Below are positions 1 to 64,000 of a DNA stretch of 64,000 bases, piece after piece. The DNA lies in the NCBI GenBank assembly GCA_905182865.1, contig CAJJCY010000002.1, forward strand, positions 629,040 through 693,039, read 5' to 3'. Made by a program: the position numbers and the translations under genes. Below the pieces are notes generated by a model. It saw nothing but the letters and a program-made list of their open reading frames with translations. It had not been told where the DNA came from and made no database searches. Numbering within the stretch: position 1 is the first letter of the stretch; each line of letters starts with the position of its first letter. This stretch comes from an uncultured SAR324 cluster bacterium. Its GTDB lineage: Bacteria; SAR324; NAC60-12.

Positions 1-218
1 GTTTGTTTAATCATTGCTTCTACATCCGAATTTTTACTAACATCCGCAACAACTGCAATCGCACTGTCTCCAATTTCACCGGCAACCATTTTTGCCGCTT
101 CCTCGTTAATATCTGCTACAACGAGCTTTGCTCCTTCTTCAGCAAAACGAGCAGCAATACCTCGTCCAAATCCGGAACCGGCTCCGGTTACAAGTGCAAT
201 TTTATTATTTAGACGCAT
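1..218 (-). CDS. SDR-family oxidoreductase, N-terminal part (runs off window start)
   Basis: Reading the minus strand from the ATG at 218 gives a protein beginning [20 protein letters not shown]. This is the glycine-rich NAD(P)-binding TGxxxGxG signature of a short-chain dehydrogenase, followed by the usual VVADINEE acidic cofactor-discriminating loop (the Asp favours NAD) and the VVADVSK segment. About 72 codons are present; the catalytic Tyr-x-x-x-Lys lies beyond the window. The start lies 2 bases after the stop of the aldehyde dehydrogenase and a GGAG ribosome site overlaps that gene's last codons, so it is translated as the third gene of a catabolic operon. Substrate cannot be told. Confidence 0.85.
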
Positions 219-220
219 AT

Positions 221-1669
221 TTATTCTCCGTGATGAATGGCAATTGTTTTGGTTACAGAAAACCCGTAAAGTGCTTCAAAGCCTTTTTCGCGGCCGTGTC
301 CACTTAGTTTGACTCCACCGAAAGGCAATTCGACGCCACCACCTGCACCATAGTTGTTGATAAAGACTTGTCCGGATTTGAGTTTTTTGGCCATCCGAAA
401 CTGCCGTGCTCCGTCCTGAGTCCAGACTCCGGAAACCAAACCAAAAGGGGTCCCGTTTGCCAATTCAACCGCATGCTCTTCATCTTTAAAAGGCATCACA
501 GCTAAAACCGGCCCAAATAATTCTTCCTGTGCAACTGCATGATCTGGAGGAACATCCCGGATCAACAGCGGTTTTACATAATTCCCCCCGGAAGGAGCAT
601 CAGCAACAATTACTCCCTCTGCAGCAAAGTTTAATCCATCCGATTTTGCTTCTTCCAGATATTTTTCAAGGCGAACTTTTTGTTCCGGACTGATGAGCGG
701 GCCGCAAGCTAAGTCACTGAATGCCGGTCCGGCTTGAAGGGCACAAAATTTTTCTGCAAGCCGTGCTGTCACATCCTCGTAAATCGAATGTTCCACCAAA
801 ACTCGACTTGCTGCAGAGCAGGTTTGTCCACAATTTTGAATGCTGGCGTTGACCAGAAAAGGCAAAGCTTTGTCCAAATCCGCATCGGCAAAAACTACTT
901 GAGGTGATTTACCTCCCAATTCCAAAGTTACCGGTACTGCGTTTTTGGCAGCGGCTTGTTGCACCAAAGTTCCTACTTCCGGAGAACCGGTGAATGAAAA
1001 ATGATTTATTCCTGAATGATTAAGCAATGCGTTTCCAGCTTCCTCTCCAAGTCCGGGAACAATGTTGAAAACTCCTGGAGGGAATCCTGCTTGAATCGCC
1101 AATTCTCCAACCATCAGAGCTGTTTGAGATGCTTCTTCACCAGGCTTGAGCACGCAGGCATTACCCATTGTCAATGCACCACCGATGGTCCGTCCAAGAA
1201 TTTGCAGCGGATAATTCCAAGGAATGATATGTCCGGTAACTCCGTGCGGCTCACGGAGCGTTAGTACTGTGTAGCCTTCAAGATAGGGGATTGTTTCACC
1301 GTGAACCTTGTCTGCCGCCCCGCCGTAAAATTCGAAATAACGTGCACAGGCTTTGACATCCACACGTGCCTGACGAAGCGGTTTCCCTACATCATGTGCT
1401 TCCATTTCAGTCAGTTCGTCTTCATTCTCCGAAATCAAGCTACTCAGCTTTTGCAGCAAACGCCCCCGTTCCACCGGAATCATTTCCCCCCACTTACCTT
1501 GCATTGCGTTTTGCGCCGATTTAACTGCAAGGTCAATGTCCACTGCCGAACCCCTTGCAATTCGTCCAAGCTCGCAGCCGTCACTCGGATCTACTACAGG
1601 CAATGTTTCGCCTGAATCAGGAGTTTGCCATTTTCCTTCAATGAGAATTTTTCCTTCAAATTTATGCAT
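221..1669 (-). CDS. NAD(P)-dependent aldehyde dehydrogenase
   Basis: A full-length 482-residue ALDH-superfamily enzyme that oxidises an aldehyde to the acid. Visible signatures are IIPWNYPL (cofactor/oxyanion Asn), FTGSPEVG (Rossmann loop), LELGGKSP (general-base Glu) and [11 protein letters not shown] with the nucleophilic Cys near residue 284. Overall it resembles betaine/gamma-aminobutyraldehyde/phenylacetaldehyde dehydrogenases, but the sequence does not fix the substrate. It lies 14 bases downstream of a 3-hydroxyisobutyrate dehydrogenase-like gene and directly upstream of an SDR gene, so the three probably form one operon for a short-chain alcohol/aldehyde/acid degradation route. Confidence 0.93.
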
Positions 1670-1683
1670 TTTTTCTACTCAAA

Positions 1684-2574
1684 TTATTTATTGTTCTTCT
1701 GCTCCATCGCTTCAAGGCGGGCAATCAAACTTGAAGTATCCCAGCGGCTCCCACCGAGTGCCTGCACTTCGGAATAAAACTGATCAACCAAGGCAGTGAC
1801 CGGCAGGCTTGCGCCATTCTCATCAGCTGTGGCCAAGCAAATACCCAAATCTTTGCGCATCCAGTCCACGGCAAAACCGTAATCGAATTTTCCTTCGTTC
1901 ATGGTTTTGTAACGGTTTTCCATTTGCCAGGACTGGGCTGCACCTTTTGAAATAGTTTCAATCACTGTATCAACATCCAGGCCGACTGCTTTAGCGAAAT
2001 GTATGCCCTCTGCCAAGCCCTGCACAAGTCCTGCGATACAAATTTGATTCACCATTTTAGTCAATTGTCCGTAGCCCACAGGACCCAATAGTTTAACCTT
2101 TTTTGCATAATTCTGAATCAGCGGTTCTGCTTGATCAAAACTGTCTTGATCGCCACCCACCATTACGGTCAAAACACCATTTTCTGCACCGGCCTGCCCT
2201 CCGGAAACAGGAGCATCAAGGAATGCGCATTCCTTCAGCTTGGCTGCATCAGCCAAATCACGTGCTATTTTAGCGGAAGCAGTTGTGTGATCCACAAAAA
2301 CGGTTCCGGAACTCATACCTGTAAATGCACCGTCAGTCCCAATTGTTACGGAACGTAGGTCATCATCGTTGCCCACACATGCAAAAACGAAAGCTGCATC
2401 CTTTGATGCTTCCGCTGGTGTAAGTGCTAGTTTACCACCATATTCCTTGACCCACTTTTCTGCTTTAAAAGTGGTACGGTTGTAAACGGTGACTTCGTTT
2501 CCGGCCTTGGCTAGAAACCCGGCCATGGGATAGCCCATCACACCAAGTCCTATAAACGCTGTTTTTTCTGACAT
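1684..2574 (-). CDS. 3-hydroxyisobutyrate dehydrogenase family oxidoreductase
   Basis: 296 residues of the beta-hydroxyacid dehydrogenase family (HIBADH, tartronate semialdehyde reductase, GlxR/GarR). The N-terminus has the Rossmann signature FIGLGVMGYPMAGFLAKAG and NRT for cofactor choice; FLDAPVSGGQAGAENG is the substrate-binding motif, and the catalytic Lys is in GQLTKMVNQ near residue 171. NAD(P)-dependent oxidation of a 3-hydroxyacid is expected; the exact substrate is open. It is first in the operon with the aldehyde dehydrogenase and SDR genes, and its promoter must lie in the 250-base gap shared with the divergent ispD. Confidence 0.9.
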   Translation of the reverse strand: MSEKTAFIGLGVMGYPMAGFLAKAGNEVTVYNRTTFKAEKWVKEYGGKLALTPAEASKDAAFVFACVGNDDDLRSVTIGTDGAFTGMSSGTVFVDHTTASAKIARDLADAAKLKECAFLDAPVSGGQAGAENGVLTVMVGGDQDSFDQAEPLIQNYAKKVKLLGPVGYGQLTKMVNQICIAGLVQGLAEGIHFAKAVGLDVDTVIETISKGAAQSWQMENRYKTMNEGKFDYGFAVDWMRKDLGICLATADENGASLPVTALVDQFYSEVQALGGSRWDTSSLIARLEAMEQKNNK

Positions 2575-2825
2575 TTTTAGTTTGTTGGTTATTGTTTATG
2601 GTTATTTTGCATTATTAAAACACACTGTCAAATTGTTAGCACTTAGTTTAGTTTGTGTGATTTTTTTTACAAGTCTGATATACACTTCATTTTGATTTGT
2701 CAAAGAATTTCACTGTTTTATCTGGACTTTTAGTGCAAAACTTTCCTAATCTAAGCGGTTAAGATATTTGAAGAATAAACTGTCAATGTAGTAATTTTAT
2801 CAATCTATAAATTCTTAAGCACAAA

Positions 2826-3515
2826 ATGGCTGAGCAGGATACGGTTGCTGTAATTGTTGCCGCAGGACAAGGAATACGCATGGGATCGAAGCACAATAAA
2901 TTGCTTCTTCCTTTAGGAACACGTACAATACTTGAAATTGGCCTTGAAACATTTATAAAGCATCCCAGAATCCGGAAGATATATTTGACCGTTTCCTCAC
3001 AGGATCGTCAAATATTTGAAAACATGATTCCAGAAGAAATTGTTCTGGTTGAAGGAGGCAGTCGTCGCCAAGACTCTGTTCACAATGCTTTGTTGAAAAT
3101 TATGCAGGATGAACAAGTTGCAGAATTGGTTTTGGTACATGACGGAGCTCGGCCGTTTTGCAGCGAAAAACTAATTGATCGAATTATAGATGCGGCAAAT
3201 GAACATAATGCTGCAATTCCGGTTTTGCCCTTAGAGGACACTATTCGTAGAATTACTGAGGAAAAAACGGAGGTTCTGGATAGGCGCGCATTATTTGCCA
3301 CTCAGACACCGCAAGGATTTCGAACTAAGGTGATTCTGGATGCTTCAAAACAGGCAATAGAAAATAAGTGGTTAGTTACTGACGATGCATCACTGGTGGA
3401 AAACATCGGAGATCAAGTTTCAACAGTAGAAGGAGAACCACAAAATATAAAAATAACAACTCCTGCTGATTTGGAGCGGGCAAATTGGATACTGAAATCA
3501 ATGAGTAATTCCTGA
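2826..3515 (+). CDS. ispD: 2-C-methyl-D-erythritol 4-phosphate cytidylyltransferase
   Basis: 229 residues, the usual length for IspD, which joins CTP and MEP to make CDP-methylerythritol in the MEP isoprenoid pathway. The N-terminal nucleotide-binding motif is VIVAAGQGIRMGSKHNKLLL, with VHDGARPF in the middle and TQTPQGF towards the end, all diagnostic of IspD. The ATG at 2826 places the motif 9 residues from the N-terminus. The window also carries dxs and ispG of the same pathway, but in separate places. It is followed after 29 bases by the secretin gene on the same strand. Confidence 0.95.
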   Translation: MAEQDTVAVIVAAGQGIRMGSKHNKLLLPLGTRTILEIGLETFIKHPRIRKIYLTVSSQDRQIFENMIPEEIVLVEGGSRRQDSVHNALLKIMQDEQVAELVLVHDGARPFCSEKLIDRIIDAANEHNAAIPVLPLEDTIRRITEEKTEVLDRRALFATQTPQGFRTKVILDASKQAIENKWLVTDDASLVENIGDQVSTVEGEPQNIKITTPADLERANWILKSMSNS

Positions 3516-3544
3516 AATACTAAGTTTAATTTCTATAGTCTTAC

Positions 3545-6265
3545 ATGATTTTCTTTCTTTCCATCCTATCTGAGCAATACCGTAAATTTCATCGGTTGTC
3601 TGGAATAATATTTTTAAGCCTCTTTCTGTTTCAGGTCTCATTCCCCGTAGAAATTGAAGCAGCAAAAAAGAAAAAAAGCTCAAAAGTTACAATAAATCTG
3701 CCTCAAACACTGATCCTCAAAGAATTCATCAAAATAATTTCAGAACATACAGGTACCGTTTTCGTGTATGAAGAAAAAAATATGCGAGGGCAAATGTCTA
3801 TCACTGCTCCTCGTAATTTCAAAGTATCTGCAGAGGACGCTTTTTACTTCTTTGAAAAAATATTAGCCAGTCAGGGACTGGCTATGGTACGTAAAAAGGG
3901 CAGTAAGGTTGTGGAAATACTGACCTCTGCAGATGCACGTTTCTCACGCTTACCGATTTCAAAAGATGGTGGAAAGGTGAACGCCAAGGGGGGGAACTAT
4001 GTCATGCGTCTTATTCCAATTCGTCACGCAGACTTGAAAGGGATTCAGTCAACATTGCAGCCAATTTTTTCAAAGACAGGAGTACTGCTTGTTTACGAAC
4101 CGATGAACATGTTGATTGTAATTGATGTTGAATCGAATGTGAGTCGAATTGTAGAACTAATTAATATGCTTGATATATCTGCGCCAGAAGGAGTTGAGCA
4201 AATCGTCACATTGCTGCAAATAGTTCACAATGATGTTACTGAAATACACAAAACTGTTTCTGAACTGTTTTCCAACATTGTACTCAACGGCAAACCTCCT
4301 AAATTCAAACTCTTGATTGAGGCTCGTTTGAATTCACTTTTTATTGTCGCAAATAGAGAAACAACAGCTGAAATAATTGAGTTAATTGAACAAGTTGATG
4401 TGCCGGTAGAAGGCGCTACAACAACCATTCATGAACTACAATATTCTGATGCAGCAAAACTGATTCCACTCATAACCACGGTTTTTCCAAAAACTTCATC
4501 GATTAAAATTCTACCTTTTGCACCTTTCAATGCTCTCATAATTATTGCAAATCCGGTGACAACCCAGCAAATTATTGACCTGGTAGATCAGCTTGACATT
4601 CCTAGAGGAAACCGGCAGATAAAACTACAGACATTACAATATGCTTCCGCCACAACATTAGCACCGCTGCTTTCAAAAATTTTTGCAGATAAAATAGTTG
4701 CAGGTAAAGGTGAAGGAAAAACTGCAACAGGCAGTGCCGTCAAAATAATCGCAGAACCTCGTCTGAATGCACTAATCATCATCGCAGATCGCCTAGCAAC
4801 AGATCGAGTGCTGCAGCTAATTGCAAAACTTGACACAGTACAAGGAACATCCGGAGAAACTCAACTAAAATTGGTTGCACTGGAAAATACTTCTGCAAAG
4901 AGGATGGCCGTCCTACTATCAAAGATATTCTCGGACAGTGTAGTAGCCGGAAAAGGAGAGGGCAAAACCGCAAAAGCTAGTCCAGTAAAAATAATAGAGG
5001 AAGAACGCCTGAACTCATTGATCATCATTGCTGGACGGCTTGAAATTGAACAAATTTTATCCCTGATTAAAAAGTTAGACGTTTTCCAAGAAAGCGGAAA
5101 AATAAAAAGTAATTTTAAGCTTTATCATCTCAAGCATGCTGTGGCGAAAGACATGGCTGTAATACTCAAAGAAGTTACCGGAAGAATTACTGAGGTTGCC
5201 AGAAAAGATGAAAAACCAAAGCCTGAAGCACAAAATCAATCCAAAACTGTCAATTCAGGAGGGCAAACTGACATTTCTATCAGCGCCGACGAGGCCACAA
5301 ATTCTCTCTTGATTTTTGCGCCTTCTGATGCCTTCACAACTTTAGACAAGATTATTATTGAACTTGATGTTCCTAGAATGCAAGTCTATGTGGAAGCACT
5401 TGTGATGGAGGTTACACTTTCAAAAAGTTTGGATTTAGGTATCAACTGGAAAGCATCCGGATTAACCAGCGGTGGAAGGGTGTTAACAGGAGGTTTCCCC
5501 GGGGGAGGTGGATTCACAGGCGATTCCGCTAGAATTACTGCAGATAGTTCCACAATCGGAGTCTTGAACGGTAACACAATCAGCATTGGAGGAGAGGAAT
5601 TTTTTAGTTTCGGTGCATTCGTCAAAGCGGTTCAAAGCAACAATGATGTGAATGTCCTTGCAAATCCGCAATTAATGATCATCAATAATCCTCAAGATGG
5701 AGAAATACCTAACATTAACGTAGTTTCAGTTGTGCCTGTTTCACCAAAAACGGTAACAAGCGCGAGTAACATTACCACAAAAGAATACCAATATAAGGAA
5801 GTTGGTATCAAACTGGAAATTAGGCCGCAAATCAGTGGAGAAAACAGTATACGTCTCGATATTGCACAAGAGTCAAGTGATGTTGTAAATCCTGGTGCTG
5901 AAGCAATTACGATATTTAAAAGAACAATTAAAACCTCTGTGATTGCAGAGGATGGTGAGATTATTGTTCTGGGTGGTCTGATCAAAGAAAAGGTTGCGCG
6001 AAATCAAGATAAAATTCCTGGATTAGGAGACCTGCCCTTGATTGGTTGGCTTTTTCGCAGCAAATCGGATTTATTTGAGAAAATCAATCTGCTAATTTTT
6101 ATTCGGCCAACCATTATCCGGACGAATAAAGATTTGGAAAAAGTTAATCAGCGCGCCAGTTCCCGGTATAAAAAAGCAAAAGAACTCAACAAGGTATCTG
6201 ACCAAGTACTGGAAGATATGGGGATACCTGAACTTTCTGACAATTTAGATAAAGTTTCGGAATAA
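3545..6265 (+). CDS. gspD: Type II secretion system secretin GspD, with extra N-domain repeats
   Basis: 906 residues; forms the outer-membrane channel of a type II secretion system. A signal segment (about 19-40) is followed by an N0 domain (about 48-127), then six N1-like modules starting near 150, 218, 292, 355, 438 and 521, each ending in a V.QLD/I.KLD-type helix, and the secretin domain from about 612 (VEALVMEVT, then VLGGLIKEK and IPGLGDLPLIGWLF near 808-840). Textbook GspD has three N1-like modules, so this one is extended. Modules 4 and 5 are near copies sharing VAGKGEGKTA. The gspM- and gspN-like genes lie 4.3 kb downstream, separated by unrelated genes. A PilQ-type secretin is less likely because no AMIN domain is seen. 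Confidence 0.9.
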   Translation: MIFFLSILSEQYRKFHRLSGIIFLSLFLFQVSFPVEIEAAKKKKSSKVTINLPQTLILKEFIKIISEHTGTVFVYEEKNMRGQMSITAPRNFKVSAEDAFYFFEKILASQGLAMVRKKGSKVVEILTSADARFSRLPISKDGGKVNAKGGNYVMRLIPIRHADLKGIQSTLQPIFSKTGVLLVYEPMNMLIVIDVESNVSRIVELINMLDISAPEGVEQIVTLLQIVHNDVTEIHKTVSELFSNIVLNGKPPKFKLLIEARLNSLFIVANRETTAEIIELIEQVDVPVEGATTTIHELQYSDAAKLIPLITTVFPKTSSIKILPFAPFNALIIIANPVTTQQIIDLVDQLDIPRGNRQIKLQTLQYASATTLAPLLSKIFADKIVAGKGEGKTATGSAVKIIAEPRLNALIIIADRLATDRVLQLIAKLDTVQGTSGETQLKLVALENTSAKRMAVLLSKIFSDSVVAGKGEGKTAKASPVKIIEEERLNSLIIIAGRLEIEQILSLIKKLDVFQESGKIKSNFKLYHLKHAVAKDMAVILKEVTGRITEVARKDEKPKPEAQNQSKTVNSGGQTDISISADEATNSLLIFAPSDAFTTLDKIIIELDVPRMQVYVEALVMEVTLSKSLDLGINWKASGLTSGGRVLTGGFPGGGGFTGDSARITADSSTIGVLNGNTISIGGEEFFSFGAFVKAVQSNNDVNVLANPQLMIINNPQDGEIPNINVVSVVPVSPKTVTSASNITTKEYQYKEVGIKLEIRPQISGENSIRLDIAQESSDVVNPGAEAITIFKRTIKTSVIAEDGEIIVLGGLIKEKVARNQDKIPGLGDLPLIGWLFRSKSDLFEKINLLIFIRPTIIRTNKDLEKVNQRASSRYKKAKELNKVSDQVLEDMGIPELSDNLDKVSE

Positions 6266-6285
6266 AATCTGCATTTTCTCCAGAC

Positions 6286-7158
6286 ATGGATGTTATGGAA
6301 ACAATGGAACAAATTAAGAAAAGCGTAGAGATCCCAGCAATTTTCCCAAATCCGGAAAACCCTCTCGAAATCAAAATTCCTTTATTTGAGGGGCCGTTGG
6401 ATTTGTTGCTGCATCTTATACGAAAAAAAGAAGTCTCAATTGAAGAAGTACGGCTCTCTGAATTGACTTCCTCATATTTAGAATATGTGGAAATGATGCA
6501 GACAATCAATCTCGATCTTGCAGGTGAATTCTTAGAAATTGCCACTTTATTGATTTTAATCAAGTCCAGATATTTGCTCCCCAAGTCTCCGGAAGATATT
6601 GAAGAAGTGGAAGAAGAGGATCCGGAAGAAATTCTACGGCACCGCTTATTGGAATATCAGCATTACAAGGATGCGGCGTTTGAACTAAGTTCTCTTGATA
6701 TACTGGGACGGGATGTATTTCAGCGTCCGGAAAATGTGGAGTTAGTTGCAGACAATGAGGAAACTGTACCGGAATACGAAGATATCTCAGTTTCTGCACT
6801 GATGGAAGCTTTCGGGCGGGTAATGAAGCGTCTTCCTAAAATAACCAGACATTTAATTGAAACAGAAAATGTGCGAATTGAGGATCGCATTGACGAACTT
6901 ATTTCTCTTTTTGGGAAACGGAAGCATTGCCTGTTTGAAGAACTGTTTGAAGATAACAAACCTCTGTCGTGGTTTATAATTACTTTCATGGCAATGTTGG
7001 AAATGGTACGACTGCATCTAATCACTATAGTTCAGGTTGATCAGCTTGGTGCAATTCACTGTACTGTTCATGATGATTTTGATCAAAATATCAGTCGCTG
7101 GTACCATTTGCAAAATATTAATGTAAAAGAGGAAACAGTTCTGCTGAAAGCAAGCTGA
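6286..7158 (+). CDS. scpA: Segregation and condensation protein A (kleisin)
   Basis: 290 residues. The N-terminal block FEGPLDLLLHLIRKKEV and the following SELTSSYLEYVEMM are the hallmark of ScpA, the kleisin that bridges SMC heads in bacterial condensin. An acidic linker (EEVEEEDPEEI) and a C-terminal winged-helix region (FITFMAMLEMVRLHLI..VQVDQLGAI) complete the fold. No scpB follows, although the two are often adjacent. The gene begins 20 bases after gspD; alternative in-frame ATGs at 6286 and 6295 are equally possible starts. Confidence 0.92.
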   Translation: MDVMETMEQIKKSVEIPAIFPNPENPLEIKIPLFEGPLDLLLHLIRKKEVSIEEVRLSELTSSYLEYVEMMQTINLDLAGEFLEIATLLILIKSRYLLPKSPEDIEEVEEEDPEEILRHRLLEYQHYKDAAFELSSLDILGRDVFQRPENVELVADNEETVPEYEDISVSALMEAFGRVMKRLPKITRHLIETENVRIEDRIDELISLFGKRKHCLFEELFEDNKPLSWFIITFMAMLEMVRLHLITIVQVDQLGAIHCTVHDDFDQNISRWYHLQNINVKEETVLLKAS

Positions 7159-7391
7159 TTTTTTCATGGCGAGATTTATTACAGAGAGAAATTATGATGG
7201 GTGGAAGTTCAGTTTAATCAACTTAAGCTTATGCAATGAAGGCCCTGCATTTCAAAGCCAACTGAAAATAAAAAAATGTATGAAATTTGAGATTTTCCAA
7301 AATTATTACGCAAAATGGTTTCCTGTTTCAAGACATTTCCCAGCAAAAACAGATCAATAGAAAATGATAAACCTAAATAACCTGGTATAAA

Positions 7392-8675
7392 ATGTTCCAG
7401 ATTTTACTGTTGAAACTGATTTCTTCCGGGATAATTGTTCTATTTTTACCGACTTTGTTGTCTGCAAATCAGTCTCCTGATCTAAAAATCATTGCAATTG
7501 TCCTTTCTAAAACCTGTCCATTACCTGATGGCCCGGATATGACAATTGACTCTCCAGATTCCATTATTAAATCTGTAAACAATCCAGACTGCCCAAAACA
7601 TGGTGATATACAGTTGGTTCAAACTGCAATTGCCAATCATGCTAAGTTTAAAATTAAAGTAGGCGTAGAAATAAAAGTTCGAGTTAACAATCAGGAATTG
7701 AAAAAAAAAGGGCTTCGCAAAGTTTATACGATTCAGCCTCGTGACACAACACGGGTACTGCATGATATTGATTTGGGCGATCCCGGCAGTTATCAAATCT
7801 CGGTTAGAGTTTGGGATGCTAAATTCAAACGGATATTAATAAATACTACTGCAGGAGATGAGAGATATTTTTTTGTAGCATCTCATCAGGATGTTGAAGT
7901 TGCCAAAACCCAATTAGCTTCAGGTGTGAGAGTCTCCGGGAAAAACGTCATCTCTCCTTTGAGATTTGATCCCCCTGATTTACGCTGGGAATCTGTACAG
8001 GTTCTTCCAAAGCACGCTCTTCGTGGTGAGAAGCTTAAATTGCGTTTGAACTTAATGAATGCAGGTGGGGATATTGTCAGGGATATTTTAACTAAGGTTC
8101 AATATTATAATGTCAAACAACCAATGCGAAAGTCTGTAATAGCTATGCCAAGTGTACACGTGATGGCACCGGGAGAAATCACAACTTTTGACTTGGAATA
8201 CATCCTTCCGGATGACCAATTGTTGGGCAAATATCAAATTATTGCTACTGTTGATCCAGATAACGAAATTGAAGAACTGAAGGAAAAAAATAATGCCGCA
8301 AAATCCAACGTAATCAAACTCAGTGATATTAAGCTCCTTTTACCTACTGACAAATTTACTTTTGAAGAAAATGGGCTTTTCCTTTTTCAGTGGGACAGTC
8401 TGGCTTTCAGTGAATTCAAAATTCAAGTTGGTGTTGATGAAAAATTTGAAGACTCAGGATTATATTTTGATCTACCGCAGGGAAACCGCTGGATTGCTGA
8501 CAAGGAACTGGTTCCGCTTGCAGGAGAACTTCCGGGAATGGCGATGGGATTGATGAGAGTAAAAGAGAAAAATCAGCTTTATTGGCGTGTGATTGGTCGT
8601 CAAGCCAGTGGAAGACAGGCATTTTCGGGAATTAACAGGTTCAGTATCACACCGGTTAGTTCCGATTCTTCCTGA
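7392..8675 (+). CDS. Secreted CARDB-domain protein
   Basis: 427 residues with an N-terminal signal peptide (hydrophobic LLLKLISSGIIVLFLPTLLS, probable cleavage after SAN). The region around residues 210-310 matches the CARDB (adhesion-like) fold: RGEKLKLRLNLMNAG early and the characteristic ending VDPDNEIEELKEKNNA. Flanking segments look like further beta-sandwich modules. A periplasmic, surface or secreted binding role is inferred from the fold only. It sits between scpA and fxsA within the region that also holds gspD, gspM and gspN, so it could be a secretion substrate or accessory; nothing in the sequence proves that. Confidence 0.75.
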   Translation: MFQILLLKLISSGIIVLFLPTLLSANQSPDLKIIAIVLSKTCPLPDGPDMTIDSPDSIIKSVNNPDCPKHGDIQLVQTAIANHAKFKIKVGVEIKVRVNNQELKKKGLRKVYTIQPRDTTRVLHDIDLGDPGSYQISVRVWDAKFKRILINTTAGDERYFFVASHQDVEVAKTQLASGVRVSGKNVISPLRFDPPDLRWESVQVLPKHALRGEKLKLRLNLMNAGGDIVRDILTKVQYYNVKQPMRKSVIAMPSVHVMAPGEITTFDLEYILPDDQLLGKYQIIATVDPDNEIEELKEKNNAAKSNVIKLSDIKLLLPTDKFTFEENGLFLFQWDSLAFSEFKIQVGVDEKFEDSGLYFDLPQGNRWIADKELVPLAGELPGMAMGLMRVKEKNQLYWRVIGRQASGRQAFSGINRFSITPVSSDSS

Positions 8676-8715
8676 TTTTCATATACTATATTCACAACAC
8701 ACAAGTCTTAGGCTT

Positions 8716-9114
8716 ATGTTATTAAAGTTATTTCTCGCCTTTACTATCATTCCCATTTTTGAAATTTACCTGCTGATAAAAATTGGTACTGTATTTGGTG
8801 CACTAACTTCAATTGCCCTTGTCATTTTTACCGGTTTTTTAGGAGCATATTTAGCTCGAATACAGGGATTACAAACTTTGTTTCGTATCCAGGAAAGTCT
8901 TCGTGAAGGAAGGATGCCCTCTGGAGAACTACTTGATGCTTTGTTAATTGGTGTAGCAGGACTTGTGTTACTGACTCCAGGTTTTTTAACAGACACAATA
9001 GGATTTATCCTGCTCGTTCCAAGCAGCAGAAATGGAATCAAATCCTGGCTGCGACGCCAGATTGAAGCCCGATATTCCCGCACTCGACCGGAAGACGTCA
9101 TTATAGAACAGTAG
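8716..9114 (+). CDS. fxsA: FxsA-family inner-membrane protein
   Basis: 132 residues from the ATG at 8716, chosen because it gives the normal FxsA N-terminus (MLLKLFLAFTIIPIFEIYLLIK). Three or four hydrophobic segments contain the family pattern VFGALTSIALVIFTGFLGAYLARIQG and DALLIGVAGLVLLTPGFLTDTIGF (written here in parts; both visible), followed by a basic cytoplasmic tail. FxsA was named for suppressing F-exclusion of phage T7 in E. coli; its native role is unclear. The reading frame is open further upstream to 8593, but that would overlap the CARDB gene and lacks similarity. Confidence 0.88.
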   Translation: MLLKLFLAFTIIPIFEIYLLIKIGTVFGALTSIALVIFTGFLGAYLARIQGLQTLFRIQESLREGRMPSGELLDALLIGVAGLVLLTPGFLTDTIGFILLVPSSRNGIKSWLRRQIEARYSRTRPEDVIIEQ

Positions 9115-9270
9115 TGTATCAAGAGAATTTCCTGGTCATTCCTTAAATACTTTCCGTAACAACTACAACTTCTAAGGCTGAAAATATTGCCCATTAGGTT
9201 AGGATCTGATAACCTGTCACCAGGAGGTTTAAATATATAATTCTCCACATTTTAGCTAAAAAGAGGCAGC

Positions 9271-10552
9271 ATGGCGAATACAGCAAGACTTGAAGTCAAT
9301 GAAATATCTATTGATCTCCCACTGGTTATTGGGAGTGAAAGTGAAATTGGCATTGATATTAGTAAATTACGTTCTCAAACAAAAGCAATAACTCTTGATC
9401 CAGGCTTTGTTAATACAGGATCTTGTGAAAGCAGTATTACATACTTGGATGGTGAGAAGGGTATTTTGCGTTATAGAGGTTATCCAATTGAACAACTTGC
9501 AGAAAAATCAAATTTCCTTGAAGTCAGTTATTTATTGATTTATGGCGAATTGCCTACAAATCAGCAGTTGAATGACTTTGAATACAATGTTAAACAGCAT
9601 ACTTTGCTCCACGAAGATGTCAGGCACATTTATCAGGCCTTTCCCAAGGACGCTCACCCGATGGCAATTCTTTCAAGCATCGTCTGTGCACTTTCAACAT
9701 TCTATCCTGATTTCAGTGCTACCGACAGTGATGCAGTAGATTTGGCGATTTGGCGTCTGATGGGCAAACTCCCCACCATCGCAGCCTGGTCATACAAAAA
9801 AAATATTGGCCAGCCTTTTGTTTATCCAATTAACGAATTCACTTATACTAAAAACTTTCTGAATATGTTATTTGGTGTACCTACCACGAATTATGAAGTT
9901 CCAGAGGAATTCGTGAAAGCCCTTAATGTACTTTTCATTTTACATGCAGATCATGAACAGAATTGTTCAACCTCCACAGTTAGATTGGTGGGCAGCAGTC
10001 ATGCAAGTTTATACGCATCAGTTTCGGCAGGTATTGCTGCACTTTGGGGTCCATTGCATGGAGGGGCAAATCAAGCGGTTTTGGAAATGTTGAAGCGATT
10101 AAAGCTGATGGTGGTGACACTAAAAATTTGTAAAACTTGCCAAAGACAAAGGTTCAGGTTTTCGCTTGATGGGATTTGGGCATCGTGTATATAAAAATTT
10201 TGATCCAAGAGCCACTATCCTGAAAGGTTACTGCGATAAAATATTAGATCTGCTTGGAACTCCGGATCCTTTGTTGGATATTGCAAAGCAACTTGAGGAA
10301 GCAGCATTGACTGATGAATATTTTATTGAACGGAATCTTTATCCAAATGTGGACTTTTACAGCGGAATCATCTATAAAGCCCTTGGCTTTCCAACAGACA
10401 TGTTTACAGTCCTTTTTTCTCTGGGACGTTTGCCAGGCTGGATTGCACATTGGCTGGAAATGCGGAATGGAATCTCAAAAATTGGACGACCACGACAGAT
10501 TTATACAGGAGAAACTGAGCGAAATTATGAATCTCTCAGTCAACGTAACTGA
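9271..10552 (+). CDS. gltA: Citrate synthase, interrupted by two frameshifts
   Basis: First enzyme of the TCA cycle (oxaloacetate + acetyl-CoA). The first segment runs from MANTARLEV to [11 protein letters not shown] (about residue 275) with conserved [15 protein letters not shown] and [12 protein letters not shown]; the last segment from 10166 carries [16 protein letters not shown] and the end [15 protein letters not shown]. Between them one base is missing after about 10092 (the next frame reads [11 protein letters not shown]) and another near 10128 (next frame [13 protein letters not shown] reads on into the last segment). Both breaks lie within about 40 bases, and correcting them restores a normal protein of about 427 residues. 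Indel error in the sequence is more likely than a dead gene, since no other citrate synthase is seen here. Confidence 0.9.
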
Positions 10553-10580
10553 TTTCTACCTACCTCAATAGAAGCTTCCT

Positions 10581-11066
10581 ATGCCAAATTTGTCAATGCG
10601 GGAACAACTTCTGATATCCTCCGTCTTTCTGATTATATTTGTACTTGCGGGAATGTGGGGGATACAGCAGCTTAACCGTGAGGAAAAAATGCTGCTTCAA
10701 CAACTAGGCAAGCTGGAGCAGCAAATAAAACAAGTGCGCTTCCTATCCATGGAATTAAATGATTTACAGCGCTCTGCCACTGCGCCTGTGATGCCGCAGG
10801 CTCTCAGCTCTTTTGTGGAAAAGATTGCACGATCCATTGAAATTCAGGACAATTTGCAACTCAATGTACTAACAAATGTTCAAAAGGGAGTTGAGGGTGT
10901 CAAAGTAGGTTTAGACAGACTTAAACTTGATTATCTAATGTCTATGCTTTATCAACTTGAAAATCACCGTCCTGTACTACGGACTTCTCATCTCAGTATC
11001 AGCATCAGCCCCGGTAACCGTCAGGTACGAGCCTCGTTTCAGGTACACAAGCAACTGGGAGGATGA
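10581..11066 (+). CDS. gspM: Type II secretion system protein M-like
   Basis: 161 residues: a short cytoplasmic N-terminus (NLSMREQLL), one membrane span (ISSVFLIIFVLAGMWGI), a coiled-coil stretch (LNREEKMLLQQLGKLEQQIKQV) and a small ferredoxin-like periplasmic domain. This is the layout of GspM/PilO, the assembly-platform bitopic proteins. The ..REQLL.. opening followed by the TM matches GspM particularly well. It is followed 6 bases later by a GspN-like gene, which supports the assignment. Expected to work with the GspD secretin encoded upstream. Confidence 0.72.
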   Translation: MPNLSMREQLLISSVFLIIFVLAGMWGIQQLNREEKMLLQQLGKLEQQIKQVRFLSMELNDLQRSATAPVMPQALSSFVEKIARSIEIQDNLQLNVLTNVQKGVEGVKVGLDRLKLDYLMSMLYQLENHRPVLRTSHLSISISPGNRQVRASFQVHKQLGG

Positions 11067-11072
11067 CTATCA

Positions 11073-11969
11073 ATGCGAATCATAAAACATATTTCGTTTT
11101 TGTTAGTGGGAATGGCAGTGATTTTGATTCTTGCTTTTTGGGGTTTTAAACAAAATTTTCCCGGCAAATCAATTGCAGATGCAGTTCGCTTTCGTTTAAC
11201 CACACAAACAGGAATTCCATTTCAAATTCAGGATATTGAGTTGGGATGGAGCAAAATAAGTACCCCTGAGATTGTTCTGCGTACTCCAAAATGGTTGGCT
11301 GGAATTCCGGATATTCGCCTGTTAATTCTTGAAAATGTAGAGGTTCCTTTTTTCTCCATCATCACATCAGGAAAAGCTAAAGTACATGGGCAGGTTCATG
11401 AGGGCTCCTTCCGGATTTCCACTGAATTGCTGACACAGAAAATACTCGATCTCTCCATTGATTCAGTACAGATCGAACGTGTTCCTTTATTTTCTTTAGT
11501 TCCATATACATTTATTTCAGGTTTACTTTCACTTTCAGCGCATATCGAAAACATTAATGCACTGCAGCAACAAAAAGCAAAGTTTCCCGAAGGAACTATT
11601 AAAGGAAATTTGAAAAATGCAAGAATTCGGATTTCTGGTGGTACAGCACTTCTGGATATTCAATTACCAGAATTAGTTCTGTCAGAAATTCAGTTTGAGG
11701 TTCAGCTCGGACGGTCAATTCACATTAAGAAGATTTATTTACAAGGATCATTAGAAGGAATTATAGAGGGTACAATTCAACTAAATGAGAAACACCCGCA
11801 AATGTCACTGATAGATTTGAATATCCAAGTCACACCTTCGCCAGCACTCAAAAAAGGAATCAGCAGTTTTAGCACAATGCTGAGTACATTTCAGTGTGGC
11901 GAAACTATCAAAATCAACCTGAAAGGTGCGCTTAATCGTTTCAACTTTCCAACAAGAATGAAATGTTAG
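11073..11969 (+). CDS. gspN: Type II secretion system protein N-like
   Basis: 298 residues with one N-terminal membrane anchor (ISFLLVGMAVILILAFWGF) and a long periplasmic region of repeated amphipathic beta strands (for example IELGWSKISTPEIVLRTP, FEVQLGRSIHIKKIYLQG, GTIKGNLKNARIRISGG). This matches the delta-proteobacterial-style GspN, related to AsmA-like beta-rich proteins. The gene follows gspM in the order usual for T2SS loci. The C-terminus (NRFNFPTRMKC) ends without an obvious domain boundary and may be slightly short of the family's usual end. Confidence 0.68.
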   Translation: MRIIKHISFLLVGMAVILILAFWGFKQNFPGKSIADAVRFRLTTQTGIPFQIQDIELGWSKISTPEIVLRTPKWLAGIPDIRLLILENVEVPFFSIITSGKAKVHGQVHEGSFRISTELLTQKILDLSIDSVQIERVPLFSLVPYTFISGLLSLSAHIENINALQQQKAKFPEGTIKGNLKNARIRISGGTALLDIQLPELVLSEIQFEVQLGRSIHIKKIYLQGSLEGIIEGTIQLNEKHPQMSLIDLNIQVTPSPALKKGISSFSTMLSTFQCGETIKINLKGALNRFNFPTRMKC

Positions 11970-12458
11970 TTTGAAATAACTTACCAGTTTTCACAAATAA
12001 GACTAAATCCGGGACTATTAATTTGATTAAAATAACTGGAAAGGTTCAATTAAGAACAAACTAAACATCTTCAACAGGGTTCAATATTTCACCCAGTTCT
12101 TCTAAAGGACACATTAGTAGAATGAATAGCACTATATTGAAAGCTTAAAAACACACAATTACACTCTACTGATTATTTCTGACTGATAACTTTAGTAAAC
12201 TGTTTTAAGAGAGAAGAAATATTGAGGTAAGATATTTACGATAAATACAAATTAGAGGAAAATATTTTCAGTCCCAAAAAACGATCTAACACAACAAAGC
12301 CTTCCAACGAGGAGGAAACTAGAAAAAATCTAAATGGATAATTTAAGTAATTTGTGGATTAGTAAAAAATACAAAGGTAAGTCCCAGACTTACGAATCAG
12401 CAAATCCAGGATTTTATTCTTGAAACATTGCTTGAGGCAACATTGCTAAACAGAGGGC
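11970..12458. other. Intergenic region without a recognisable gene
   Basis: About 490 AT-rich bases lie between the convergent gspN (plus) and outer-membrane protein gene (minus). I see no open frame with protein-like composition, no tRNA-like clover and no strong inverted repeat. A very short minus-strand peptide near 12055-12110 (about 17 codons) is too small to call. Confidence 0.5.
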
Positions 12459-13052
12459 TTAATCTATAATGAAATCAACTCGAAGGTTGAAGGAGACACC
12501 TGTCAAATATTTATCATTTGGCGTCAAGTTATAGGCGAAAGAATAATTGAAGTCAGTCTGTTCTCCAATTTTATAATTAAATCCAAACCAGGGTTCTACG
12601 ATTGCTCCTCCACTTTGTACTGTGTTTGTTGCTGTACTATCATACATTTTTGCACCACCACCACCAGCTGTTAAGCCCCATTCAACATAAATATCGTCGA
12701 AAATGGTAAAATCATAACCGGCTATCAATCCACCATAAGTGTACGTTCCTACACTATCTACAGCACCTAGCTGTCCTGCGAATCCAGTACCTCCGATAAA
12801 AAACTTTTCGGTGTTATAGACAACGAAGCGCCACCCATAAAACAAACTGGGGCCAGCCGCTGTAGTTAAATACTTTAAAGCAACACCTGTTTTGGATTTC
12901 TTAAAGTATGAACTGGCGTATATATACTCTCCTGACAAATTTGTCTTTGAAGTTTCATCTGTCGGTGCGACCTCCTGACTATCAGTTTGAGCTAATACCT
13001 GGACAGAAAAAAAGATAGATATGAGTAATATTATGAGATTTTTCATGTACAA
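12459..13052 (-). CDS. Predicted outer-membrane beta-barrel protein
   Basis: 197 residues with a clear signal peptide (KNLIILLISIFFSVQVLAQ, cleavage after LAQ). The mature part shows alternating hydrophobic/polar strands rich in Gly, Tyr and Phe (FIGGTGFAGQLGAV, YGGLIAGYDFTIFDDIYVEWGL) and ends in NLRVDFIID, compatible with an 8-strand OmpW/OmpA-like barrel, although the classical terminal Phe is two residues early. The N-terminal mature region is acidic and probably disordered. No functional family is recognised. It lies downstream of the TPR protein gene on the same strand but 281 bases away. Confidence 0.6.
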   Translation of the reverse strand: MYMKNLIILLISIFFSVQVLAQTDSQEVAPTDETSKTNLSGEYIYASSYFKKSKTGVALKYLTTAAGPSLFYGWRFVVYNTEKFFIGGTGFAGQLGAVDSVGTYTYGGLIAGYDFTIFDDIYVEWGLTAGGGGAKMYDSTATNTVQSGGAIVEPWFGFNYKIGEQTDFNYSFAYNLTPNDKYLTGVSFNLRVDFIID

Positions 13053-13333
13053 TTCCTTCTTCTGCTCTTAATTAATTTGAAAATCTTTTACCAACCTAGC
13101 CTGAAAGTTTATTGTTTGCTATAGAGAATTGCAAGCTTTTTATTCCAAAAAAACCGTATGATATACTTTTTTTAAGTTAAAATACACTATAAAAAAGTAT
13201 TTATCCACAAAAAAATTATTTCAGCTTCAAATACATCTAATATTTTATGCAAACCTACTGTATATTAAACAATTGCAAGTGTGAAGCCTAATTTATTATT
13301 ATTTTAATAATTCTACAGTGTGGCTGGTATATA

Positions 13334-15046
13334 TTAGGACTCTTCACGTAGTTGTTCGATGCGTAACCTTATTTGACTGTTATCCGGCTCAAGTCTCAAC
13401 GACTCCTCCCACGCAGTCTCTGCTAACTGAAATTCTCCAAGCTGATAATAGACAATTCCAAGGTTCCACCAGGCCACAGAATATATAGGATATTTTTTAG
13501 TGAGACTTTCCAGGAAACTGCGGGCTTCATGGCGTTTCCCAAGTTTTATAAGCACAGCTCCAAGCCTCAACAGTGCTTTATGATGTTCAGGTTTCAGGTG
13601 AAGTACTTGTCGGTATAATGTTTCGGCTTTTTCCAGATGTTTTAGTTTTTCATGTGCATAACCCAGATAAAGGTTGATTTCAGGATGTTTGGGGAATTTC
13701 TTTCGAAGTTTAGCAAGTAGTAAAAGCGCACTTTGCGGATCCTGTTGAACCAGGCGTAATTTTGCCAGATGCAGATAAGGTCCTGGTTGTAATGGCTGCA
13801 GTGCAGCAGCATCTTCAAAAGACTGAAGTGCTTCTTTCCAGCGGCGGGCATTGTAATCCTGCTGACCGGAATGCATCAGCTGTTCGAAACTTTGTGTTTT
13901 TTCGGAAAGTGCAGGAATAATCCATGGTTCTAAATCCTTGATCAGCACATGGTAAGGCTGCCAGCCATCAGTACTTGGTTCGATAACAAACGGATAAAGT
14001 TTTAGCCCACGCTTGACGTAAACATCACCTGCCTGAGGGGTTTTACCGATAGTAAGTCCATAGAGGATGAAAGACATACCATCGCGGGGATTTAACTGAT
14101 TGGCTATATTTGCCTGTTGTTTAGCAAACAAGGGTTCTCTTCGAAGGTAGTGCACGAGCGAGAGTAAAGTGTGATGCTCGCTATTATCAGGGTGCTGTTT
14201 CATGGCTGCCAAAATTTCTGTTTCTGCGGAATTTAGAGCAGGGACAAGAGCTGGTTCTAAAACTCTGCTTTCGATAATGAGCATGACAGCTCTGTAAAAT
14301 TGAATCGATGATGCCAGAGAAGGATAACTAATTAGCAATGCCTCCAACTCATCTTTATGTGATTCCCATGCAGAAGTATTAGGGACAGGTACTTGTTTAA
14401 GTCTCCACTGATAAAAATGCTTAAGACCGTCCCAATCGTAGGTTTTTGGGGAATGAGTCAGATTACTGAAAAATTGGTCCCCCTCACCAAGGCTTTGCAA
14501 GAGTGAAACTATTAGTTTGTCAGGAGTGTTCCAGGTATGAGTGTTTTGTATTTTCAGAGTTGATTTACTTTCTCCGAAAATACTGATGCTCAATGTAACA
14601 GAAAGTTGATTAAGGACTTTTTGTAAAGATATTTGAATTAGTCTGTTCGGTTTTATTTGGGAAATTTCCGAGTTTTGTAATGATATATTACTTGAGGAAA
14701 GCTGTCCTAAGTCATGAAGGCGCTGATTCCAGCGGCGCATGATATCCGGAGTTATCACAGAGAATCGATTGGCCAGTTGCAGCTGCATGGAAAGTTCTTC
14801 CTGAACAAACAGCCCCAACCAATTCAATCCTTTTGAAGGGTATTTAACATCAACTGAAAGTAATCCAACTGATTGACGTGCCTGGAGAAACTGAGGAAAC
14901 ACCAGGTTTACAAAGAACAGGCTTGTAAACAGCAAGAGGAGAAGTTTTCTAAGAAACTTATTTTTTATTTCCTTCGCAATTAAAAATAAATGCAAACGAT
15001 TAGTGCAAAAAATTATGATAGATTTGAAACACGTCGTTAGCATCAT
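13334..15046 (-). CDS. Membrane-anchored TPR-repeat protein
   Basis: 570 residues. A hydrophobic segment (about residues 34-50, LLLLLFTSLFFVNLVFPQF) is a signal or anchor; a middle region of unrecognised fold (VGLLSVDVKYPSKGLNWLG, resembling the opening of TolB/CsgG-type sensing domains) precedes at least five C-terminal TPR helices (NLYLGYAHEKLKHLEKAETLY, HKALLRLGAVLIKLG, WNLGIVYYQLGEFQLAETAW). The ATG at 15046 overlaps the stop of the upstream coiled-coil gene as ATGA, which supports this start and translational coupling. A periplasmic scaffold role is inferred from the repeats. Confidence 0.75.
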   Translation of the reverse strand: MMLTTCFKSIIIFCTNRLHLFLIAKEIKNKFLRKLLLLLFTSLFFVNLVFPQFLQARQSVGLLSVDVKYPSKGLNWLGLFVQEELSMQLQLANRFSVITPDIMRRWNQRLHDLGQLSSSNISLQNSEISQIKPNRLIQISLQKVLNQLSVTLSISIFGESKSTLKIQNTHTWNTPDKLIVSLLQSLGEGDQFFSNLTHSPKTYDWDGLKHFYQWRLKQVPVPNTSAWESHKDELEALLISYPSLASSIQFYRAVMLIIESRVLEPALVPALNSAETEILAAMKQHPDNSEHHTLLSLVHYLRREPLFAKQQANIANQLNPRDGMSFILYGLTIGKTPQAGDVYVKRGLKLYPFVIEPSTDGWQPYHVLIKDLEPWIIPALSEKTQSFEQLMHSGQQDYNARRWKEALQSFEDAAALQPLQPGPYLHLAKLRLVQQDPQSALLLLAKLRKKFPKHPEINLYLGYAHEKLKHLEKAETLYRQVLHLKPEHHKALLRLGAVLIKLGKRHEARSFLESLTKKYPIYSVAWWNLGIVYYQLGEFQLAETAWEESLRLEPDNSQIRLRIEQLREES

Positions 15047-15464
15047 GCGTAGTGTTGTGAGGACCCCGGGGCTTCAGTGTATGAATCTGTACTGGTACCA
15101 AAAGTGGACCCTTCAATTTCATCTCCTTCAAATTCAAACAATACATAAACGACATCCTCAGTCTCCACAGCAAGCACTTCCTCTGCTTCCTCTGCTTCCT
15201 CGCCTCCTCAGCAACCACTTCCTCTGTCTCTTCGTCTTTTTGAATTGACGTAACAACCTTTGCATCAACTTCAACAGCTTCCATATCTTCCAGCTGTTCA
15301 AATTTTTCAATTAAGGATGATAGCCTTTGCTCCCAATCTTCATATCGATTTTCCAACTCATCATTCTTTTCTTTTAAATCCGTAATTTCCATTCGTGAAA
15401 ATTCGATGGTTTCAATCGCTTCATTAATTTTTACTTCAAGCTGTTTCAGTAAATCGTTTGACAT
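15043..15464 (-). CDS. Small acidic coiled-coil protein (ZapB-like), frameshifted
   Basis: The first 65 residues form a heptad-rich coiled coil (LLKQLEVKINEAIETIEFSR, LKEKNDELENRYEDWEQRL) like ZapB-type division accessories. Near 15205 the frame changes: the uncorrected frame becomes basic and unnatural (RKQRKQRKCLLWRL), while the next frame continues the acidic composition (EEAEEAEEVLAVETEDVVY) and stops with TGA at 15043-15045, overlapping the ATG of the TPR gene. A one-base indel in the GAGGAGGCGAGGAAG repeat is the simplest explanation. Frame-corrected length is about 140 residues. The ZapB link rests on size and coiled coil only. Confidence 0.55.
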
Positions 15465-15809
15465 GTTTAATTTCCTTAAAAAATGGTTGTAGCAACTTCC
15501 TCACGGAATTCGTTAACCGGATCCCCGGCAAAACTTTCAGCACAACTCTGATGCAAGAGCTGTACATTTTAGCTTATACTTGAATGAAAAAGGTAATCAA
15601 CAATAATAACAATTGATTGCTTGTAATTCCTGAAATAAAGGTTTAACAAAAAATATATGCAACTGTGAGTTGCCTACTTTAGGCCTGATTTTCAGACTAA
15701 TCGTTGATTGATGAAAACTGAGGACTTACAATTGGGCAATAACAAATCAGCTGAAACGGAGATAGAAGCCCGTTTAGATAATATTGTTCAGGTACTGTTT
15801 ATTAATTCT
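15465..15809. other. Intergenic region with a possible small ORF
   Basis: About 345 bases separate dxs and the coiled-coil gene. A 42-codon plus-strand frame (15711-15839, MKTEDLQLGNN...) is antisense to the end of dxs and has only a modest claim to be real: the segment AETEIEARLDNIVQVL is helix-like. No RNA gene is recognised. Confidence 0.35.
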
Positions 15810-17760
15810 TCAATTATTATGAGGCGAGTTCTTTGGTGAGACTATTCTTTTCTTTCTGATTTTCTTATGAGCAGGAACGGGCAATCTTTCAAGAATACGA
15901 GAGTAGATTTGCTCCATACTCAATTCAGCCGACCTTAGTTGTTCATCCGGGTTCCCTTGTGCTATGAAGCGATCAGGAACACCAAGCTGCAGAGTAGGCA
16001 CACAAATACCATTTACACTAAGAGTTTCAAGCACACCACTGCCGAAACCTCCGTGGATTGTATTTTCTTCAAGGCTTACCAGTAATTGTACTTCTTTACC
16101 AAGCCTAACAATTACATCTTCATCCAGCGGTTTGACAAATCTTGCGTTTACAACAGCAACAGAGTAACCATCCTTTTCAAGAAGATCTGCTGTCTTCTCT
16201 GCAATATCGACCATTGAACCTATCGCAAACAGCGCAATATCTTTCCCTTTTCGTAAAATTTGTGCTTTGCCAAATTCAATTTGAGAACAATCATTTTCGT
16301 CAGGATTAGCAGTATTTCCTCTTGGGTAGCGTATTGCCGAGGGACCGCTTTCATTATTATAGGCAAGTTCCATCATGCCGCGCAATTCCTGCCCATCCCG
16401 GGGGACCATTATTGTCATGTTTGGAATCATTCGCAGGTAAGTCAAGTCATACAATCCGTGATGGGTCGGGCCATCAGCTCCAACAAATCCTGCTCTGTCG
16501 AGCATGAAGCGTACCGGTAATTTTTGAATTGCTACGTCGTGTATAATGTGATCAAGTGCACGCTGCAAAAATGTTGAATAAATGGCAACAAATGGTTTAC
16601 TACCTGTGGTTGCAAGTCCTGCTGAGCACGTCACAGCATGACCTTCAGCGATACCAACATCAAGCACACGTTCCGGATATTTTGGTTTCAGTTTAACGAT
16701 ACCCGTTCCACTCAGCATGGCGGCAGTCACAACCACGACTTGTTCATCTCTTGCCATCAATTCTTCTAGTTTGTTTCCAAAAACCTGAGAAAAACTAATT
16801 ACATTTCCGGATGATTTTTTCTTTACAAATTTACCATCCTCTGGTTCGAATGGGGTAACACCATGATACTTATAGGCATCTTCTTCAGCAAAAGCATAGC
16901 CTTTACCTTTTTGTGTAATGGAGTGAATAACAATGGGACCGTCTAAATCCTTAACATGATTTATTAAATCCAGCAGTTCTGAAAGATCATGACCATCGAC
17001 TGTACCAAAATATCGCCAACCCAATTGTTCAAAGAACATACTTGGCGGAGAAAAAAAGCTCTTTGCAGAATCGTGTAATTTCTGTAAAGTAGTTTTCAGA
17101 CCCAGTCGTTCAGAAAAAGGTGCCTTCTCTGCGAATTCCAGAGTTTCTTCACGGAATCTATTGTAAAACCTGGAAGAGGCAAAGCGAGTCAATAATTTTG
17201 AAATTGCACCAACATTTGGATCTATACTGACGCTGTTATCATTGTAAATAACCAGCATGTTTTTATCGAGAGCCCCATTGTGATTAAGTGCTTCAAAAGC
17301 TAAACCTCCGGTCATTGCTCCATCTCCAATAACAGCAATTACATGTGTTTGATTTATTTGATAGATCACGACCAACCGCCATTCCTAATGCTGCTGAAAT
17401 TGAAGTTGAGGCATGTCCTGCTCCAAAATGGTCGAAACTACTTTCGTCACGTGAGAGAAATTTTTTGATGCCACCGGCTTTACCAAGCGAATCAAATTTT
17501 TCATTGCGGCCGGTCAGAATTTTATAGGCGTAGGCCTGGTGTCCTACGTCCCAGACAATTCGGTCAATGTTGAAATTAAAATTTTTCAGCAATGCTACTG
17601 TGATTTCAACAGTACCAAGGGAAGAAGCAAGATGGCCTCCACGTTGGCTGGTGACTTCGATGATACGTTGACGGCATTCTTCGGCCAACTGAGTTAATTC
17701 TTTCAAATTTAAGTTTTGTATCTCTGTAGGTTGTGAGATACTTTCCAATAACGATTTCAT
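15810..17760 (-). CDS. dxs: 1-deoxy-D-xylulose-5-phosphate synthase, one frameshift
   Basis: Thiamine-diphosphate enzyme joining pyruvate and glyceraldehyde-3-phosphate, first step of the MEP pathway. The N-terminal segment (17760 to about 17345) has ECRQRIIEVTSQRGGHLASS and WDVGHQAYAYKILTGR with the catalytic-region His residues; the second segment starts with VIAVIGDGAMTGGLAFEALNH (ThDP GDG motif) and continues through DRAGFVGADGPTHHG and PRDGQELRGMMELA to the transketolase C-domain. The two are in different frames and join around 17340-17375 (AVGRDL / NQTHVIAV). Corrected length is about 640 residues, normal for Dxs. An indel error is likely because the gene is essential in organisms that rely on this pathway. 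Confidence 0.92.
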
Positions 17761-17913
17761 TCTTGAATCTTAAATACTTAGTTTCAATGGGTAAAAATAT
17801 AAATGTCTTCAGATCTTCAGTTTTATTTTCCAATTGGTTAAGATCACTGATGTATCTTGTCTGTCAATACGAAAAGATAATCATATTGTACAGTATATCT
17901 TGGGGGGATTCTT

Positions 17914-20316
17914 ATGTCCACTAATACACTGGAACAATTAAAACTGGCCAAATCCGCTCTTGAGGCTGAGAGAAAAACTGTATCTCATGTTCAGGAAGCT
18001 GTAAAGGCAACAAAAGATATTACTCAATTTGTTAAAATTGCACTGAGTAAAGAAAATCGCTGGATTTTTCAGGCCGGTGAAAAGGATAGTATAGTTTCAA
18101 TTCTGGGGGAGATCAACCGAACCAACAAGGAACTGTATAATAAATGCCGCACTCCGGAGCTTTTTAATAGAGATGCAACTCGTTATTTAAAAATGAAAAA
18201 TCATATAATCCGCAAGTCTGAGTGCATCCATTTTAGTCTGGATCAAGGATTTTATGCCACGGCACCACTTGGATTTTCTGCCGGAAAAGCAATTGAATTA
18301 TCTCTGAAACAAATCCGGAAAATACGTGACGGTCACCAGCAAGGAAAATGGATACGATTGCCAATTGATGTAAATGTAGATGATTCTGCAAAAACTGAAG
18401 TTGAAAAAATATACTCAGAGAGCGCACCACTTGCAGAAAAATTACTCAAAAATGAAAATATTGGTAACTTTGATCCACCAATGACCATAGAAGAAGTTCA
18501 ATCTGTTTATAAGTTTTTCCATAATGTTAGCCAAATCCAGGAATTGGAGCAGCAAGCACTGACGGATGCTCTTTCAAAAAAAACGCCTGCGGAACAGTCT
18601 ACTCCAAATGAAATTCTGGACAAACTTTCCAGTTTTGAAAGAAAGCTTAAAAATGTAAGAGTTCCGACCTCAAAAAATATTCCGGACTGGGGTATTCATC
18701 TGTACGAAATGTCACTTACGGATATGACCCTCCGTATGCATCTGCTCCGTATCCCTTTTGAACCATTGGGATTTCTTAATAGACATTTGAAAATACTTGA
18801 AGAGCAAAAAGACAGTGATGGTATTGAGAAAAGCATCTCAAGCTTCCATGATAATGCTGTACAGGAACTGGAGAAACTGCAACTTTTTAGTGAGTCTTTT
18901 GCAGGTGTTGACGAAACTTTACAGGAAGTGACAGGAATTCTACAAAACCTTTCAATCTGCTTTGGAAAGATTTATCACAATGCATCTTCACAAACTATCA
19001 CCAATTCTTTCCTGATCAAAGTCCTTGAACTGATCAAAGGTATGCTGGAAAAAGGTGGTCGCGTTGCTGACTCAAAGAGCGATACATTGATTAAATTACA
19101 TCAAAGTGTCAATGATGTTGACTTGTTTGATGACCCAATTACAGAAGGAATGATTCATTCGCTGGACTTACTTGAACAAGGCAAAGAAGCGATGAGTCAG
19201 TATTGTGACAAACTTAAAACCTTTTTGGAAACACTTTCAAATGCCTCTGACTGGGACTCCAGGCAGACTTATAAATTCTTGAAGAACGCTTATGATGAAA
19301 ATGCGAGTTTAACCTCAGCATCAATGTTTTTTGGAAGTATAACTAAAACATGTGTTTTGTTGAAAAGCTCCATCAAGGAAGTCGAATCAATGTGGCTGCA
19401 ACTAGCTAAGTTGCGAGAACAAAAACTTGACTCAAGGGCCTTGTATGAGCAAACAATAGCACTCTTGGGACAGGACACGGGATTTTCTGAAAATAGTTTG
19501 CGGCAAAGAGCGGATCAGGTGGAGGAGTTGAATTGGATACTGGATGAAATGTTAGGTCTTGGGGTACAGGAGGAACAGCGTTTTGTCGATGAACTTCATT
19601 CAGAGTTAATACCAGTCGGTGACAGGATTAAAGCTCATAGAATAAAAGAATCTGCAAGAAAAGTAGAGTTGGCAAGCACTAATAGAAAAATCAGAGCAAG
19701 ATCCTATTGTGGTAAAATCCAGGTTAGAAAAACAAAAAAATCTGAAAAATCCAGTGAGCTTGCTACTGGCAATAAAAAACCAAGTTTACGATCCTTTCCA
19801 GCCATTTCAAATGATTGCTCTGAAAAAAGCCTGCAAAGAAATGACATCATCCGAGGGTAAAATGATATATCAGGTGTTGACAAACACACACATATTTTTC
19901 ACCCTGTTGAACAAAATGGAAAGTTCATTTAAACAAGGTGAAGGACTTGAAAATGAACTGGAACAGGATTTAGCTAGAAGCAAAACAACACAGGAATTTT
20001 TGATGAATTTTGCAAGATTGAAATTTTTACCTCATGGTTATTGTAGCGAAAACAATATCCCCTTTGATTACAATGAAGAAAAGAAGCAATTTGAGGTCCC
20101 GGAGGTGGATCAAAAAACAAGCTTAAAATTACTAATAGTTCTACCGCTACACCCATGGACATTTTCAGTCGACTGATTCGAGTGTTCTTGGGTTTAGATG
20201 ATTCTAATACGCTTGCTGCCATAATGCCCCCGCAAACTTTATCCATTATGGAGGACGATTTTATGCTTAAAAGAAAAGATCGAAAAGCCGTTGAGGAAGG
20301 ATTGCAATCGACGTGA
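17914..20316 (+). CDS. Large orphan coiled-coil protein, two frameshifts
   Basis: I do not recognise a family. The first frame (17914 to about 19720) gives about 600 residues of mainly helical sequence with long polar coiled-coil stretches (LEQLKLAKSALEAERKTVSH, SSFERKLKNVRVP, LLEQGKEAMSQYCDKLKTFL) and no signal peptide. Around 19715-19800 it becomes unnaturally basic, and the overlapping frame takes over (NPVSLLLAIKNQVYDPFQPF, MIALKKACKEM). Near 20125 a second shift leads to ITNSSTATPMDIFSRLIRVF and LGLDDSNTLAAIM, ending at 20316. The corrected protein has about 800 residues. A cytoplasmic structural or scaffolding role is possible but unproven. It stands alone between divergent dxs and convergent genes. 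Confidence 0.6.
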
Positions 20317-20326
20317 ATTCCAATAA

Positions 20327-20518
20327 AGTAATGATCCCACTGCATTTATAGGCAGTCAGTACGTATCACATGCAGTAGAAGCAAATCTCCCCTTGAGCAT
20401 AGATCTGACAATCTGGCTGATTGCTCCGCTCGCTAACGTAGTTATATGCAGGATTCTGGGTTTGTGGATTGCCGGACAGAGACTGCAGGGGACACCATGG
20501 GGGAAAATTCGCTCTTGA
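20327..20518 (+). pseudogene. Possible gene fragment with one membrane segment
   Basis: A 63-codon frame open between stops encodes a protein-like stretch containing LTIWLIAPLANVVICRILGL and ending WIAGQRLQGTPWGKIRS. There is no ATG; a TTG at about 20390 would give 41 residues. It could be the tail of a decayed membrane protein, or a further frame of the upstream large protein. No family is recognised. Confidence 0.25.
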
Positions 20519-20548
20519 TTAATGCTTAACATCCCGCAATAGTGGGCA

Positions 20549-20815
20549 TCATTTCAGTTGGCTGTCCTTATTCCCACTTCGATTGTAATAACTGATCGCG
20601 GTCTGCTTTTTTTCTAATTCCTCCTGACATTGAATGCATAGTCGTACACCCGGTACTGCTTTCCGCCGGGCAGCCGGAATTTCAATTTCGCATTCCTCAC
20701 ATTTGATAAAACTTTCCCCTTCTGGTAAGCGACTTCGTGCTAATTGAACAGCATCTTCAACTGTAGCCTCAATTTGCTCCTGTACCGCCCCTTCACGGGC
20801 CCATCCTACAGCCAT
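20549..20815 (-). CDS. DksA/TraR-family C4 zinc-finger protein
   Basis: 88 residues. An N-terminal helix (GAVQEQIEATVEDAVQLARS) is followed by FIKCEECEIEIPAARRKAVPG and LCIQCQEELE, the C-x2-C...C-x2-C zinc finger with the conserved IPxARRKAxPGxxLC core of the DksA/TraR family. It is much shorter than DksA (about 150 residues) and lacks the long coiled coil, so it resembles YbiI/TraR-type proteins that bind RNA polymerase through the secondary channel. Single-gene unit; convergent with the large coiled-coil gene. Confidence 0.88.
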   Translation of the reverse strand: MAVGWAREGAVQEQIEATVEDAVQLARSRLPEGESFIKCEECEIEIPAARRKAVPGVRLCIQCQEELEKKQTAISYYNRSGNKDSQLK

Positions 20816-21318
20816 TTTGACCTAAAATAATAATCCCGAAAATATGTTAATTCACCAAGAATTAAGTCCTGTTTATCAGTTAATAATTTTTCAACAATTG
20901 ATGAATAATATGTACGACTCAATTGGTTCCTTCTGTTTTAATGATAATTAAATATTATAAACATGATAATTGTTCTACGAATATTTTTTCTGATCAATAC
21001 ACAAAATAATCAGAGGGTACTAGACAGTTTATCAAATACAATATCAATCAGCGTATTATCACACAAACTCAATGTTAACACAAAATTCCAAGAAAACTTT
21101 GCCTGCGTCATTTGCAATACTTCTTTAATTAAAAGAACCATACCCATACCCAATATATGGATCGTATAAATTCCAATTATTACCCCATCCAAAACCATTG
21201 TTATTGTTTAAATTAATAGTAATAACAACTACTCTACGGAAAGGGGTTGAGTGTCGAATCTGACTCAGATAGAATATCCTGCACGAAGAGAAATCAATCA
21301 AGTTTGAAAAAGATTTAA
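20816..21318. other. AT-rich intergenic region upstream of mutM, with a decayed minus-strand fragment
   Basis: About 500 bases without a convincing gene. On the minus strand between about 21316 and 21125 a frame open without an ATG reads TPFRRVVVITINLNNNNGFG followed by WGNNWNLYDPYIGYGYGSFN and a TAA. A Gly/Tyr/Asn-rich tail like this is typical of the C-terminus of small exported lipoproteins (for example DUF4136-type), so it may be the remnant of one. The mutM promoter must lie in the last part of this region. Confidence 0.3.
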
Positions 21319-22137
21319 ATGCCGGAACTACCTGAAGTCGAAACTGTCGTTCGAGAATTACGTGAAGAAATATGTGGAGACATTATTTCATCAGTTGAAA
21401 TATTCCGCAGTAATCCAATTGTGCAGGGAGACCTGGATACGTTTCAGGAACAATTGTGTGGAAGAAAATTTATGGATGTTAAACGTCGGGCAAAATACCT
21501 GATTTTTGATTTAGAACCAAAAAGATATTTAGTTGCTCATTTACGAATGACTGGGAAATTCATAGTCAGTGAGCCTCTACTGGAACCGACAAAACATAAT
21601 CGTGTCTGGTTTAACTTAGAAAGTGGACGGCAGATGATATTTGATGATATTCGCTGCTTTGGAACTCTGGAAGTATATGATGATTTAGCTGACTCAAAGT
21701 CCTTGCAAAAACTTGGGATTGAACCTCTTTCGAAAGCTATGACTCTAGGTTATTTCATAAAAAATCTTGGATCCTCCAAGCGAGAAATTAAATCAGTAAT
21801 GCTGGATCAAAAAATAATTGCTGGACTGGGTAACATTTATGTTTCAGAAATATTGTTCCGCTCCAGGATAAATCCTCAGCGAAGTACAGGCAGCATTAAT
21901 AAAAAAGAATGGTCGTTGATTATAAAATACACAAAATATATTCTGCAAGAAGCGATAAAGAATAATGGTACAACTATTTCTGATTTCCGCAGAGTTGATG
22001 ATAAAACTGGGGCATTTCAACAATTTCTGCAGGTTTATGATAAAAAGGGAATGCCCTGCACAGAATGTGGAACGCCTATTCAACGAATAGTGCAGCAGCA
22101 AAGGAGCACTTTTTTTTGTCCAGAATGCCAACGGTGA
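21319..22137 (+). CDS. mutM: Formamidopyrimidine-DNA glycosylase
   Basis: 272 residues, standard Fpg length. It removes oxidised purines such as 8-oxoguanine and nicks the strand. The N-terminus is PELPEVETVVREL with the catalytic Pro2 and Glu3 after Met removal; the beta-hairpin Lys is in LRMTGKFIV (about residue 78), the helix-two-turn-helix contains GLGNIYVSEILFRSRI with Pro-Gln-Arg, and the C-terminal zinc finger is CTECGTPIQR...FFCPEC. All expected catalytic and metal-binding residues are present. The next gene starts 13 bases later. Confidence 0.95.
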   Translation: MPELPEVETVVRELREEICGDIISSVEIFRSNPIVQGDLDTFQEQLCGRKFMDVKRRAKYLIFDLEPKRYLVAHLRMTGKFIVSEPLLEPTKHNRVWFNLESGRQMIFDDIRCFGTLEVYDDLADSKSLQKLGIEPLSKAMTLGYFIKNLGSSKREIKSVMLDQKIIAGLGNIYVSEILFRSRINPQRSTGSINKKEWSLIIKYTKYILQEAIKNNGTTISDFRRVDDKTGAFQQFLQVYDKKGMPCTECGTPIQRIVQQQRSTFFCPECQR

Positions 22138-22150
22138 CAAAATATTTTAT

Positions 22151-23047
22151 ATGAAGCTATTCTTAAAAATATTTATTCTAATTTTGTTGCTCTGTTCCAG
22201 TTCAGTGACTTTGTGGGGCCAGCAGCAAAATATAATTCTTACCGGTAGTCAAAATACTGGATCATATATTTTTGCTAATGAGCTGGCGCGTCTTTGGAGT
22301 TCATCCAAAACCAGTCGCAAAATAGAATTCGTGATACATCCTGAAATTTCGCCCGAGAGTCGTCTGACACAATTAGAGAATAACAGGGTTACACTGGCGA
22401 TTATTGATGCTGCAGTCGCACACAAAGAATTAAAAAAACACCCAGGTTTGCGTGTTCTTACCGTTCTTTGGCAGAACTGGTTGTATGTCATGGGTACAGT
22501 TCCCGGACCTCTACTCTCACTTGAAAGCACCCAAACTTTGCTTGTACATGATAATTCGTTTTATTTCGCGAAAGTCTGGAAGAATTTAGCACCGCAAACA
22601 AAAATTAACTGGTTCAATACTGAGAGCATTCCAAATTTTTCAGAAGGTTTTTCTGAAGAAGTGCTTGCTTTCACCGGTCCTGCTCCATTGAAAGAAGTCA
22701 ACGACTGGCTGGAACAGTTTCCGGGAATCCGGCTTTTATCATTAAATCAGCAGTTGATTCAAGCTTTGCGGTTAAAATTCTCCTGGCTGATTACACAAAA
22801 ACTTCCTGCCAATAAATATCATTATCAAATAGAAGAATTGGAGGGAGTGGCTTGGTATCCTGTTTTGGTGGTACGCAGGGATTTTTCTCAAAAACACGCA
22901 AAAATATTGCTGAACCTGATTTTTTCACAAAGCAAAGCTCTTAACCCGAATGTACTTTTTCAAAGTTTACTCCCTACAAACAACATAGCTTTTAAAAAGA
23001 TTTACGCTTATCATGCTGCAGCAAAAAAAATGTTACGCTTTAAATGA
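22151..23047 (+). CDS. Periplasmic TAXI/NMT1-like solute-binding protein
   Basis: 298 residues with a signal peptide (FLKIFILILLLCSSSVTLWGQ). The mature start NIILTGSQNTGSYIFANELARLW matches the opening of TAXI-family TRAP transporter binding proteins (xxxTGxxxGxYYxxxxxLA), and LTQLENNRVTLAIIDAAVA matches the following pattern. No TRAP membrane subunit is adjacent, so it may act as an orphan receptor. It sits between mutM and rsmH and overlaps rsmH by ATGA, so it is co-transcribed and translationally coupled with ribosome-maturation genes, an unusual context. Confidence 0.75.
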   Translation: MKLFLKIFILILLLCSSSVTLWGQQQNIILTGSQNTGSYIFANELARLWSSSKTSRKIEFVIHPEISPESRLTQLENNRVTLAIIDAAVAHKELKKHPGLRVLTVLWQNWLYVMGTVPGPLLSLESTQTLLVHDNSFYFAKVWKNLAPQTKINWFNTESIPNFSEGFSEEVLAFTGPAPLKEVNDWLEQFPGIRLLSLNQQLIQALRLKFSWLITQKLPANKYHYQIEELEGVAWYPVLVVRRDFSQKHAKILLNLIFSQSKALNPNVLFQSLLPTNNIAFKKIYAYHAAAKKMLRFK

Positions 23048-23994
23048 AAATGCAGTTTGAACATATTTCAGTTTTAACACAAGAAGTGGTTGATTTTGCC
23101 CCGGAATCAACACAAACAATTCTGGATTGTACTCTTGGCGGAGGGGGACACAGCAGGTTCTTGTTGGAAAATTTTCCGGACGCAAAGCTGTACGGAATTG
23201 ATAGAGATGCGCTTGCTGTAAAAGCTGCAGCGGAAAGATTGAAGACATACGAAAAGCAAACCAAACTGGGTCAGGCCAGTTTTTCTGAACTTCCTGAATT
23301 TTTTGCCGAATGCGGTGAGCCTGTTTTTGATTATATTTTGGCTGATTTAGGCCTTTCAAGTGAGCAGCTGGCACGTGCTGAGAGGGGATTTTCTTTTTTG
23401 CGGGAAGGACCTCTTGACATGCGAATGGATCCGGATCGTCAGCAGATCACTGCTGCACATTTGGTCAATAATTCCAGTGAACAAGAATTGCTCAAGATTT
23501 TGCGAAATTTTGGTGAAGAACGTTTTGCTAGGAAAATTGTGGGCAAGATACTGGAATTCAGAGAAAAAAATCCATTGAAAACAACAAAGGAGCTTGCCCA
23601 ACTTGTTAGCAGTGTCATCCCAAGGCGGTTGCAAAAACAGGGGTTAAATCCTGCAACTTTGACTTTTCAGGCCCTTAGAATTGCTGTTAACGACGAACTG
23701 CAAGAACTTGAAGTTTTGTTGAAGCAGATTCCATCACTATTAAAAAAGGACGGTCGTGTGGCCTTAATCTCATTTCATTCTCTGGAGGACCGCATTGTCA
23801 AACACCAGTTCAGGAAATGGGAAAATCCCTGCGTTTGTCCAACCGATCTGCCATACTGCATTTGCGGTGAAAAACCACGGGGACAAGTCCTGACCAGAAG
23901 GCCGGTAAATGCTACTAAAAAAGAGGTTGCCGATAATCCCAGAAGCCGGAGTGCCCACTTGCGAGTATTTGCAGTTGAAAAAACAGTCCTATGA
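23044..23994 (+). CDS. rsmH: 16S rRNA (cytosine-1402-N4)-methyltransferase
   Basis: 316 residues of MraW/RsmH, which methylates C1402 in the ribosomal P site using SAM. Seen are FEHISVLTQEVVDF at the start, the SAM loop DCTLGGGGHSR, YILADLGLSSEQLARAERGF, DMRMDP, and the end motif ISFHSLEDRIVKHQFRKW. It usually starts the dcw cluster; here no ftsL or ftsI follows. Its start overlaps the stop of the upstream gene by four bases, and its stop overlaps ybeY the same way. Confidence 0.96.
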   Translation: MKMQFEHISVLTQEVVDFAPESTQTILDCTLGGGGHSRFLLENFPDAKLYGIDRDALAVKAAAERLKTYEKQTKLGQASFSELPEFFAECGEPVFDYILADLGLSSEQLARAERGFSFLREGPLDMRMDPDRQQITAAHLVNNSSEQELLKILRNFGEERFARKIVGKILEFREKNPLKTTKELAQLVSSVIPRRLQKQGLNPATLTFQALRIAVNDELQELEVLLKQIPSLLKKDGRVALISFHSLEDRIVKHQFRKWENPCVCPTDLPYCICGEKPRGQVLTRRPVNATKKEVADNPRSRSAHLRVFAVEKTVL

Positions 23995-24479
23995 TTGAAA
24001 TTCGCTGTGATGAAAAATGGGAAAACTTGATTAACAAATCCGAACTTCAAAATATACTTACAATTTTTCTAAAATATTTGTATGCAGGAGAACGTGGAAT
24101 TTCTTTATATATCACAAATGATTCAGTAATTCAAAAACTGAACAAAGAATTCCGTGGAAAAGATTGTCCCACAGATATTTTGTCATGGGCTTATGATGAA
24201 GATGATCCGGGAATGTTTGAAGCCCAAATGAGTGAGGCTGAATTGGAAAACTCAGAAAGTACAGGGGTAGCCGGGGAACTGGTCCTTTCTGGAGAACGTG
24301 TCAGTCAGCAGGCTACTGAAAATGGATGGGATTTTGAGACGGAACTTATTCGCTTGCTGGCACATGGCTGTGCTCATCTGGCAGGATGGAATCACGAACA
24401 ATCTTCGGAGGAAGCAAGTGAAATGCTGGAAATGGAAACTGAGTTATTGAAAAAAGTTGGACTGACAAACATATATTAA
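23991..24479 (+). CDS. ybeY: Endoribonuclease YbeY
   Basis: 162 residues. The metal-binding motif HGCAHLAGWNH supplies three His in the H-x3-H-x5-H arrangement that defines YbeY, a zinc metalloprotein of 16S rRNA maturation and ribosome quality control. The strand/helix block FRGKDCPTDILSWAYDEDD precedes it (the family consensus is R..D.PTDVLSFP). It overlaps rsmH by ATGA, so the last three genes of this operon are coupled. The acidic insert between the two motifs is longer than average. Confidence 0.93.
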   Translation: MIEIRCDEKWENLINKSELQNILTIFLKYLYAGERGISLYITNDSVIQKLNKEFRGKDCPTDILSWAYDEDDPGMFEAQMSEAELENSESTGVAGELVLSGERVSQQATENGWDFETELIRLLAHGCAHLAGWNHEQSSEEASEMLEMETELLKKVGLTNIY

Positions 24480-24504
24480 TCTGACTATTTTAGTAACAGT
24501 CAGA
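24480..24504 (+). terminator. Possible terminator hairpin after ybeY
   Basis: Perfect 7-base arms TCTGACT and AGTCAGA around an 11-base loop begin immediately after the ybeY stop, followed by an AT-rich run. Its position between convergent genes suits a terminator, but no long T tract follows. Confidence 0.4.
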
Positions 24505-25167
24505 ATTTAAACAGTCTCGAATGTAGTGCATTTTTTGAATTGCTTTCCGGAATTCAATTACTTCAGATTTCAGCGGTTCTGGTTTTTCCTGTTTCAGCAG
24601 CAGGCGGCAAAAAAAGTCAGCAATCGTTTCCATATTTTCCGGGTGCATTCCCTAACGTGTAATTTCCTGGGTCCCCAGACGTATCGCGTTAAAGTATCCT
24701 GGAACAGGAGGCAGTGGCAAACCAATTTTACTGGTGAATAGATTGGTTTTTTCCAAAGGCTTTGAGGCAGTATCGCCTCCACCATAAGTTGCTGCAGGCA
24801 GAGCTACGTGCAGGGAATTCGTGAATCCTTTTCCACTTACGTGAAACACTTCACATTCTCTAGTGTGAAGTGTTTCTGCAAGTGCTTTGGTGTTGAAAAT
24901 ACACATTTTCGTATATTCTCTTCCTTGTGTCAGCAAATCCAAAACGGGTATGACGATTGCTGCAGCTCGACTGAGATCAAAATTTGCCGTAAGTCCTGGG
25001 AAAGCAATTATGTCAAGACGCGCAGCCAGTTCTGCTGAACTCGTAAAAACCATTCTGGAGGGAGGACCTCCAAAACTTTTGTATGTTGAACCGGTCATTA
25101 AATCCGCACCTTCTTTGAGAGGTTTCTGGAATTCTCCACCTGCAATCAAACCACCTGCAATATTTTT
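24490..25167 (-). pseudogene. glyA: Serine hydroxymethyltransferase-like remnant
   Basis: Only the middle and C-terminal part of an SHMT-family protein is present: NIAGGLIAGGEFQ, then EGADLMTGSTYKSFGGPP holding the PLP-Lys region, AFPGLTANFDLSRAAA, and RLGTQEITR. An amber TAG at 24652-24654 replaces the residue (usually Trp) before GMHPENMETIADFFCRLLL, and this in-frame continuation runs to a TAA at 24490. Upstream of 25167 a TGA interrupts the frame and roughly the first 180 residues are missing. Truncation plus nonsense codon point to a dead copy. A functional glyA would be expected elsewhere. Confidence 0.75.
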
Positions 25168-25371
25168 TCATTTGAAGACCGAAAAAAGCAATTCCAAAAA
25201 ATGGTTGACATTCTTGACAAATTGATTGATAATCAACGTTGTTCAACGGAAAAGATGAGACTTTAATTGTACAAAAATATCATCTCAATATATTAATAAA
25301 TAAGAGTTTTTGGATATATTGAGTGAAAAACATTTTCCTGTATAAAAATAAAGAATCAACAAAAAAGTAAA

Positions 25372-25806
25372 ATGGAATTTGATGAAAAAATGGCTCAATG
25401 GCGCGAAAGTTCTGGTTTGACTCGCAAAGAATTTGCCAGAAAACTCAGTGTTTCGCTGACTGCTGTAAAGAATTGGGAAACTGGACACTCTACTCCAAAA
25501 CTTACTAAATATAGTGAAATTGCTAAAGTTTTAGCAATTGATGTGCGTGAGATGGGTTTGGATAATGACCTTGATCTTGACAGAATAGGTGATCGCATCA
25601 AATATGCCCGCTTGCTGAGAGGCATGTCGATTGAGGCATTTGCATATGAACATGGTTTTGCAATTCAAACTGTAAAAAGCTGGGAATCCCATGCAGCTGA
25701 AGTTACAGAAGCATCTCTTGAGCGAATTTCACGTGCATTGAAAATTCCATCCCCATTCTTTGATATGAAGAATGATCCCCACCAGGAATTGGCGGATCTA
25801 AAATAA
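25372..25806 (+). CDS. Regulator with two tandem XRE-type helix-turn-helix domains
   Basis: 144 residues. The first HTH (about residues 8-55) is GLTRKEFARKLSVSLTAVKNWETG; the second (about 72-120) is MSIEAFAYEHGFAIQTVKSW followed by a final helix LERISRALKIP. Both match the Cro/CI-family pattern, so the protein looks like two fused DNA-binding units without an effector domain. It precedes, in convergent orientation, the block of three paralogous lipoproteins. Targets are unknown. Confidence 0.8.
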   Translation: MEFDEKMAQWRESSGLTRKEFARKLSVSLTAVKNWETGHSTPKLTKYSEIAKVLAIDVREMGLDNDLDLDRIGDRIKYARLLRGMSIEAFAYEHGFAIQTVKSWESHAAEVTEASLERISRALKIPSPFFDMKNDPHQELADLK

Positions 25807-25841
25807 ACCAACTGGAAATCTGCATTTTTAGAGCACACAGT

Positions 25842-27056
25842 TTAGTTTCGTGTTCGTTTTACTGCATCTTTAAAATCTTGATTACTTGATTCTCGTTTTA
25901 ACGCGAGCTCATAGTGATTTCTCGCTTGTGGAATTTCTCCACTGGCCTCAAAAGCTAGACCAAGGTTGTATTCGTCTTTTGCAGTAAGCTCCTCCAAACC
26001 CTGAAGATAGGCAACAGCTTCCTGGTAGGCATTTCCTCTGATCAGTGTCGAAGCAACTGTATTCCCATCTTGAACAAGTAAATCTGCAGTTTCATGAAAA
26101 GGACTGATTTGTTTGACATATGTTTGGGCCACTTGACGTCCCAATTTGATCTTCAAATCCAAAGAGGTTTGTGGAACCTGGACATTCTGTTTCAGGTTGA
26201 ATCCTCTTGCAAAATATTCAGTAGGGTTTGTAAAGGACAAACCAGCACGGTCAATTCTTGAAAGAAAAGACGCGGAATTATCTTCATCCTGTTCAAATCC
26301 TTCTATAATTGCTGTCTTTATATTTCTTGGTAAATGTGAGGTATCGGGAGCACCACCCCACTTCCGCACATAGTAAGTGCGAATTATTTGAGGGGGAACG
26401 ACATCGATTCCATCACTTTTATTTATTAAAGTAAATTCAACTTCAAGCGTGGCTAATTGTTCCACATAAGGAGTTGGAATCAAAAATCCTGCTCCATAAG
26501 ATTCTGCTCCCATTGAAACTGCACTTGCCAGTAATGATTGCTCAAGGGTGGCACCCCTGTTTTTGATATTTGTAAAATAAGAAAGGGCCTCTTCGGATTC
26601 AATTATTCGCTCAAAATATTTGACTTTTCCTTGCAGGATTGCAACTTTTGCCGCATCCGGAAGTACACCGCTAAATCCGGTTTCCTTTCCGGTTGTGTTA
26701 ATCAACTTATACGGCGAATGAAGAGAAAGGTTGTGAACAAGAGCAGCCCTTAGCAAGTCTGCAATTTGAGACGCTTGTTCTTTGTTTGAATTGAACTTGG
26801 AGATAGTTGGTTTTAACAATTTATCACTTCTTGAAAAATTCTGGTTTGATCCAGATTCTACCGAACTTGGCAACTTGATTTGTCCAGATACAATTTTAAA
26901 TTTACCAATTTCAATGTAGTTAATGTTTTCAACACGTTGAGCTGCTGGACGTTCGATTTGGAAACTTACTTTTGGTGCACATCCTGTGAGTAAAAATACA
27001 CAAATGCTCAAAAGAACTGAATTCCTGATGTAAGTAGTCTCAATGTTTTCCCGCAT
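25842..27056 (-). CDS. Lipoprotein with C-terminal TPR, paralogue 3 of 3
   Basis: 404 residues from the ATG at 27056, chosen because it places the signal peptide directly before the lipobox LLTGC. The N-terminal half (NINYIEIGKFKI..., VAILQGKVKYFERI, LATLEVEFTLINKSDGIDVV) has the strand pattern of CsgG/TolB-N-like lipoproteins; the C-terminal end holds a TPR (EYNLGLAFEASGEIPQARNH). The same layout recurs in the two upstream genes, so the three arose by duplication. Expected to sit in the outer membrane facing the periplasm. It is last in the cluster and begins about 80 bases after its paralogue. Function unknown. Confidence 0.75.
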   Translation of the reverse strand: MRENIETTYIRNSVLLSICVFLLTGCAPKVSFQIERPAAQRVENINYIEIGKFKIVSGQIKLPSSVESGSNQNFSRSDKLLKPTISKFNSNKEQASQIADLLRAALVHNLSLHSPYKLINTTGKETGFSGVLPDAAKVAILQGKVKYFERIIESEEALSYFTNIKNRGATLEQSLLASAVSMGAESYGAGFLIPTPYVEQLATLEVEFTLINKSDGIDVVPPQIIRTYYVRKWGGAPDTSHLPRNIKTAIIEGFEQDEDNSASFLSRIDRAGLSFTNPTEYFARGFNLKQNVQVPQTSLDLKIKLGRQVAQTYVKQISPFHETADLLVQDGNTVASTLIRGNAYQEAVAYLQGLEELTAKDEYNLGLAFEASGEIPQARNHYELALKRESSNQDFKDAVKRTRN

Positions 27057-27135
27057 TGCAAAATTAAAGAAACGAATCATTTGAAAGGATATGAGTTTCA
27101 TAACATATGAGCAGTTGTAGATTGTTCCATAATCA

Positions 27136-28278
27136 TTAACGTGATTCGAGTTGTCTTAGCAGTTGCGGGTTTTCACGCTGAAGTCTTTCGATGCGTCCCA
27201 TTCCCTGCGCAAAAAGCAGGTTTTCCGGTTCAGCACTCCACGCCTCTCTGTAACTTGTCTGAGCGAGTCCATAATCTCCAACTGCTTCGAAGCAAAGTCC
27301 CAGGTTATAAAGATCATTTGGATCCGGATTTTCAGCAGTAGCTTGTTGTAACTGTTCAATTGCCAAATCGTAAGCACCGGCCTCCATCAAAATTTTAGAG
27401 TTGGGAAACTTACCATCAGCAATTTGGTAGCTGACAGTTTTGTCAGTGACTGCAACTCTACGTACAAATCCGCTGGCTATGGAAAGTGACAGGTCCGCAA
27501 TTATTTGCTCAAAGGAAGGAAGAACGTCTGCAGATTTTTCAATGGATTCAGTCTTGGTGGTTTTTGAAGTTGGCAGAACGGATGTTAAACTTTCTGCAAT
27601 TTGCTGAAAACTTTCTGTGCTTCTTCCACCTATCCTTTGTGAGTAAGTACGAGTCTCAAAAGTAGTTGCCACAACTTCTGCAGGTACCAGACGAGTCATT
27701 TTTATTTCAAGTCCCAATGTCCCTCGTGTTGATTTGTAGGGCCACCAAACAACTTGATCGACTGTTAAATTCAAACCAAGGCTACGTCGTGAACTTGGTG
27801 GCCTGAAATATTCCAGGCCTTCTTTACTCAGGTCAACTCCATCAGTTCGTTCAATGTCGAGCCAAAGTTTTCCGTTGATAACTGCATCAACATTTTGAGT
27901 TTTGTATCCCCGTACTGAAACTAATTGCTGCAGTGCCGTATCATTTTCCAGCTTTTCAAATTCATCTGAAAAAACGACTTTGAAGTACGGAGTAGCGGTT
28001 AAGAGATTTATTACCCGCGCCCTGACAGAACGGCTGATGGATTTTTGTTGGGCCTCATTCAGCAAAACAGGATGGGTTTGCCAAATGCCATTCCGCTCAG
28101 TTTTATATTTCAGAGAAATCTGCCCAATCTCAAATTTGCCCACGGCTATATTTCTGATGTCTCTTGTGTTGATCTCCGCAGGTGAGCGCACCGTAAGCGT
28201 AGCTTTAGCGCAACTCGTCAACAGAAAAACGCCTATCAACAAAAGGTACAAAGTTTGATTAAATAAATAGTTATTCAT
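27136..28278 (-). CDS. Lipoprotein with C-terminal TPR, paralogue 2 of 3
   Basis: 380 residues from the ATG at 28278, giving signal MNNYLFNQTLYLLLIGVFLL and lipobox LLTSC. The N-terminal half contains DIRNIAVGKFEIGQI, VDAVINGKLWLDIER and LGLEIKMTRLVPAEVV, aligned by eye with the corresponding strands of its neighbours (NINYIEIGKFKI, VAILQGKVKYFER). The C-terminus has a hinge VAVTDKTVSYQI, then TPR units YDLAIEQLQQA and YNLGLCFEAVGDYGLAQTSY. No catalytic motif is visible. Located between its two paralogues on the same strand with a 13-base gap to the upstream one. Confidence 0.75.
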   Translation of the reverse strand: MNNYLFNQTLYLLLIGVFLLTSCAKATLTVRSPAEINTRDIRNIAVGKFEIGQISLKYKTERNGIWQTHPVLLNEAQQKSISRSVRARVINLLTATPYFKVVFSDEFEKLENDTALQQLVSVRGYKTQNVDAVINGKLWLDIERTDGVDLSKEGLEYFRPPSSRRSLGLNLTVDQVVWWPYKSTRGTLGLEIKMTRLVPAEVVATTFETRTYSQRIGGRSTESFQQIAESLTSVLPTSKTTKTESIEKSADVLPSFEQIIADLSLSIASGFVRRVAVTDKTVSYQIADGKFPNSKILMEAGAYDLAIEQLQQATAENPDPNDLYNLGLCFEAVGDYGLAQTSYREAWSAEPENLLFAQGMGRIERLQRENPQLLRQLESR

Positions 28279-28291
28279 ATAAATTATTTCT

Positions 28292-29584
28292 TTAATCTTG
28301 AATTTGTTTGGCCAATCTTCTTTTTTCAGCAAGATAAAGACGTGTGCGTCCAACACCTTGTGCATAAAGTTTTGTACCTGGACTATTTTCAAGGGCAGTA
28401 ATATAAAACCGTCGTGCATCTTCATAATCTTCCGGACTAACAGCACTGGCTTCATAAGCTAAACCCAAATTATACCAATCTTGCGAATCGCGTTTTCCTT
28501 CCGGAATTGCTTCAATTATCTTTCGGGCTTGTTTGGATTTTCCCTCTTTGAGTAAACCTCCGGCTTTTGCTTTGCCTCCGGAAGCGATCTCTGCATCAAC
28601 CATAACCTTGTATGGAGAAATTGTACGGATGAATGACTGCAGTGTCAGCATCACCAATTTCTGAATTACCTTCTTCTTTTCTTTGGGAGGCAAGTCGTAA
28701 ATGCTTGGAACCGGCAAGGGTTTGTGGCCATAGAATATCTGTTTGGGATTGCTGCGGCTCGCCAAGGCAACTTCACGAATTGGAATTGGAAAAATTGGGA
28801 TCCTTGTGTAACTGATCAGGCTACCTAAAGTCAAAGAAATTAGGTGACTTTCTTTGACGTTGCGATAGGAATCCTTTTCCGTAATACTGCGTCCAAAGCT
28901 GGATGAATCCGCACGAATCGCCAGCGTTTCCCTCTTAAGGCCTATTACTGTAAAACTTAAATTTGCCTGTGTGCCGAGCATATTCTTGTATTTGTATGTC
29001 CTAACAACCTGGTTTTTAGGCGGAATAACTTCATTTAAACCCACCAACGCGAATGCAGATGAAAGTGCCATTTCTGCTACATTACTGGCAAAAGCCCCTC
29101 TCCTACAAATATAACCTCTCCAACTATCCAAAGTAATTGTTTCATCTGAAATTGCTGCAGCACCAGCTGATGACAGTCTACCGCCAAGTCCTCCTGTGCA
29201 AGTGGCGAGGTCAGTAAATTGTCCTCGGTCCACTTCACCTCCGCTGATGACTTCCCCCTGAATTATGGCAATAGTTTCTTTTTCCGAATCAATATTGGCC
29301 TCGTCTAAAGTGTTTACTACACTGACATTAAAGCGCTCGAAACGATTAAGTTCCTGGGCCAGTTGTTGAAGTACTTTAGATTTAATGCCAAGTTTATCAT
29401 TTGTTTCGTCCACCAAATCTGCACGAATAAATACTTTTTTTACTTCCCGCGGCACTGTAATCCTTGAAGGTCTTTGCACTTCAAATTTAGAAAGTTTCGG
29501 AGCGGCACAAGATGAGCCGACAACCAAGATAGAGAGGCACAATGGTAAAAATAATATTTGCTTTATTGACATTGTTTTTTTCAT
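28292..29584 (-). CDS. Lipoprotein with C-terminal TPR, paralogue 1 of 3
   Basis: 430 residues from the ATG at 29584 (signal MKKTMSIKQILFLPLCLSIL, lipobox VGSSC). The pattern repeats: RPSRITVPREVKKVFIRADL, then ETIAIIQGEVISGGEVDRG, a strand QANLSFTVIGLKRETLAI, the segment FIRTISPYKVMVDAE, and the TPR DWYNLGLAYEASAVSPEDYE with a final VGRTRLYLAEKRRLA helix. It begins 8 bases after the stop of the DUF2851 gene, so all four genes are probably one transcript. The shared ISPY/ISPF segment in copies 1 and 3 marks the junction between the two halves. Confidence 0.75.
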   Translation of the reverse strand: MKKTMSIKQILFLPLCLSILVVGSSCAAPKLSKFEVQRPSRITVPREVKKVFIRADLVDETNDKLGIKSKVLQQLAQELNRFERFNVSVVNTLDEANIDSEKETIAIIQGEVISGGEVDRGQFTDLATCTGGLGGRLSSAGAAAISDETITLDSWRGYICRRGAFASNVAEMALSSAFALVGLNEVIPPKNQVVRTYKYKNMLGTQANLSFTVIGLKRETLAIRADSSSFGRSITEKDSYRNVKESHLISLTLGSLISYTRIPIFPIPIREVALASRSNPKQIFYGHKPLPVPSIYDLPPKEKKKVIQKLVMLTLQSFIRTISPYKVMVDAEIASGGKAKAGGLLKEGKSKQARKIIEAIPEGKRDSQDWYNLGLAYEASAVSPEDYEDARRFYITALENSPGTKLYAQGVGRTRLYLAEKRRLAKQIQD

Positions 29585-29592
29585 ATCTGTAC

Positions 29593-31005
29593 TTAGTCTT
29601 CTAAAAGTCGAGGCAGCTCGCATCTAACACAGCCCTGATGGAAATTTTGGCAAAAATCATGTTGAATTTGAATCAAACCCTGCCGATTCCCGAATGTGTT
29701 CATTTTCAGTTTAGCGGATTTAGATAATTCTGAATACCATAAACGATTTTCCATGAAACGTGTTTTGCTGTTTGAAGCTTCTGCAGGTAAAATCATGAAC
29801 AATTGATAAAGAAGTTTTTCCAGCTCCGGTTCATTCTCATGACGTGCAAGGGCCAGGAAAAACGGCAAAACTGCATTTGCCCAAATTACAGTTTGACGGT
29901 CTTTTCCAACAAGTTGTGTGGTATTAATCTGTTTCGATTTACCCAAAACAAGGTGTTTCCGCCAAATTTCCCAATCAGGAGTAGAAAATAGCAGTTCTGT
30001 TTCCGCCAGTGCTTGCCGCCGCAACTCTTTTTCTTCAGAAAAAACACTCAAGTTTCGTAAAACTACCAACCAGCGTTTGAGTAAACCGTCATTTGCTATG
30101 CGGTACAAATGGTGGAACATACCCAATAAACGTCGCTCTGGGGAATTTTGGGGGCGATGTGCCTGTGAAATTTTCCCGGAAACTTGTGGATGTTCTGGAA
30201 GTTCCTGCCAGGCAGCTTTCCACTGCTGAAATTCATGTCGTACTGTAGGGTCGGCAATGGTCATTTTTTTGGAAAACAGACCGCAGGCTCCAAACCAGCG
30301 TGAAAGCACCAGAGTACGCGTTGTGCGCTGAGACTGACGAAACAAAGGGCGTAGTTCTCGAAATTGATATTGCTTGGCCAACTCCTCGAAAACCTGTGCA
30401 TACGGAGAATATCCAAGTGATTTGAAAAGCAACTGAAACAGCAGTTCCTCCGGATCCTGTTCATCCCATCGTTTAAGCAGCACTTCTGTTTTTTCTTGAA
30501 TACGTTGTTCTGCAGCATGGCCAAGAATTTTCTTGAGTGTTTCTGTCCCACGCTCTAAAGCAGCAATTCCACAACGCCCCGGTAATTCACTTAATTTTTT
30601 TAAGTGAATTTTCGCTTCAGTTTCTGATGTAGAAGGTTCTTTACTCAATAAAGGGGCAAGTTCCAGCTCAGGAACTATTCGCCCGTCCTGGCGTTTAATT
30701 TTCCTCTGTCCATTGTGGTAAAGGACGACGTGCAAGACAACATTATTGTAATCCGGATTTCCTTCGTGATGATGTGAATACCATCCAGAAGAATTAACAT
30801 GAATTTCCACCGCTCCAAGAAAATATTGCTTTCCTATTTTCAAACGTGCTTCCCGGAAATCTGGACCGCTTGCGGAATTATACCAACCAGCAAACTCAAT
30901 TTTGACCTGCTGCCCACAGATCGTCTTCAGAGTCACCTGATCAAAGTCCTGTTCCAGCCAAATCTGCTGGATAGCCATCTCAGGAAAGGAGTTGTTTTTA
31001 ATCAT
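29593..31005 (-). CDS. DUF2851 family protein
   Basis: 470 residues. The N-terminal part carries the family signature: IQQIWLEQDF, GWYNSASGPDFREARLKIG, LGAVEIHVNSSGWYSHHHEG and YNNVVLHVVLYHNG. The pattern of conserved Asp, Glu-Ile-His and His residues resembles a nuclease-type fold, but no activity is established for the family as far as I know. The C-terminal half is helical. It heads the operon with the three TPR lipoproteins, and it is divergent from trpB with about 80 bases between starts. Confidence 0.85.
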   Translation of the reverse strand: MIKNNSFPEMAIQQIWLEQDFDQVTLKTICGQQVKIEFAGWYNSASGPDFREARLKIGKQYFLGAVEIHVNSSGWYSHHHEGNPDYNNVVLHVVLYHNGQRKIKRQDGRIVPELELAPLLSKEPSTSETEAKIHLKKLSELPGRCGIAALERGTETLKKILGHAAEQRIQEKTEVLLKRWDEQDPEELLFQLLFKSLGYSPYAQVFEELAKQYQFRELRPLFRQSQRTTRTLVLSRWFGACGLFSKKMTIADPTVRHEFQQWKAAWQELPEHPQVSGKISQAHRPQNSPERRLLGMFHHLYRIANDGLLKRWLVVLRNLSVFSEEKELRRQALAETELLFSTPDWEIWRKHLVLGKSKQINTTQLVGKDRQTVIWANAVLPFFLALARHENEPELEKLLYQLFMILPAEASNSKTRFMENRLWYSELSKSAKLKMNTFGNRQGLIQIQHDFCQNFHQGCVRCELPRLLED

Positions 31006-31087
31006 GAAAGGCTAATTGACAAGTAAAGAAAATGTACGTAAAATTTATCTTTGGATCATAAAACATAAAATGGAAAGATACAATATC

Positions 31088-32335
31088 ATGTCTATGCCAA
31101 CACAAATTATTTCACCGGATATTTCCGGATATTATGGCGATTACGGGGGAATGTTTATTCCTGAAATTTTGCGGACGACGTTTGAGAAACTCATTTCATC
31201 TTTTAAAGAAGCAAAGGCTGACCCTGAATTTTGGCAAAGTTACGTGAATGTTATGCAAAACTACTCATGTCGTCCAACTCCAATAACTCCGCTGGAAAAT
31301 TTTGCAAAATCATTAGACGGCAGGTTTCAGGTTTTTTGCAAACGGGAGGACTTGAACCATACCGGTGCGCATAAAGCTAATAATGTGATGGGGCAAGGTT
31401 TGCTAGTTCAACGAATGGGAAAACAACGAGTGATTGCAGAAACGGGGGCGGGACAGCACGGCGTCGCTACCGCAACCATGGCAGCAAAAATGGGATTTGA
31501 ATGCACGATCTACATGGGTTCTGTTGACGTGGAACGCCAGCGTCCTAATGTATTTTGGATGGAACAGCTTGGAGCAGAAGTTATTTCAGTAACTGAAGGT
31601 ACTGCCACATTAAAAGACGCGATCAATGCAGCCATGCGGGACTGGGCCGAAAGTATGGAAACTACGCATTATGTTTTGGGAACAACTTGCGGGCCGCATC
31701 CATTTCCGGAAATGGTGTCCTGGTTTCAGTCAATTATTGGTCATGAATCACGTGAGCAAATGCTTAAATTAAACTCTAAACTTCCAGACAGAATTTATGC
31801 CTGCGTTGGAGGTGGATCCAACGCCAGCGGAATATTTCTGCCGTTTCTTGAGGACCAATCAGTCGAATTGGTTGGGGTAGAAGCCGGAGGTCATGGTATC
31901 GATTCCGGAAAGCATGCAGCACGTTTTTCCGGTGGGACTGTTGGAATCGCACAAGGTTACAAAACATATTTCTTTCAGGATGATGAAGGGCAGATGCAGC
32001 ACACGCATTCAATTGCCGCTGGTCTGGACTACATTGGAGTCAGTCCTATTTTGAGTCATCTGCACGATAAGAAGCGCATTCGCTTTACTTATTCCACTGA
32101 TGAAGAGGTTATTTCTGCAACAAAACTTCTCATTCGTACCGAAGGGATAATTCCAGCTTTGGAGAGTGCTCACGCCTTTGCCTCAGTGATTGAGGAAGCT
32201 CGAGACATTCCGGATGGAGCGCAAGTTCTGATCAATCTTTCCGGTCGTGGAGACAAAGACATTTTCAATATTGCAGAAGCAATTGGTGACCATAAATGGC
32301 AGGAATTTTTAGAAAAAAAAGCACGGAAGAGCTGA
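31088..32335 (+). CDS. trpB: Tryptophan synthase beta chain
   Basis: About 415 residues from the ATG at 31088 (MSMPTQIISPD), chosen because a GGAAAG site lies about 10 bases upstream; the open frame extends to 31016 without similarity. Condenses indole and serine with PLP. Seen: YGGMFIPEIL, the PLP lysine in KREDLNHTGAHKANN, ETGAGQHGVATA, GGGSNASGIFLPF (phosphate-binding) and the C-terminal NLSGRGDKD. This is the classic TrpB1 type. trpA follows after 61 bases; no other trp genes are present, so the operon is limited to the two synthase subunits. Confidence 0.95.
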   Translation: MSMPTQIISPDISGYYGDYGGMFIPEILRTTFEKLISSFKEAKADPEFWQSYVNVMQNYSCRPTPITPLENFAKSLDGRFQVFCKREDLNHTGAHKANNVMGQGLLVQRMGKQRVIAETGAGQHGVATATMAAKMGFECTIYMGSVDVERQRPNVFWMEQLGAEVISVTEGTATLKDAINAAMRDWAESMETTHYVLGTTCGPHPFPEMVSWFQSIIGHESREQMLKLNSKLPDRIYACVGGGSNASGIFLPFLEDQSVELVGVEAGGHGIDSGKHAARFSGGTVGIAQGYKTYFFQDDEGQMQHTHSIAAGLDYIGVSPILSHLHDKKRIRFTYSTDEEVISATKLLIRTEGIIPALESAHAFASVIEEARDIPDGAQVLINLSGRGDKDIFNIAEAIGDHKWQEFLEKKARKS

Positions 32336-32396
32336 GTAATTAAGGCACCGAAAAGCAGAGCATTTATGGTGTTGTAACTCGTAATTCATAAATTAA

Positions 32397-33173
32397 ATGA
32401 ATCTGACCGAATATCTAAATAAACGATTAAAAAAACATAAAATTTTGCTAATGACCCACGTCGTAGTAGGCTATCCTTCTCTGGAGGAGAATTGGAAAAT
32501 GCTTGAAGCGATGGGTGAGGCAGATGTGGATTTGGTGGAACTGCAGATGCCGTTTAGTGAGCCAAGTGCGGATGGACCTCTTTTTGTAAAAGCAAATCAG
32601 GATGCATTAAGAAACGGTGTTCGTTGGAAAGATTATTTCGATTTGATGAAGAGTGCAAGCGAACGATTTAATTTTCCGATCTTGATGATGAATTATTGTA
32701 ACACGGCTTTCAGTATGGGGTTTGAGGCATACTGTTCCAATATTAGGATACACGGTGGTGAAGGTTTCATTATTCCGGATTTACCTTTTGAAGAATTTGG
32801 AGAATTGTTTGAACTGAGCCGTGATCAGGAACTTGATCCGATCATGCTTTGTACTCCAACAAATACCGAGAAACGATTACAAAATATCTGTGAAAAGGGC
32901 AGTGGTTTTATTTATTGTGTAGCACGTAAAGGAGTAACTGGACAAAATACGGAGTTGGACTGGCATGCAGATGATTTTTTGCGTCAGTGTCGGAAATACT
33001 CTAATTTGCCATTAGCTCTGGGATTTGGATTGTCAAAGCCAGAAGATTTGTTCCAACTGCACGGAAAGGCCGAAATTGCTATTATCGGATCTGCCTTGTT
33101 GAAAACGTGGGAAGCTGAAGGGGAACCAGGCTACCGAAAACATTTGATGTCACTGGCGGATGCCAGAGACTAA
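32397..33173 (+). CDS. trpA: Tryptophan synthase alpha chain
   Basis: 258 residues of the TIM-barrel subunit that cleaves indole-3-glycerol phosphate. The catalytic Glu is in DLVELQMPFSEPSADGP (canonical ELGxPFSDPxADGP; here Q-M replaces the usual G-x) and the catalytic Asp is in the same block. IIPDLPFEE and GLSKPEDLFQL with IIGSALLK form the phosphate site. The usual Gly/Ser-rich segment RKGVTG is present. Slightly divergent but no catalytic residue is lost. Confidence 0.93.
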   Translation: MNLTEYLNKRLKKHKILLMTHVVVGYPSLEENWKMLEAMGEADVDLVELQMPFSEPSADGPLFVKANQDALRNGVRWKDYFDLMKSASERFNFPILMMNYCNTAFSMGFEAYCSNIRIHGGEGFIIPDLPFEEFGELFELSRDQELDPIMLCTPTNTEKRLQNICEKGSGFIYCVARKGVTGQNTELDWHADDFLRQCRKYSNLPLALGFGLSKPEDLFQLHGKAEIAIIGSALLKTWEAEGEPGYRKHLMSLADARD

Positions 33174-33180
33174 ATAAATT

Positions 33181-33993
33181 ATGCCAGTATCCATCAGTGA
33201 AACAGATATTGAGAATTACGCGAAAGATGGAGCAGTGCTGATTAAAAACCTGTTTACTCCAGATGAAGTGTCAGATTTGCGGGAAGGAATTGATGCAAAC
33301 ATCTCACATCCCAGTTCACGTGCAAAGGTTGCCAGCATTGAGAGTGACCCTGGCTGGTTTTTTGAAGATTTTTGTAATTGGCAGGAAAATTTAGCTTTCC
33401 AAAGAATAATTTTTGAGAGTGATATTTCAGAAGTTGCTGCAAAACTTATGTGTTCTGAGCAGGTTCGTTTGTTTCACGACCATATGCTGGTTAAAAAAAC
33501 AGGAACGAAACAAAGGACCCCATGGCATCAAGATCAACCGTACTACAATATTGAAGGAATGCAAAATATCAGCTTTTGGATTCCGGTGGATCCCGTGCCG
33601 CTTGAATGGACACTTGAATTCATAGCCGGATCTCATCAGGAAAACTGGTATTTGCCAAGGACTTTCCTCAAGAAAGAGGCAAAGTGGTTTCCGGAAGGAA
33701 GCCTTTCAGATCCTCCAAATATTGAAGAAAATTTGGAAAAATATCGTGTTCTCAGGTGGGGACTTGAGCCGGGAGACGCTGTGGCCTTTCACATGCTTAC
33801 ATTACATGCCGCAGCGGGATCAGATGCGCTGCGCCGCGTTTTTTCAGTACGCTTGATAGGAGATGATATTCGACATGCTCCCCGTGACTGGGAAACTTCT
33901 CCTGAGTTTCAGGGACTTTCAGATCAATTGCCTGCCGGTGTTCCAATGGATCACGAATTATTTCCAGTAATCTGGCCAGCAAGCAGGGCTTAA
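33181..33993 (+). CDS. Phytanoyl-CoA dioxygenase (PhyH) family protein
   Basis: 270 residues of an Fe(II)/2-oxoglutarate-dependent hydroxylase. The facial triad is visible as PWHQDQPYYN (His-x-Asp) and AFHMLTLHAAAGS (distal His), followed by RRVFSVRLIGDD, where the Arg binds 2-oxoglutarate. WIPVDPVPLEWTLEFIAGSH is the typical core strand. Substrate unknown; bacterial members act on small molecules such as ectoine or secondary metabolites. It starts 7 bases after trpA, so it is probably co-transcribed with trpBA; whether it acts on a tryptophan-related compound is speculation. Confidence 0.88.
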   Translation: MPVSISETDIENYAKDGAVLIKNLFTPDEVSDLREGIDANISHPSSRAKVASIESDPGWFFEDFCNWQENLAFQRIIFESDISEVAAKLMCSEQVRLFHDHMLVKKTGTKQRTPWHQDQPYYNIEGMQNISFWIPVDPVPLEWTLEFIAGSHQENWYLPRTFLKKEAKWFPEGSLSDPPNIEENLEKYRVLRWGLEPGDAVAFHMLTLHAAAGSDALRRVFSVRLIGDDIRHAPRDWETSPEFQGLSDQLPAGVPMDHELFPVIWPASRA

Positions 33994-34024
33994 ATGATAC
34001 TTTTCTACCTCTAAATTCAAACCC

Positions 34025-36785
34025 ATGTCAGTTCCTCAAGTAGAAACTCCGATGATGCATCCTATTCCAGGTGGTGCAACAGCAAGGCCTTTTAATACCT
34101 ATCATAATGCCTTTTATGAAATGTTTGGAGATGACGCAATTGTGGGCGCAAAAGTTTTGCAAATTGCGCTTACCTCACGTGACAAAAAAAAGAAAAAATC
34201 ATTGCCAATGTGCGGAGTACCATATAAAGCTTATGAGCAATATTTAAATAAGTTGACTGCGGCAGGTTATAAGGTGGCCATTTGTGAGCAAATGGAAGAT
34301 CCTGCAAAAGCACAGGGGCTTGTTGCACGGGATGTTGTGAGAGTTGTGACTCCCGGAACTACTGTTTCTCCGCAGTTGATAGATCCAAACAGAAACCACT
34401 TTTTACTGGCAATCAATGTTGTTTTGCGTGCCCAGTGTTTAGGAATTGCCTTTGTTGATCTTTCAACAGGTGAGTTTGAGGTGGCAGAATTTCAATTAAA
34501 TGAAACTCATCGGTTCTATGATTTTCTTGCGCAACTTACTCCACAGGAAATTCTATTAACTCAAAGCCGTTCTGAAATAGAATCCACGTTTTTGGAAGAA
34601 TTGGTGCAGCGGATGACACAATTACTGGATAAGATAAATTCTGCCGATGCCAGATCCGTGACTTCTTCGGAACAGATTACAGGGCTGCAGAATGCTCAGG
34701 TTTTTCCTTCGACAGGACGTTTTAATTTCATTGATCCATATCATTTTGATCTGGAAGCAACACAACGAAATTTGAACAATCATTTTGAAACGCTGAATCT
34801 TTCCGGATTTGGGATTGATGATTTGCCACATGGAATTGCTGCTGCAGGGGCATTATTACGCTATTTGGAGGAAACTCAAAAATGTGATTTGAGCCATCTT
34901 ACAGCTTTGAGGCGCTATGCTTTTGATAAAACTATGCTCCTCGACGAAGCAACAGTGGCTAATTTGGAATTGTTTGAGAGTCAGTCCGGAGCGAGGAAAC
35001 ACACGCTTTACCATATTCTAAATCATACTAAGACTCCAATGGGTGCAAGGCTTTTCAGGCAGTGGTTACGTCAGCCGCTGCTTGATGTGGAGGCAATTAA
35101 TGAACGTTTTGACTGTATTGAAGAGTTCCGGAATAATTTTATGCTTTGTGAAGAGTTCCGTGAATGCCTGGAAAATATCCAGGATTTACCGCGCATTATT
35201 GGACGCATTACTTTACCAGTGGTTGGTGTGAACGATCTTGTGGCTTTACGTGAATCACTGGAACCAGTGCAGAAACTGCCTTCCTATTTGGCAGAGTTAC
35301 AAGCGTCGTTGTTAAAAAATATTGCAGAAAATTTTGATACGCTCACCGATTTGTTAGACCTGCTATATCAGCGACTACTGGAGGCACCTTCAGTTAAACT
35401 TCGAGAAGGTGGTTTTATGGCCGCAGGTGTTTCTGAAGAATTGGACGAGTTACGTGAAATATCAAGAAATTCCAAACAATTCCAAATCGAATCACGGGAG
35501 AAATAGAGAACACAGGAATTAGCTCTTTAAAAATTAGTTACAACAAAGTTTTTGGTTACTACCTTGAAGTCAGTAATGTCCATAAATCCTCTGTCCCAGA
35601 CAATAGCAAAGTCGAACTAAATGAAGAAAGGAGGTATCAAATGTTTTACAAAAAGAATTTGAAGAAAAAATACTTACTGCAGAAGAACGAATAGGTAAAT
35701 TGGAGTATGAACTATTTCAGCAGCTAAAAACTGAAATCAACTCTAACGCCAGGCGAGTGCAGCAGACTGCAAATGACATTGCTGTAGCGGATACGCTGGC
35801 GGGACTGGCATTTGTCGCAGAAAACAATCACTACGTGCGACCAAGTCTACATCCTCTTGAAGCTCCTAGAAAATTGTTTTTGAAAGATAGTCGACATCCT
35901 GTTATTGAACAAATAGATCTGGGTGAAGTGTTTGTCCCCAATGATTTGGATTTGGAAGAATCAAAGTGTCGGATCATGTTAATCACAGGGCCGAATATGG
36001 CAGGCAAATCAACCTACATGAGACAAGTTGCGCTAATTGTCCTGATGGCTCAATGTGGAAGTTTTGTGCCTGTTTCGAGCTCAGAATTTTCTGTAGTGGA
36101 TAGAATTTTTACACGTGTTGGTGCATCAGACAATCTTACACTTGGTCAAAGTACTTTTATGCTGGAAATGAACGAAGCTGCTGCAATTTTGAACAATGCG
36201 ACTGAAAGAAGTTTGATTATTCTGGATGAAATCGGACGTGGAACGAGTACTTTCGACGGTATTAGTATTGCTTGGGCAATTGTAGAGTATATCCAAAAAT
36301 TGAGTGCCCTGACGCTTTGTGCTACTCATTACCATGAATTGACTTCAATTACGCAAGAACTGGATTCAGTAAAAAATTTCAGCATTCGTGTTGAGGAAGA
36401 AGGAGAGAAAATTGTTTTTTTGCGTAAAATTGTTTCAGGAGAAGCCGACAAAAGTTATGGAGTACAAGTAGCCAAGCTGGCTGGACTCCCAAAAAGCGTG
36501 GTAAATCGTGCTCTTGAGGTTATGGAACAATTGGAAAAAACGTCAATGGTCCATCATTTGCCTGTACTTATAAATGAGACACAGAAGAAACAAAAAAATT
36601 CTGCAGAGGTTAGTGAAAATTCTGGAAATTCTTGGGTAAATTCTGTAAATGAGAATCAACAGTTGTCCTTGTTTCCAGAGGAATCACTCTACCTTGATGA
36701 GTTGTGCAAACTGAATTTGAATGATATGACCCCGTTGCAGGCACTAAACTATCTTCATGAATTAACTGACAAAATGCGGAAGTAG
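34025..36785 (+). CDS. mutS: DNA mismatch repair protein MutS, several frameshifts
   Basis: MutS recognises mismatches in DNA. Present are TPMM and FYEMFGDDA (mismatch-reading Phe-x-Glu), ICEQMEDPA, the lever domain, [17 protein letters not shown] (Walker A), [13 protein letters not shown] (Walker B) and THYHELT. The frame is broken three times: between about 34055 and 34110 a +1 frame reads [11 protein letters not shown], resembling the usual YLQVKQQ segment, before the original frame resumes; near 35500 the frame moves to [20 protein letters not shown]; near 35637 it moves again to [20 protein letters not shown]. Corrected length is about 900 residues. The errors may be sequence indels or real loss; if real, the host would be a mutator. 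Confidence 0.9.
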
Positions 36786-36829
36786 CAAGAAAAGCCGGTA
36801 GTATAAAAATCTTAAACTTAAATCCTAAA

Positions 36830-37318
36830 ATGCAAATTGCTGTTTACCCGACAAGTGCAAATCCTCCAACTTATGGTCATGCAGATATATTGGTGAGAAC
36901 GACCAAACAGTTTGATCATGTTTTTTGGTCGGCTGCTATGAATTCGGAAAAACACTATATGTTTAACGAAGAAGTACGTCTGCGGATGATGAATGAATAC
37001 GTGCAGCATTTTGAACTGGAAAATGTAACAGTTGAAGCTTTCAGAGGTTCTACTATTCGCTATGTGCAAAAACGAAAAGCTCAGGTAATAGTGAAGGGAT
37101 TGCGTAGTTTAGACGATTTTCAGGGTGAATTTCAGCAAGCAGTCGGAAACAAAGGCATTGATCCTGAAATTGAAACCTTTTGCTTATTTGGAAAACCGGA
37201 TCTTTTTGCCATCAACTCGACCCTGGTTCGTGAATTAGCATTTCTGGGAGAGTCAATCGAAGCTTATGTTTTACCTTCTGTGGCAAAAATTGTGGCTAAT
37301 GCATTAAAAAAATCCTGA
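36830..37318 (+). CDS. coaD: Pantetheine-phosphate adenylyltransferase
   Basis: 162 residues, the usual CoaD size. It makes dephospho-CoA from ATP and phosphopantetheine. The start IAVYPTSANPPTYGHADIL corresponds to the family's YPGTFDPxTxGHxDI; the T/SxGH part is kept but the first glycine is replaced by Thr-Ser. VKGLRSLDDFQGEFQQA and INSTLVRELAFLGESIEAYVLP match the second and third conserved blocks. The atypical first motif could also fit another nucleotidyltransferase of the same superfamily, but the rest is CoaD-like. It follows mutS by 44 bases. Confidence 0.82.
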   Translation: MQIAVYPTSANPPTYGHADILVRTTKQFDHVFWSAAMNSEKHYMFNEEVRLRMMNEYVQHFELENVTVEAFRGSTIRYVQKRKAQVIVKGLRSLDDFQGEFQQAVGNKGIDPEIETFCLFGKPDLFAINSTLVRELAFLGESIEAYVLPSVAKIVANALKKS

Positions 37319-37345
37319 TTCAGAAATATCAGAGAGTAAAAAACC

Positions 37346-37966
37346 ATGAGTGACATCAAACTACGAATCTACTATTTGTTTTTCGGAGGAATAAGCGTAG
37401 CCCTATTCTTGTCTATGCTGTCTGCAGATTTCCAGGATCCGACTGTTTTTAATCAGTTATATCCTTCAGAAGGAGTTCAGAACTGGGCAGGTTTGATCGG
37501 AGCACTAATCGGTGGTTCTTTGCTGGAAATTTTTGGACCGTCGGCTTTGCTCCTTCCGTGGATTTTTGTCCGGGCTGCTTTGCATCAACCACGTCAGATT
37601 TCCGGATTGATATGTACTTATTATGCATTTGTACTTGTGTTTATACTTTCAATAATACATGAACTGGCACTACATTCCGGTCTTATAAAAACAGAAGCAT
37701 TAGAGTTCTACTTACAAAATGGGTATGCAGCAAAATTAGCTCTAATTTGGTTAGAAAAATCGACTAATCTTGCCATAAGTTTAACTTTTATGGCTGCGAT
37801 GTTTATTTTATCTTTAGTCAGAATGTCTCACATAATTTCGCCACTCCCTTTTATTTCTGGAGTATTTTATGGAGTACAAATCCTTCTCTTGATGCTTGCC
37901 AGAAAAATTAGCCCACCTCCACCTGCAGATAATTTTTCAACAACACAACTGCCCAACTTCAAGTAA
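37346..37966 (+). CDS. FtsK-like N-terminal membrane domain without motor
   Basis: 206 residues with four hydrophobic segments. The first part, ISVALFLSMLSADFQDPTVF, then WAGLIGALIGGSLLEIFGPS and ALLLPWIFVRAAL, matches the FtsK/SpoIIIE 4TM domain (SxxxxDP...NxxGxxGAxxAxxLxxxFGxxAxxLP). The protein ends in a proline-rich SPPPPADNF stretch, where full FtsK would enter its linker, and no ATPase or gamma domain follows within the next 190 bases before another gene. So this is a stand-alone membrane module or a truncated FtsK. It begins 28 bases after coaD. Confidence 0.6.
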   Translation: MSDIKLRIYYLFFGGISVALFLSMLSADFQDPTVFNQLYPSEGVQNWAGLIGALIGGSLLEIFGPSALLLPWIFVRAALHQPRQISGLICTYYAFVLVFILSIIHELALHSGLIKTEALEFYLQNGYAAKLALIWLEKSTNLAISLTFMAAMFILSLVRMSHIISPLPFISGVFYGVQILLLMLARKISPPPPADNFSTTQLPNFK

Positions 37967-38012
37967 CTTTAAGTTTAAATGACGTTGCTTCTTGATTTGC
38001 GATTAATTATCT

Positions 38013-38085
38013 GATCAAAAATAATTGTAAATTAATTTATTTTTGATCTTGACACTCCTGACGAGCTTCGCTAGGGTGCAAGATC
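38013..38085. repeat. Nested inverted repeats between the FtsK-like and SelW genes
   Basis: A perfect 12-base inverted repeat (GATCAAAAATAA at 38013-38024, complement at 38037-38048) with a 12-base spacer overlaps a second one, GATCTTG at 38045 with CAAGATC ending 38085, which encloses a GAGCTTCGCTAGGGTG core. The first could act as a terminator; the second has the look of an interspersed palindromic element. Confidence 0.45.
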
Positions 38086-38157
38086 TTCGAACTCGAATAC
38101 AACAGTATATTTACGAGGCAATAATAAATTAAAAACTTTTTAATGATAAACAGAAAT

Positions 38158-38376
38158 ATGAATATAAAAATATACTACTGTGTGGTTTGAAACTACAAGC
38201 CCAGTGCAGTCAGTTTGGCTGCAGAATTAAAAGCATCCTTTGGTGTGGATTCCGAACTTTTTTCGGGTGAGAAGGGTGACTTTGAAGTGGTTGTGGATGG
38301 TAAAACAGTTTTCTCCAAGAAAAAACTGTCAAGGTTCCCTGAGCCCGGAGAAGTAACAGAGACACTCAGGGAATAA
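38158..38376 (+). CDS. SelW-family selenoprotein (CVVU redox motif)
   Basis: 72 residues read from the ATG at 38158 through an in-frame TGA at 38188-38190 to TAA at 38374. The start MNIKIYYCVVU-NYKP is the Rdx/SelW pattern (strand, C-x-x-U/C, NYxP), with TGA at codon 11 where selenocysteine is expected. The rest fits too: SLAAELKASFGVDSELFSG, GDFEVVVDGKTVFSKK and RFPEPGEV match the family's body, and length is normal. A hairpin TGCAG/CTGCA with a nine-base GU-containing loop at 38205-38223 sits 14 bases after the TGA, where a bacterial SECIS belongs. The protein is a thioredoxin-like-fold redox protein of the SelT/SelW/SelH group; its partner is unknown. It requires SelB and tRNA-Sec, not in this window. 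Confidence 0.88.
38205..38223 (+). promoter_or_regulatory. Candidate bacterial SECIS hairpin (SelW gene)
   Basis: Perfect 5-base stem TGCAG/CTGCA with loop TCAGTTTGG, beginning 14 bases after the in-frame TGA; the loop's GU lies about 23 bases after the codon. This spacing and the G-U in the apical loop agree with bacterial SECIS elements recognised by SelB. Confidence 0.65.
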
Positions 38377-38567
38377 ATACTTAATTAACAGCTATGTCAT
38401 TAAAAGACTATTAAACTTTAATGTCTCTTATATCCTCACAAAAAACAGCAGTTTGTACCTGCCAATCAGTAAGATCCAATTTACCAATATCAGATAAGAA
38501 ACGTCAGGGAAAAAAGGTTCGAGGGTTTACCTGAGAAAGGGGGTCTTTATTTTAGAACAGAATAATA

Positions 38568-38786
38568 TTAGAAATCAGCCTTAAGAGCCGCACGAATTTC
38601 ACGTTTCAGATCTTTGTTACGCTGTTTTGCTGCAGCTTCACGCTTGAGACGTTTTGCCAAAGACGGCTTGCAGTGATATTTTCGTTTCTTGATTTCCTTA
38701 AAAAGTCCTTCTCTGATCAAGGTGCGCTTTAGTTGCATCATTGATCTGCCGACGTTGCCGTCGCGAACTTCAACTTTTATTGGCAT
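38568..38786 (-). CDS. rpsU: 30S ribosomal protein S21
   Basis: 72 residues, the standard S21 size. The start PIKVEVRDGNVGRSMMQLKR and the central FKEIKKRKYHCKPSLAKRLK are diagnostic; the C-terminal tail is highly basic (REAAAKQRNKDLKREIRAAL). S21 acts in mRNA-16S interaction on the small subunit. It is transcribed alone, downstream of pspA by 87 bases, and convergent with the SelW gene. Confidence 0.96.
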   Translation of the reverse strand: MPIKVEVRDGNVGRSMMQLKRTLIREGLFKEIKKRKYHCKPSLAKRLKREAAAKQRNKDLKREIRAALKADF

Positions 38787-38872
38787 GAACTACCTTTTAA
38801 TGCATTAAGAAATGAATTGTTATGATTTTAACCCTTAATTATCGACGCATTAATTTTACAAATGCAATATTT

Positions 38873-39583
38873 TTATTCTTTTTTATCAGATTTTTCATCA
38901 GGAGCAGGAAGCGCAGCCCGTTTTTTCAATTCAAGTAATGCTAATTCCATATCAGAAGAGTCATGTTCCAATTCCTCAAATTTACTTTCCAAACTGTCTT
39001 TATCAGATTCCATGCTGATTTCCTGATAAGCTTCAGCTCTAGTCTGCATGTTTTCCACCTTTTCTTCAATTCGTGCAATCGTTTCCATTGTACCGGAAGT
39101 TTCTCCTAGACCTTCCATCGTTTGATAAATATTTTCCTGAGCTTCTGCCTGTTTTTGTTTTACAGATAAGATTCCTTTTTTGCGTTTAATTTCATCTATT
39201 TTATCTTCCAAAGTTTGGTAACTGCTCCGTAGGGCATCCGCATTGTTCCGGTGCATTTCAAGTTGTTTTTCATAATCAGTAGCTCGGATAGTAAATTCTT
39301 TTTTCCGTGTCAGGGCCTCTTTAGCCAAATCATCTTTTTCATTTTGGACTGCAAGGATAGCCTTTTGCTCCCATTTTTCCGCTTTTTTATGTTCTTTTTC
39401 TGTGTCGCGTTCCAACCGTTTCTGTAAAGCTAAAGCTTCAGTCATTTGCTTTTTAGCTTTCTGTTTTTGCACTTCCAAATCAGAAAGCATTTGCTGAAGC
39501 ATTTTTTCTGGATCTTCCGCTTTATCCAGCATGTCATTAGCATTTGCTCGGAACAGATTAAATAGTCTAGAGATGATTCCCAT
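38873..39583 (-). CDS. pspA: Phage-shock protein A / IM30 family
   Basis: 236 residues. The start GIISRLFNLFRANANDMLDK, then AEDPEKMLQQMLSDLE and a long coiled coil (QKRLERDTEKEHKKAEKWEQ) are the PspA/Vipp1 signature. It forms ESCRT-III-like assemblies that protect the inner membrane. It begins 21 bases after the end of rpoN on the same strand. In enterobacteria psp expression needs sigma-54, so proximity to rpoN is suggestive, but no sigma-54 promoter was identified by eye. Confidence 0.93.
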   Translation of the reverse strand: MGIISRLFNLFRANANDMLDKAEDPEKMLQQMLSDLEVQKQKAKKQMTEALALQKRLERDTEKEHKKAEKWEQKAILAVQNEKDDLAKEALTRKKEFTIRATDYEKQLEMHRNNADALRSSYQTLEDKIDEIKRKKGILSVKQKQAEAQENIYQTMEGLGETSGTMETIARIEEKVENMQTRAEAYQEISMESDKDSLESKFEELEHDSSDMELALLELKKRAALPAPDEKSDKKE

Positions 39584-39604
39584 AAATTTTTCTGAATGAA
39601 GATT

Positions 39605-41124
39605 CTAGAAGAGTTGTTTACGTTTGTTTGAAGGAAGGATTTTGAGGGCTTCTCTATATTTTGCTACAGTTCTACGAGCAACTTTAATTCCACTTTTACG
39701 ATCCAGAACATCTGCGATCTGCAAATCTGTATAAGGTGATTTAAGATTTTCTTTTTGCACCATTTGCATGATCATATCTTTTATCCGTTTTGAAGAAACT
39801 GCTTCTCCTATACCTTGATCAATGCCACTTGTGAAGAAATATTTTAATTCAAAGATTCCTTGAGGAGTGTGAACATATTTATTGGTAGTGATTCGGCTGA
39901 CCGTTGACTCGTGTACGTCAATATCTTCAGCAACATTTTTCAGTACAAGCGGTCGCAAAAAGTGGATACCTTTTTCAAAGAATTGCTTTTGAAAGCGGAG
40001 TATGCTTTTAGTCACACGGTAAATAGTCTTTTGTCTCTGCTCTATACTTTTTAGCAGCCATTGGCCCGCTTTAACTTTTTCTAAAATATAATCTTTTGTG
40101 AGGCTACCGTCATCCTCCATAGTATTGCTCAAATCTTTATAATAATATGGATGAACTTTGTATAAACCAGATAGATCTGAAATATTTTCTTTATATTCAC
40201 CATCTTTTTGATAGATATAGACATCAGGAATTATGTAATGATGTGATGGATTGGAAATAAACTCTCTTCCAGGTTTTGGCTCAAATGTTCTACACCTGCT
40301 GAAACAACATGTATCCATTTTAAATTAGGTGAAATTTTTTTAAGATCTTTTGATTCCAGTAGCGGCATGTCATTTTTGACTATGCGGGTACTCAAACTGT
40401 CAATTTCGCCCAAAATATCCAACTGAATTAACAGACACTCCTGTAAATTTCTGGCGCCAACCCCGTTCGGATTGAATTGTTGTATTTTACCCAATACATA
40501 TTCTACGAAGGCACCGACTGCCGATGGAACTTCAAGCTTTTTTGGTTCTTCTTCCGGAATAATCTCTTCTTCATCAAAGCTAGAAAGTTCTTCTTTTTTC
40601 TTTTTTTTCTTTTGTGTTGATTTGCCAGATTGAAATTTTAGGTCTAACAAATCAGGATCAACTTCTGGTAGTTCAGGTAATTCACCACTTTTATGTTGTG
40701 CAATAATTAGTTCGTATAAATCATACTGTGATTCTAACAGTTCTCGGATACTGGTTACCAGAAAACCATCATCATCTATGTTACCAATCAAGTATGCACC
40801 TGTTTTATATTCAAGGGGAGAAAGTTCCAGCATGTCTAACTGCCATACCAGGTGATCTGCTAAAGATTCTCTTTGTGCGGCTGTGGCTTCAATAGAGGGA
40901 TATTCCTCGTCGTCTGAAACTGAATTATATCGACGTTCCTGATAACCTCCGAACTGCTCTACTTGTTCAATATACTGCTGCCAATCAACTTCGTCCTGTT
41001 CTTTATTATTCGGTTCGTTTTCACGGGCAGTTTCGAAGTCGTCTGTATCGGTAACCACTTCAGGACTGTCTGAAGTTTCCGTTGTTTCTTGAGAATCTTC
41101 TGTTTTGTTAGGGAAGGTGTCCAT
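39605..41124 (-). CDS. rpoN: RNA polymerase sigma-54 factor, frameshifted and lacking a clear N-terminus
   Basis: The C-terminal segment carries VHESTVSRITTNKYVHTPQGI (DNA-binding HTH) and the RpoN box ARRTVAKYRE. The N-terminal segment has the acidic region II, then LADHLVWQLDMLELSP and FNPNGVGARNLQECLLIQL. They lie in different frames that join near 40275 (SAGVEHL / EPKPGREFISNPS). Upstream of the ATG at 41124 the same frame continues back with ENPVLEEGID, the end of region I, but a TAA at 41188 and loss of similarity beyond about 41205 leave the glutamine-rich activator-response region missing. A frameshift error is likely for the first break; region I may be lost or badly garbled. Confidence 0.88.
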
Positions 41125-41385
41125 ATCTATTCCTTCCTCAAGAACAGGGTTCTCGATTAGAGTTAAATCGAGGTGCTTCTGGGCGAATTATTTTGAAGCT
41201 TGTAAATGCAGTGGCCCCTAGAGTTAGATTTTTATTCCAATCATTATCTGCATTTTCATCTGCATTATCAGATATGTATCTGTCAATAATAGAGTTATGA
41301 AAATTATTTTCAAAATTGGTTGATTAAGAAATGATCTTAATATGCTTAGTATTAAGTTCACTCCAAGTTGAGGAAAAAGTCAAAC

Positions 41386-42114
41386 CTACATAGAGAAAGA
41401 TTTGCCGAGATAAACTTTTTTGGCCTGATCATTCTCGACTAACTCATCCGGAGTTCCGCCTATTAACAACTCTCCTTCATTCATAATGTAGCCGTAATCA
41501 ATAATTCCAAAAGTCTCTCGGACATTGTGGTCTGTGATTAATACTCCGATATTGCGCTTTGAAAGTTGTCTAATGATTGTTTGAATATCAGCAACTGCAA
41601 TTGGATCCACACCTGCGAAGGGCTCATCCAGCAACATGATCGCCGGTTCAAGCACAAGTGCACGTGCTATTTCTGCACGCCTGCTTTCTCCACCAGAAAG
41701 CGCATATCCTTTTATTTTTCGAACGTGCTGTATTCCAAGTTCGTTTAGCAGAGAGTCTAGACGATCTTTTTTTTCTGAACTACTCAGCGGAAGCATTTCC
41801 AACACTGCAATTAAGTTCTCCTCTACAGTGAGTTTTCGAAAAATTGAACGTTCTTGAGAAAGGTAACCGAGGCCGGCTTTAGCTCTCTTATGCATGGGGT
41901 ATCCTGTGATATCATGACCGTCCAAAAAGATGGTTCCTTCGTCTGGACGTTGTACACCAACTATCATGTAAAAAGCTGTCGTCTTACCAGCACCATTAGG
42001 ACCAAGAAGGCCAACGACCTGTCCCTGAGTGACTTCAAGAGAGATACCTTTGACCGCATGTCTGCCCTGATATGACTTTGTCAGGTTAGTAGCTTCTAAT
42101 TTTCTTATACTCAA
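41386..42114 (-). CDS. lptB: LPS export ABC transporter ATP-binding protein
   Basis: 242 residues. Walker A GLLGPNGAGKTTAFYMIVGV, Q-loop, signature ALSGGESRRAEIARALVL and Walker B IMLLDEPFAGVDPIAV followed by the switch His in LITDHNVRE. The FYMIVG and DGHDITGYPMHKRAKAGLGY segments identify LptB, which powers LPS transport with LptF/LptG. Start is TTG at 42114 with GGAG about eight bases upstream. It precedes rpoN on the same strand, a widespread arrangement (lptB-rpoN). The partner LptD is encoded at 47.8-50.3 kb. Confidence 0.95.
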   Translation of the reverse strand: MSIRKLEATNLTKSYQGRHAVKGISLEVTQGQVVGLLGPNGAGKTTAFYMIVGVQRPDEGTIFLDGHDITGYPMHKRAKAGLGYLSQERSIFRKLTVEENLIAVLEMLPLSSSEKKDRLDSLLNELGIQHVRKIKGYALSGGESRRAEIARALVLEPAIMLLDEPFAGVDPIAVADIQTIIRQLSKRNIGVLITDHNVRETFGIIDYGYIMNEGELLIGGTPDELVENDQAKKVYLGKSFSM

Positions 42115-42212
42115 ACCAAGTCTCCGGGTAACTCTGAATTGACAATAATAATTTATTTTTGTATAGTCTTCCTAGCTTTAGTAATAATTAATTGTAGCAG
42201 AAAGAGAATTAT

Positions 42213-42569
42213 ATGCCAATCTACGAATACCTCTGTTCGAGTTGTGGATACCAGTTTGAAGAAGTGCAAAAATTCAGTGAACCTTCCTTGGAAGAATGTC
42301 CGGATTGCGGGAAAAACAGTGCACAACGCCAGGTTTCGATGAGTTCATTTCACCTTAAGGGTGGTGGCTGGTACAAAGATGGTTATTCCAGCAACGTGGC
42401 TGAAAAAGAAAACACAGAAAGAACCGGAAAGGAAGACAGTTCCACATCAAGTAAGGAGTCGACAACCGGGGAAAAGCCGCCAGTTGCTGAAAAATTAAAA
42501 ACAACAGAAAAGAAGGAATCAAATTCAAATAAAATTGCTAAAACTTCTAGCAAAGAAAAAGCCGCCTAA
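42213..42569 (+). CDS. FmdB-type zinc-ribbon protein
   Basis: 118 residues. The opening MPIYEYLCSSCGYQFEEVQK and CPDCG supply Cys8, Cys11, Cys29 and Cys32 of a zinc ribbon, the FmdB/putative regulatory protein family pattern, followed by SMSSFHLKGGGWYKDGY. The C-terminal half is a low-complexity Lys/Ser/Thr/Glu tail, longer than in most members. Divergent from lptB with about 98 bases between starts; ccmB follows after 39 bases. Confidence 0.9.
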   Translation: MPIYEYLCSSCGYQFEEVQKFSEPSLEECPDCGKNSAQRQVSMSSFHLKGGGWYKDGYSSNVAEKENTERTGKEDSSTSSKESTTGEKPPVAEKLKTTEKKESNSNKIAKTSSKEKAA

Positions 42570-42608
42570 ATATTTTCTCCACTTCTTCCTTAAAGTCTAA
42601 TCCTAATC

Positions 42609-43286
42609 ATGAAATTGTTTTTCAGACAAACTTTAATTTTGGTCTGGAAAGATGTACTGATTGATTTGAAACGTAAAGACAACTTGCTTTCAATGCTCTT
42701 GTTTGCAATTCTGACTTTGCTGGTCTTTCAATTTGCGATGGGAGAGGAACCAGACAGATTTAAGATGGCACTTCCAGGGGTTATCTGGGTTGTGTTCCTG
42801 ATGAGCGGTGTGCTTGGACTGGAAAAATCTTTTATGCAGGAAATGGAATCTGGCTGCATGGGAGGGTTGTTGTTGGCACCAGTAGAACGAAGTGTTTTAT
42901 TTTTAGGTAAAATGCTGGCAAATACCTTGTTCCTTTTGATTTCGCAGCTTTTGTTTATCCCTCTATGCCTGTTTCTTTTCGAGATTGAGGTAATAAACTG
43001 GTTAGAGTTTTTAATGGTTATTCTTTTTGGGACAATTGGATTCAGTTCATTAGGAACTTTGTTGACTGCAATGACGTCAACTTTACACGGGAAAGGAATG
43101 CTTTTACCGATTCTTATTTTTCCACTAATGGTTCCAAGTCTATTATGTGTTGTCCGCCTTACGGATTTTCTTTTTTTTGGTTCTCATCCTGCGGAAGTCT
43201 GGTCCTGGTGGAAACTGCTTATAGGTTTTGATGTTATTCTCTTCACTATTTCTTTACTGGGATTTGAATTTATTGTTGAGGAATAA
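42609..43286 (+). CDS. ccmB: Heme exporter protein CcmB
   Basis: 225 residues with six predicted membrane segments. The start KDVLIDLKRKDNLLSMLLFA and the block LPGVIWVVFLMSGVLGLEKS (pattern W..F.....L.L.R) are typical of CcmB, the ABC permease of cytochrome c maturation. LLLAPVERSVLFLGKMLANT matches the next conserved stretch. No ccmA, ccmC or ccmE is next to it, so the rest of the system would be elsewhere. Confidence 0.9.
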   Translation: MKLFFRQTLILVWKDVLIDLKRKDNLLSMLLFAILTLLVFQFAMGEEPDRFKMALPGVIWVVFLMSGVLGLEKSFMQEMESGCMGGLLLAPVERSVLFLGKMLANTLFLLISQLLFIPLCLFLFEIEVINWLEFLMVILFGTIGFSSLGTLLTAMTSTLHGKGMLLPILIFPLMVPSLLCVVRLTDFLFFGSHPAEVWSWWKLLIGFDVILFTISLLGFEFIVEE

Positions 43287-43357
43287 CTTTTGCTCAGAAA
43301 ATCTCTTGCAAATTTTCATTGCCAATATAGAATAAGAAGCCTTAATTATTGGTTATT

Positions 43358-43432
43358 TGGGGCGTAGCCAAGTGGTAAGGCATCGGGTTTTGATCCCGTG
43401 ATACGCAGGTTCGATCCCTGCCGCCCCAGCCA
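43358..43432 (+). tRNA. tRNA-Gln (anticodon UUG)
   Basis: 72-base clover plus encoded CCA. Acceptor TGGGGCG pairs with CGCCCCA; D-arm AGCCAAGTGGTAAGGC; anticodon stem CGGG/CCCG around loop TTTTGAT with anticodon TTG; T-arm GCAGGTTCGATCCCTGC. Discriminator base G. No 3' duplicate of the tRNA end was noticed nearby, so no sign of an integrated element. Confidence 0.95.
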
Positions 43433-43508
43433 GTCATTATATTGATAAGCACATCAATTCTTTTCCTATTCAGTCTTCCCTGCACTGGGAATTTCCATTT
43501 CCCTCAAC

Positions 43509-44315
43509 ATGACTGATATATCCCGACTAAAATACATTCAATGGCGTCCTATTGGCGTATGTGACACAGGTGTAGGGAAAGAGCGGAAAGCCAAGATGTT
43601 CACCAGGACAGACCTTGCAAAAGTTACATCCCTGGAAGTAAATCGGGAAAATTGGCGTCAACAACCAGAAGTTCTCCAGCTAATTCAACTCTATGCACAT
43701 GATCTGGCACGAATTTCAAATTTGACAGATAAAATTATTTCTCCAGAAATTGCAGAAATAAAATTGGTAGGAGCAGTTCTCGGTCATGAACAAACTCCTA
43801 ATTTGAACCAAGAATCCGCAGATGGAAGAGTGCAGTTTTTTCAGCTTTATTTTCGAGAAGGAAAAACCAAAAAAGTTTCGTCAAAAAATTTGAAAATCAA
43901 TGATATGATAAGTTTAGTAGTTTTTTTAGGAATGACCTCGATGTTCTTGATTGCCAGTCGGTTTTCATTGTTATCCTTAAACAGCAGCAAAAAATCTGTT
44001 TCAGTTTGCAGCACAAACAGGCAGGAAGAAAAATATTCAAAACATTTAAGAGACTTACGGAAATCATTGGTTTTTGAGCTGAACCGTTTACCAGCATGGT
44101 CAACTTTTAACGTGGCACGTACTTACTGTATTGGAGGAAAAATGAGTGTCAAACAGCAGGAACAGCGGTTGCTTCAGTGTTTGTTGAAGGTACGTAACCG
44201 TACAAAAAATATGCCACCGGCTTCAAGACCAAGTCTTAACAAAATTGAAGCGTGTGCAAGAACTCTCTGTCAAAAGGAACTTCCGCACCTGTCTGCATCA
44301 TGCAAAAGATTATGA
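43509..44315 (+). CDS. Orphan hypothetical protein
   Basis: 268-codon open frame from ATG at 43509. I recognise no family. The first 95 residues look protein-like (ENWRQQPEVLQLIQLYAHDL, KIISPEIAEIKLVGAVLG), but the middle is odd (KTKKVSSKNLKINDM followed by a single hydrophobic stretch SLVVFLGMTSMFLIASRFSL), and another plus frame between 43930 and 44080 looks equally natural (DLDVLDCQSVFIVILKQQQ). A frameshift inside the gene is therefore possible. The C-terminal third is basic and Cys-containing. It sits 77 bases after tRNA-Gln. Confidence 0.4.
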   Translation: MTDISRLKYIQWRPIGVCDTGVGKERKAKMFTRTDLAKVTSLEVNRENWRQQPEVLQLIQLYAHDLARISNLTDKIISPEIAEIKLVGAVLGHEQTPNLNQESADGRVQFFQLYFREGKTKKVSSKNLKINDMISLVVFLGMTSMFLIASRFSLLSLNSSKKSVSVCSTNRQEEKYSKHLRDLRKSLVFELNRLPAWSTFNVARTYCIGGKMSVKQQEQRLLQCLLKVRNRTKNMPPASRPSLNKIEACARTLCQKELPHLSASCKRL

Positions 44316-44451
44316 TATACTCTACTAATATTTATAATTGAGAAATAAATAGTTAAATATCACGCGTATCATCAATGATTTGTAAAAAAACAAATTAAGA
44401 AATGCAAAAAATGTTTTATGAGCATTAACACGGCAAATTTACACTGTAAAC

Positions 44452-44895
44452 ATGATAGACAAAAAACACATAGGCTATGAATTCCTTCCAGTAACTGTAC
44501 CAGTTGAAGAGGGGCGGTTAAAATTTTTGGCAAAAACACTTGGGGAAACCGGGGATATTTACACAAATCCTGATGCAGCAATAGCTGCTGGACTTCCGGG
44601 ATTGCTGGCACCTCCAACATTTGCTTTTATGCTGGAAATAGACGCACTGGATTTGGTGGCATTTATGAGTTTGTTGGGAGAAAGTTTGGAAAAATTGCTG
44701 CACGGAGAAGAAAATTTCAAATACTTTGCACCAATATATTCTGGCGATAAAATCACTGTCTGCAAAAAAATTACTGATATCATTGATAAAAAAGAAGGAA
44801 CTTTACAGTTTGTTATTTCAGAAAATACTTTCACCAATCAGGCAGGTGAAATTGTAGCCGAAACCCGCACCAATTATGTTTTTAATCATAAATGA
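44452..44895 (+). CDS. MaoC N-terminal-type (FAS1-like) hotdog dehydratase
   Basis: 147 residues. IGYEFLPVTVPVEEGRLKFL and AAGLPGLLAPPTFAFMLE match the N-terminal hotdog domain of MaoC-like hydratases (the first domain of FAS1 dehydratase regions); GEENFKYFAPIYSGDKITV is the typical central strand pair. This domain alone usually lacks the catalytic Asp-His and pairs with a second hotdog subunit, which is exactly what the next gene offers. Together they would form an enoyl-CoA hydratase heterodimer. Confidence 0.85.
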   Translation: MIDKKHIGYEFLPVTVPVEEGRLKFLAKTLGETGDIYTNPDAAIAAGLPGLLAPPTFAFMLEIDALDLVAFMSLLGESLEKLLHGEENFKYFAPIYSGDKITVCKKITDIIDKKEGTLQFVISENTFTNQAGEIVAETRTNYVFNHK

Positions 44896-44901
44896 AAAAT
44901 T

Positions 44902-45318
44902 ATGAAAATACCTTCATTCGATTCTCTAAAAGTAGGAGAAGAAATTCCTGCTCTAATTACTCCTCCAGTAACCAGGCATACGCTGGCACTCTATTGTGGT
45001 GCTTCCGGAGACCATAATCCGATTCACGTGGATATTGATTTTGCTAAATCATCTGGACTGGATGACGTAATTGCACACGGAATGCTTTCAACAGGATACC
45101 TTGCCAGGATGATCACCAACTGGGTTCCACAATCTGCTCTGAGGAGTTGGAAAAATCGTTTCACTGCAATGACTCATATCGGTGACATAGTAACCTGCAC
45201 AGGCAAAATTACTGAAAAGTTTGAGGAAGGCGGAGAAAAACTGGTGCGCCTTGAGTTACAGACAAACACCGCACAGGCACAGACCATTATCGCAGAAGCC
45301 GTGGTGGCCCTGGAATAA
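44902..45318 (+). CDS. MaoC-type enoyl-CoA hydratase subunit
   Basis: 138 residues. YCGASGDHNPIHVDIDFAKS holds the catalytic Asp and His of the R-hydratase motif, followed by HGMLSTGYLARMITNWVP, also a family signature. Acts on acyl-CoA, most likely with the preceding hotdog protein as partner. Gap to that gene is six bases and to the downstream CoA-transferase gene one base, so all three form an operon for acyl-CoA turnover. Confidence 0.9.
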   Translation: MKIPSFDSLKVGEEIPALITPPVTRHTLALYCGASGDHNPIHVDIDFAKSSGLDDVIAHGMLSTGYLARMITNWVPQSALRSWKNRFTAMTHIGDIVTCTGKITEKFEEGGEKLVRLELQTNTAQAQTIIAEAVVALE

Positions 45319-45319
45319 T

Positions 45320-46516
45320 ATGCCTGCTCTCCTTTCTTCATTAAAAATTCTTGACTTTTCGACGTTACTGCCTGGTCCTTTTGCCTCGATGATACTTGCA
45401 GATTTAGGGGCTGAGGTTTTAAGGGTAGAATCTCCCACACGACCGGATTTAGTGAGAATGCTGCCGATTCAAGTAAAAGGTGGTTCAGCAACTCATTCGA
45501 CAATTAATCGTTCCAAAAACTCCATTTGCTTAAATTTGAAAAATCCTGATGCCGTCAATATTGTTAAACAATTAGTCAGCAAATATGATATAGTTTTGGA
45601 ACAGTTTCGTCCTGGTGTGATGAAGCGGTTGGGATTGGACTATGAGGAACTCCGCAGACACAATCCTGCACTCATTTTTTGTTCACTGACTGGTTACGGG
45701 CAAACAGGGCCTTACCGTAACCGTGCCGGTCATGACCTGAATTATCTCGCTCTTTCCGGAATAAGTAATTACAGTCGTCGAAAAAATGAATCACCTGTGC
45801 CGCTGGGTATTCAGATTGCTGACATTGCTGGAGGTTCATATCATGTAGTAATGGGAATTTTAGCAGCAGTAATTCATCGCCAGCAAACAGGAGAAGGACA
45901 GAGTGTCGATATAAGTATAGCAGATGCTTTGTTCAGCATGAAAGTATTTGAAAGTGCAAATTGGCTGGCAGGAGGACCGGGAGCAGAACCAGAATCAACC
46001 TGGCTCAATGGTGGAACTATTTATGATTATTTCCAAACGCAAGATGGTCGCTGGGTTTCTGTTAGTAGTTTGGAACCTCAATTTCTTGCTGCATTGATAA
46101 ATGCTATGGGGCTTCCGGAAACTTTGTTAAAAACAAAATTAACTGATCCGGAAGCACAAAGGCGTCTAAAGAGGATACTCCGGGATCGATTTTTGGAACG
46201 TCCGTGGACTGAATGGGAACCTGTGTTTGCCGATTGCGATGCGTGCGTTGAATTGGTTTTGGAATTTACGGAAGCTATGGAACATCAGCAGTTTAAAGCC
46301 AGAGAAATGATTACAGATGTTCCGGCTCCGGATGGTTCTTCTCAAAAACAAATTGCATCCCCATTCAAGTTTTCCGGAAGCAAACCAGAATATCTGCACA
46401 TTGGTGTAGATCTTGGTGAGCAAACGGACATTATTTTGAAAGAACTTGGTTATAATTTGAAACAAATCGAAAAATTAAGAAAAGATGGAGTTTGTGCAGG
46501 TACTGAAACTAAATAA
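45320..46516 (+). CDS. CaiB/BaiF family CoA-transferase or alpha-methylacyl-CoA racemase
   Basis: 398 residues from the ATG at 45320, directly after the maoC stop. LLSSLKILDFSTLLPGPFAS, ADLGAEVLRVESP, INRSKNSICLNLKNPDA and FRPGVMKRLGLDYEELR are standard class III features. GHDLNYLALSG, with a His-Asp pair, is characteristic of the alpha-methylacyl-CoA racemase branch, so racemisation of branched acyl-CoA is more likely than CoA transfer. The operon with MaoC hydratases fits branched or bile-acid-like acyl-CoA breakdown. Confidence 0.9.
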   Translation: MPALLSSLKILDFSTLLPGPFASMILADLGAEVLRVESPTRPDLVRMLPIQVKGGSATHSTINRSKNSICLNLKNPDAVNIVKQLVSKYDIVLEQFRPGVMKRLGLDYEELRRHNPALIFCSLTGYGQTGPYRNRAGHDLNYLALSGISNYSRRKNESPVPLGIQIADIAGGSYHVVMGILAAVIHRQQTGEGQSVDISIADALFSMKVFESANWLAGGPGAEPESTWLNGGTIYDYFQTQDGRWVSVSSLEPQFLAALINAMGLPETLLKTKLTDPEAQRRLKRILRDRFLERPWTEWEPVFADCDACVELVLEFTEAMEHQQFKAREMITDVPAPDGSSQKQIASPFKFSGSKPEYLHIGVDLGEQTDIILKELGYNLKQIEKLRKDGVCAGTETK

Positions 46517-46590
46517 TTGGGAAAAGATGTCGTAATAAGCCAGAGCTGACATCTAACTCAGGTAAATTTAATTTACTTTATAGTTTTGGG

Positions 46591-47033
46591 ATGAAGATAA
46601 GATGTTTTAGACAAGAAAAAAGGTTTGGTCTTAAACAACTTGCCGTACTGAAAGGGTTATCTGCTTCATATATTAATTAAACAGAAAAGGGGAAAAAGTA
46701 TCCAAAAGAATAAAAATTTATGATGTTAGCTGAAGGATTAGGAGTTGAATACGATGACTTGATTTCCATCAGCATGACTGGTCTGCTCGGTCAAATCTCT
46801 GAACTGTTTTTTTCTTCATCAGTTCTAGATTCATTCCCTTTTTAGCTTTTGGGATCACATTTTAAAATGTAGTGGAGAAAGTAAATCAGACGTGCGAACG
46901 CTGTCCATTAGACAATAGTCAGTGTTCGGGACAAACGGCTCCACCCAGTATTTTTATTCAGTAGGAGAAGGAAGAACTTATGAATAGAACACTTAAAAAG
47001 CTTGTCACAGATTATCGTGCGAAAAATCTGTAA
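46591..47033 (+). pseudogene. Decayed XRE regulator with zinc-binding tail
   Basis: The plus strand encodes fragments of an XRE-family regulator: FGLKQLAVLKGLSASYIN, a TAA where family members have Glu, EKGKKYPKE, another TAA, then MLAEGLGVEYDDLISISMTG and a TAG at 46843. From 46875 a second fragment reads QTCERCPLDNSQCSGQTAPP and, after a TAG, LMNRTLKKLVTDY. Such a CxRCP...C tail is the end of XRE/IrrE-type (DUF2083-like) proteins about 480 residues long, so the central metallopeptidase-like part has been deleted. Three or more nonsense codons make it clearly dead. Confidence 0.7.
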
Positions 47034-47047
47034 ATCTGAGAAACAAG

Positions 47048-47797
47048 TCAGAGTGGGAAGAAATAATTTAGATAAAAAGTATGCAGTTGACTTTGTTTCA
47101 AAAAAGGACTTGAATTTGTGTCGGAAAGAAAGGGAATCTGTTGACCAACCGAAAAACGATAATATAACAAGAAATTAGATGTGACAAAATAAGAGGCTCC
47201 AGTTTCAACTCCTAATGCAATTTCTTCCTGAAAAGATTTATTGCTTCCGATTGCAGCAAAACGCGTTTTGGTAAATTGTACACCTGCACCATAATGCAAA
47301 TAGAAGTCTCGACTGATTTTTGGGTACTGAGAATACCAAAAATTGTTTTGGACTATTTCTAATCTTTGTCCAGATTTTCCATCATGAAAAATATTTTTTG
47401 AAACTTCAACAATCGATATTTGCCGTTCATACTCTATAACCTGCTCATCCCAAAAATATCCCAAATTAATACCGATTCCGTTTGCTTCTCCATCTGAATC
47501 TGAAATTATCACATCATCTGCAACTTTTAGCTCGACTTTCCGGAAACCAACACCAAAATAGAACCCCTGCCAACGTGAGGATGTTCCGGAAACAAAGAAC
47601 TCAGGTTCCGGCGTTGCAATTCGTGATTCAAGACTGCGTTTATCCATTTCGCTGGGCTCAGGAGAATCATTATTCTGAGCATAGCTTCCTGCCGCAAATA
47701 AATTGCAAAAGGACAGCATCAATAGAAACTTCGTGTATTTACCGAAAATATGAAAAAAAAATATTCTACAATTTTCTAAGTGATCGTAATTGTTCAT
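47048..47797 (-). CDS. Predicted outer-membrane beta-barrel protein
   Basis: 249 residues. A signal segment (FLLMLSFCNLFAAGSYAQ, cleavage after YAQ) begins about 23 residues in; a start at the internal Met of LLMLS is possible. The mature protein opens with an acidic linker and then alternating strands (GFYFGVGFRKVELKV, GIGINLGYFWDEQVIEYERQ, HYGAGVQFTKTRF), ending in LHTFYLNYFFPL with an aromatic near the C-terminus, as in OMPs recognised by BAM. Located five bases after lptD on the same strand, so probably co-transcribed. Specific role unknown. Confidence 0.65.
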   Translation of the reverse strand: MNNYDHLENCRIFFFHIFGKYTKFLLMLSFCNLFAAGSYAQNNDSPEPSEMDKRSLESRIATPEPEFFVSGTSSRWQGFYFGVGFRKVELKVADDVIISDSDGEANGIGINLGYFWDEQVIEYERQISIVEVSKNIFHDGKSGQRLEIVQNNFWYSQYPKISRDFYLHYGAGVQFTKTRFAAIGSNKSFQEEIALGVETGASYFVTSNFLLYYRFSVGQQIPFLSDTNSSPFLKQSQLHTFYLNYFFPL

Positions 47798-47801
47798 TTA
47801 A

Positions 47802-50330
47802 CTATTCCATATCTGGCAAAATCTGTTCCGGAAGCGCAATGCCGCCCAGGTTAATGTAGGCATAAAGAGTCCGGTCAATGTATTCTTTTTCACGTCCACT
47901 GCTGGTTGTCGTTTTGCCAACATTTTCTGTCAGGGCAAGCCTAATGTTCCAGCAGTCAGGACGGTAATCCAAAGTGAACGCACTTGAAGTCAGACGTCGT
48001 CGAAAAGTGTAACTGTCTGCATCCAAATTTACCGTTCCTGAAAATCCAAAAGCCAGTTCATCACTTGCTTCAAAGCTATTGTCGAAGCCAAACGTGTTTG
48101 CTACCGCAACATCATTCCCATATGGAGTTTGATAGGCAAATTCGTTTTTATGGAAGTTCACCGATGCTTTGTTGTGATCGCTAACGCTGAATCCAAAACC
48201 TGCGGAATATTCTACAACCTGGCGTTTCTGATGGTGATATCGATTGAAATAATTTATGGAAAAACCCGGGCCAGGATTGAGACTCAAAGTAGTCCTTAGT
48301 GGTAATAATGGTTGGCCTGAATCAGTTTCATTCCCCTTTACTGCCGGACCGATTGGCTGAAAATCTGGATCTTTTTTTAAGACATCATAATGCTGAACAA
48401 AGTTTAAACTTACCATTGCCCAACTCTTTCCTTCACGAGTCTGGCCTCGTATCTGGCTACTAATAAGTGGAACTACTCCTTTCTCTGCATAGGCCAGGAT
48501 AGTGTCTTTTTGTTGAGCGCTTAATGCACCACCAAACAGCTTATCTAACTGGTCGACAAACAATTTTTCTGAAGCAAATTCCTTTCCTTGAATTAATCCT
48601 AACTTTCGAATTAAGGCGACATCCATGTGTCTTCTGCGCATTCTGTTTAATGAGAGAGATGTTAGTTTCACGCTTCTCTCAAAGTAACGTCTTTTGGCCA
48701 GCAAGACATTTTCCAACCGAAATATTGTTATTCTACGAGTTGAAATTCCTCCACCGAAGGGAACTCCGGAATCAGATATTTGCTGTACATCTTCGATGTA
48801 ATCGAATTGCAGACGTGGTATCAACAAGTGCTTGAAGCGGCTGAATATTCCTGATTCTTGTTTAAATATTCGTGATAGAGTTGTATTGATTTCTGCTTTT
48901 CCGTCCAATATTTGAAATCCATATTCATCATCACTTCCCGGCAGATCCGGATCACGTACTTTGAAACTGGAAAATCTTTTTCCAATTTTAAAACTGGTGT
49001 TAAAAAGCTGAAAAACTGGGAACTGAAAATTAAAACTTGGAGTGGCAATAATCCCTTCTCCATTATATCCTTGTACTCTGTAATAACGAATTACAGAACC
49101 ATCGACTGAACCTGACAACGTTGATTTTCCACTACGCCAAAATACATCACTAAATTGAAATGTAAGTGCAGGCAGATATTGTACTTGTGTGGGATCAATT
49201 TTTCTGTTTAACAAAGCTAATTCACTGAATACACGGGTTTGAGTTGCAGAAAGTGAGATACTTCCTTTTGGAAATTGCCTGTTGATGTTTGCAGAAAAAT
49301 TTTGTGCGGTGTTTAGGGCAGGATTCTCAATCAGTTCATATTCCTTTTGAAACTGACTGTCGCTGTAAACCAGTGCTGAAGCAATCAGGCGGCTCCGACC
49401 GTCCAGTTGTTGATTATGGTTAAATTGGAATTTAAAGCGTTGAGGATGCAATTCGGATGATTCTATCTCGTCCGCACTCAAGCTTCCGGACTCATTCTCT
49501 GGATCACGTGGACCACGCTCAAAATATTCCTGGTATTTGATTTCACCTCTCACTCCCTCAGTCCATGCGTATTGATAATCAAAACGCAATCCTGGTCCAC
49601 GTCGCTCCACCCAGTCATAAGTCAGTGTCAAATCCTGTTCTTGATCAATTGCCCAAAAGTAAGGAATACCAATGCGATATCCCAAATCCCATTTTGTTAA
49701 ACTACTTCGTACAATCAAATATTCAGGAGGAAGAAATCCGGATTGCCGTTTTTTAACAGTGGGCCAGGCAAGGTATGGGAAATAAAAAACCGGTATTCCT
49801 CCTACCTTTAAAATTGAGCCGCGTGACGATGAAAAATTTTGAGTATAATAGTTGACTTCGCTTCCAGTTATTTGCCAAGCCGGAGATTTTGGATTACAGG
49901 TTGTGAAAGTACAGGTTTGTGCCACATATTGATTCGGCCCCACTCTCCGGACTTCTTTTGCAGTCATGTACACTTTGTTTGAAGCATCATAAACGATAGT
50001 GTCACGAAAAATTCCAGTACCGTCTTTGACGTTTATCTCCAATTCATCCATCACCGCAACTGTTTCCCCTTCTGTCACCCGGACATAACCTTTTGCAGTC
50101 AATCTGTTTGTTTCCGGGTGGTAATGGATTTCAGTGCTTTCCACAGTAATTCCTTCCCACTCAACTTTTGCGTTACGATAAATAAATGTTCCAGTATCCG
50201 GATTGTGAAAGTAAGATTGTGTATGAATAGAAAGTTGAGGTATATCAAGGTCATTTTGAGAAAATACTTGAACAGGAAGGAAAATAAAAAACAACATTAA
50301 CCATGGAATAAGAAATTTTTCGGACTTCAT
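47802..50330 (-). CDS. lptD: LPS-assembly protein LptD (OstA)
   Basis: 842 residues from the ATG at 50330, which places the signal peptide (FLIPWLMLFFIFLPVQVFSQ) at the start. The N-terminal LptA-like jellyroll is seen in FIYRNAKVEWEGITVESTEIHY and LTAKGYVRVTEGE; the barrel begins with GGIPVFYFPYLAWPTVKKRQ and SGFLPPEYLI, the family's insertion signature, followed by many strands. LptD inserts LPS in the outer leaflet with LptE, which is not seen here. Cys in QTCTFTTCNP may form disulfides. A divergent nuclease-like gene starts 387 bases upstream. Confidence 0.93.
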   Translation of the reverse strand: MKSEKFLIPWLMLFFIFLPVQVFSQNDLDIPQLSIHTQSYFHNPDTGTFIYRNAKVEWEGITVESTEIHYHPETNRLTAKGYVRVTEGETVAVMDELEINVKDGTGIFRDTIVYDASNKVYMTAKEVRRVGPNQYVAQTCTFTTCNPKSPAWQITGSEVNYYTQNFSSSRGSILKVGGIPVFYFPYLAWPTVKKRQSGFLPPEYLIVRSSLTKWDLGYRIGIPYFWAIDQEQDLTLTYDWVERRGPGLRFDYQYAWTEGVRGEIKYQEYFERGPRDPENESGSLSADEIESSELHPQRFKFQFNHNQQLDGRSRLIASALVYSDSQFQKEYELIENPALNTAQNFSANINRQFPKGSISLSATQTRVFSELALLNRKIDPTQVQYLPALTFQFSDVFWRSGKSTLSGSVDGSVIRYYRVQGYNGEGIIATPSFNFQFPVFQLFNTSFKIGKRFSSFKVRDPDLPGSDDEYGFQILDGKAEINTTLSRIFKQESGIFSRFKHLLIPRLQFDYIEDVQQISDSGVPFGGGISTRRITIFRLENVLLAKRRYFERSVKLTSLSLNRMRRRHMDVALIRKLGLIQGKEFASEKLFVDQLDKLFGGALSAQQKDTILAYAEKGVVPLISSQIRGQTREGKSWAMVSLNFVQHYDVLKKDPDFQPIGPAVKGNETDSGQPLLPLRTTLSLNPGPGFSINYFNRYHHQKRQVVEYSAGFGFSVSDHNKASVNFHKNEFAYQTPYGNDVAVANTFGFDNSFEASDELAFGFSGTVNLDADSYTFRRRLTSSAFTLDYRPDCWNIRLALTENVGKTTTSSGREKEYIDRTLYAYINLGGIALPEQILPDME

Positions 50331-50716
50331 AATGCAGAAAAATGCCCTATTTAGGACAGATATAGATTTTGATTGCCCGTGCATTGATAAGAAAAACTCA
50401 GATGAAGGCAAAGGACTCATAATTGGAGGGAAATGGGAAAACGTAAAAATGAATGCAACAACTCTTTAGGTCACTCATTAAAGACGCAAAACTACAAGTT
50501 CCAATCTTACGAAAAACGAAGAATTTACTGTACTTTATCTGAAATTAGGTGACACATGCAAACTTATTGCATCTCCAGTACCATGTCTATACTTATTCTA
50601 GATAATCCAGGTTGCCTTCCAAATCAAAACAGCTGGATTATGTTGTATTTTCATAGTATTCTATGCAAGGCAGCTGACAGAGCTAATTCCAAAACAACTA
50701 GCTAAGGTGCAAAATA
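50331..50716. other. Divergent intergenic region between lptD and the nuclease-like gene
   Basis: Nearly 390 bases with no protein-like frame. It must hold the promoters of lptD (minus) and the SNase-like gene (plus). No tRNA or clear riboswitch-like structure was recognised. Confidence 0.5.
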
Positions 50717-51358
50717 ATGAGGTTTTATAGTTTTTTATTAATGGCAATTATCTTTTTATTTGGAAGTCTGGTTAGCGAGTTCCACGAAGTCCGCGCGGAG
50801 GAAGGATTATTAAAAACAGAAAGTATCCGTCAGAAACTTTTTGGACGGATGGATGACAGGAAGAAGTCTAAGCCTCTACGTTCGGTCAGTGAAAACATCT
50901 TAATTGGAGTTTTCAGTAGAGTTACTGATTCTGAAAGCGTTTGGATCCGTATTGAAAGACGTTCAGAATATCGCAAATGGACATTCAAACTATCCAAAAA
51001 AAATCTGAATTTGCCGCGTCAGGAAGTACGTGTTTGGCTTAAATATGTTTCACCAAAACTTTCCATCAGTCACGGCAATGATTATAACGAGTGGTTCCGT
51101 GAAAAAGCTGCATTTGAGATGCAAAAGATTTTTTACAACAGGCAGGTAAGAATCAATTATGATTACTCAGACAAATTATTTCGGCTGGATGGAATGGTCT
51201 GGACTGGCGACACAAACATAAATATTTGGTTAATCCGGAATGGCTGGTCATTCTATCTGCTGGAAAATGAACCGCCTCTGGAGCATCAAGATTTACTTTC
51301 CGCAGAAAATGAAGCCAAACAACTTAAAGTCGGGCTTTGGAAAGCAGAGTTACAGTAG
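50717..51358 (+). CDS. Exported SNase-like (thermonuclease fold) protein
   Basis: 213 residues with a signal peptide (FYSFLLMAIIFLFGSLVS). Residues about 60-210 resemble a staphylococcal nuclease-like OB-fold: VRVWLKYVSPK, NEWFREKAAFEMQKIFYNRQ, then LDGMVWTGDTNINIWLIRNG and the C-terminal AENEAKQLKVGLWK, matching the family's usual A..A...GLW end. The catalytic Arg and acidic residues of active nucleases are not all evident, so it may bind rather than cut. Convergent with the selenoprotein gene. Confidence 0.72.
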   Translation: MRFYSFLLMAIIFLFGSLVSEFHEVRAEEGLLKTESIRQKLFGRMDDRKKSKPLRSVSENILIGVFSRVTDSESVWIRIERRSEYRKWTFKLSKKNLNLPRQEVRVWLKYVSPKLSISHGNDYNEWFREKAAFEMQKIFYNRQVRINYDYSDKLFRLDGMVWTGDTNINIWLIRNGWSFYLLENEPPLEHQDLLSAENEAKQLKVGLWKAELQ

Positions 51359-51374
51359 GTTTTCAGGCAAAAGA

Positions 51375-51408
51375 TTTAATTGGACTTTCAAAAGTCCAGT
51401 AATTTTAT
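51375..51408. terminator. Bidirectional terminator candidate
   Basis: TGGACTTTCAAAAGTCCA at 51381-51398 is a perfect palindrome (at least six base pairs with a TTCAAA loop), flanked by an A-rich run on one side and a T-rich run on the other. It lies between convergent genes, ending both the SNase-like gene and the selenoprotein gene. Confidence 0.6.
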
Positions 51409-52196
51409 TCAAACTGATGTCGCCTCCAGCGATAAGGGCTATCAATGATTATTCCCGGTTCGTTTGCAGTTTCCAGTATTTCCAAGCAATCCAGGAAAAT
51501 TTGCTTTTGTTGAGGCCGGTTAAATGATTCACCCATGGCATGACCGAATGGATATTTCAAATGGTATGTACGAGGCGGTTTAACCGACTCGGTAATCTTA
51601 CGGGCAAGCGAAATGCCTACGGTCGCAATTCCTTGTCTCTCGACTTCACGCTGAACCAAACCGACCGTCTGGTTGCAGATACCTCAGGCGGGCACCAACA
51701 AAGCTATATCAACTTTCTGCTGCTTGATTTCTTTTGCTGCATCAACAGCGCTTTTTTGGATTAAAATCGTCAAATGAGGTTCTTCTATGTGTCCCATGAA
51801 ACTGTAATGAAATTTGTTGGAGGGGCCTACTCTGCCTTCAGCTTGCAGTTCTAGTAAGACCTCAAAGGGTAGGATCAGATTTGGATCCAAATCGGCGTCA
51901 CGGTGATCATAATATTTGTGAGAAATGGTTAAATCTTCTTTGGTGACATTGTAAGGAATTCGGCGAAAAGAACTGTCTCCATGAGGATCAATCATATTAA
52001 AAGCTTTGTCGGATTTCAAATGAATACCACCTGTTGTAAATAAGGCAATTTTGCATTCTGGTAGTGGTTTGTTAAGCTTTGTCCATGGCACATGATTAAA
52101 GAATACAGATTCATAGCTGCGTGCCCAATAATTTTTCAGTACAGGAATACGAAAAAGCGCAACCAAAAGTTTGTCAATTAAAGATTCTTTTAACAT
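51405..52196 (-). CDS. GrdB/PrdB-family selenoprotein reductase (UGIC motif)
   Basis: 263 residues when the TGA at 51684-51686 (codon 171 from ATG 52196) is read as selenocysteine; both sides are in the same frame with no gap. The first part (LFTTGGIHLKSDKAFNM, GDSSFRRIP, SHKYYDHRDADLDPN) and the second (NQTVGLVQREVERQGIATVG, RKITESVKPPR) together match the glycine/sarcosine/betaine/D-proline reductase selenoprotein B family. Sec sits in LLVPA-U-GICNQT, at the place where homologues have Cys or Sec in a U/C-x-x-C motif. A weak hairpin follows the TGA. Divergent from the yggS-type gene with about 25 bases between starts. Likely a redox enzyme, not a true glycine reductase, as no GrdA/GrdC partners are nearby. 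Confidence 0.85.
51659..51674 (-). promoter_or_regulatory. Weak SECIS candidate (GrdB/PrdB-type gene)
   Basis: On the minus strand, AACC and GGTT enclose an eight-base loop AGACGGTC whose GGU lies about 18-20 bases after the in-frame TGA. The stem has only four base pairs, so the call rests more on position than on structure. Confidence 0.4.
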
Positions 52197-52221
52197 CAAT
52201 AATTATTAGAGAGCAAATGAA

Positions 52222-52941
52222 GTGTCAATCAAAGATAAAATAGCAATCGTTCAGCAACAATTAAAACAAGCGGCAATCCTGTCCGGACGTACACAGGAAG
52301 ACATCCGGCTGATTGCAGTTAGTAAAACCAAATCTACTGAAATGATACTGCAGGCCCTAGCGGCCGGGCAGAGCGCATTCGGTGAAAACCGGGTTCAGGA
52401 AGCACTTGGAAAAATTGAGGACCTGACCAAACTCCCCCTGGTAGAATGGCATTTGATTGGTCATTTGCAAAAAAACAAAGTAAAGTTCTGTCCCGGAAAT
52501 TTTCAGTGGATTCATACGCTTGATTCTACCGAATTAGCAGAAAAATTAGAAGCCCGTAGTGCTTTTGCACAAAAGAAAATCAATGTGCTGCTTCAAGTTA
52601 ATCTTTCCCGGGAAATTACCAAATCCGGACTACATGACTGGGAGGATATTTTGCAAGTATCAGAAACTATACTATCTGGTAAATGGCTTAAATTACGTGG
52701 ACTGATGACTATTCCTCCACCAAATATTGGTGAAACTCCAACTAGAAAAATATATGAAAAACTTCGCTTATGGCGTGATAAACTTAAGCAAGACCTTGAT
52801 TCTCCAGAAATCACGGAACTTTCAATGGGTATGACAGCTGATTTTCATTGGGCTATTCAGGAGGGGGCAACTATGATTCGAGTGGGAAGTGCAATTTTTG
52901 GGGAGAGGAATGAAGATATGGATTGTCCAACGAATATGTAA
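52222..52941 (+). CDS. YggS-family PLP-binding protein (PLP homeostasis)
   Basis: 239 residues. Start is GTG at 52222 (SIKDKIAIVQQQLKQAAILS). The PLP lysine is in IAVSKTKSTEMILQAL, then FGENRVQEALGKIEDL, WHLIGHLQKNKVKF and the end LSMGMTADFHWAIQEGATMI with RVGSAIFG, all typical of the YggS/PROSC family. It controls free PLP and amino-acid homeostasis. Divergent from the selenoprotein gene. Confidence 0.94.
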   Translation: MSIKDKIAIVQQQLKQAAILSGRTQEDIRLIAVSKTKSTEMILQALAAGQSAFGENRVQEALGKIEDLTKLPLVEWHLIGHLQKNKVKFCPGNFQWIHTLDSTELAEKLEARSAFAQKKINVLLQVNLSREITKSGLHDWEDILQVSETILSGKWLKLRGLMTIPPPNIGETPTRKIYEKLRLWRDKLKQDLDSPEITELSMGMTADFHWAIQEGATMIRVGSAIFGERNEDMDCPTNM

Positions 52942-53443
52942 CAATTGGTAAATATTTAGGAGATAGTAGGTAATCACCTATAAAACCACTTATTTTATGT
53001 TGAAAACCGATCTTGTGCATCACAGCAAAGTAAGACTTGTTTCCCGGATTTGCAACTGATTTTAAGTGAGGAAACCGTATTTTCCTGAAAGCGTGTTCCA
53101 AAGCACAACATGCGGCTTATGTTGCAAAACCTTGTCTCCAATATATTTTTGCAACCCACCAGCCGAAATCTAAACAACCTGGAGGATCAAACACTCCCAC
53201 TCCACATGATCCAACAAAATTACGTTTTATTTTATCCTCTACGACCCAATAACAATAACCTTCTTTCCAGAACAACTTCTCCTGCTTATGAATGAAGCTC
53301 CGAATTCGTTTGTCACTCCAAGGTTTTCCCTGATTGACGAAACGCATTATTTGGGGATTTTATTCTAAAGAGGAAAAATTAGGATAGTCAGCTGATTTCC
53401 ATGGTCGAATCAAAACACGCTCAGTTTCTAAAAAGAATGATTC
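52871..53443 (-). pseudogene. GNAT acetyltransferase with two in-frame TAA codons
   Basis: One minus-strand frame encodes a nearly complete GNAT: FLETERVLIRPWKSADYPNF, a TAA, NPQIMRFVNQGKPWSDKR, GSCGVGVFDPPGCLDFGWWV and AKIYWRQGFAT, a TAA at 53117 where the family has Glu, then LEHAFRKIRFPHLKSVANPG and NKSYFAVMHKIGFQHK. This is the RimJ/RimL-like type. No ATG precedes the first block. Two nonsense codons in a single open frame without indels suggest gene decay, not assembly error. The last 70 bases overlap the end of the yggS-type gene. Confidence 0.75.
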
Positions 53444-53713
53444 GGGTCTTTACTGTACATGAGAAAAAGTCGTTTGGAATTGCTCTGTCAGTCTAAATCT
53501 TCTGTGACATCAACAAAAACCACGTCTAACTTACACTAATTTAGCAAGACTGAAATGCCTCTAATTCACTGAACTTTGGGGTTACAAAAAAATGTTGATC
53601 AGTTAAAAAACTAAAAATATTCTTTTTTTTAAAAAAGCCAGGGGATAAGTAATGGATTCTCCAGAAAATTTTCTGTATTAAGCATGATGAACCTGTAAAT
53701 AGTCCTAAATCCT
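53444..53713. other. Intergenic, no recognisable gene
   Basis: AT-rich stretch between the GNAT remnant and the palindromic repeat. No protein-like frame or RNA structure is recognised. Confidence 0.4.
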
Positions 53714-53795
53714 TGTCATTTTGAGCGAAGCGAGAAATCTTGCATATGCTACTATTCTAATATCATTAAGATATTTACCAAAGGTCGGAATGACA
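53714..53795. repeat. Palindromic repeat element (TGTCATT...AATGACA)
   Basis: An 82-base element with inverted ends TGTCATT and AATGACA. Inside is TTGAGCGAAGCGAGAAATCT, a core often seen in small interspersed palindromic repeats of many bacterial genomes ('GTCATTxxGAGCGxAGCGAGxAATCT' type). It sits in the gap downstream of ispG, next to a decayed gene. Only one copy is evident in this window. Confidence 0.6.
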
Positions 53796-53826
53796 TATTG
53801 TTGATTTCAGACTTATTACGAAACCA

Positions 53827-54993
53827 TCAAGCAGGGTCAACCCATTTCCCATTCTCCTTGATGAGGTCAATTAATCGTTCCACAGCTTGTTCAGCGGGTA
53901 CATTGCGTTCCTTACACGTCTTTCCGTGAAAGAGATTTATTTTGCCAGGAGCAGCGCCAACGTAGCCAAAATCTGCATCTGCCATTTCACCCGGACCGTT
54001 TACTATGCACCCCATGACCGCAATTTTAACTCCCTTGAGGTGTGTAGTGTGTAATTTTATTTGTTCAGTGGTACTTTCTAAGTCAAAAAACGTACGACCG
54101 CATGATGGACAAGAAATAAAATCTGCATTAAAAATTCTGGATCGTGTGGACTGCAAAATAGAACGGGCTACAGGGATTTCATTTTCTGACGGTTCTGTAA
54201 GTGAAACTCTGATTGTGTCTCCAAAACCGTCGCAAAGCAAGGCGCCGATTCCCACTGCACTTTTTATACGTCCATCCAGTTCATTACCTGCTTCAGTAAC
54301 TCCCAAATGCAGAGGATAATGCATGTTTTCATCATCCATTACTCTTACAAGCTGCCGATATGACTCAATCATTACCAGGGGATTAGAGGATTTCATGGAC
54401 AGTACTGTTTCTTCAAAATTATGCTTCCGGAGAATACGTAAAAATTCCATAGCAGATTCAACCATTCCTTCCGGAGAATCTCCAAAGCGGTTCATCAGTC
54501 GATCTGAGAGTGAACCGTGGTTTGTACCAATTCTCAGAGCACATCCGTATTTTTTAAGGTTTTGTATTAGCGGAAGCAATTTTTCTTCAACACGTTCCAA
54601 TTCTTCCTGATACTGCAGATCAGTATATTCACGTACTTCAAATTTTTTCCGGTCGACATAATTACCTGGATTAATGCGGACTTTTTCCACAAATTCACAT
54701 ACATTAACTGCTAATTGCGGATTAAAATGAATGTCTGCTACCAGGGGACGTTCGATTCCACGCTTCTTCATTTCAGTACGGATTACGGGCAGACTGTCAA
54801 TTGATTTTTGATTTGGGACTGTAAGGCGGATAATCTCACAATCCACTGCATCTAATCTTGCAATTTCTTCTATGCATGATTCAACATTTGTGGTTTCAGA
54901 GGTCAGCATTGACTGAATCATAACAGGTTCAGAACCTCCAATCTTTATGGAACCGATTGAAACAGTGTTGGTATAACGTCTAGTGGGAAGCAA
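53827..54993 (-). CDS. ispG: 4-hydroxy-3-methylbut-2-enyl-diphosphate synthase
   Basis: 388 residues, the length of the bacterial flavodoxin/ferredoxin-type IspG. The start RRYTNTVSIGSIKIGGSEPV and MIQSMLTSETTNVE are diagnostic, as is RINPGNYVDRKKF. The 4Fe-4S ligands are in ISCPSCGRTFFDLES and GCIVNGPGEMADADFGYVG. Start is TTG at 54993. The MEP pathway also has IspD and Dxs here, all at separate loci. Downstream lies the palindromic repeat. Confidence 0.95.
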   Translation of the reverse strand: MLPTRRYTNTVSIGSIKIGGSEPVMIQSMLTSETTNVESCIEEIARLDAVDCEIIRLTVPNQKSIDSLPVIRTEMKKRGIERPLVADIHFNPQLAVNVCEFVEKVRINPGNYVDRKKFEVREYTDLQYQEELERVEEKLLPLIQNLKKYGCALRIGTNHGSLSDRLMNRFGDSPEGMVESAMEFLRILRKHNFEETVLSMKSSNPLVMIESYRQLVRVMDDENMHYPLHLGVTEAGNELDGRIKSAVGIGALLCDGFGDTIRVSLTEPSENEIPVARSILQSTRSRIFNADFISCPSCGRTFFDLESTTEQIKLHTTHLKGVKIAVMGCIVNGPGEMADADFGYVGAAPGKINLFHGKTCKERNVPAEQAVERLIDLIKENGKWVDPA

Positions 54994-55061
54994 TTTAGCT
55001 TATTGTGTTTTGGGTTTAAGTTTTTATTGAGTGTGAAAAAATTTCTGCACTCAACATAGTT

Positions 55062-56381
55062 TCATAGTCTGTCAAACACGGAACCATGTCCAGGGAGAAA
55101 CAGACGTTCATAAAAGCGATTTGCGTATTGATCTGTCATGCCGGCAATATAGTCACAAACTATTCTATTTTGATCCAGAACACTTTTTGCCTCTTTCCAT
55201 AAAATTTGAAAAGATGAAGGTAAAAGCATCTCAGCTTCAGATGAGAGTGTTTCAAACAGTGAAAGCACAACCTTACGTCCCCGATATGTTGCAGCTTGTA
55301 CAGTATTTAGTTGGATGACATGACGCGAAACAGTTTCTTTCAGTGATTTTAGGAATTGCAGTGGTTCTTCCTGAAGAACTGCATTCCATCCCAGGAGGGG
55401 TTCTTCAAATTTTTCATTAAGTTTTAATTCTGCAGAAGTAATAAGTGCATGAACCAGTGCTCCAACAGCTTGTTTGCGGTTGTGCCCGGAGTTTTCACCA
55501 TGTTTGAAAAGTTTTTTTTCAATTTGCAGAAGATTATTATCCTCTGCCCATTTTGGATCCAAATGTTTTGTGACTTCCTGCCAGTGGTCGTGAGTCAACA
55601 ATCGCAAAACAATACCATCTTCAAAATCATGAACCCCATAAGCAATATCATCTGCCAAATTCAACAGTGAGGTGTCCAGAGCTTTGTGGAACGAAAAACC
55701 ATGATTTGATTGTGTAGGTAAAGTTTGCTCACGGAAATGTTTTTGGTCTGAATCTGAAAGTGGTTCTAAAATCCAGTTAAGCACCTCCTGCTCTGTATCC
55801 AGATAACACTTTGGAGGTTTCCAAGCTTGTTGTTCATTTTTATTTTTAGAAGTACCGGATACTTTCGGTAGTGTTTTTTTACAAAGTTTGGAATAGGGTA
55901 CAGGATATTTTAGAACTCCCAGAAGGTTACGGCGCGTTAAATCTAATCCATACTTGGGTGTGTGTGATTCCAGTTTTGTGAGAATTCGCAATGTCTGTCC
56001 ATTGCCTTCAAATCCTCCACAGTCGCACATTGCAAAATTGAGAGCAGTCTCTCCACCGTGTCCAAAAGGTGGATGTCCCAAATCATGGGCCAATCCTGTC
56101 GTTTCTATCTGTTCTAGTCGGGGAAGCAGGTCTTTGAGTTCCGGATATCGCTGTAAAAAATTAAGTACAAGACCCCGTCCAATTTGAGCCACTTCCATTG
56201 AATGTGTCAGACGTGTACGATGGAAATCTCCGTCTAACACTCCGAGTATTTGTGTTTTTGCCTGCAATCTTCGGAATGCTGAAGAATGAATTACCCTTGC
56301 TCTGTCTCGCTCAAAATCCTCACGATGATCGTTTTTCCGTTGAACACCGTAAGGAGCGCGACGTTCTTTCCATGGGTCCAT
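55062..56381 (-). CDS. Deoxyguanosinetriphosphate triphosphohydrolase-like protein
   Basis: 439 residues with an HD domain: SAFRRLQAKTQILGVLDGDF, RTRLTHSMEVAQIGRGL and GLAHDLGHPPFGHGGE give the H...HD...D metal centre, and DDIAYGVHDFEDGI supplies the last ligand. This is the dGTPase family that splits dNTPs into nucleoside and triphosphate. A KNKNEQQAWKPPK insert is present between the two halves. The start ATG is at 56381. Confidence 0.93.
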   Translation of the reverse strand: MDPWKERRAPYGVQRKNDHREDFERDRARVIHSSAFRRLQAKTQILGVLDGDFHRTRLTHSMEVAQIGRGLVLNFLQRYPELKDLLPRLEQIETTGLAHDLGHPPFGHGGETALNFAMCDCGGFEGNGQTLRILTKLESHTPKYGLDLTRRNLLGVLKYPVPYSKLCKKTLPKVSGTSKNKNEQQAWKPPKCYLDTEQEVLNWILEPLSDSDQKHFREQTLPTQSNHGFSFHKALDTSLLNLADDIAYGVHDFEDGIVLRLLTHDHWQEVTKHLDPKWAEDNNLLQIEKKLFKHGENSGHNRKQAVGALVHALITSAELKLNEKFEEPLLGWNAVLQEEPLQFLKSLKETVSRHVIQLNTVQAATYRGRKVVLSLFETLSSEAEMLLPSSFQILWKEAKSVLDQNRIVCDYIAGMTDQYANRFYERLFLPGHGSVFDRL

Positions 56382-56655
56382 TTATACGGTTCTATCCGGA
56401 TGTGAGAATAATTTATGCTTGAAATATTTTTTTTTGATTATCATGGATTATAAAGGATTTTAATTATATTTTCACCGGATAAAAAGAAGAAATAATAACC
56501 GGATGCATGCTAATCAATTTTCGGTTAACGATCCAAGAAAGTCTGAAGTCTTCAAATCACTTGATATATCCTTGAATTTAATTATTATAAGTTGTTAAAT
56601 CTTTATATTAAACTAAAATAACTTAGATAAATTTTTTAGTAAAGGAGAACAGCAT

Positions 56656-56877
56656 TTGAGTGAAGATAAACTAGAAGTTGAGGGGATTGTACTTGAATCC
56701 TCCAAAGGTATTTTTCGGGTAAAACTTGAAAATGATCATGTTGTTATTGGCCATTTGTCGGGAAAAATGAAAATGTATAAGATTCGTGTACTTCCTGGAG
56801 ATACAGTCACAATAGAACTTTCCCCCTATGATCTGAAACGTGGAAGAATAGTGCGGCGGGAAAAAGTTGAAGGTTGA
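56656..56877 (+). CDS. infA: Translation initiation factor IF-1
   Basis: 73 residues of an S1-like OB fold. [20 protein letters not shown] and [20 protein letters not shown] with [13 protein letters not shown] fit IF-1 well. Start is TTG at 56656, supported by a strong AAAGGAGAA ribosome site seven bases upstream; the normal N-terminus needs this start. A 275-base gap to the divergent dGTPase gene holds the promoters. Confidence 0.95.
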
Positions 56878-56977
56878 AAGAAATTTTATCTTTAAAGTTT
56901 CATTAATAATGATCGAAAGCAGGTTTGTTGAGTACTGTGGATAACTGGGTTACCCAAGATTTAACGATTGATCTTGG

Positions 56978-58732
56978 ATGAATATATTTGAACAAACGAT
57001 CTGTGATTGGACTGCAAAGGTTCTAAACAACATTGATGATTCAAGAACTTGGGATACATCATCATTCAACGAATTAGTTGAGAAACCACCCAATCCTGAT
57101 ATGGGAGATTATGCACTCCCTTGCTTTAGCTTTGCTAAAAGTTTGCGACGCCCCCCCTTTCAAATTGCTGTGGAACTGGCAGAGAAGCTTCAATCGTATA
57201 TCTCACCGGAAACCCCTTTAATTTCAATCCAGGCAAAAGACTCTTATCTGAATTATACTGTTTCTACTGCTGTAATGGCTGAAGTAGTCTTACCGGATAT
57301 TTTCTGTGGAAAATATTTTACAGAGCCCTCCAACATTTCCCGTGAACGGGTGATGATTGAATTTTCTCAACCAAATACACACAAAGGTTTTCATGTTGGA
57401 CATATGCGTAATGTGGCGCTTGGAGATAGTTTGTGCCGTATCTTTTGTTACAACGGCTATGATGTAGTCGGAGCAAACTACATTGGTGACGTTGGAGCAC
57501 ATATAGCAAAATGTTTGTGGTTTTATAGTAATTATAACACTGAAACTCCTCCAGAAAAATTTCGTGGAGAGTGGTTAGGTGAACTTTACACGCAAGCTGT
57601 AAAAAAACTGGATGAAGCAGAAGGTCAAGAGAAAATTAAGTTTCAGAAAGAAATCAGTCAAATTCAGCAAAAACTGGAAGCAAAAGACGAGCAATTCATT
57701 CAAGAATGGGAAAAAACGCGTGAATGGTCTTTGTTGGATTTTCAAGAAATATATGAGTGGCTGGATGTAAGTTTTGACCATATTTTCTATGAGTCCGAGG
57801 TTGATGAAGAAGGCAGGCAAATTGTAATTGAAGGAGAAAAAAAGGGGGTATTTCAGTATTCAGAAGGTGCAATTGGGATTGATCTTGAGGAGGAAGAACT
57901 TGGTTTTTTTATGCTCCTGAAATCAGATGGGAACACCCTCTATTCCACAAAAGACCTTGCACTTGCACAACACAAATTTAACCAGTTTGGAGTGAAGCGC
58001 TCAATTTATGTGGTTGGGGCTGAACAGACGTTGCATTTTAAACAAGTTTTTGCCACCCTCAAAAGAATGGGCTATGAGCAAGTCGACAACTGTTTCCATT
58101 TGCCGTATGCACTTGTGATGCTTCCAGAAGGTAAAATGAGTTCTCGTGCAGGAAATGTGATTTTGTTTACGCAGTTGCGCAAAGAAATCATTGAAAGTAT
58201 CCAATCCAATCATCTGGGAGAACATCAGCAGGAATGGAGTAAGAAAGAACTTGAGGAAACGGCTCAAAAAATTGCAGTGGCGGCCATTAAATACGGTATG
58301 CTAAATCAAGACTCAAATAAGCAGATTGTGTTTTCAATAGACGACTGGCTGGTTTCTGAAGGAGATACCGGCACCTATCTGGTTTATGCCTACGTGCGAA
58401 TAAGGAGTATTTGTCGGCAAATTTCGCGTGAAGTGGTCGCAGATGTGGACTTTTCACTATTAGCACATCCCAATGAAAAAAAGCTTTTACGACAGATGCT
58501 GGATTTCAATCGCACTGTATTTAAATCCGGTGAGCAATACCGTCCTTCCTTACTTGCCCGGATGCTTTATGAGTTTTCCAAAGATTTCAGCCGTGCCTAC
58601 AACACATGTTCAGTAAAGCATGCTGAAACTGAAATGCTGCAAGCTGCCAGATTACTATTATTTCACTGTGTTGCTGAAACTCTCCTGCAGGGTCTTCACC
58701 TAATTGGAATCTCACCACCAGAACGGATGTGA
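56978..58732 (+). CDS. argS: Arginyl-tRNA synthetase
   Basis: 584 residues of the class I enzyme. The ArgRS N-terminal add-on domain is followed by FSQPNTHKGFHVGHMRNVAL (HIGH motif as HVGH), GVGAN-type YIGDVGAHIAKCLW, and the KMSS loop in PEGKMSSRAGNVILF. The C-terminal DALR-type anticodon domain begins near residue 470 (YLVYAYVRIRSICRQIS) and ends in GLHLIGISPPERM, as expected. Located 100 bases after infA. Confidence 0.96.
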   Translation: MNIFEQTICDWTAKVLNNIDDSRTWDTSSFNELVEKPPNPDMGDYALPCFSFAKSLRRPPFQIAVELAEKLQSYISPETPLISIQAKDSYLNYTVSTAVMAEVVLPDIFCGKYFTEPSNISRERVMIEFSQPNTHKGFHVGHMRNVALGDSLCRIFCYNGYDVVGANYIGDVGAHIAKCLWFYSNYNTETPPEKFRGEWLGELYTQAVKKLDEAEGQEKIKFQKEISQIQQKLEAKDEQFIQEWEKTREWSLLDFQEIYEWLDVSFDHIFYESEVDEEGRQIVIEGEKKGVFQYSEGAIGIDLEEEELGFFMLLKSDGNTLYSTKDLALAQHKFNQFGVKRSIYVVGAEQTLHFKQVFATLKRMGYEQVDNCFHLPYALVMLPEGKMSSRAGNVILFTQLRKEIIESIQSNHLGEHQQEWSKKELEETAQKIAVAAIKYGMLNQDSNKQIVFSIDDWLVSEGDTGTYLVYAYVRIRSICRQISREVVADVDFSLLAHPNEKKLLRQMLDFNRTVFKSGEQYRPSLLARMLYEFSKDFSRAYNTCSVKHAETEMLQAARLLLFHCVAETLLQGLHLIGISPPERM

Positions 58733-58845
58733 CAAGATTGGAAAATATTTTTGGATTAAAGACTTTAGAATTCCATGACCATTCAAGAAAACTATTTTTT
58801 GTGTCTTTTATGGTACTGGAACAAAATTTTACAATAAGATCATTT

Positions 58846-59253
58846 ATGTTTAAATGGTTGTTTATTTTACTAATTTCAATCATCCTCTCTACAGAATTAT
58901 TTGCAGACTATTTTAAATGGGAAATTCTGGTTTCCGAAAATGGTTACGGAACTGAGAGCCACACTATCCCTGTTGATTCAGAAGGAAAAATCAAATCTGC
59001 AGCAAATTTGGCTGAATGCAGGATGGTAAATTTTTGGACACGAATAGAATCTGAGTTGCTGCTGGAAGGAAAAACTTTAGTCTGTGTTTTTGAAGATAAA
59101 AGGCAATCCGTCAGCGTTGTTTGCAGAGATAATAACCTTAACCGCAAATACAACAGGGTCAAAGAAATTTATCCAGTTGCAAAAGATGGATTTCGGATCA
59201 ATCCGGAATTAGGCGCAGGGTCACCCTATTTTGAACTCAGCTGCTATTTTTGA
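58846..59253 (+). CDS. Small exported protein of unknown function
   Basis: 135 residues from the ATG at 58846, which starts the signal peptide MFKWLFILLISIILSTELFA. The open frame extends upstream to 58729 across the argS stop, but that part looks non-coding. The mature protein has two Cys-containing strands (LVCVFEDKRQSVSVVCRDNN) that could form a disulfide, and ends YFELSCYF. No family is recognised. Convergent with mtnN with 10 bases between stops. Confidence 0.6.
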   Translation: MFKWLFILLISIILSTELFADYFKWEILVSENGYGTESHTIPVDSEGKIKSAANLAECRMVNFWTRIESELLLEGKTLVCVFEDKRQSVSVVCRDNNLNRKYNRVKEIYPVAKDGFRINPELGAGSPYFELSCYF

Positions 59254-59263
59254 AGATCTGCAA

Positions 59264-59959
59264 TTAGAGCAAAGCATTCAAAATGGACTGCACAGTTTCG
59301 AATGAATTCTTTGCGGCTTTTTTCAATGATGTAGAGGAAAGATTGTGTCCATTTGCTCCAGCTAAATCACTGAGACAACGTACCACGATTGCAGGTATTC
59401 CAAATTGTTCTGCAACCTGAGCAATTGCTCCTCCTTCCATTTCAACTGCCTGTGCACCAAATTTTTCATACAACTCTTTCCTGGTTTCTTGACACTGAAG
59501 AAAAACATCTCCAGTCAGGATAGTACCCATCCGGACATCTGGAAGTGCGGTATTGATTATTTCTTTTATCTGTGGATCTATAACAAATTCTGCTTTATTT
59601 TTTTGTAGCCCCATCGGTATTTCCCCAGCACGGTAAACTTGGATATTTCCGTCTTTCAGTGCACCGTAATCATACTGAATCAAAAACTCACCAATCAAAA
59701 CTTCTCCAATTTTCATATCCGGATCAATCCCTCCCGCGATTCCGGAAAAAATAAGAGTTTCACACTTAAATTGCTGAATTAGAATCGTGGAAACCATCGC
59801 TGAATTGACTTTACCTATCCCACATTCAACTATAATCAACTCATGGAAAGGATGTTTGCTTTTGAAAAAAGTTCTACCACCAACCCGCTGTCCAGAATTT
59901 GGAAGCAATTCAAAAAAATGTATTTCTTTGGGGATGGCACAAAGGATTCCAATTTTCAT
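59264..59959 (-). CDS. mtnN: 5'-methylthioadenosine/S-adenosylhomocysteine nucleosidase
   Basis: 231 residues. IGILCAIPKEIHFFE, VECGIGKVNSAMVSTILI and FSGIAGGIDPDMKIGEVLIG match the PNP/MTAN family; QAVEMEGGAIAQVAEQFGIP holds the catalytic Glu pair, and VVRCLSDLAG the catalytic Asp (MTAN: R..SD.A). It recycles MTA and SAH. Start ATG at 59959 or TTG at 59962. Same strand as the MurG-like gene but with a small ORF in between. Confidence 0.93.
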   Translation of the reverse strand: MKIGILCAIPKEIHFFELLPNSGQRVGGRTFFKSKHPFHELIIVECGIGKVNSAMVSTILIQQFKCETLIFSGIAGGIDPDMKIGEVLIGEFLIQYDYGALKDGNIQVYRAGEIPMGLQKNKAEFVIDPQIKEIINTALPDVRMGTILTGDVFLQCQETRKELYEKFGAQAVEMEGGAIAQVAEQFGIPAIVVRCLSDLAGANGHNLSSTSLKKAAKNSFETVQSILNALL

Positions 59960-59980
59960 CAAAGACGCAAATATAATTTA

Positions 59981-60175
59981 CTAAAAATATTTTTTACAAA
60001 TGGCCGGGAATTCTCTTTTTTTGCACCACTCGTAAAACTTTCCGCTTCCTAGTGCACAGGACGTGGTACCAAAGAATAATAAAAGGATTATGATCCACAA
60101 ACCTTCACTATGTCTGACTTTTAAAATTAGAGCATTGAAAAATTTGCAACATTTTAATTTTAGAACCATTTTCAC
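59981..60175 (-). CDS. Possible small membrane or lipoprotein
   Basis: 64 codons starting with GTG at 60175, whose GTGA overlaps the stop of the MurG-like gene; an ATG follows two codons later. The hydrophobic stretch GLWIIILLLFFGTTSC ends like a lipobox (FGTTSC) and the rest is GSGKFYEWCKKREFPAICKK with two further Cys. The four-base overlap and signal-like segment favour a real gene, but its size and lack of relatives keep confidence low. Confidence 0.4.
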   Translation of the reverse strand: MKMVLKLKCCKFFNALILKVRHSEGLWIIILLLFFGTTSCALGSGKFYEWCKKREFPAICKKYF

Positions 60176-61269
60176 CTTTCATCAGTTATCTCAAAAACCA
60201 ACTGTGCAAAATCATTTGTACCACCATCCTGCAGAATTTCATGAAGCCTTTTTCCCATTTCTCCCGGAACACGTTTTTCCAAAAAACTATTCCACCACTC
60301 TAGGCCAGTGGAAGCTAAATCTACCTGGGAAACTATTTCTGCAGCCTTGTATTTTTTGATAATCAAAGCATTATCTTCCTGATGTGTTCCTGGAAGTGGA
60401 ATGAGAACAGTATCTTTTTGTAAAACAGCAAGCTCACCGAGAATTCCCATTCCTGCGCGTGTCAACACTATTTCACTCCTGGAAAGCAAGTCCCCCATGC
60501 CCTCATGGATAGTTTCTATCGGGTGGTAATCCGGATGAGAAAAAGTGGAAGATTCTTGTTCCAAAGAATTATTCCATTTTGTTCCAGTGAGGTGTACAAC
60601 TTGAAAATCAACAAGCCAATGTTTTATCAAGGGAAAGATGGCTTCATTCAAACCAACTGCTCCCTGACCACCTCCTGTGATAAGTATAAGCGGGCGTTCC
60701 GGATGTAGTCCAAAACGTTCATTTGCACTTTTTACACTGGCAGAGTATATTTCCTGACGTACAACCGGGCCTATTTTTCGTTTCAAAGATATGGAAGGAA
60801 ACTGATTGGCAGTAATATCAAAATAGAATACAAGCGCACTGCTAACTGGAGCCATCAAGCGGTTAGCCAGTCCGGAGCGCAAATCCATTTGCATAATCAC
60901 GTGAGGGATCCTTAAAAGCCAGGCGGCATAAGCTACAGGTACACTAACAAAACTTCCTGCAGAAACAATAACCTGTGGGCGGAAACGGAGCAAATAAATC
61001 AAACCTGTTATTCCACCTCCGAGGATATACAAAGGATCGATAAAATTTCTCCAGTTCCAATAACGCCTGAATTTGCCAGAAGGAATTATGGAAAACGGTA
61101 TCTCAGCTTGCTCTACCATTTTTCTTTCCGGACCTAATTTACTGCCTAAGAAAAGAAATTCGGAGTTCTTTTTTAGTTTTCGAATTTCCTGTGCCAAAGC
61201 CAGCAGTGGTATGGTAGGACCACCAGAACCTCCCCCTGTGAATAAAACTCGAACAGTTTTATCACTCAT
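60172..61269 (-). CDS. MurG-like GT-B glycosyltransferase with altered motifs
   Basis: 365 residues in the MurG/GT28 fold: VRVLFTGGGSGGPTIPLLALA opens it, GLIYLLRFRPQVIVSAGSFV and ITGGGQGAVGLNEAIFP are the second GGS-type motif, and VLTRAGMGILGELAVLQKDT plus LIPLPGTHQEDNALI the donor-binding site. In MurG the first motif is GGTGGH and a later one HEQN; here GGSGGP lacks the His and the other region reads MQMDLRSGLAN. It is therefore probably a paralogue transferring another sugar or acting on another lipid. Overlaps a small downstream gene by four bases and lies 20 bases after GDPD. Confidence 0.8.
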   Translation of the reverse strand: MSDKTVRVLFTGGGSGGPTIPLLALAQEIRKLKKNSEFLFLGSKLGPERKMVEQAEIPFSIIPSGKFRRYWNWRNFIDPLYILGGGITGLIYLLRFRPQVIVSAGSFVSVPVAYAAWLLRIPHVIMQMDLRSGLANRLMAPVSSALVFYFDITANQFPSISLKRKIGPVVRQEIYSASVKSANERFGLHPERPLILITGGGQGAVGLNEAIFPLIKHWLVDFQVVHLTGTKWNNSLEQESSTFSHPDYHPIETIHEGMGDLLSRSEIVLTRAGMGILGELAVLQKDTVLIPLPGTHQEDNALIIKKYKAAEIVSQVDLASTGLEWWNSFLEKRVPGEMGKRLHEILQDGGTNDFAQLVFEITDER

Positions 61270-61289
61270 AGCTTGCGTCTCTTTTACTG

Positions 61290-62129
61290 TTAGTTGACAC
61301 TTCCTTCCACAACGATTGTTTGAGCCTTCTTCAATTCTGCATGAAGAAGGCTGCTCAAACCTACTGCGTCATTGGAGAAGATCCATTCCACTCCACGGTT
61401 AATTTCTCTAAAAAGATTATTTTTAGACCTGGGATAACCAACTCCAACATTTTGTCCGCAGTCCAAATGTCGGTTTACTAATTTTCTGTGAAGTAACAGA
61501 TAATGCCCACCCAGACCGGCATAGTTTTCATTTAACGAGATATCACTTAATATTTTTTCATTAAAAACCGCAACCAAAATTTTTGCTGAGTTTTCGGTAA
61601 AAGTCACTAATTTCAACATTTCTGGAATCAGGCAGAGCAAATGAAAATCTTTTTGAGGTTTTAACTGAGAAAATAGTTCTTTCAGTATCCTGTTCTGTTT
61701 TTCCGGTTGAGGATAAAATTCTTCTTTGGCCTCCACCATTAAATGCAATTTACCCCCGTAGCGCTGAAGTACTTCTTCCAGTGTTGGAATATGAGGGCAG
61801 ATTCGATTTAGATCTTCCAGTTTTGTTTCTGAAATCCTTGTATTAGAACCATACAATCTCATTAAATCCGGATCATGGGAAACAACTGGATACAAGTCTT
61901 TTGTCCAGCGAAAATCAAATTCAATACCCCAAATCCCATCCGTTTCTAGCGCATGATCAAATGCAGTCAAAGTGTTTTCAAAAATTTCTTGGTTGTCATG
62001 CTGCCCGCGGTGGGAAATAATTTTACATTCCACTAATTTTTCCAGAGTAGGAGTCTGTTGGGGTATTAAAGCAAAGACCAAGTCACAAACCTGCATCAAG
62101 CGGGTTTCCATCCAGATTGGAAGTTCCAT
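61290..62129 (-). CDS. Glycerophosphodiester phosphodiesterase family protein
   Basis: 279 residues of GDPD TIM-barrel. After an unusual 35-residue N-terminal extension (METRLMQVCDLVFALIPQQ) the catalytic start ISHRGQHDNQEIFENTLTAF has the His-Arg-Gly and Glu-Asn-Thr; IEFDFRWTKDLYPVVSHDPD gives the metal-binding acidics and second His; LMVEAK is the later Glu. Canonical GDPD has E-x-D and D-x-x-x-V-x-H-D, as here. In an operon with the MurG-like gene, which suggests a shared glycolipid or phospholipid pathway. Confidence 0.87.
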   Translation of the reverse strand: MELPIWMETRLMQVCDLVFALIPQQTPTLEKLVECKIISHRGQHDNQEIFENTLTAFDHALETDGIWGIEFDFRWTKDLYPVVSHDPDLMRLYGSNTRISETKLEDLNRICPHIPTLEEVLQRYGGKLHLMVEAKEEFYPQPEKQNRILKELFSQLKPQKDFHLLCLIPEMLKLVTFTENSAKILVAVFNEKILSDISLNENYAGLGGHYLLLHRKLVNRHLDCGQNVGVGYPRSKNNLFREINRGVEWIFSNDAVGLSSLLHAELKKAQTIVVEGSVN

Positions 62130-62191
62130 AATAAATTAGAGTGCTATTCTTTTATTTTTTTGTAACACATACATCTAAGATTTCTATACCA

Positions 62192-64000
62192 CTAAATACT
62201 ATCGGGAAATTCTTCCCAGATTTTCTTTACAAATTTTAATGGTCTCAATTTCACAACTATTTTATGAAAAACTGGCCAGGAAATCGATTCAAGTTTTATA
62301 CGAATATCTGCCTCTTTATTTTTCTTAGCGGAGGTTTCGGAATTAATTATTGCTACACCTGCATCCTTTATTATTTTCGTTATTTTAAAAAGAATCCCTT
62401 TTCCATCAATCACTTGGAAATGAATAATGTGAGAACGAGTTATTTTTTTTGAGATTTTCCAAGCCACATCAATTGGAATTTTGTTTTGCTGCAGACGTTT
62501 ATTTTTACGAGTTAATTTGGAGCAGTTTGTGACGTGTATTTCAATTTCCTGGTCATTACAGATAAAACCTCTGATTTTGTCTCCAGGAATTGGAAAACAG
62601 CAACTCGCCAATCGAATTAAAGGGTTTTTAACATCTTCGATCAAAAAAATATTTTTGTTGCCACCAAATATATTTTCCCAAAATTCTGTACCTAACATCT
62701 CTTTTAAACGTCCAGTCTGTTGATACTCAAGCAAATTATATTTTCTTAGAAACATTTTCAGGGGACGTTTTTGTAGACCTATTTCCTGAAAAAATTTGTT
62801 TGCCGATAATTTTTCTATTTTAAGTGCCTCTTTTATACCCTTAGATTTAATCCAATTATCGGCACCTTTCTCTACGCCAAATTTTCGCAATTCCCTCTCT
62901 AATAATGTTCGTCCATAATTTCTGGCACTGATTACTTTTTGTTGTTCTAAAGCATGTTTAATTTGGGAACGACTCTTTGAAGTATTAACTTGTTCAAGCC
63001 ATTCCTCTCTTGGTTGAACTCCAGGGTCTGTGAGAATTAGCAAGGTTTCTCCTGCAAATAACTGACGTTCACGAGGGACCCTTTTTTTTGTTGTTCCTAC
63101 TGAAGAAGGATTAACCAGAGCTCCAATACAATGGTTCCCAAGTTCTGAATGAATTCCATAAGCAAAATCAAGCACTGTAGCATTATTTGGAAAAACAAAC
63201 ATATCCCCTTTGGGACTATAGACCTGAATCTGATCAGACTGTACATAACTCATAACTTCCAGCATTCGAACATCTTTATCACCAGCCATTTGATCAAGTT
63301 GATTGAGGTATATCTTGTAATAGTCAGCTAGTTCATTTGGACTTCCTTGCCAATGAGCCATGATTCCATGCTGATTCTTTTTCAACATTTCTTCAGAAAC
63401 AATCTCAATACATGTTTGCTCTCCCTCAATCCTTAATTCTGTCTGGATTCCTTCATAACCATTCCAGAGAGGGTTACTGATGTAATCTCTAATTTTCAAA
63501 GGAATTACATTAAAACTGGTATGGATCATTCCAAGTGCTTTAAAACAGTCCAAGCTGTTATTAACAATGATCCTGAATCCTTCCAAAACATGGTCAATAG
63601 GACCTTTTTCCTGAATTCTGTGAGAAGGATGAACAAATAGAGGATTGATCGTTTTATATTCTAAATTATGTTTTTCAAGAGTTTCCTGCAAAGAAATCCT
63701 CATTCCATTTATAGTTGGAATTCGTGCTTTTTTCAGTTCATCAATATCTGTGAGTGTTTTATTATATCTCTTTGGATACAACAACTTGAAACAGAGCTCG
63801 GTGTGTTCCTGGCAAATCTGAGTTAGTCCCAGTCGTTCGGCTATAGGTACATATACATTTAGAGTCTCAAGGCTGATTCTACGCTGTTTGTGGCGGGGCA
63901 TGGATTCCATGTCTCTCATGTTATCGAGTCTGTCAAACAGCTTGATCAGCAAAGCACGAACATCCTGTGTCATGGCTTTCAACATACGCTGATAAGTTGC
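62192..64000 (-). CDS. RelA/SpoT family (p)ppGpp synthetase/hydrolase, N-terminus beyond window
   Basis: At least 602 residues are present and the frame stays open to the window end, so the first part of the HD hydrolase domain is missing. Present are RALLIKLFDRLDNMRDMESM (end of HD), the synthetase domain (FRIIVNNSLDCFKALGMIHT, MSYVQSDQIQVYSPKGDMFV), TGS (VFPNNATVLDFAYGIHSELG), a zinc/helical middle (NPLIRLASCCFPIPGDKI) and a C-terminal ACT domain (VIDGKGILFKITKIIKDAGV). The usual synthetase motif EDLIAxR or YQS(L/I)H is partly replaced (here NGYEGIQTELRI), so synthetase activity is uncertain. It may be hydrolase-weighted. Confidence 0.88.
   Translation of the reverse strand, partial: ATYQRMLKAMTQDVRALLIKLFDRLDNMRDMESMPRHKQRRISLETLNVYVPIAERLGLTQICQEHTELCFKLLYPKRYNKTLTDIDELKKARIPTINGMRISLQETLEKHNLEYKTINPLFVHPSHRIQEKGPIDHVLEGFRIIVNNSLDCFKALGMIHTSFNVIPLKIRDYISNPLWNGYEGIQTELRIEGEQTCIEIVSEEMLKKNQHGIMAHWQGSPNELADYYKIYLNQLDQMAGDKDVRMLEVMSYVQSDQIQVYSPKGDMFVFPNNATVLDFAYGIHSELGNHCIGALVNPSSVGTTKKRVPRERQLFAGETLLILTDPGVQPREEWLEQVNTSKSRSQIKHALEQQKVISARNYGRTLLERELRKFGVEKGADNWIKSKGIKEALKIEKLSANKFFQEIGLQKRPLKMFLRKYNLLEYQQTGRLKEMLGTEFWENIFGGNKNIFLIEDVKNPLIRLASCCFPIPGDKIRGFICNDQEIEIHVTNCSKLTRKNKRLQQNKIPIDVAWKISKKITRSHIIHFQVIDGKGILFKITKIIKDAGVAIINSETSAKKNKEADIRIKLESISWPVFHKIVVKLRPLKFVKKIWEEFPDSI

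Follow-up and report, generated by a model that had tools for sequence, protein, structure and literature searches.

A SelW-like gene with a predicted selenocysteine UGA codon and a predicted SECIS hairpin inside its coding sequence in a SAR324-type bacterium

A selW-like gene was found on the forward strand of the window, the whole stretch of 64,000 nucleotides that was analysed. Judged by sequence comparison, it is almost certainly a functional gene of a SAR324-type bacterium in which the UGA at 38188 stands for selenocysteine. SAR324-type bacteria are known mainly from the ocean. The gene and its elements are as follows.

38158..38376, + strand: selW-like selenoprotein CDS, 72 aa plus TAA stop, predicted Sec at residue 11
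38179..38190, + strand: CVVU active-site motif (CxxU), residues 8-11
38188..38190, + strand: UGA codon, predicted to be read as selenocysteine; one TGA and no Cys codon across 45 genomes
38205..38223, + strand: predicted bacterial SECIS hairpin UGCAGUC-AGUUU-GGCUGCA, 7 bp, inside the CDS
38213..38213, + strand: apical-loop G, followed by U here; G in 24/24 distinct sequences

The reading frame contains a single in-frame TGA, at 38188-38190, and is open only when this codon is read through. With standard decoding, the one ORF listed at the selW locus was a C-terminal piece of 53 aa that starts with TTG. The earlier note had claimed that a 72-residue protein appears only by reading through the TGA at 38188, and its coordinates, the single TGA and the length were all exact. 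With this TGA translated as U, the protein reads MNIKIYYCVVUNYKPSAVSLAAELKASFGVDSELFSGEKGDFEVVVDGKTVFSKKKLSRFPEPGEVTETLRE. Another in-frame ATG is located upstream at 38143; the start was set at 38158 because conservation among relatives begins there. At the CxxU motif, an alignment of 19 sequences showed three invariant positions: the first Cys, that of Sec, and the Asn directly after it.

The read-through protein was compared with family models. It scored 64.3 bits against Pfam Rdx (PF10262; cut-off 22.6, 1.2e-17), 60.4 bits against TIGR02174 CXXU_selWTH (curated cut-off 34.2) and 92.4 bits against NF041051 SelTWH_Campy (equivalog cut-off 88). All three matches were above their cut-offs, bearing out the Rdx/SelW pattern that the earlier note had recognized from the letters. 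Both NF041051 and TIGR02174 were also matched by 19/19 aligned relatives (E<=0.001). An AlphaFold2 model built from the 19-sequence alignment (pLDDT 88) showed the order E-H-E-E-E-H, with a strand at residues 3-8. The best PDB fold matches were the bacterial SelW-related structures 2FA8, 3DEX, 2OJL, 2OBK, 2P0G and 2OKA (TM about 0.9, 0.89-0.93), followed by MIEN1 and mouse SelW (TM-score 0.70 for mouse SelW), and the same set was returned by a PDB sequence search. The protein is thus predicted by the model to have a SelW-type thioredoxin-like fold, with the CxxU motif placed after strand 1.

The hairpin downstream of the UGA was examined as a candidate bacterial SECIS. Its base lies 14 nt and its loop 21 nt after the UGA, the 7 bp of the stem include one G-U, and the isolated hairpin has a folding energy of about -10 kcal/mol. 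The earlier note had described a 5-bp hairpin at a distance of 14 bases; its presence and spacing held, and the stem had to be corrected to 7 bp. The published bSECIS rules give a loop of 3-9 nt, a stem of 4-16 bp, 16-37 nt from UGA to loop, a G at loop position 1 or 2, and an MFE <= -7.5 kcal/mol (PMC13188914). With its 5-nt loop AGUUU and the G at loop position 2, the window hairpin falls within every one of them. An Rfam scan of the window returned a tRNA only, and no SECIS family was matched there.

We considered whether the SelW gene is real and the hairpin is a chance product of the coding sequence with no SECIS action. Single-sequence folding gave a z-score of only -0.38, which is not significant, and the codons for S-A-V-S-L-A-A fix several of the stem bases, both of which are in line with such a chance origin. 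However, compensatory changes were observed at third codon positions, where pair 18-36 was seen as CG, GC, AU, UA and UG, and pair 21-33 as GU, AU, GC, UA and CG, five standard pair types each. Two-sided changes occurred in 4/7 stem pairs, and a mismatch was present at SECIS pair 22-32 in some relatives. Among 24 distinct sequences, pairing was found in 90.5% of cells, compared with 77.6% for shuffled and 24-48% for slid controls, and the covariation score was 0.43, compared with 0.19+/-0.02 in shuffles and no more than 0.15 on sliding. Moreover, the Arcobacter-type sequences (n=2) have a shorter stem, CUUCU-AGGUU-AGAAG, with a weak fold (-4.2 kcal/mol) at the same place, rebuilding part of the stem from other bases while the AGNUU loop is kept. 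The published rules (PMC13188914) also agree with the position of the hairpin, the size of its loop and the G within it. The hairpin therefore stands above chance because of covariation and not because of single-sequence folding; a chance hairpin was rejected on the covariation across relatives and is regarded as very improbable.

The conservation of the UGA codon was then evaluated in 98 genomes, using a homologue search query that carried Cys at the Sec position, so that TGA was not favoured. In 45 of them, 47 homologous places were found, each with exactly one TGA, and no Cys codon at the Sec position was present among these 47 places. The TGA was at the same codon in the 36 loci that were read one by one, and the TGA-bearing homologues reached across genus, family, order, class and beyond. 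Within the family, the UGA lies where members have U or C. The dN/dS of the whole ORF was 0.04-0.19 against seven congeneric sequences, and the purifying trend was alike on either side of the TGA, the upstream part comprising 10 codons, which are few. In four relatives (L002, L005, L026 and L035) the selW-like gene itself ends in TGA, and TGA therefore serves as both Sec and stop within one message.

These data bear on the reading of the locus as a pseudogene that arose from a Cys-type SelW by nonsense mutation, in which the TGA would be a decayed TGT or TGC and the downstream frame a relic. Only short fragments are open under the standard code, and several further genes are broken in the assembly, as a decayed locus might suggest. 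In contrast, a TGA common to 45 genomes, from the genus to beyond the class and never replaced by a Cys codon, the low dN/dS over the whole ORF and the covarying hairpin all oppose it. A pseudogene was refuted by the shared TGA together with purifying selection downstream, and we give it hardly any credence.

The window's genome (G000; 3.23 Mb, 5 contigs, 86% complete) was searched for the Sec machinery. SelA (512.7 bits), SelB (350.7 bits) and SelD (265 bits) were all over cut-off, as was tRNA-Sec (54.3 bits), which ARAGORN also reported as tRNA-SeC with anticodon TCA. A search for selA, selB, selC and selD had been proposed together with the selenoprotein claim, and selA, selB, selD and the tRNA-Sec (UCA) were located. 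With the Rdx match and this machinery, neither of the two outcomes that the earlier note had named as refuting occurred. Reading of the TGA as an ordinary amino acid, through an altered genetic code or simple read-through, has nothing specific in its favour and next to no probability; it was rejected on the terminal TGA stops of the relatives' own selW-like genes and the tRNA-Sec(UCA), SelA, SelB and SelD of the genome, and the TGA also occupies the site of U or C in the family. The selenocysteine reading was retained.

SelD itself appears to contain Sec, in a KTCGUASKF stretch near its start (L054). In the assembly, selD (G000:C1 about 69991-70782), with its Sec codon in the CGU motif, and the N-terminus of selB (L008, G000:C3 about 753799-755683) are frame-broken; in relatives, selD is full-length and contains one TGA. 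The window's genome also has a second selenoprotein, a TxxU peroxiredoxin carrying TGTU within DWTGTUSREIP (L063, G000:C2:810700-811600). Another AhpC-TSA family match with one internal TGA, which may be a Prx-like selenoprotein, was observed at G000:C3:369684-370103. Among the relatives, SelA was found in 16/16 SelW-positive genomes, all at least 90% complete, versus 22/43 SelW-negative ones (Fisher p = 4e-4, a p-value that is only a guide with genomes that are related). Four SelW-positive drafts (54-86% complete) had no SelA match, and 2 more had contig-edge fragments only. Judged from their gene content, SAR324-type bacteria decode UGA as Sec and use it in SelW, a peroxiredoxin and SelD.

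From established biology, SelB and Sec-tRNA(Sec) would bind the hairpin and decode UGA 38188 as selenocysteine. The product would be a small thioredoxin-fold protein in which Cys8 and Sec11 (CVVU), in the first beta-alpha loop, carry out thiol/selenol redox chemistry. Its role would most likely be that of a glutathione-linked thiol reductase or an antioxidant.

The gene neighbourhood was also compared. Within the genus, the order coaD - membrane protein - selW - rpsU - pspA - rpoN is kept. More distant families have other neighbours, often with an HD-type protein adjoining, and no functional hint was obtained from the neighbourhood in the genus or the more distant families compared. Signs of a phage origin were sought, and none were seen. 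Compared with the 97% identical relative G001, the window contains patches of about 40-150 bp that are unrelated to it, with both flanks matching.

34062-34110, 35501-35651, 38049-38116, 40147-40188, 40283-40330, 41165-41289: patches unlike G001

Several patches fall within mutS and rpoN, which they disrupt or change; in L005 both genes are intact. When the genome was searched for other copies of the foreign patch near mutS, it was present only at its own place. Most likely, the patches are assembly fill-in errors. The patch 38049-38116 ends 41 bp upstream of the selW start, and the promoter region here is not to be trusted because this patch adjoins it. The selW ORF is intact and matches its relatives throughout. 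Elsewhere in the window, citrate synthase-like and DXS-like genes (9271-10552 and 17293-17760) appear split in two frames, which are probably further assembly indel errors.

We were also interested in what these genomes imply for the selenium trait of SAR324. In Table 1 of a 2016 survey, two SAR324 single cells were listed as 'orphan SelD' (PMC5029168), and in the literature searched no description of SAR324-type genomes as Sec decoders was found in print. These 'orphan SelD' entries are probably incomplete Sec decoders. In G009, which is 54% complete, SelD was found and SelA was not, so this genome would look like 'orphan SelD' too. Our results argue against taking the SAR324 entries (PMC5029168) as a sign of an unknown selenium trait. 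A broader proposal is that SAR324 SelW is selected specifically for Sec, that SAR324-type bacteria could then be a main source of the many open-ocean SelW-like metagenome reads, and that the SAR324 'orphan SelD' records would be artefacts of incomplete single-cell genomes. Selection for Sec is suggested because no Cys form was found in any genus- to class-level relative; as a whole, the proposal is tentative, and we hold it with somewhat less than even confidence. The gene content of an abundant, mostly uncultured marine lineage is corrected by these results, and such genes will be cut or missed by gene callers for which TGA is always a stop.

Of the selenoprotein families, the SelW-like one was the most abundant in both the Sargasso Sea survey and GOS, with 427 Sec and 56 Cys forms counted in GOS (PMC1088965, PMC2398784). 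That SelW is missed in annotation has also been reported before (PMC4607533). The Sargasso Sea and GOS proteins share with the window protein the fold family, the CxxU motif, a bacterial SECIS just after the UGA and an origin in marine bacteria; the difference is that the gene is tied here to a SAR324-type genome with complete Sec machinery, and no further difference was seen. The Arcobacter/Campylobacter SelW (NF041051; PMC4607533; L006, L007) has the same SECIS position and loop, and the Arcobacter-type loci are 42% identical to the window protein. However, it belongs to another lineage, with CGVU or CGEU instead of CVVU and with different stem bases. The model superposes on the Cys-type bacterial SelW-related structures 2FA8, 3DEX, 2P0G, 2OJL and 2OBK at TM 0.89-0.93 with 27-34% identity, and the Cys of 2FA8 is aligned to the Sec here. 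Vertebrate SELENOW (2NPB) and MIEN1/C17orf37 (2LJK) show homology both in sequence (E 3e-6 to 7e-3) and in fold. The eukaryotic SECIS sits in the 3' UTR, unlike the bacterial element inside the CDS here, and the 14-3-3 interactions of SELENOW give no basis for assigning the same to the window protein. The nearest named record, SAR324 cluster bacterium SAR324-CTD7B, shows 97% protein identity and about 97% identity in the flanking DNA, and it is on this similarity that the host is named SAR324-type. No new mechanism is opened by this locus; the SelW-like gene is an ordinary member of a well-known family and a new case in a SAR324-type genome.

Follow-up and report, generated by a model that had tools for sequence, protein, structure and literature searches.

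Main

PrdB-like proteins are among the commonest selenoprotein families of ocean metagenomes, and they are named after a two-subunit Clostridium enzyme. The Sargasso Sea survey of 2005 listed 42 selenocysteine (Sec) genes as 'proline reductase PrdB', with a UxxC motif (PMC1088965), the Global Ocean Sampling (GOS) survey of 2008 placed 235 genes with Sec and 110 with Cys under pfam07355 (PMC2398784), and a review from 2026 still gives the family as D-proline reductase (PMC13188914). Both surveys assign a proline reductase function, and we found no discussion of a missing partner or of a separate branch in their available text. In the open-access literature on 'PrdB-like', 'GrdB-like' and 'selenoprotein B family protein' (subscription journals lay outside this search), we found no stand-alone form.

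Here we describe a PrdB-like selenoprotein gene of a SAR324 bacterium. Similar to the genes of the Sargasso Sea and GOS sets, as the available survey text describes them, it has Sec in a UxxC motif, belongs to PF07355 and comes from marine bacteria. These sets very probably include the gene and its branch, a link made by description and not by sequence. The kind of selenoprotein is therefore already known from ocean surveys, and the stand-alone branch is a variant of it. As far as the open literature shows, what is new is the partner test, the failure to reach the PrdB cut-off, the separate branch and the branch-specific histidines. Our preferred reading, to which we give a probability of roughly 0.7, is that the gene alone encodes a genuine selenoprotein of a PrdB-like branch, a stand-alone Sec/thiol reductase of a small molecule that works without PrdA/GrdE or GrdA.

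The in-frame TGA is conserved as a coding codon

The window (the whole stretch of 64,000 nucleotides that was analysed) lies in contig 2 of a 3.2-Mb genome that is 86% complete. On its minus strand, two open frames lie in register with a single TGA, at 51684–51686, between them. Read through this codon, the gene (51405–52196) runs from an ATG at 52196 (or a TTG at 52199) to a TAA at 51405–51407 and encodes 263 residues, with 92 codons downstream of the TGA. Translated with TGA as Sec, the context of Sec171 is ...DIALLVPA-U-GICNQTVGLVQ..., in which U171-G-I-C174 forms the UxxC motif. The divergent neighbour (52222–52941, plus strand), which we take from a reading of its sequence to be YggS/PLPBP-like, and the convergent neighbour (50717–51358, plus strand), read in the same way as presumably a secreted nuclease-like protein, are kept beside the gene in SAR324 loci as neighbours and not as parts of the system.

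Among the matches listed from 58 SAR324 and related genomes, every one that reaches the codon has the in-frame TGA; the sole match without it (G014) stops at residue 143, the end of its contig. Across 28 aligned orthologues the TGA column does not vary, and in the SAR324 orthologues it is fixed as [LIFVH]xP[AS]-U-G[IL]C[NH]QTVGL. In a search with two patterns, one of them with Cys written at the TGA position, all 80 loci recovered from named genomes (SAR324, Thermodesulfobacteriota, Nitrospirota, Nitrospinota, Chloroflexota and further groups) had TGA there. The codon is likewise retained by each of the 89 distinct orthologues in the comparison, which span several phyla. The nearest named orthologues are 71–95% identical and come mostly from metagenome-assembled genomes (MAGs) and one single-cell genome (SAR324 cluster, Candidatus Lambdaproteobacteria and Deltaproteobacteria). 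In same-genus orthologues, dN was much smaller than dS on either side of the TGA, and smaller on the 3′ side than on the 5′ side; dS was saturated in more distant pairs. This comparison indicates that the codons 3′ of the TGA are under purifying selection.

Gene callers terminate the gene at the TGA, and the MAG shows apparent frame problems elsewhere (in selD), both of which would suit an assembly error, a pseudogene or a nonsense mutation that divides the frame into two genes. Against such an origin, the codon is always TGA and never TAA or TAG among the listed orthologues that reach the position, selection continues beyond it, a hairpin downstream covaries and the genome holds Sec machinery. 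The conservation of the TGA refutes such an origin, and we consider all three kinds extremely improbable.

The earlier note had joined the two frames into one reductase-family protein with Sec in a UxxC motif. The register of the frames, the single TGA and the selection on both sides of it bear out the joining, and the invariant TGA, the Cys homologues and the Sec machinery bear out the Sec assignment. In the alignment with Cys homologues that the note had proposed, Cys stands at the TGA column, within CxxC, in two alphaproteobacterial homologues from Roseomonas and Haematobacter (VPNCPVCHQT and VPNCPICHQT). The note had named a real C-terminus before this point, or a column that is neither Cys nor Sec, as evidence that would count against it; given the conservation of the TGA, the selection after it and the Cys homologues, the orthologue alignment has neither. 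We thus confirm that the finding is real and had been read correctly.

A covarying hairpin and Sec machinery accompany the gene

A fold of the window together with covariation placed a SECIS-like hairpin at 51651–51678 (minus strand), with an apical loop, GGUCG, at 51662–51666. Consistent with a bacterial SECIS element, it lies downstream of the TGA, its loop 17 nt 3′ of the codon, and has a G within the first two loop positions; the loop is GGUCG in SAR324 and of a CGUGG type elsewhere. In 27 diverse sequences, 83.2% of cells were paired, compared with 17–48% when the partner strand was slid, and four pairs showed changes on both sides, with 15–31, 18–28 and 19–27 the strongest. RNAalifold, unaided, recovered the same apical stem of seven pairs. 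The single-sequence energy was only weakly below that of shuffles (z −0.7 to −1.5). Covariation is the stronger argument for a SECIS element, as the region also encodes a conserved peptide and the stability of the single sequence is not remarkable. No Rfam family matched the hairpin in an Rfam search.

The same genome encodes SelA, SelB, a tRNA-Sec (54.3 bits; Rfam cut-off 47) and SelD, which is itself a Sec form with a CGU motif. The selD gene (L048 1361–2394; C1:69991–70782 of the same genome) has its Sec codon in KTCGUASK and extra in-frame stops further on; either the assembly is in error here, or the copy of this gene, which the Sec system requires, is damaged. The second selenoprotein that the note had seen in the window, SelW, is also real: a SelW-like protein (Rdx, PF10262) is encoded at 38161–38370 (plus strand) with one TGA, in a CxxU motif (YYCVVUNY), and is the sole PF10262 match in the genome.

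The gene belongs to a PrdB-like branch apart from true PrdB

Its PF07355 (GRDB) match (E 1e-9, 38.1 bits; gathering threshold 22) and its UxxC motif, which is CxxC in Cys homologues, place the protein in the GrdB/PrdB superfamily. The best NCBIfam match was PrdB, TIGR04483 (E 5e-42), compared with E 1e-15 for the GrdB model TIGR01917, so that it is nearer PrdB than GrdB. Its 143.9 bits fall below the TIGR04483 equivalog cut-off of 300, whereas true PrdBs score 400–425 bits; the range for orthologues (Pelovirga, Oscillochloris and a Desulfuromonadales MAG) is 155–185. The kinship that the earlier note expressed as 'GrdB/PrdB-like' therefore stands, on both PF07355 and TIGR04483, but its family label needed correction, as the protein is closer to PrdB, fails the PrdB cut-off and forms a branch of its own.

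The glycine, sarcosine and betaine reductase proteins GrdB, GrdF and GrdH (PF07355) share with the gene a homologous C-terminal half and UxxC. By contrast, the gene lacks about 200 N-terminal residues (the match begins at profile position ~206–209) and the second Cys of UxxCxxC, and it has no GrdA or GrdE. A full-length GrdB has about 430 residues; the protein here has 263, and its own genome has no PF04723 or PF09338. Of the 347 positions of the PF07355 profile, the match covers 210–345, with its end next to the Sec codon. The model itself stops there, probably as a result of database proteins cut at UGA. Annotation with this 347-position model misses the C-terminal third.

Compared with PrdB (TIGR04483), the gene is of the same length class, has the UxxC motif and shares His93, Asp104, Pro110, Met134-Gly135, Arg183, Glu186, Arg209, Gly218 and Gly222; identity to true PrdBs is 35–36%. 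PrdB differs in having Asn, an alignment gap and Ala where the gene has His98, His136 and His219. The homologues in the aerobic alphaproteobacteria Roseomonas and Haematobacter, annotated as 'glycine/sarcosine/betaine reductase selenoprotein B family protein', belong to the same superfamily, have Cys at the position of Sec171 and also stand alone within the regions shown. They differ in being Cys forms with CPVCHQT, at 29% identity, and in clustering with other SAR324 paralogues.

In a maximum-likelihood tree of 57 proteins, the true PrdBs were monophyletic (support 100/100) on a long stem, and 30 stand-alone orthologues lay apart from them, with moderate support for the joining fork (83/97). 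The paralogues with which the Cys homologues cluster in this tree usually carry UPVCHQ. SAR324 and related genomes have several more PrdB-like selenoprotein subfamilies (L135–L154), most with UP[VLMFN]C; one paralogue (L149) carries UPLD in place of UxxC, and two others (L145 and L146) sit within open frames longer than 600 residues and may be fusions. On profile scores and tree, the gene is assigned to a PrdB-like branch of the GrdB/PrdB superfamily that is separate from the D-proline reductase PrdB.

Partner subunits are missing from almost all genomes searched

In profile searches, PF09338 (PrdA/GrdE) was absent from the genome of the gene itself and, among 57 others, from 56; of 19 orthologue-bearing genomes of other phyla, 18 lacked it as well. 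As a control, the PF09338 search detected PrdA on three plasmids. PF04723 (GrdA) was likewise absent from its own genome and from 56 of the 57 others. The one genome of the SAR324 order that has PF09338 has a full GrdB adjoining it. A paralogue/partner pair in G040, considered as a PrdA partner of the branch, was rejected, as it consists of a true GrdB and a GrdE-type gene. The note had seen no GrdA/GrdC-type partners nearby; the absence of Grd and Prd partners holds and extends to the whole genome. As the genomes are incomplete (its own is 86% complete), this absence is statistical: MAG incompleteness cannot explain one so consistent, although it can explain single cases.

These searches bear on whether the gene is an ordinary D-proline reductase subunit PrdB, with a PrdA partner that the assembly happens to lack. 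PrdB is the nearest named family, the identity to true PrdBs is appreciable at the level given above, and the available text of the metagenome surveys names such genes PrdB (PMC1088965, PMC2398784). However, the score is less than half the cut-off, PF09338 is missing from nearly all the genomes searched, invariant residues differ, and prdA adjoins prdB on the Enterococcus, Terrisporobacter and Ligilactobacillus plasmids. We regard this explanation as largely refuted already and very unlikely. One prdB, on a Peptoclostridium acidaminophilum plasmid (L131 3986–4699), departs from the pattern of the other Firmicutes prd clusters in that no prdA lies within 4 kb of it.

Invariant histidines and a possible sulfur context

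All 89 distinct orthologues have His98, His136 and His219, and none of these residues occurs in the four PrdBs, two Cys homologues and GrdB with which we aligned them; some SAR324 paralogues also have His at position 98. An AlphaFold model (pLDDT 88, pTM 0.87) shows an alpha/beta protein in which Sec171 lies between a strand (164–168) and a helix (174–187), and His136 and His219 lie in loops after strands 129–134 and 209–212. Judging from strand order, a Rossmann-like sheet would place the histidines at one edge near Sec171. When solved structures were searched by fold, no match reached E <0.001 and nothing beyond common Rossmann-like arrangements (Z <8) appeared; PDB sequence searches, whether with the single protein or the family profile, yielded no relative.

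Within the SAR324 genus, the same neighbours are kept over several kb, none of them obviously connected to the gene; this synteny is limited to SAR324, and elsewhere the upstream gene varies. A rhodanese gene accompanies the orthologue in about ten loci, mostly of Desulfuromonadales: in about nine Desulfuromonadales loci (L083, L088, L100, L103, L105, L113, L114, L122 and L125) it is the immediately upstream gene and shares the strand, and in one Nitrospinota locus it lies downstream. In about five other loci, a gene for a geranylgeranyl-reductase-like FAD protein precedes the orthologue. In the Ligilactobacillus prd cluster, too, prdA is preceded by genes for rhodanese and TusA. The rhodanese context is a hint at sulfur chemistry and no more, and no conserved neighbour in the SAR324 loci or elsewhere names a substrate. 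In 20 loci, a cluster of antisense open reading frames over the gene appears to shadow the coding strand.

One possible alternative is that the protein is a Sec-dependent oxidoreductase of thiols/disulfides, peroxides or sulfur compounds, and not a C–N bond reductase, with (U/C)xxC used as in thioredoxin-like proteins. The retention of (U/C)xxC in Sec and Cys forms, the rhodanese (a sulfurtransferase) beside some orthologues and the lack of amino-acid-reductase partners are consistent with this alternative, but neither the secondary structure of the model nor the fold search, which gave no clear relative, indicates a thioredoxin fold, and the rhodanese link is nearly limited to one group. We hold it to be doubtful.

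Under the preferred reading of a stand-alone Sec/thiol reductase, the ribosome would read the in-frame UGA as Sec through SelB, tRNA-Sec and the downstream hairpin, giving an alpha/beta protein of Rossmann-like form in which Sec171 and Cys174 stand where a strand ends and a helix starts. A small-molecule substrate would most likely be reduced by the Sec/Cys redox pair, which cellular thiols or thioredoxin may then re-reduce. The enzyme would act without a pyruvoyl subunit (PrdA/GrdE) and without GrdA, and His98, His136 and His219 may serve as acid/base groups or metal ligands instead of partner subunits. The coding role of the TGA, its conservation, the covarying hairpin, the Sec machinery and the lack of detectable partner subunits are results of the analysis; the reductase activity, the electron donor and the role of the histidines are inferences.

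Discussion

Since the branch fails the PrdB cut-off and lacks the partner and the conserved residues of PrdB, inferring D-proline reduction from such genes in marine and subsurface metagenomes is unsafe. The gene instead defines an orphan enzyme, and cultivated bacteria (Pelovirga terrestris and Oscillochloris) carry orthologues of it. Tentatively, the branch may represent a widespread and so far exclusively Sec-using one-subunit class that carries out either amino-acid-reductase chemistry or a reduction of a new kind; Sec, Cys and the three invariant histidines would form its active site, which possibly binds metal. If so, this one-subunit class would have been hidden because gene callers and the Pfam model stop at UGA.
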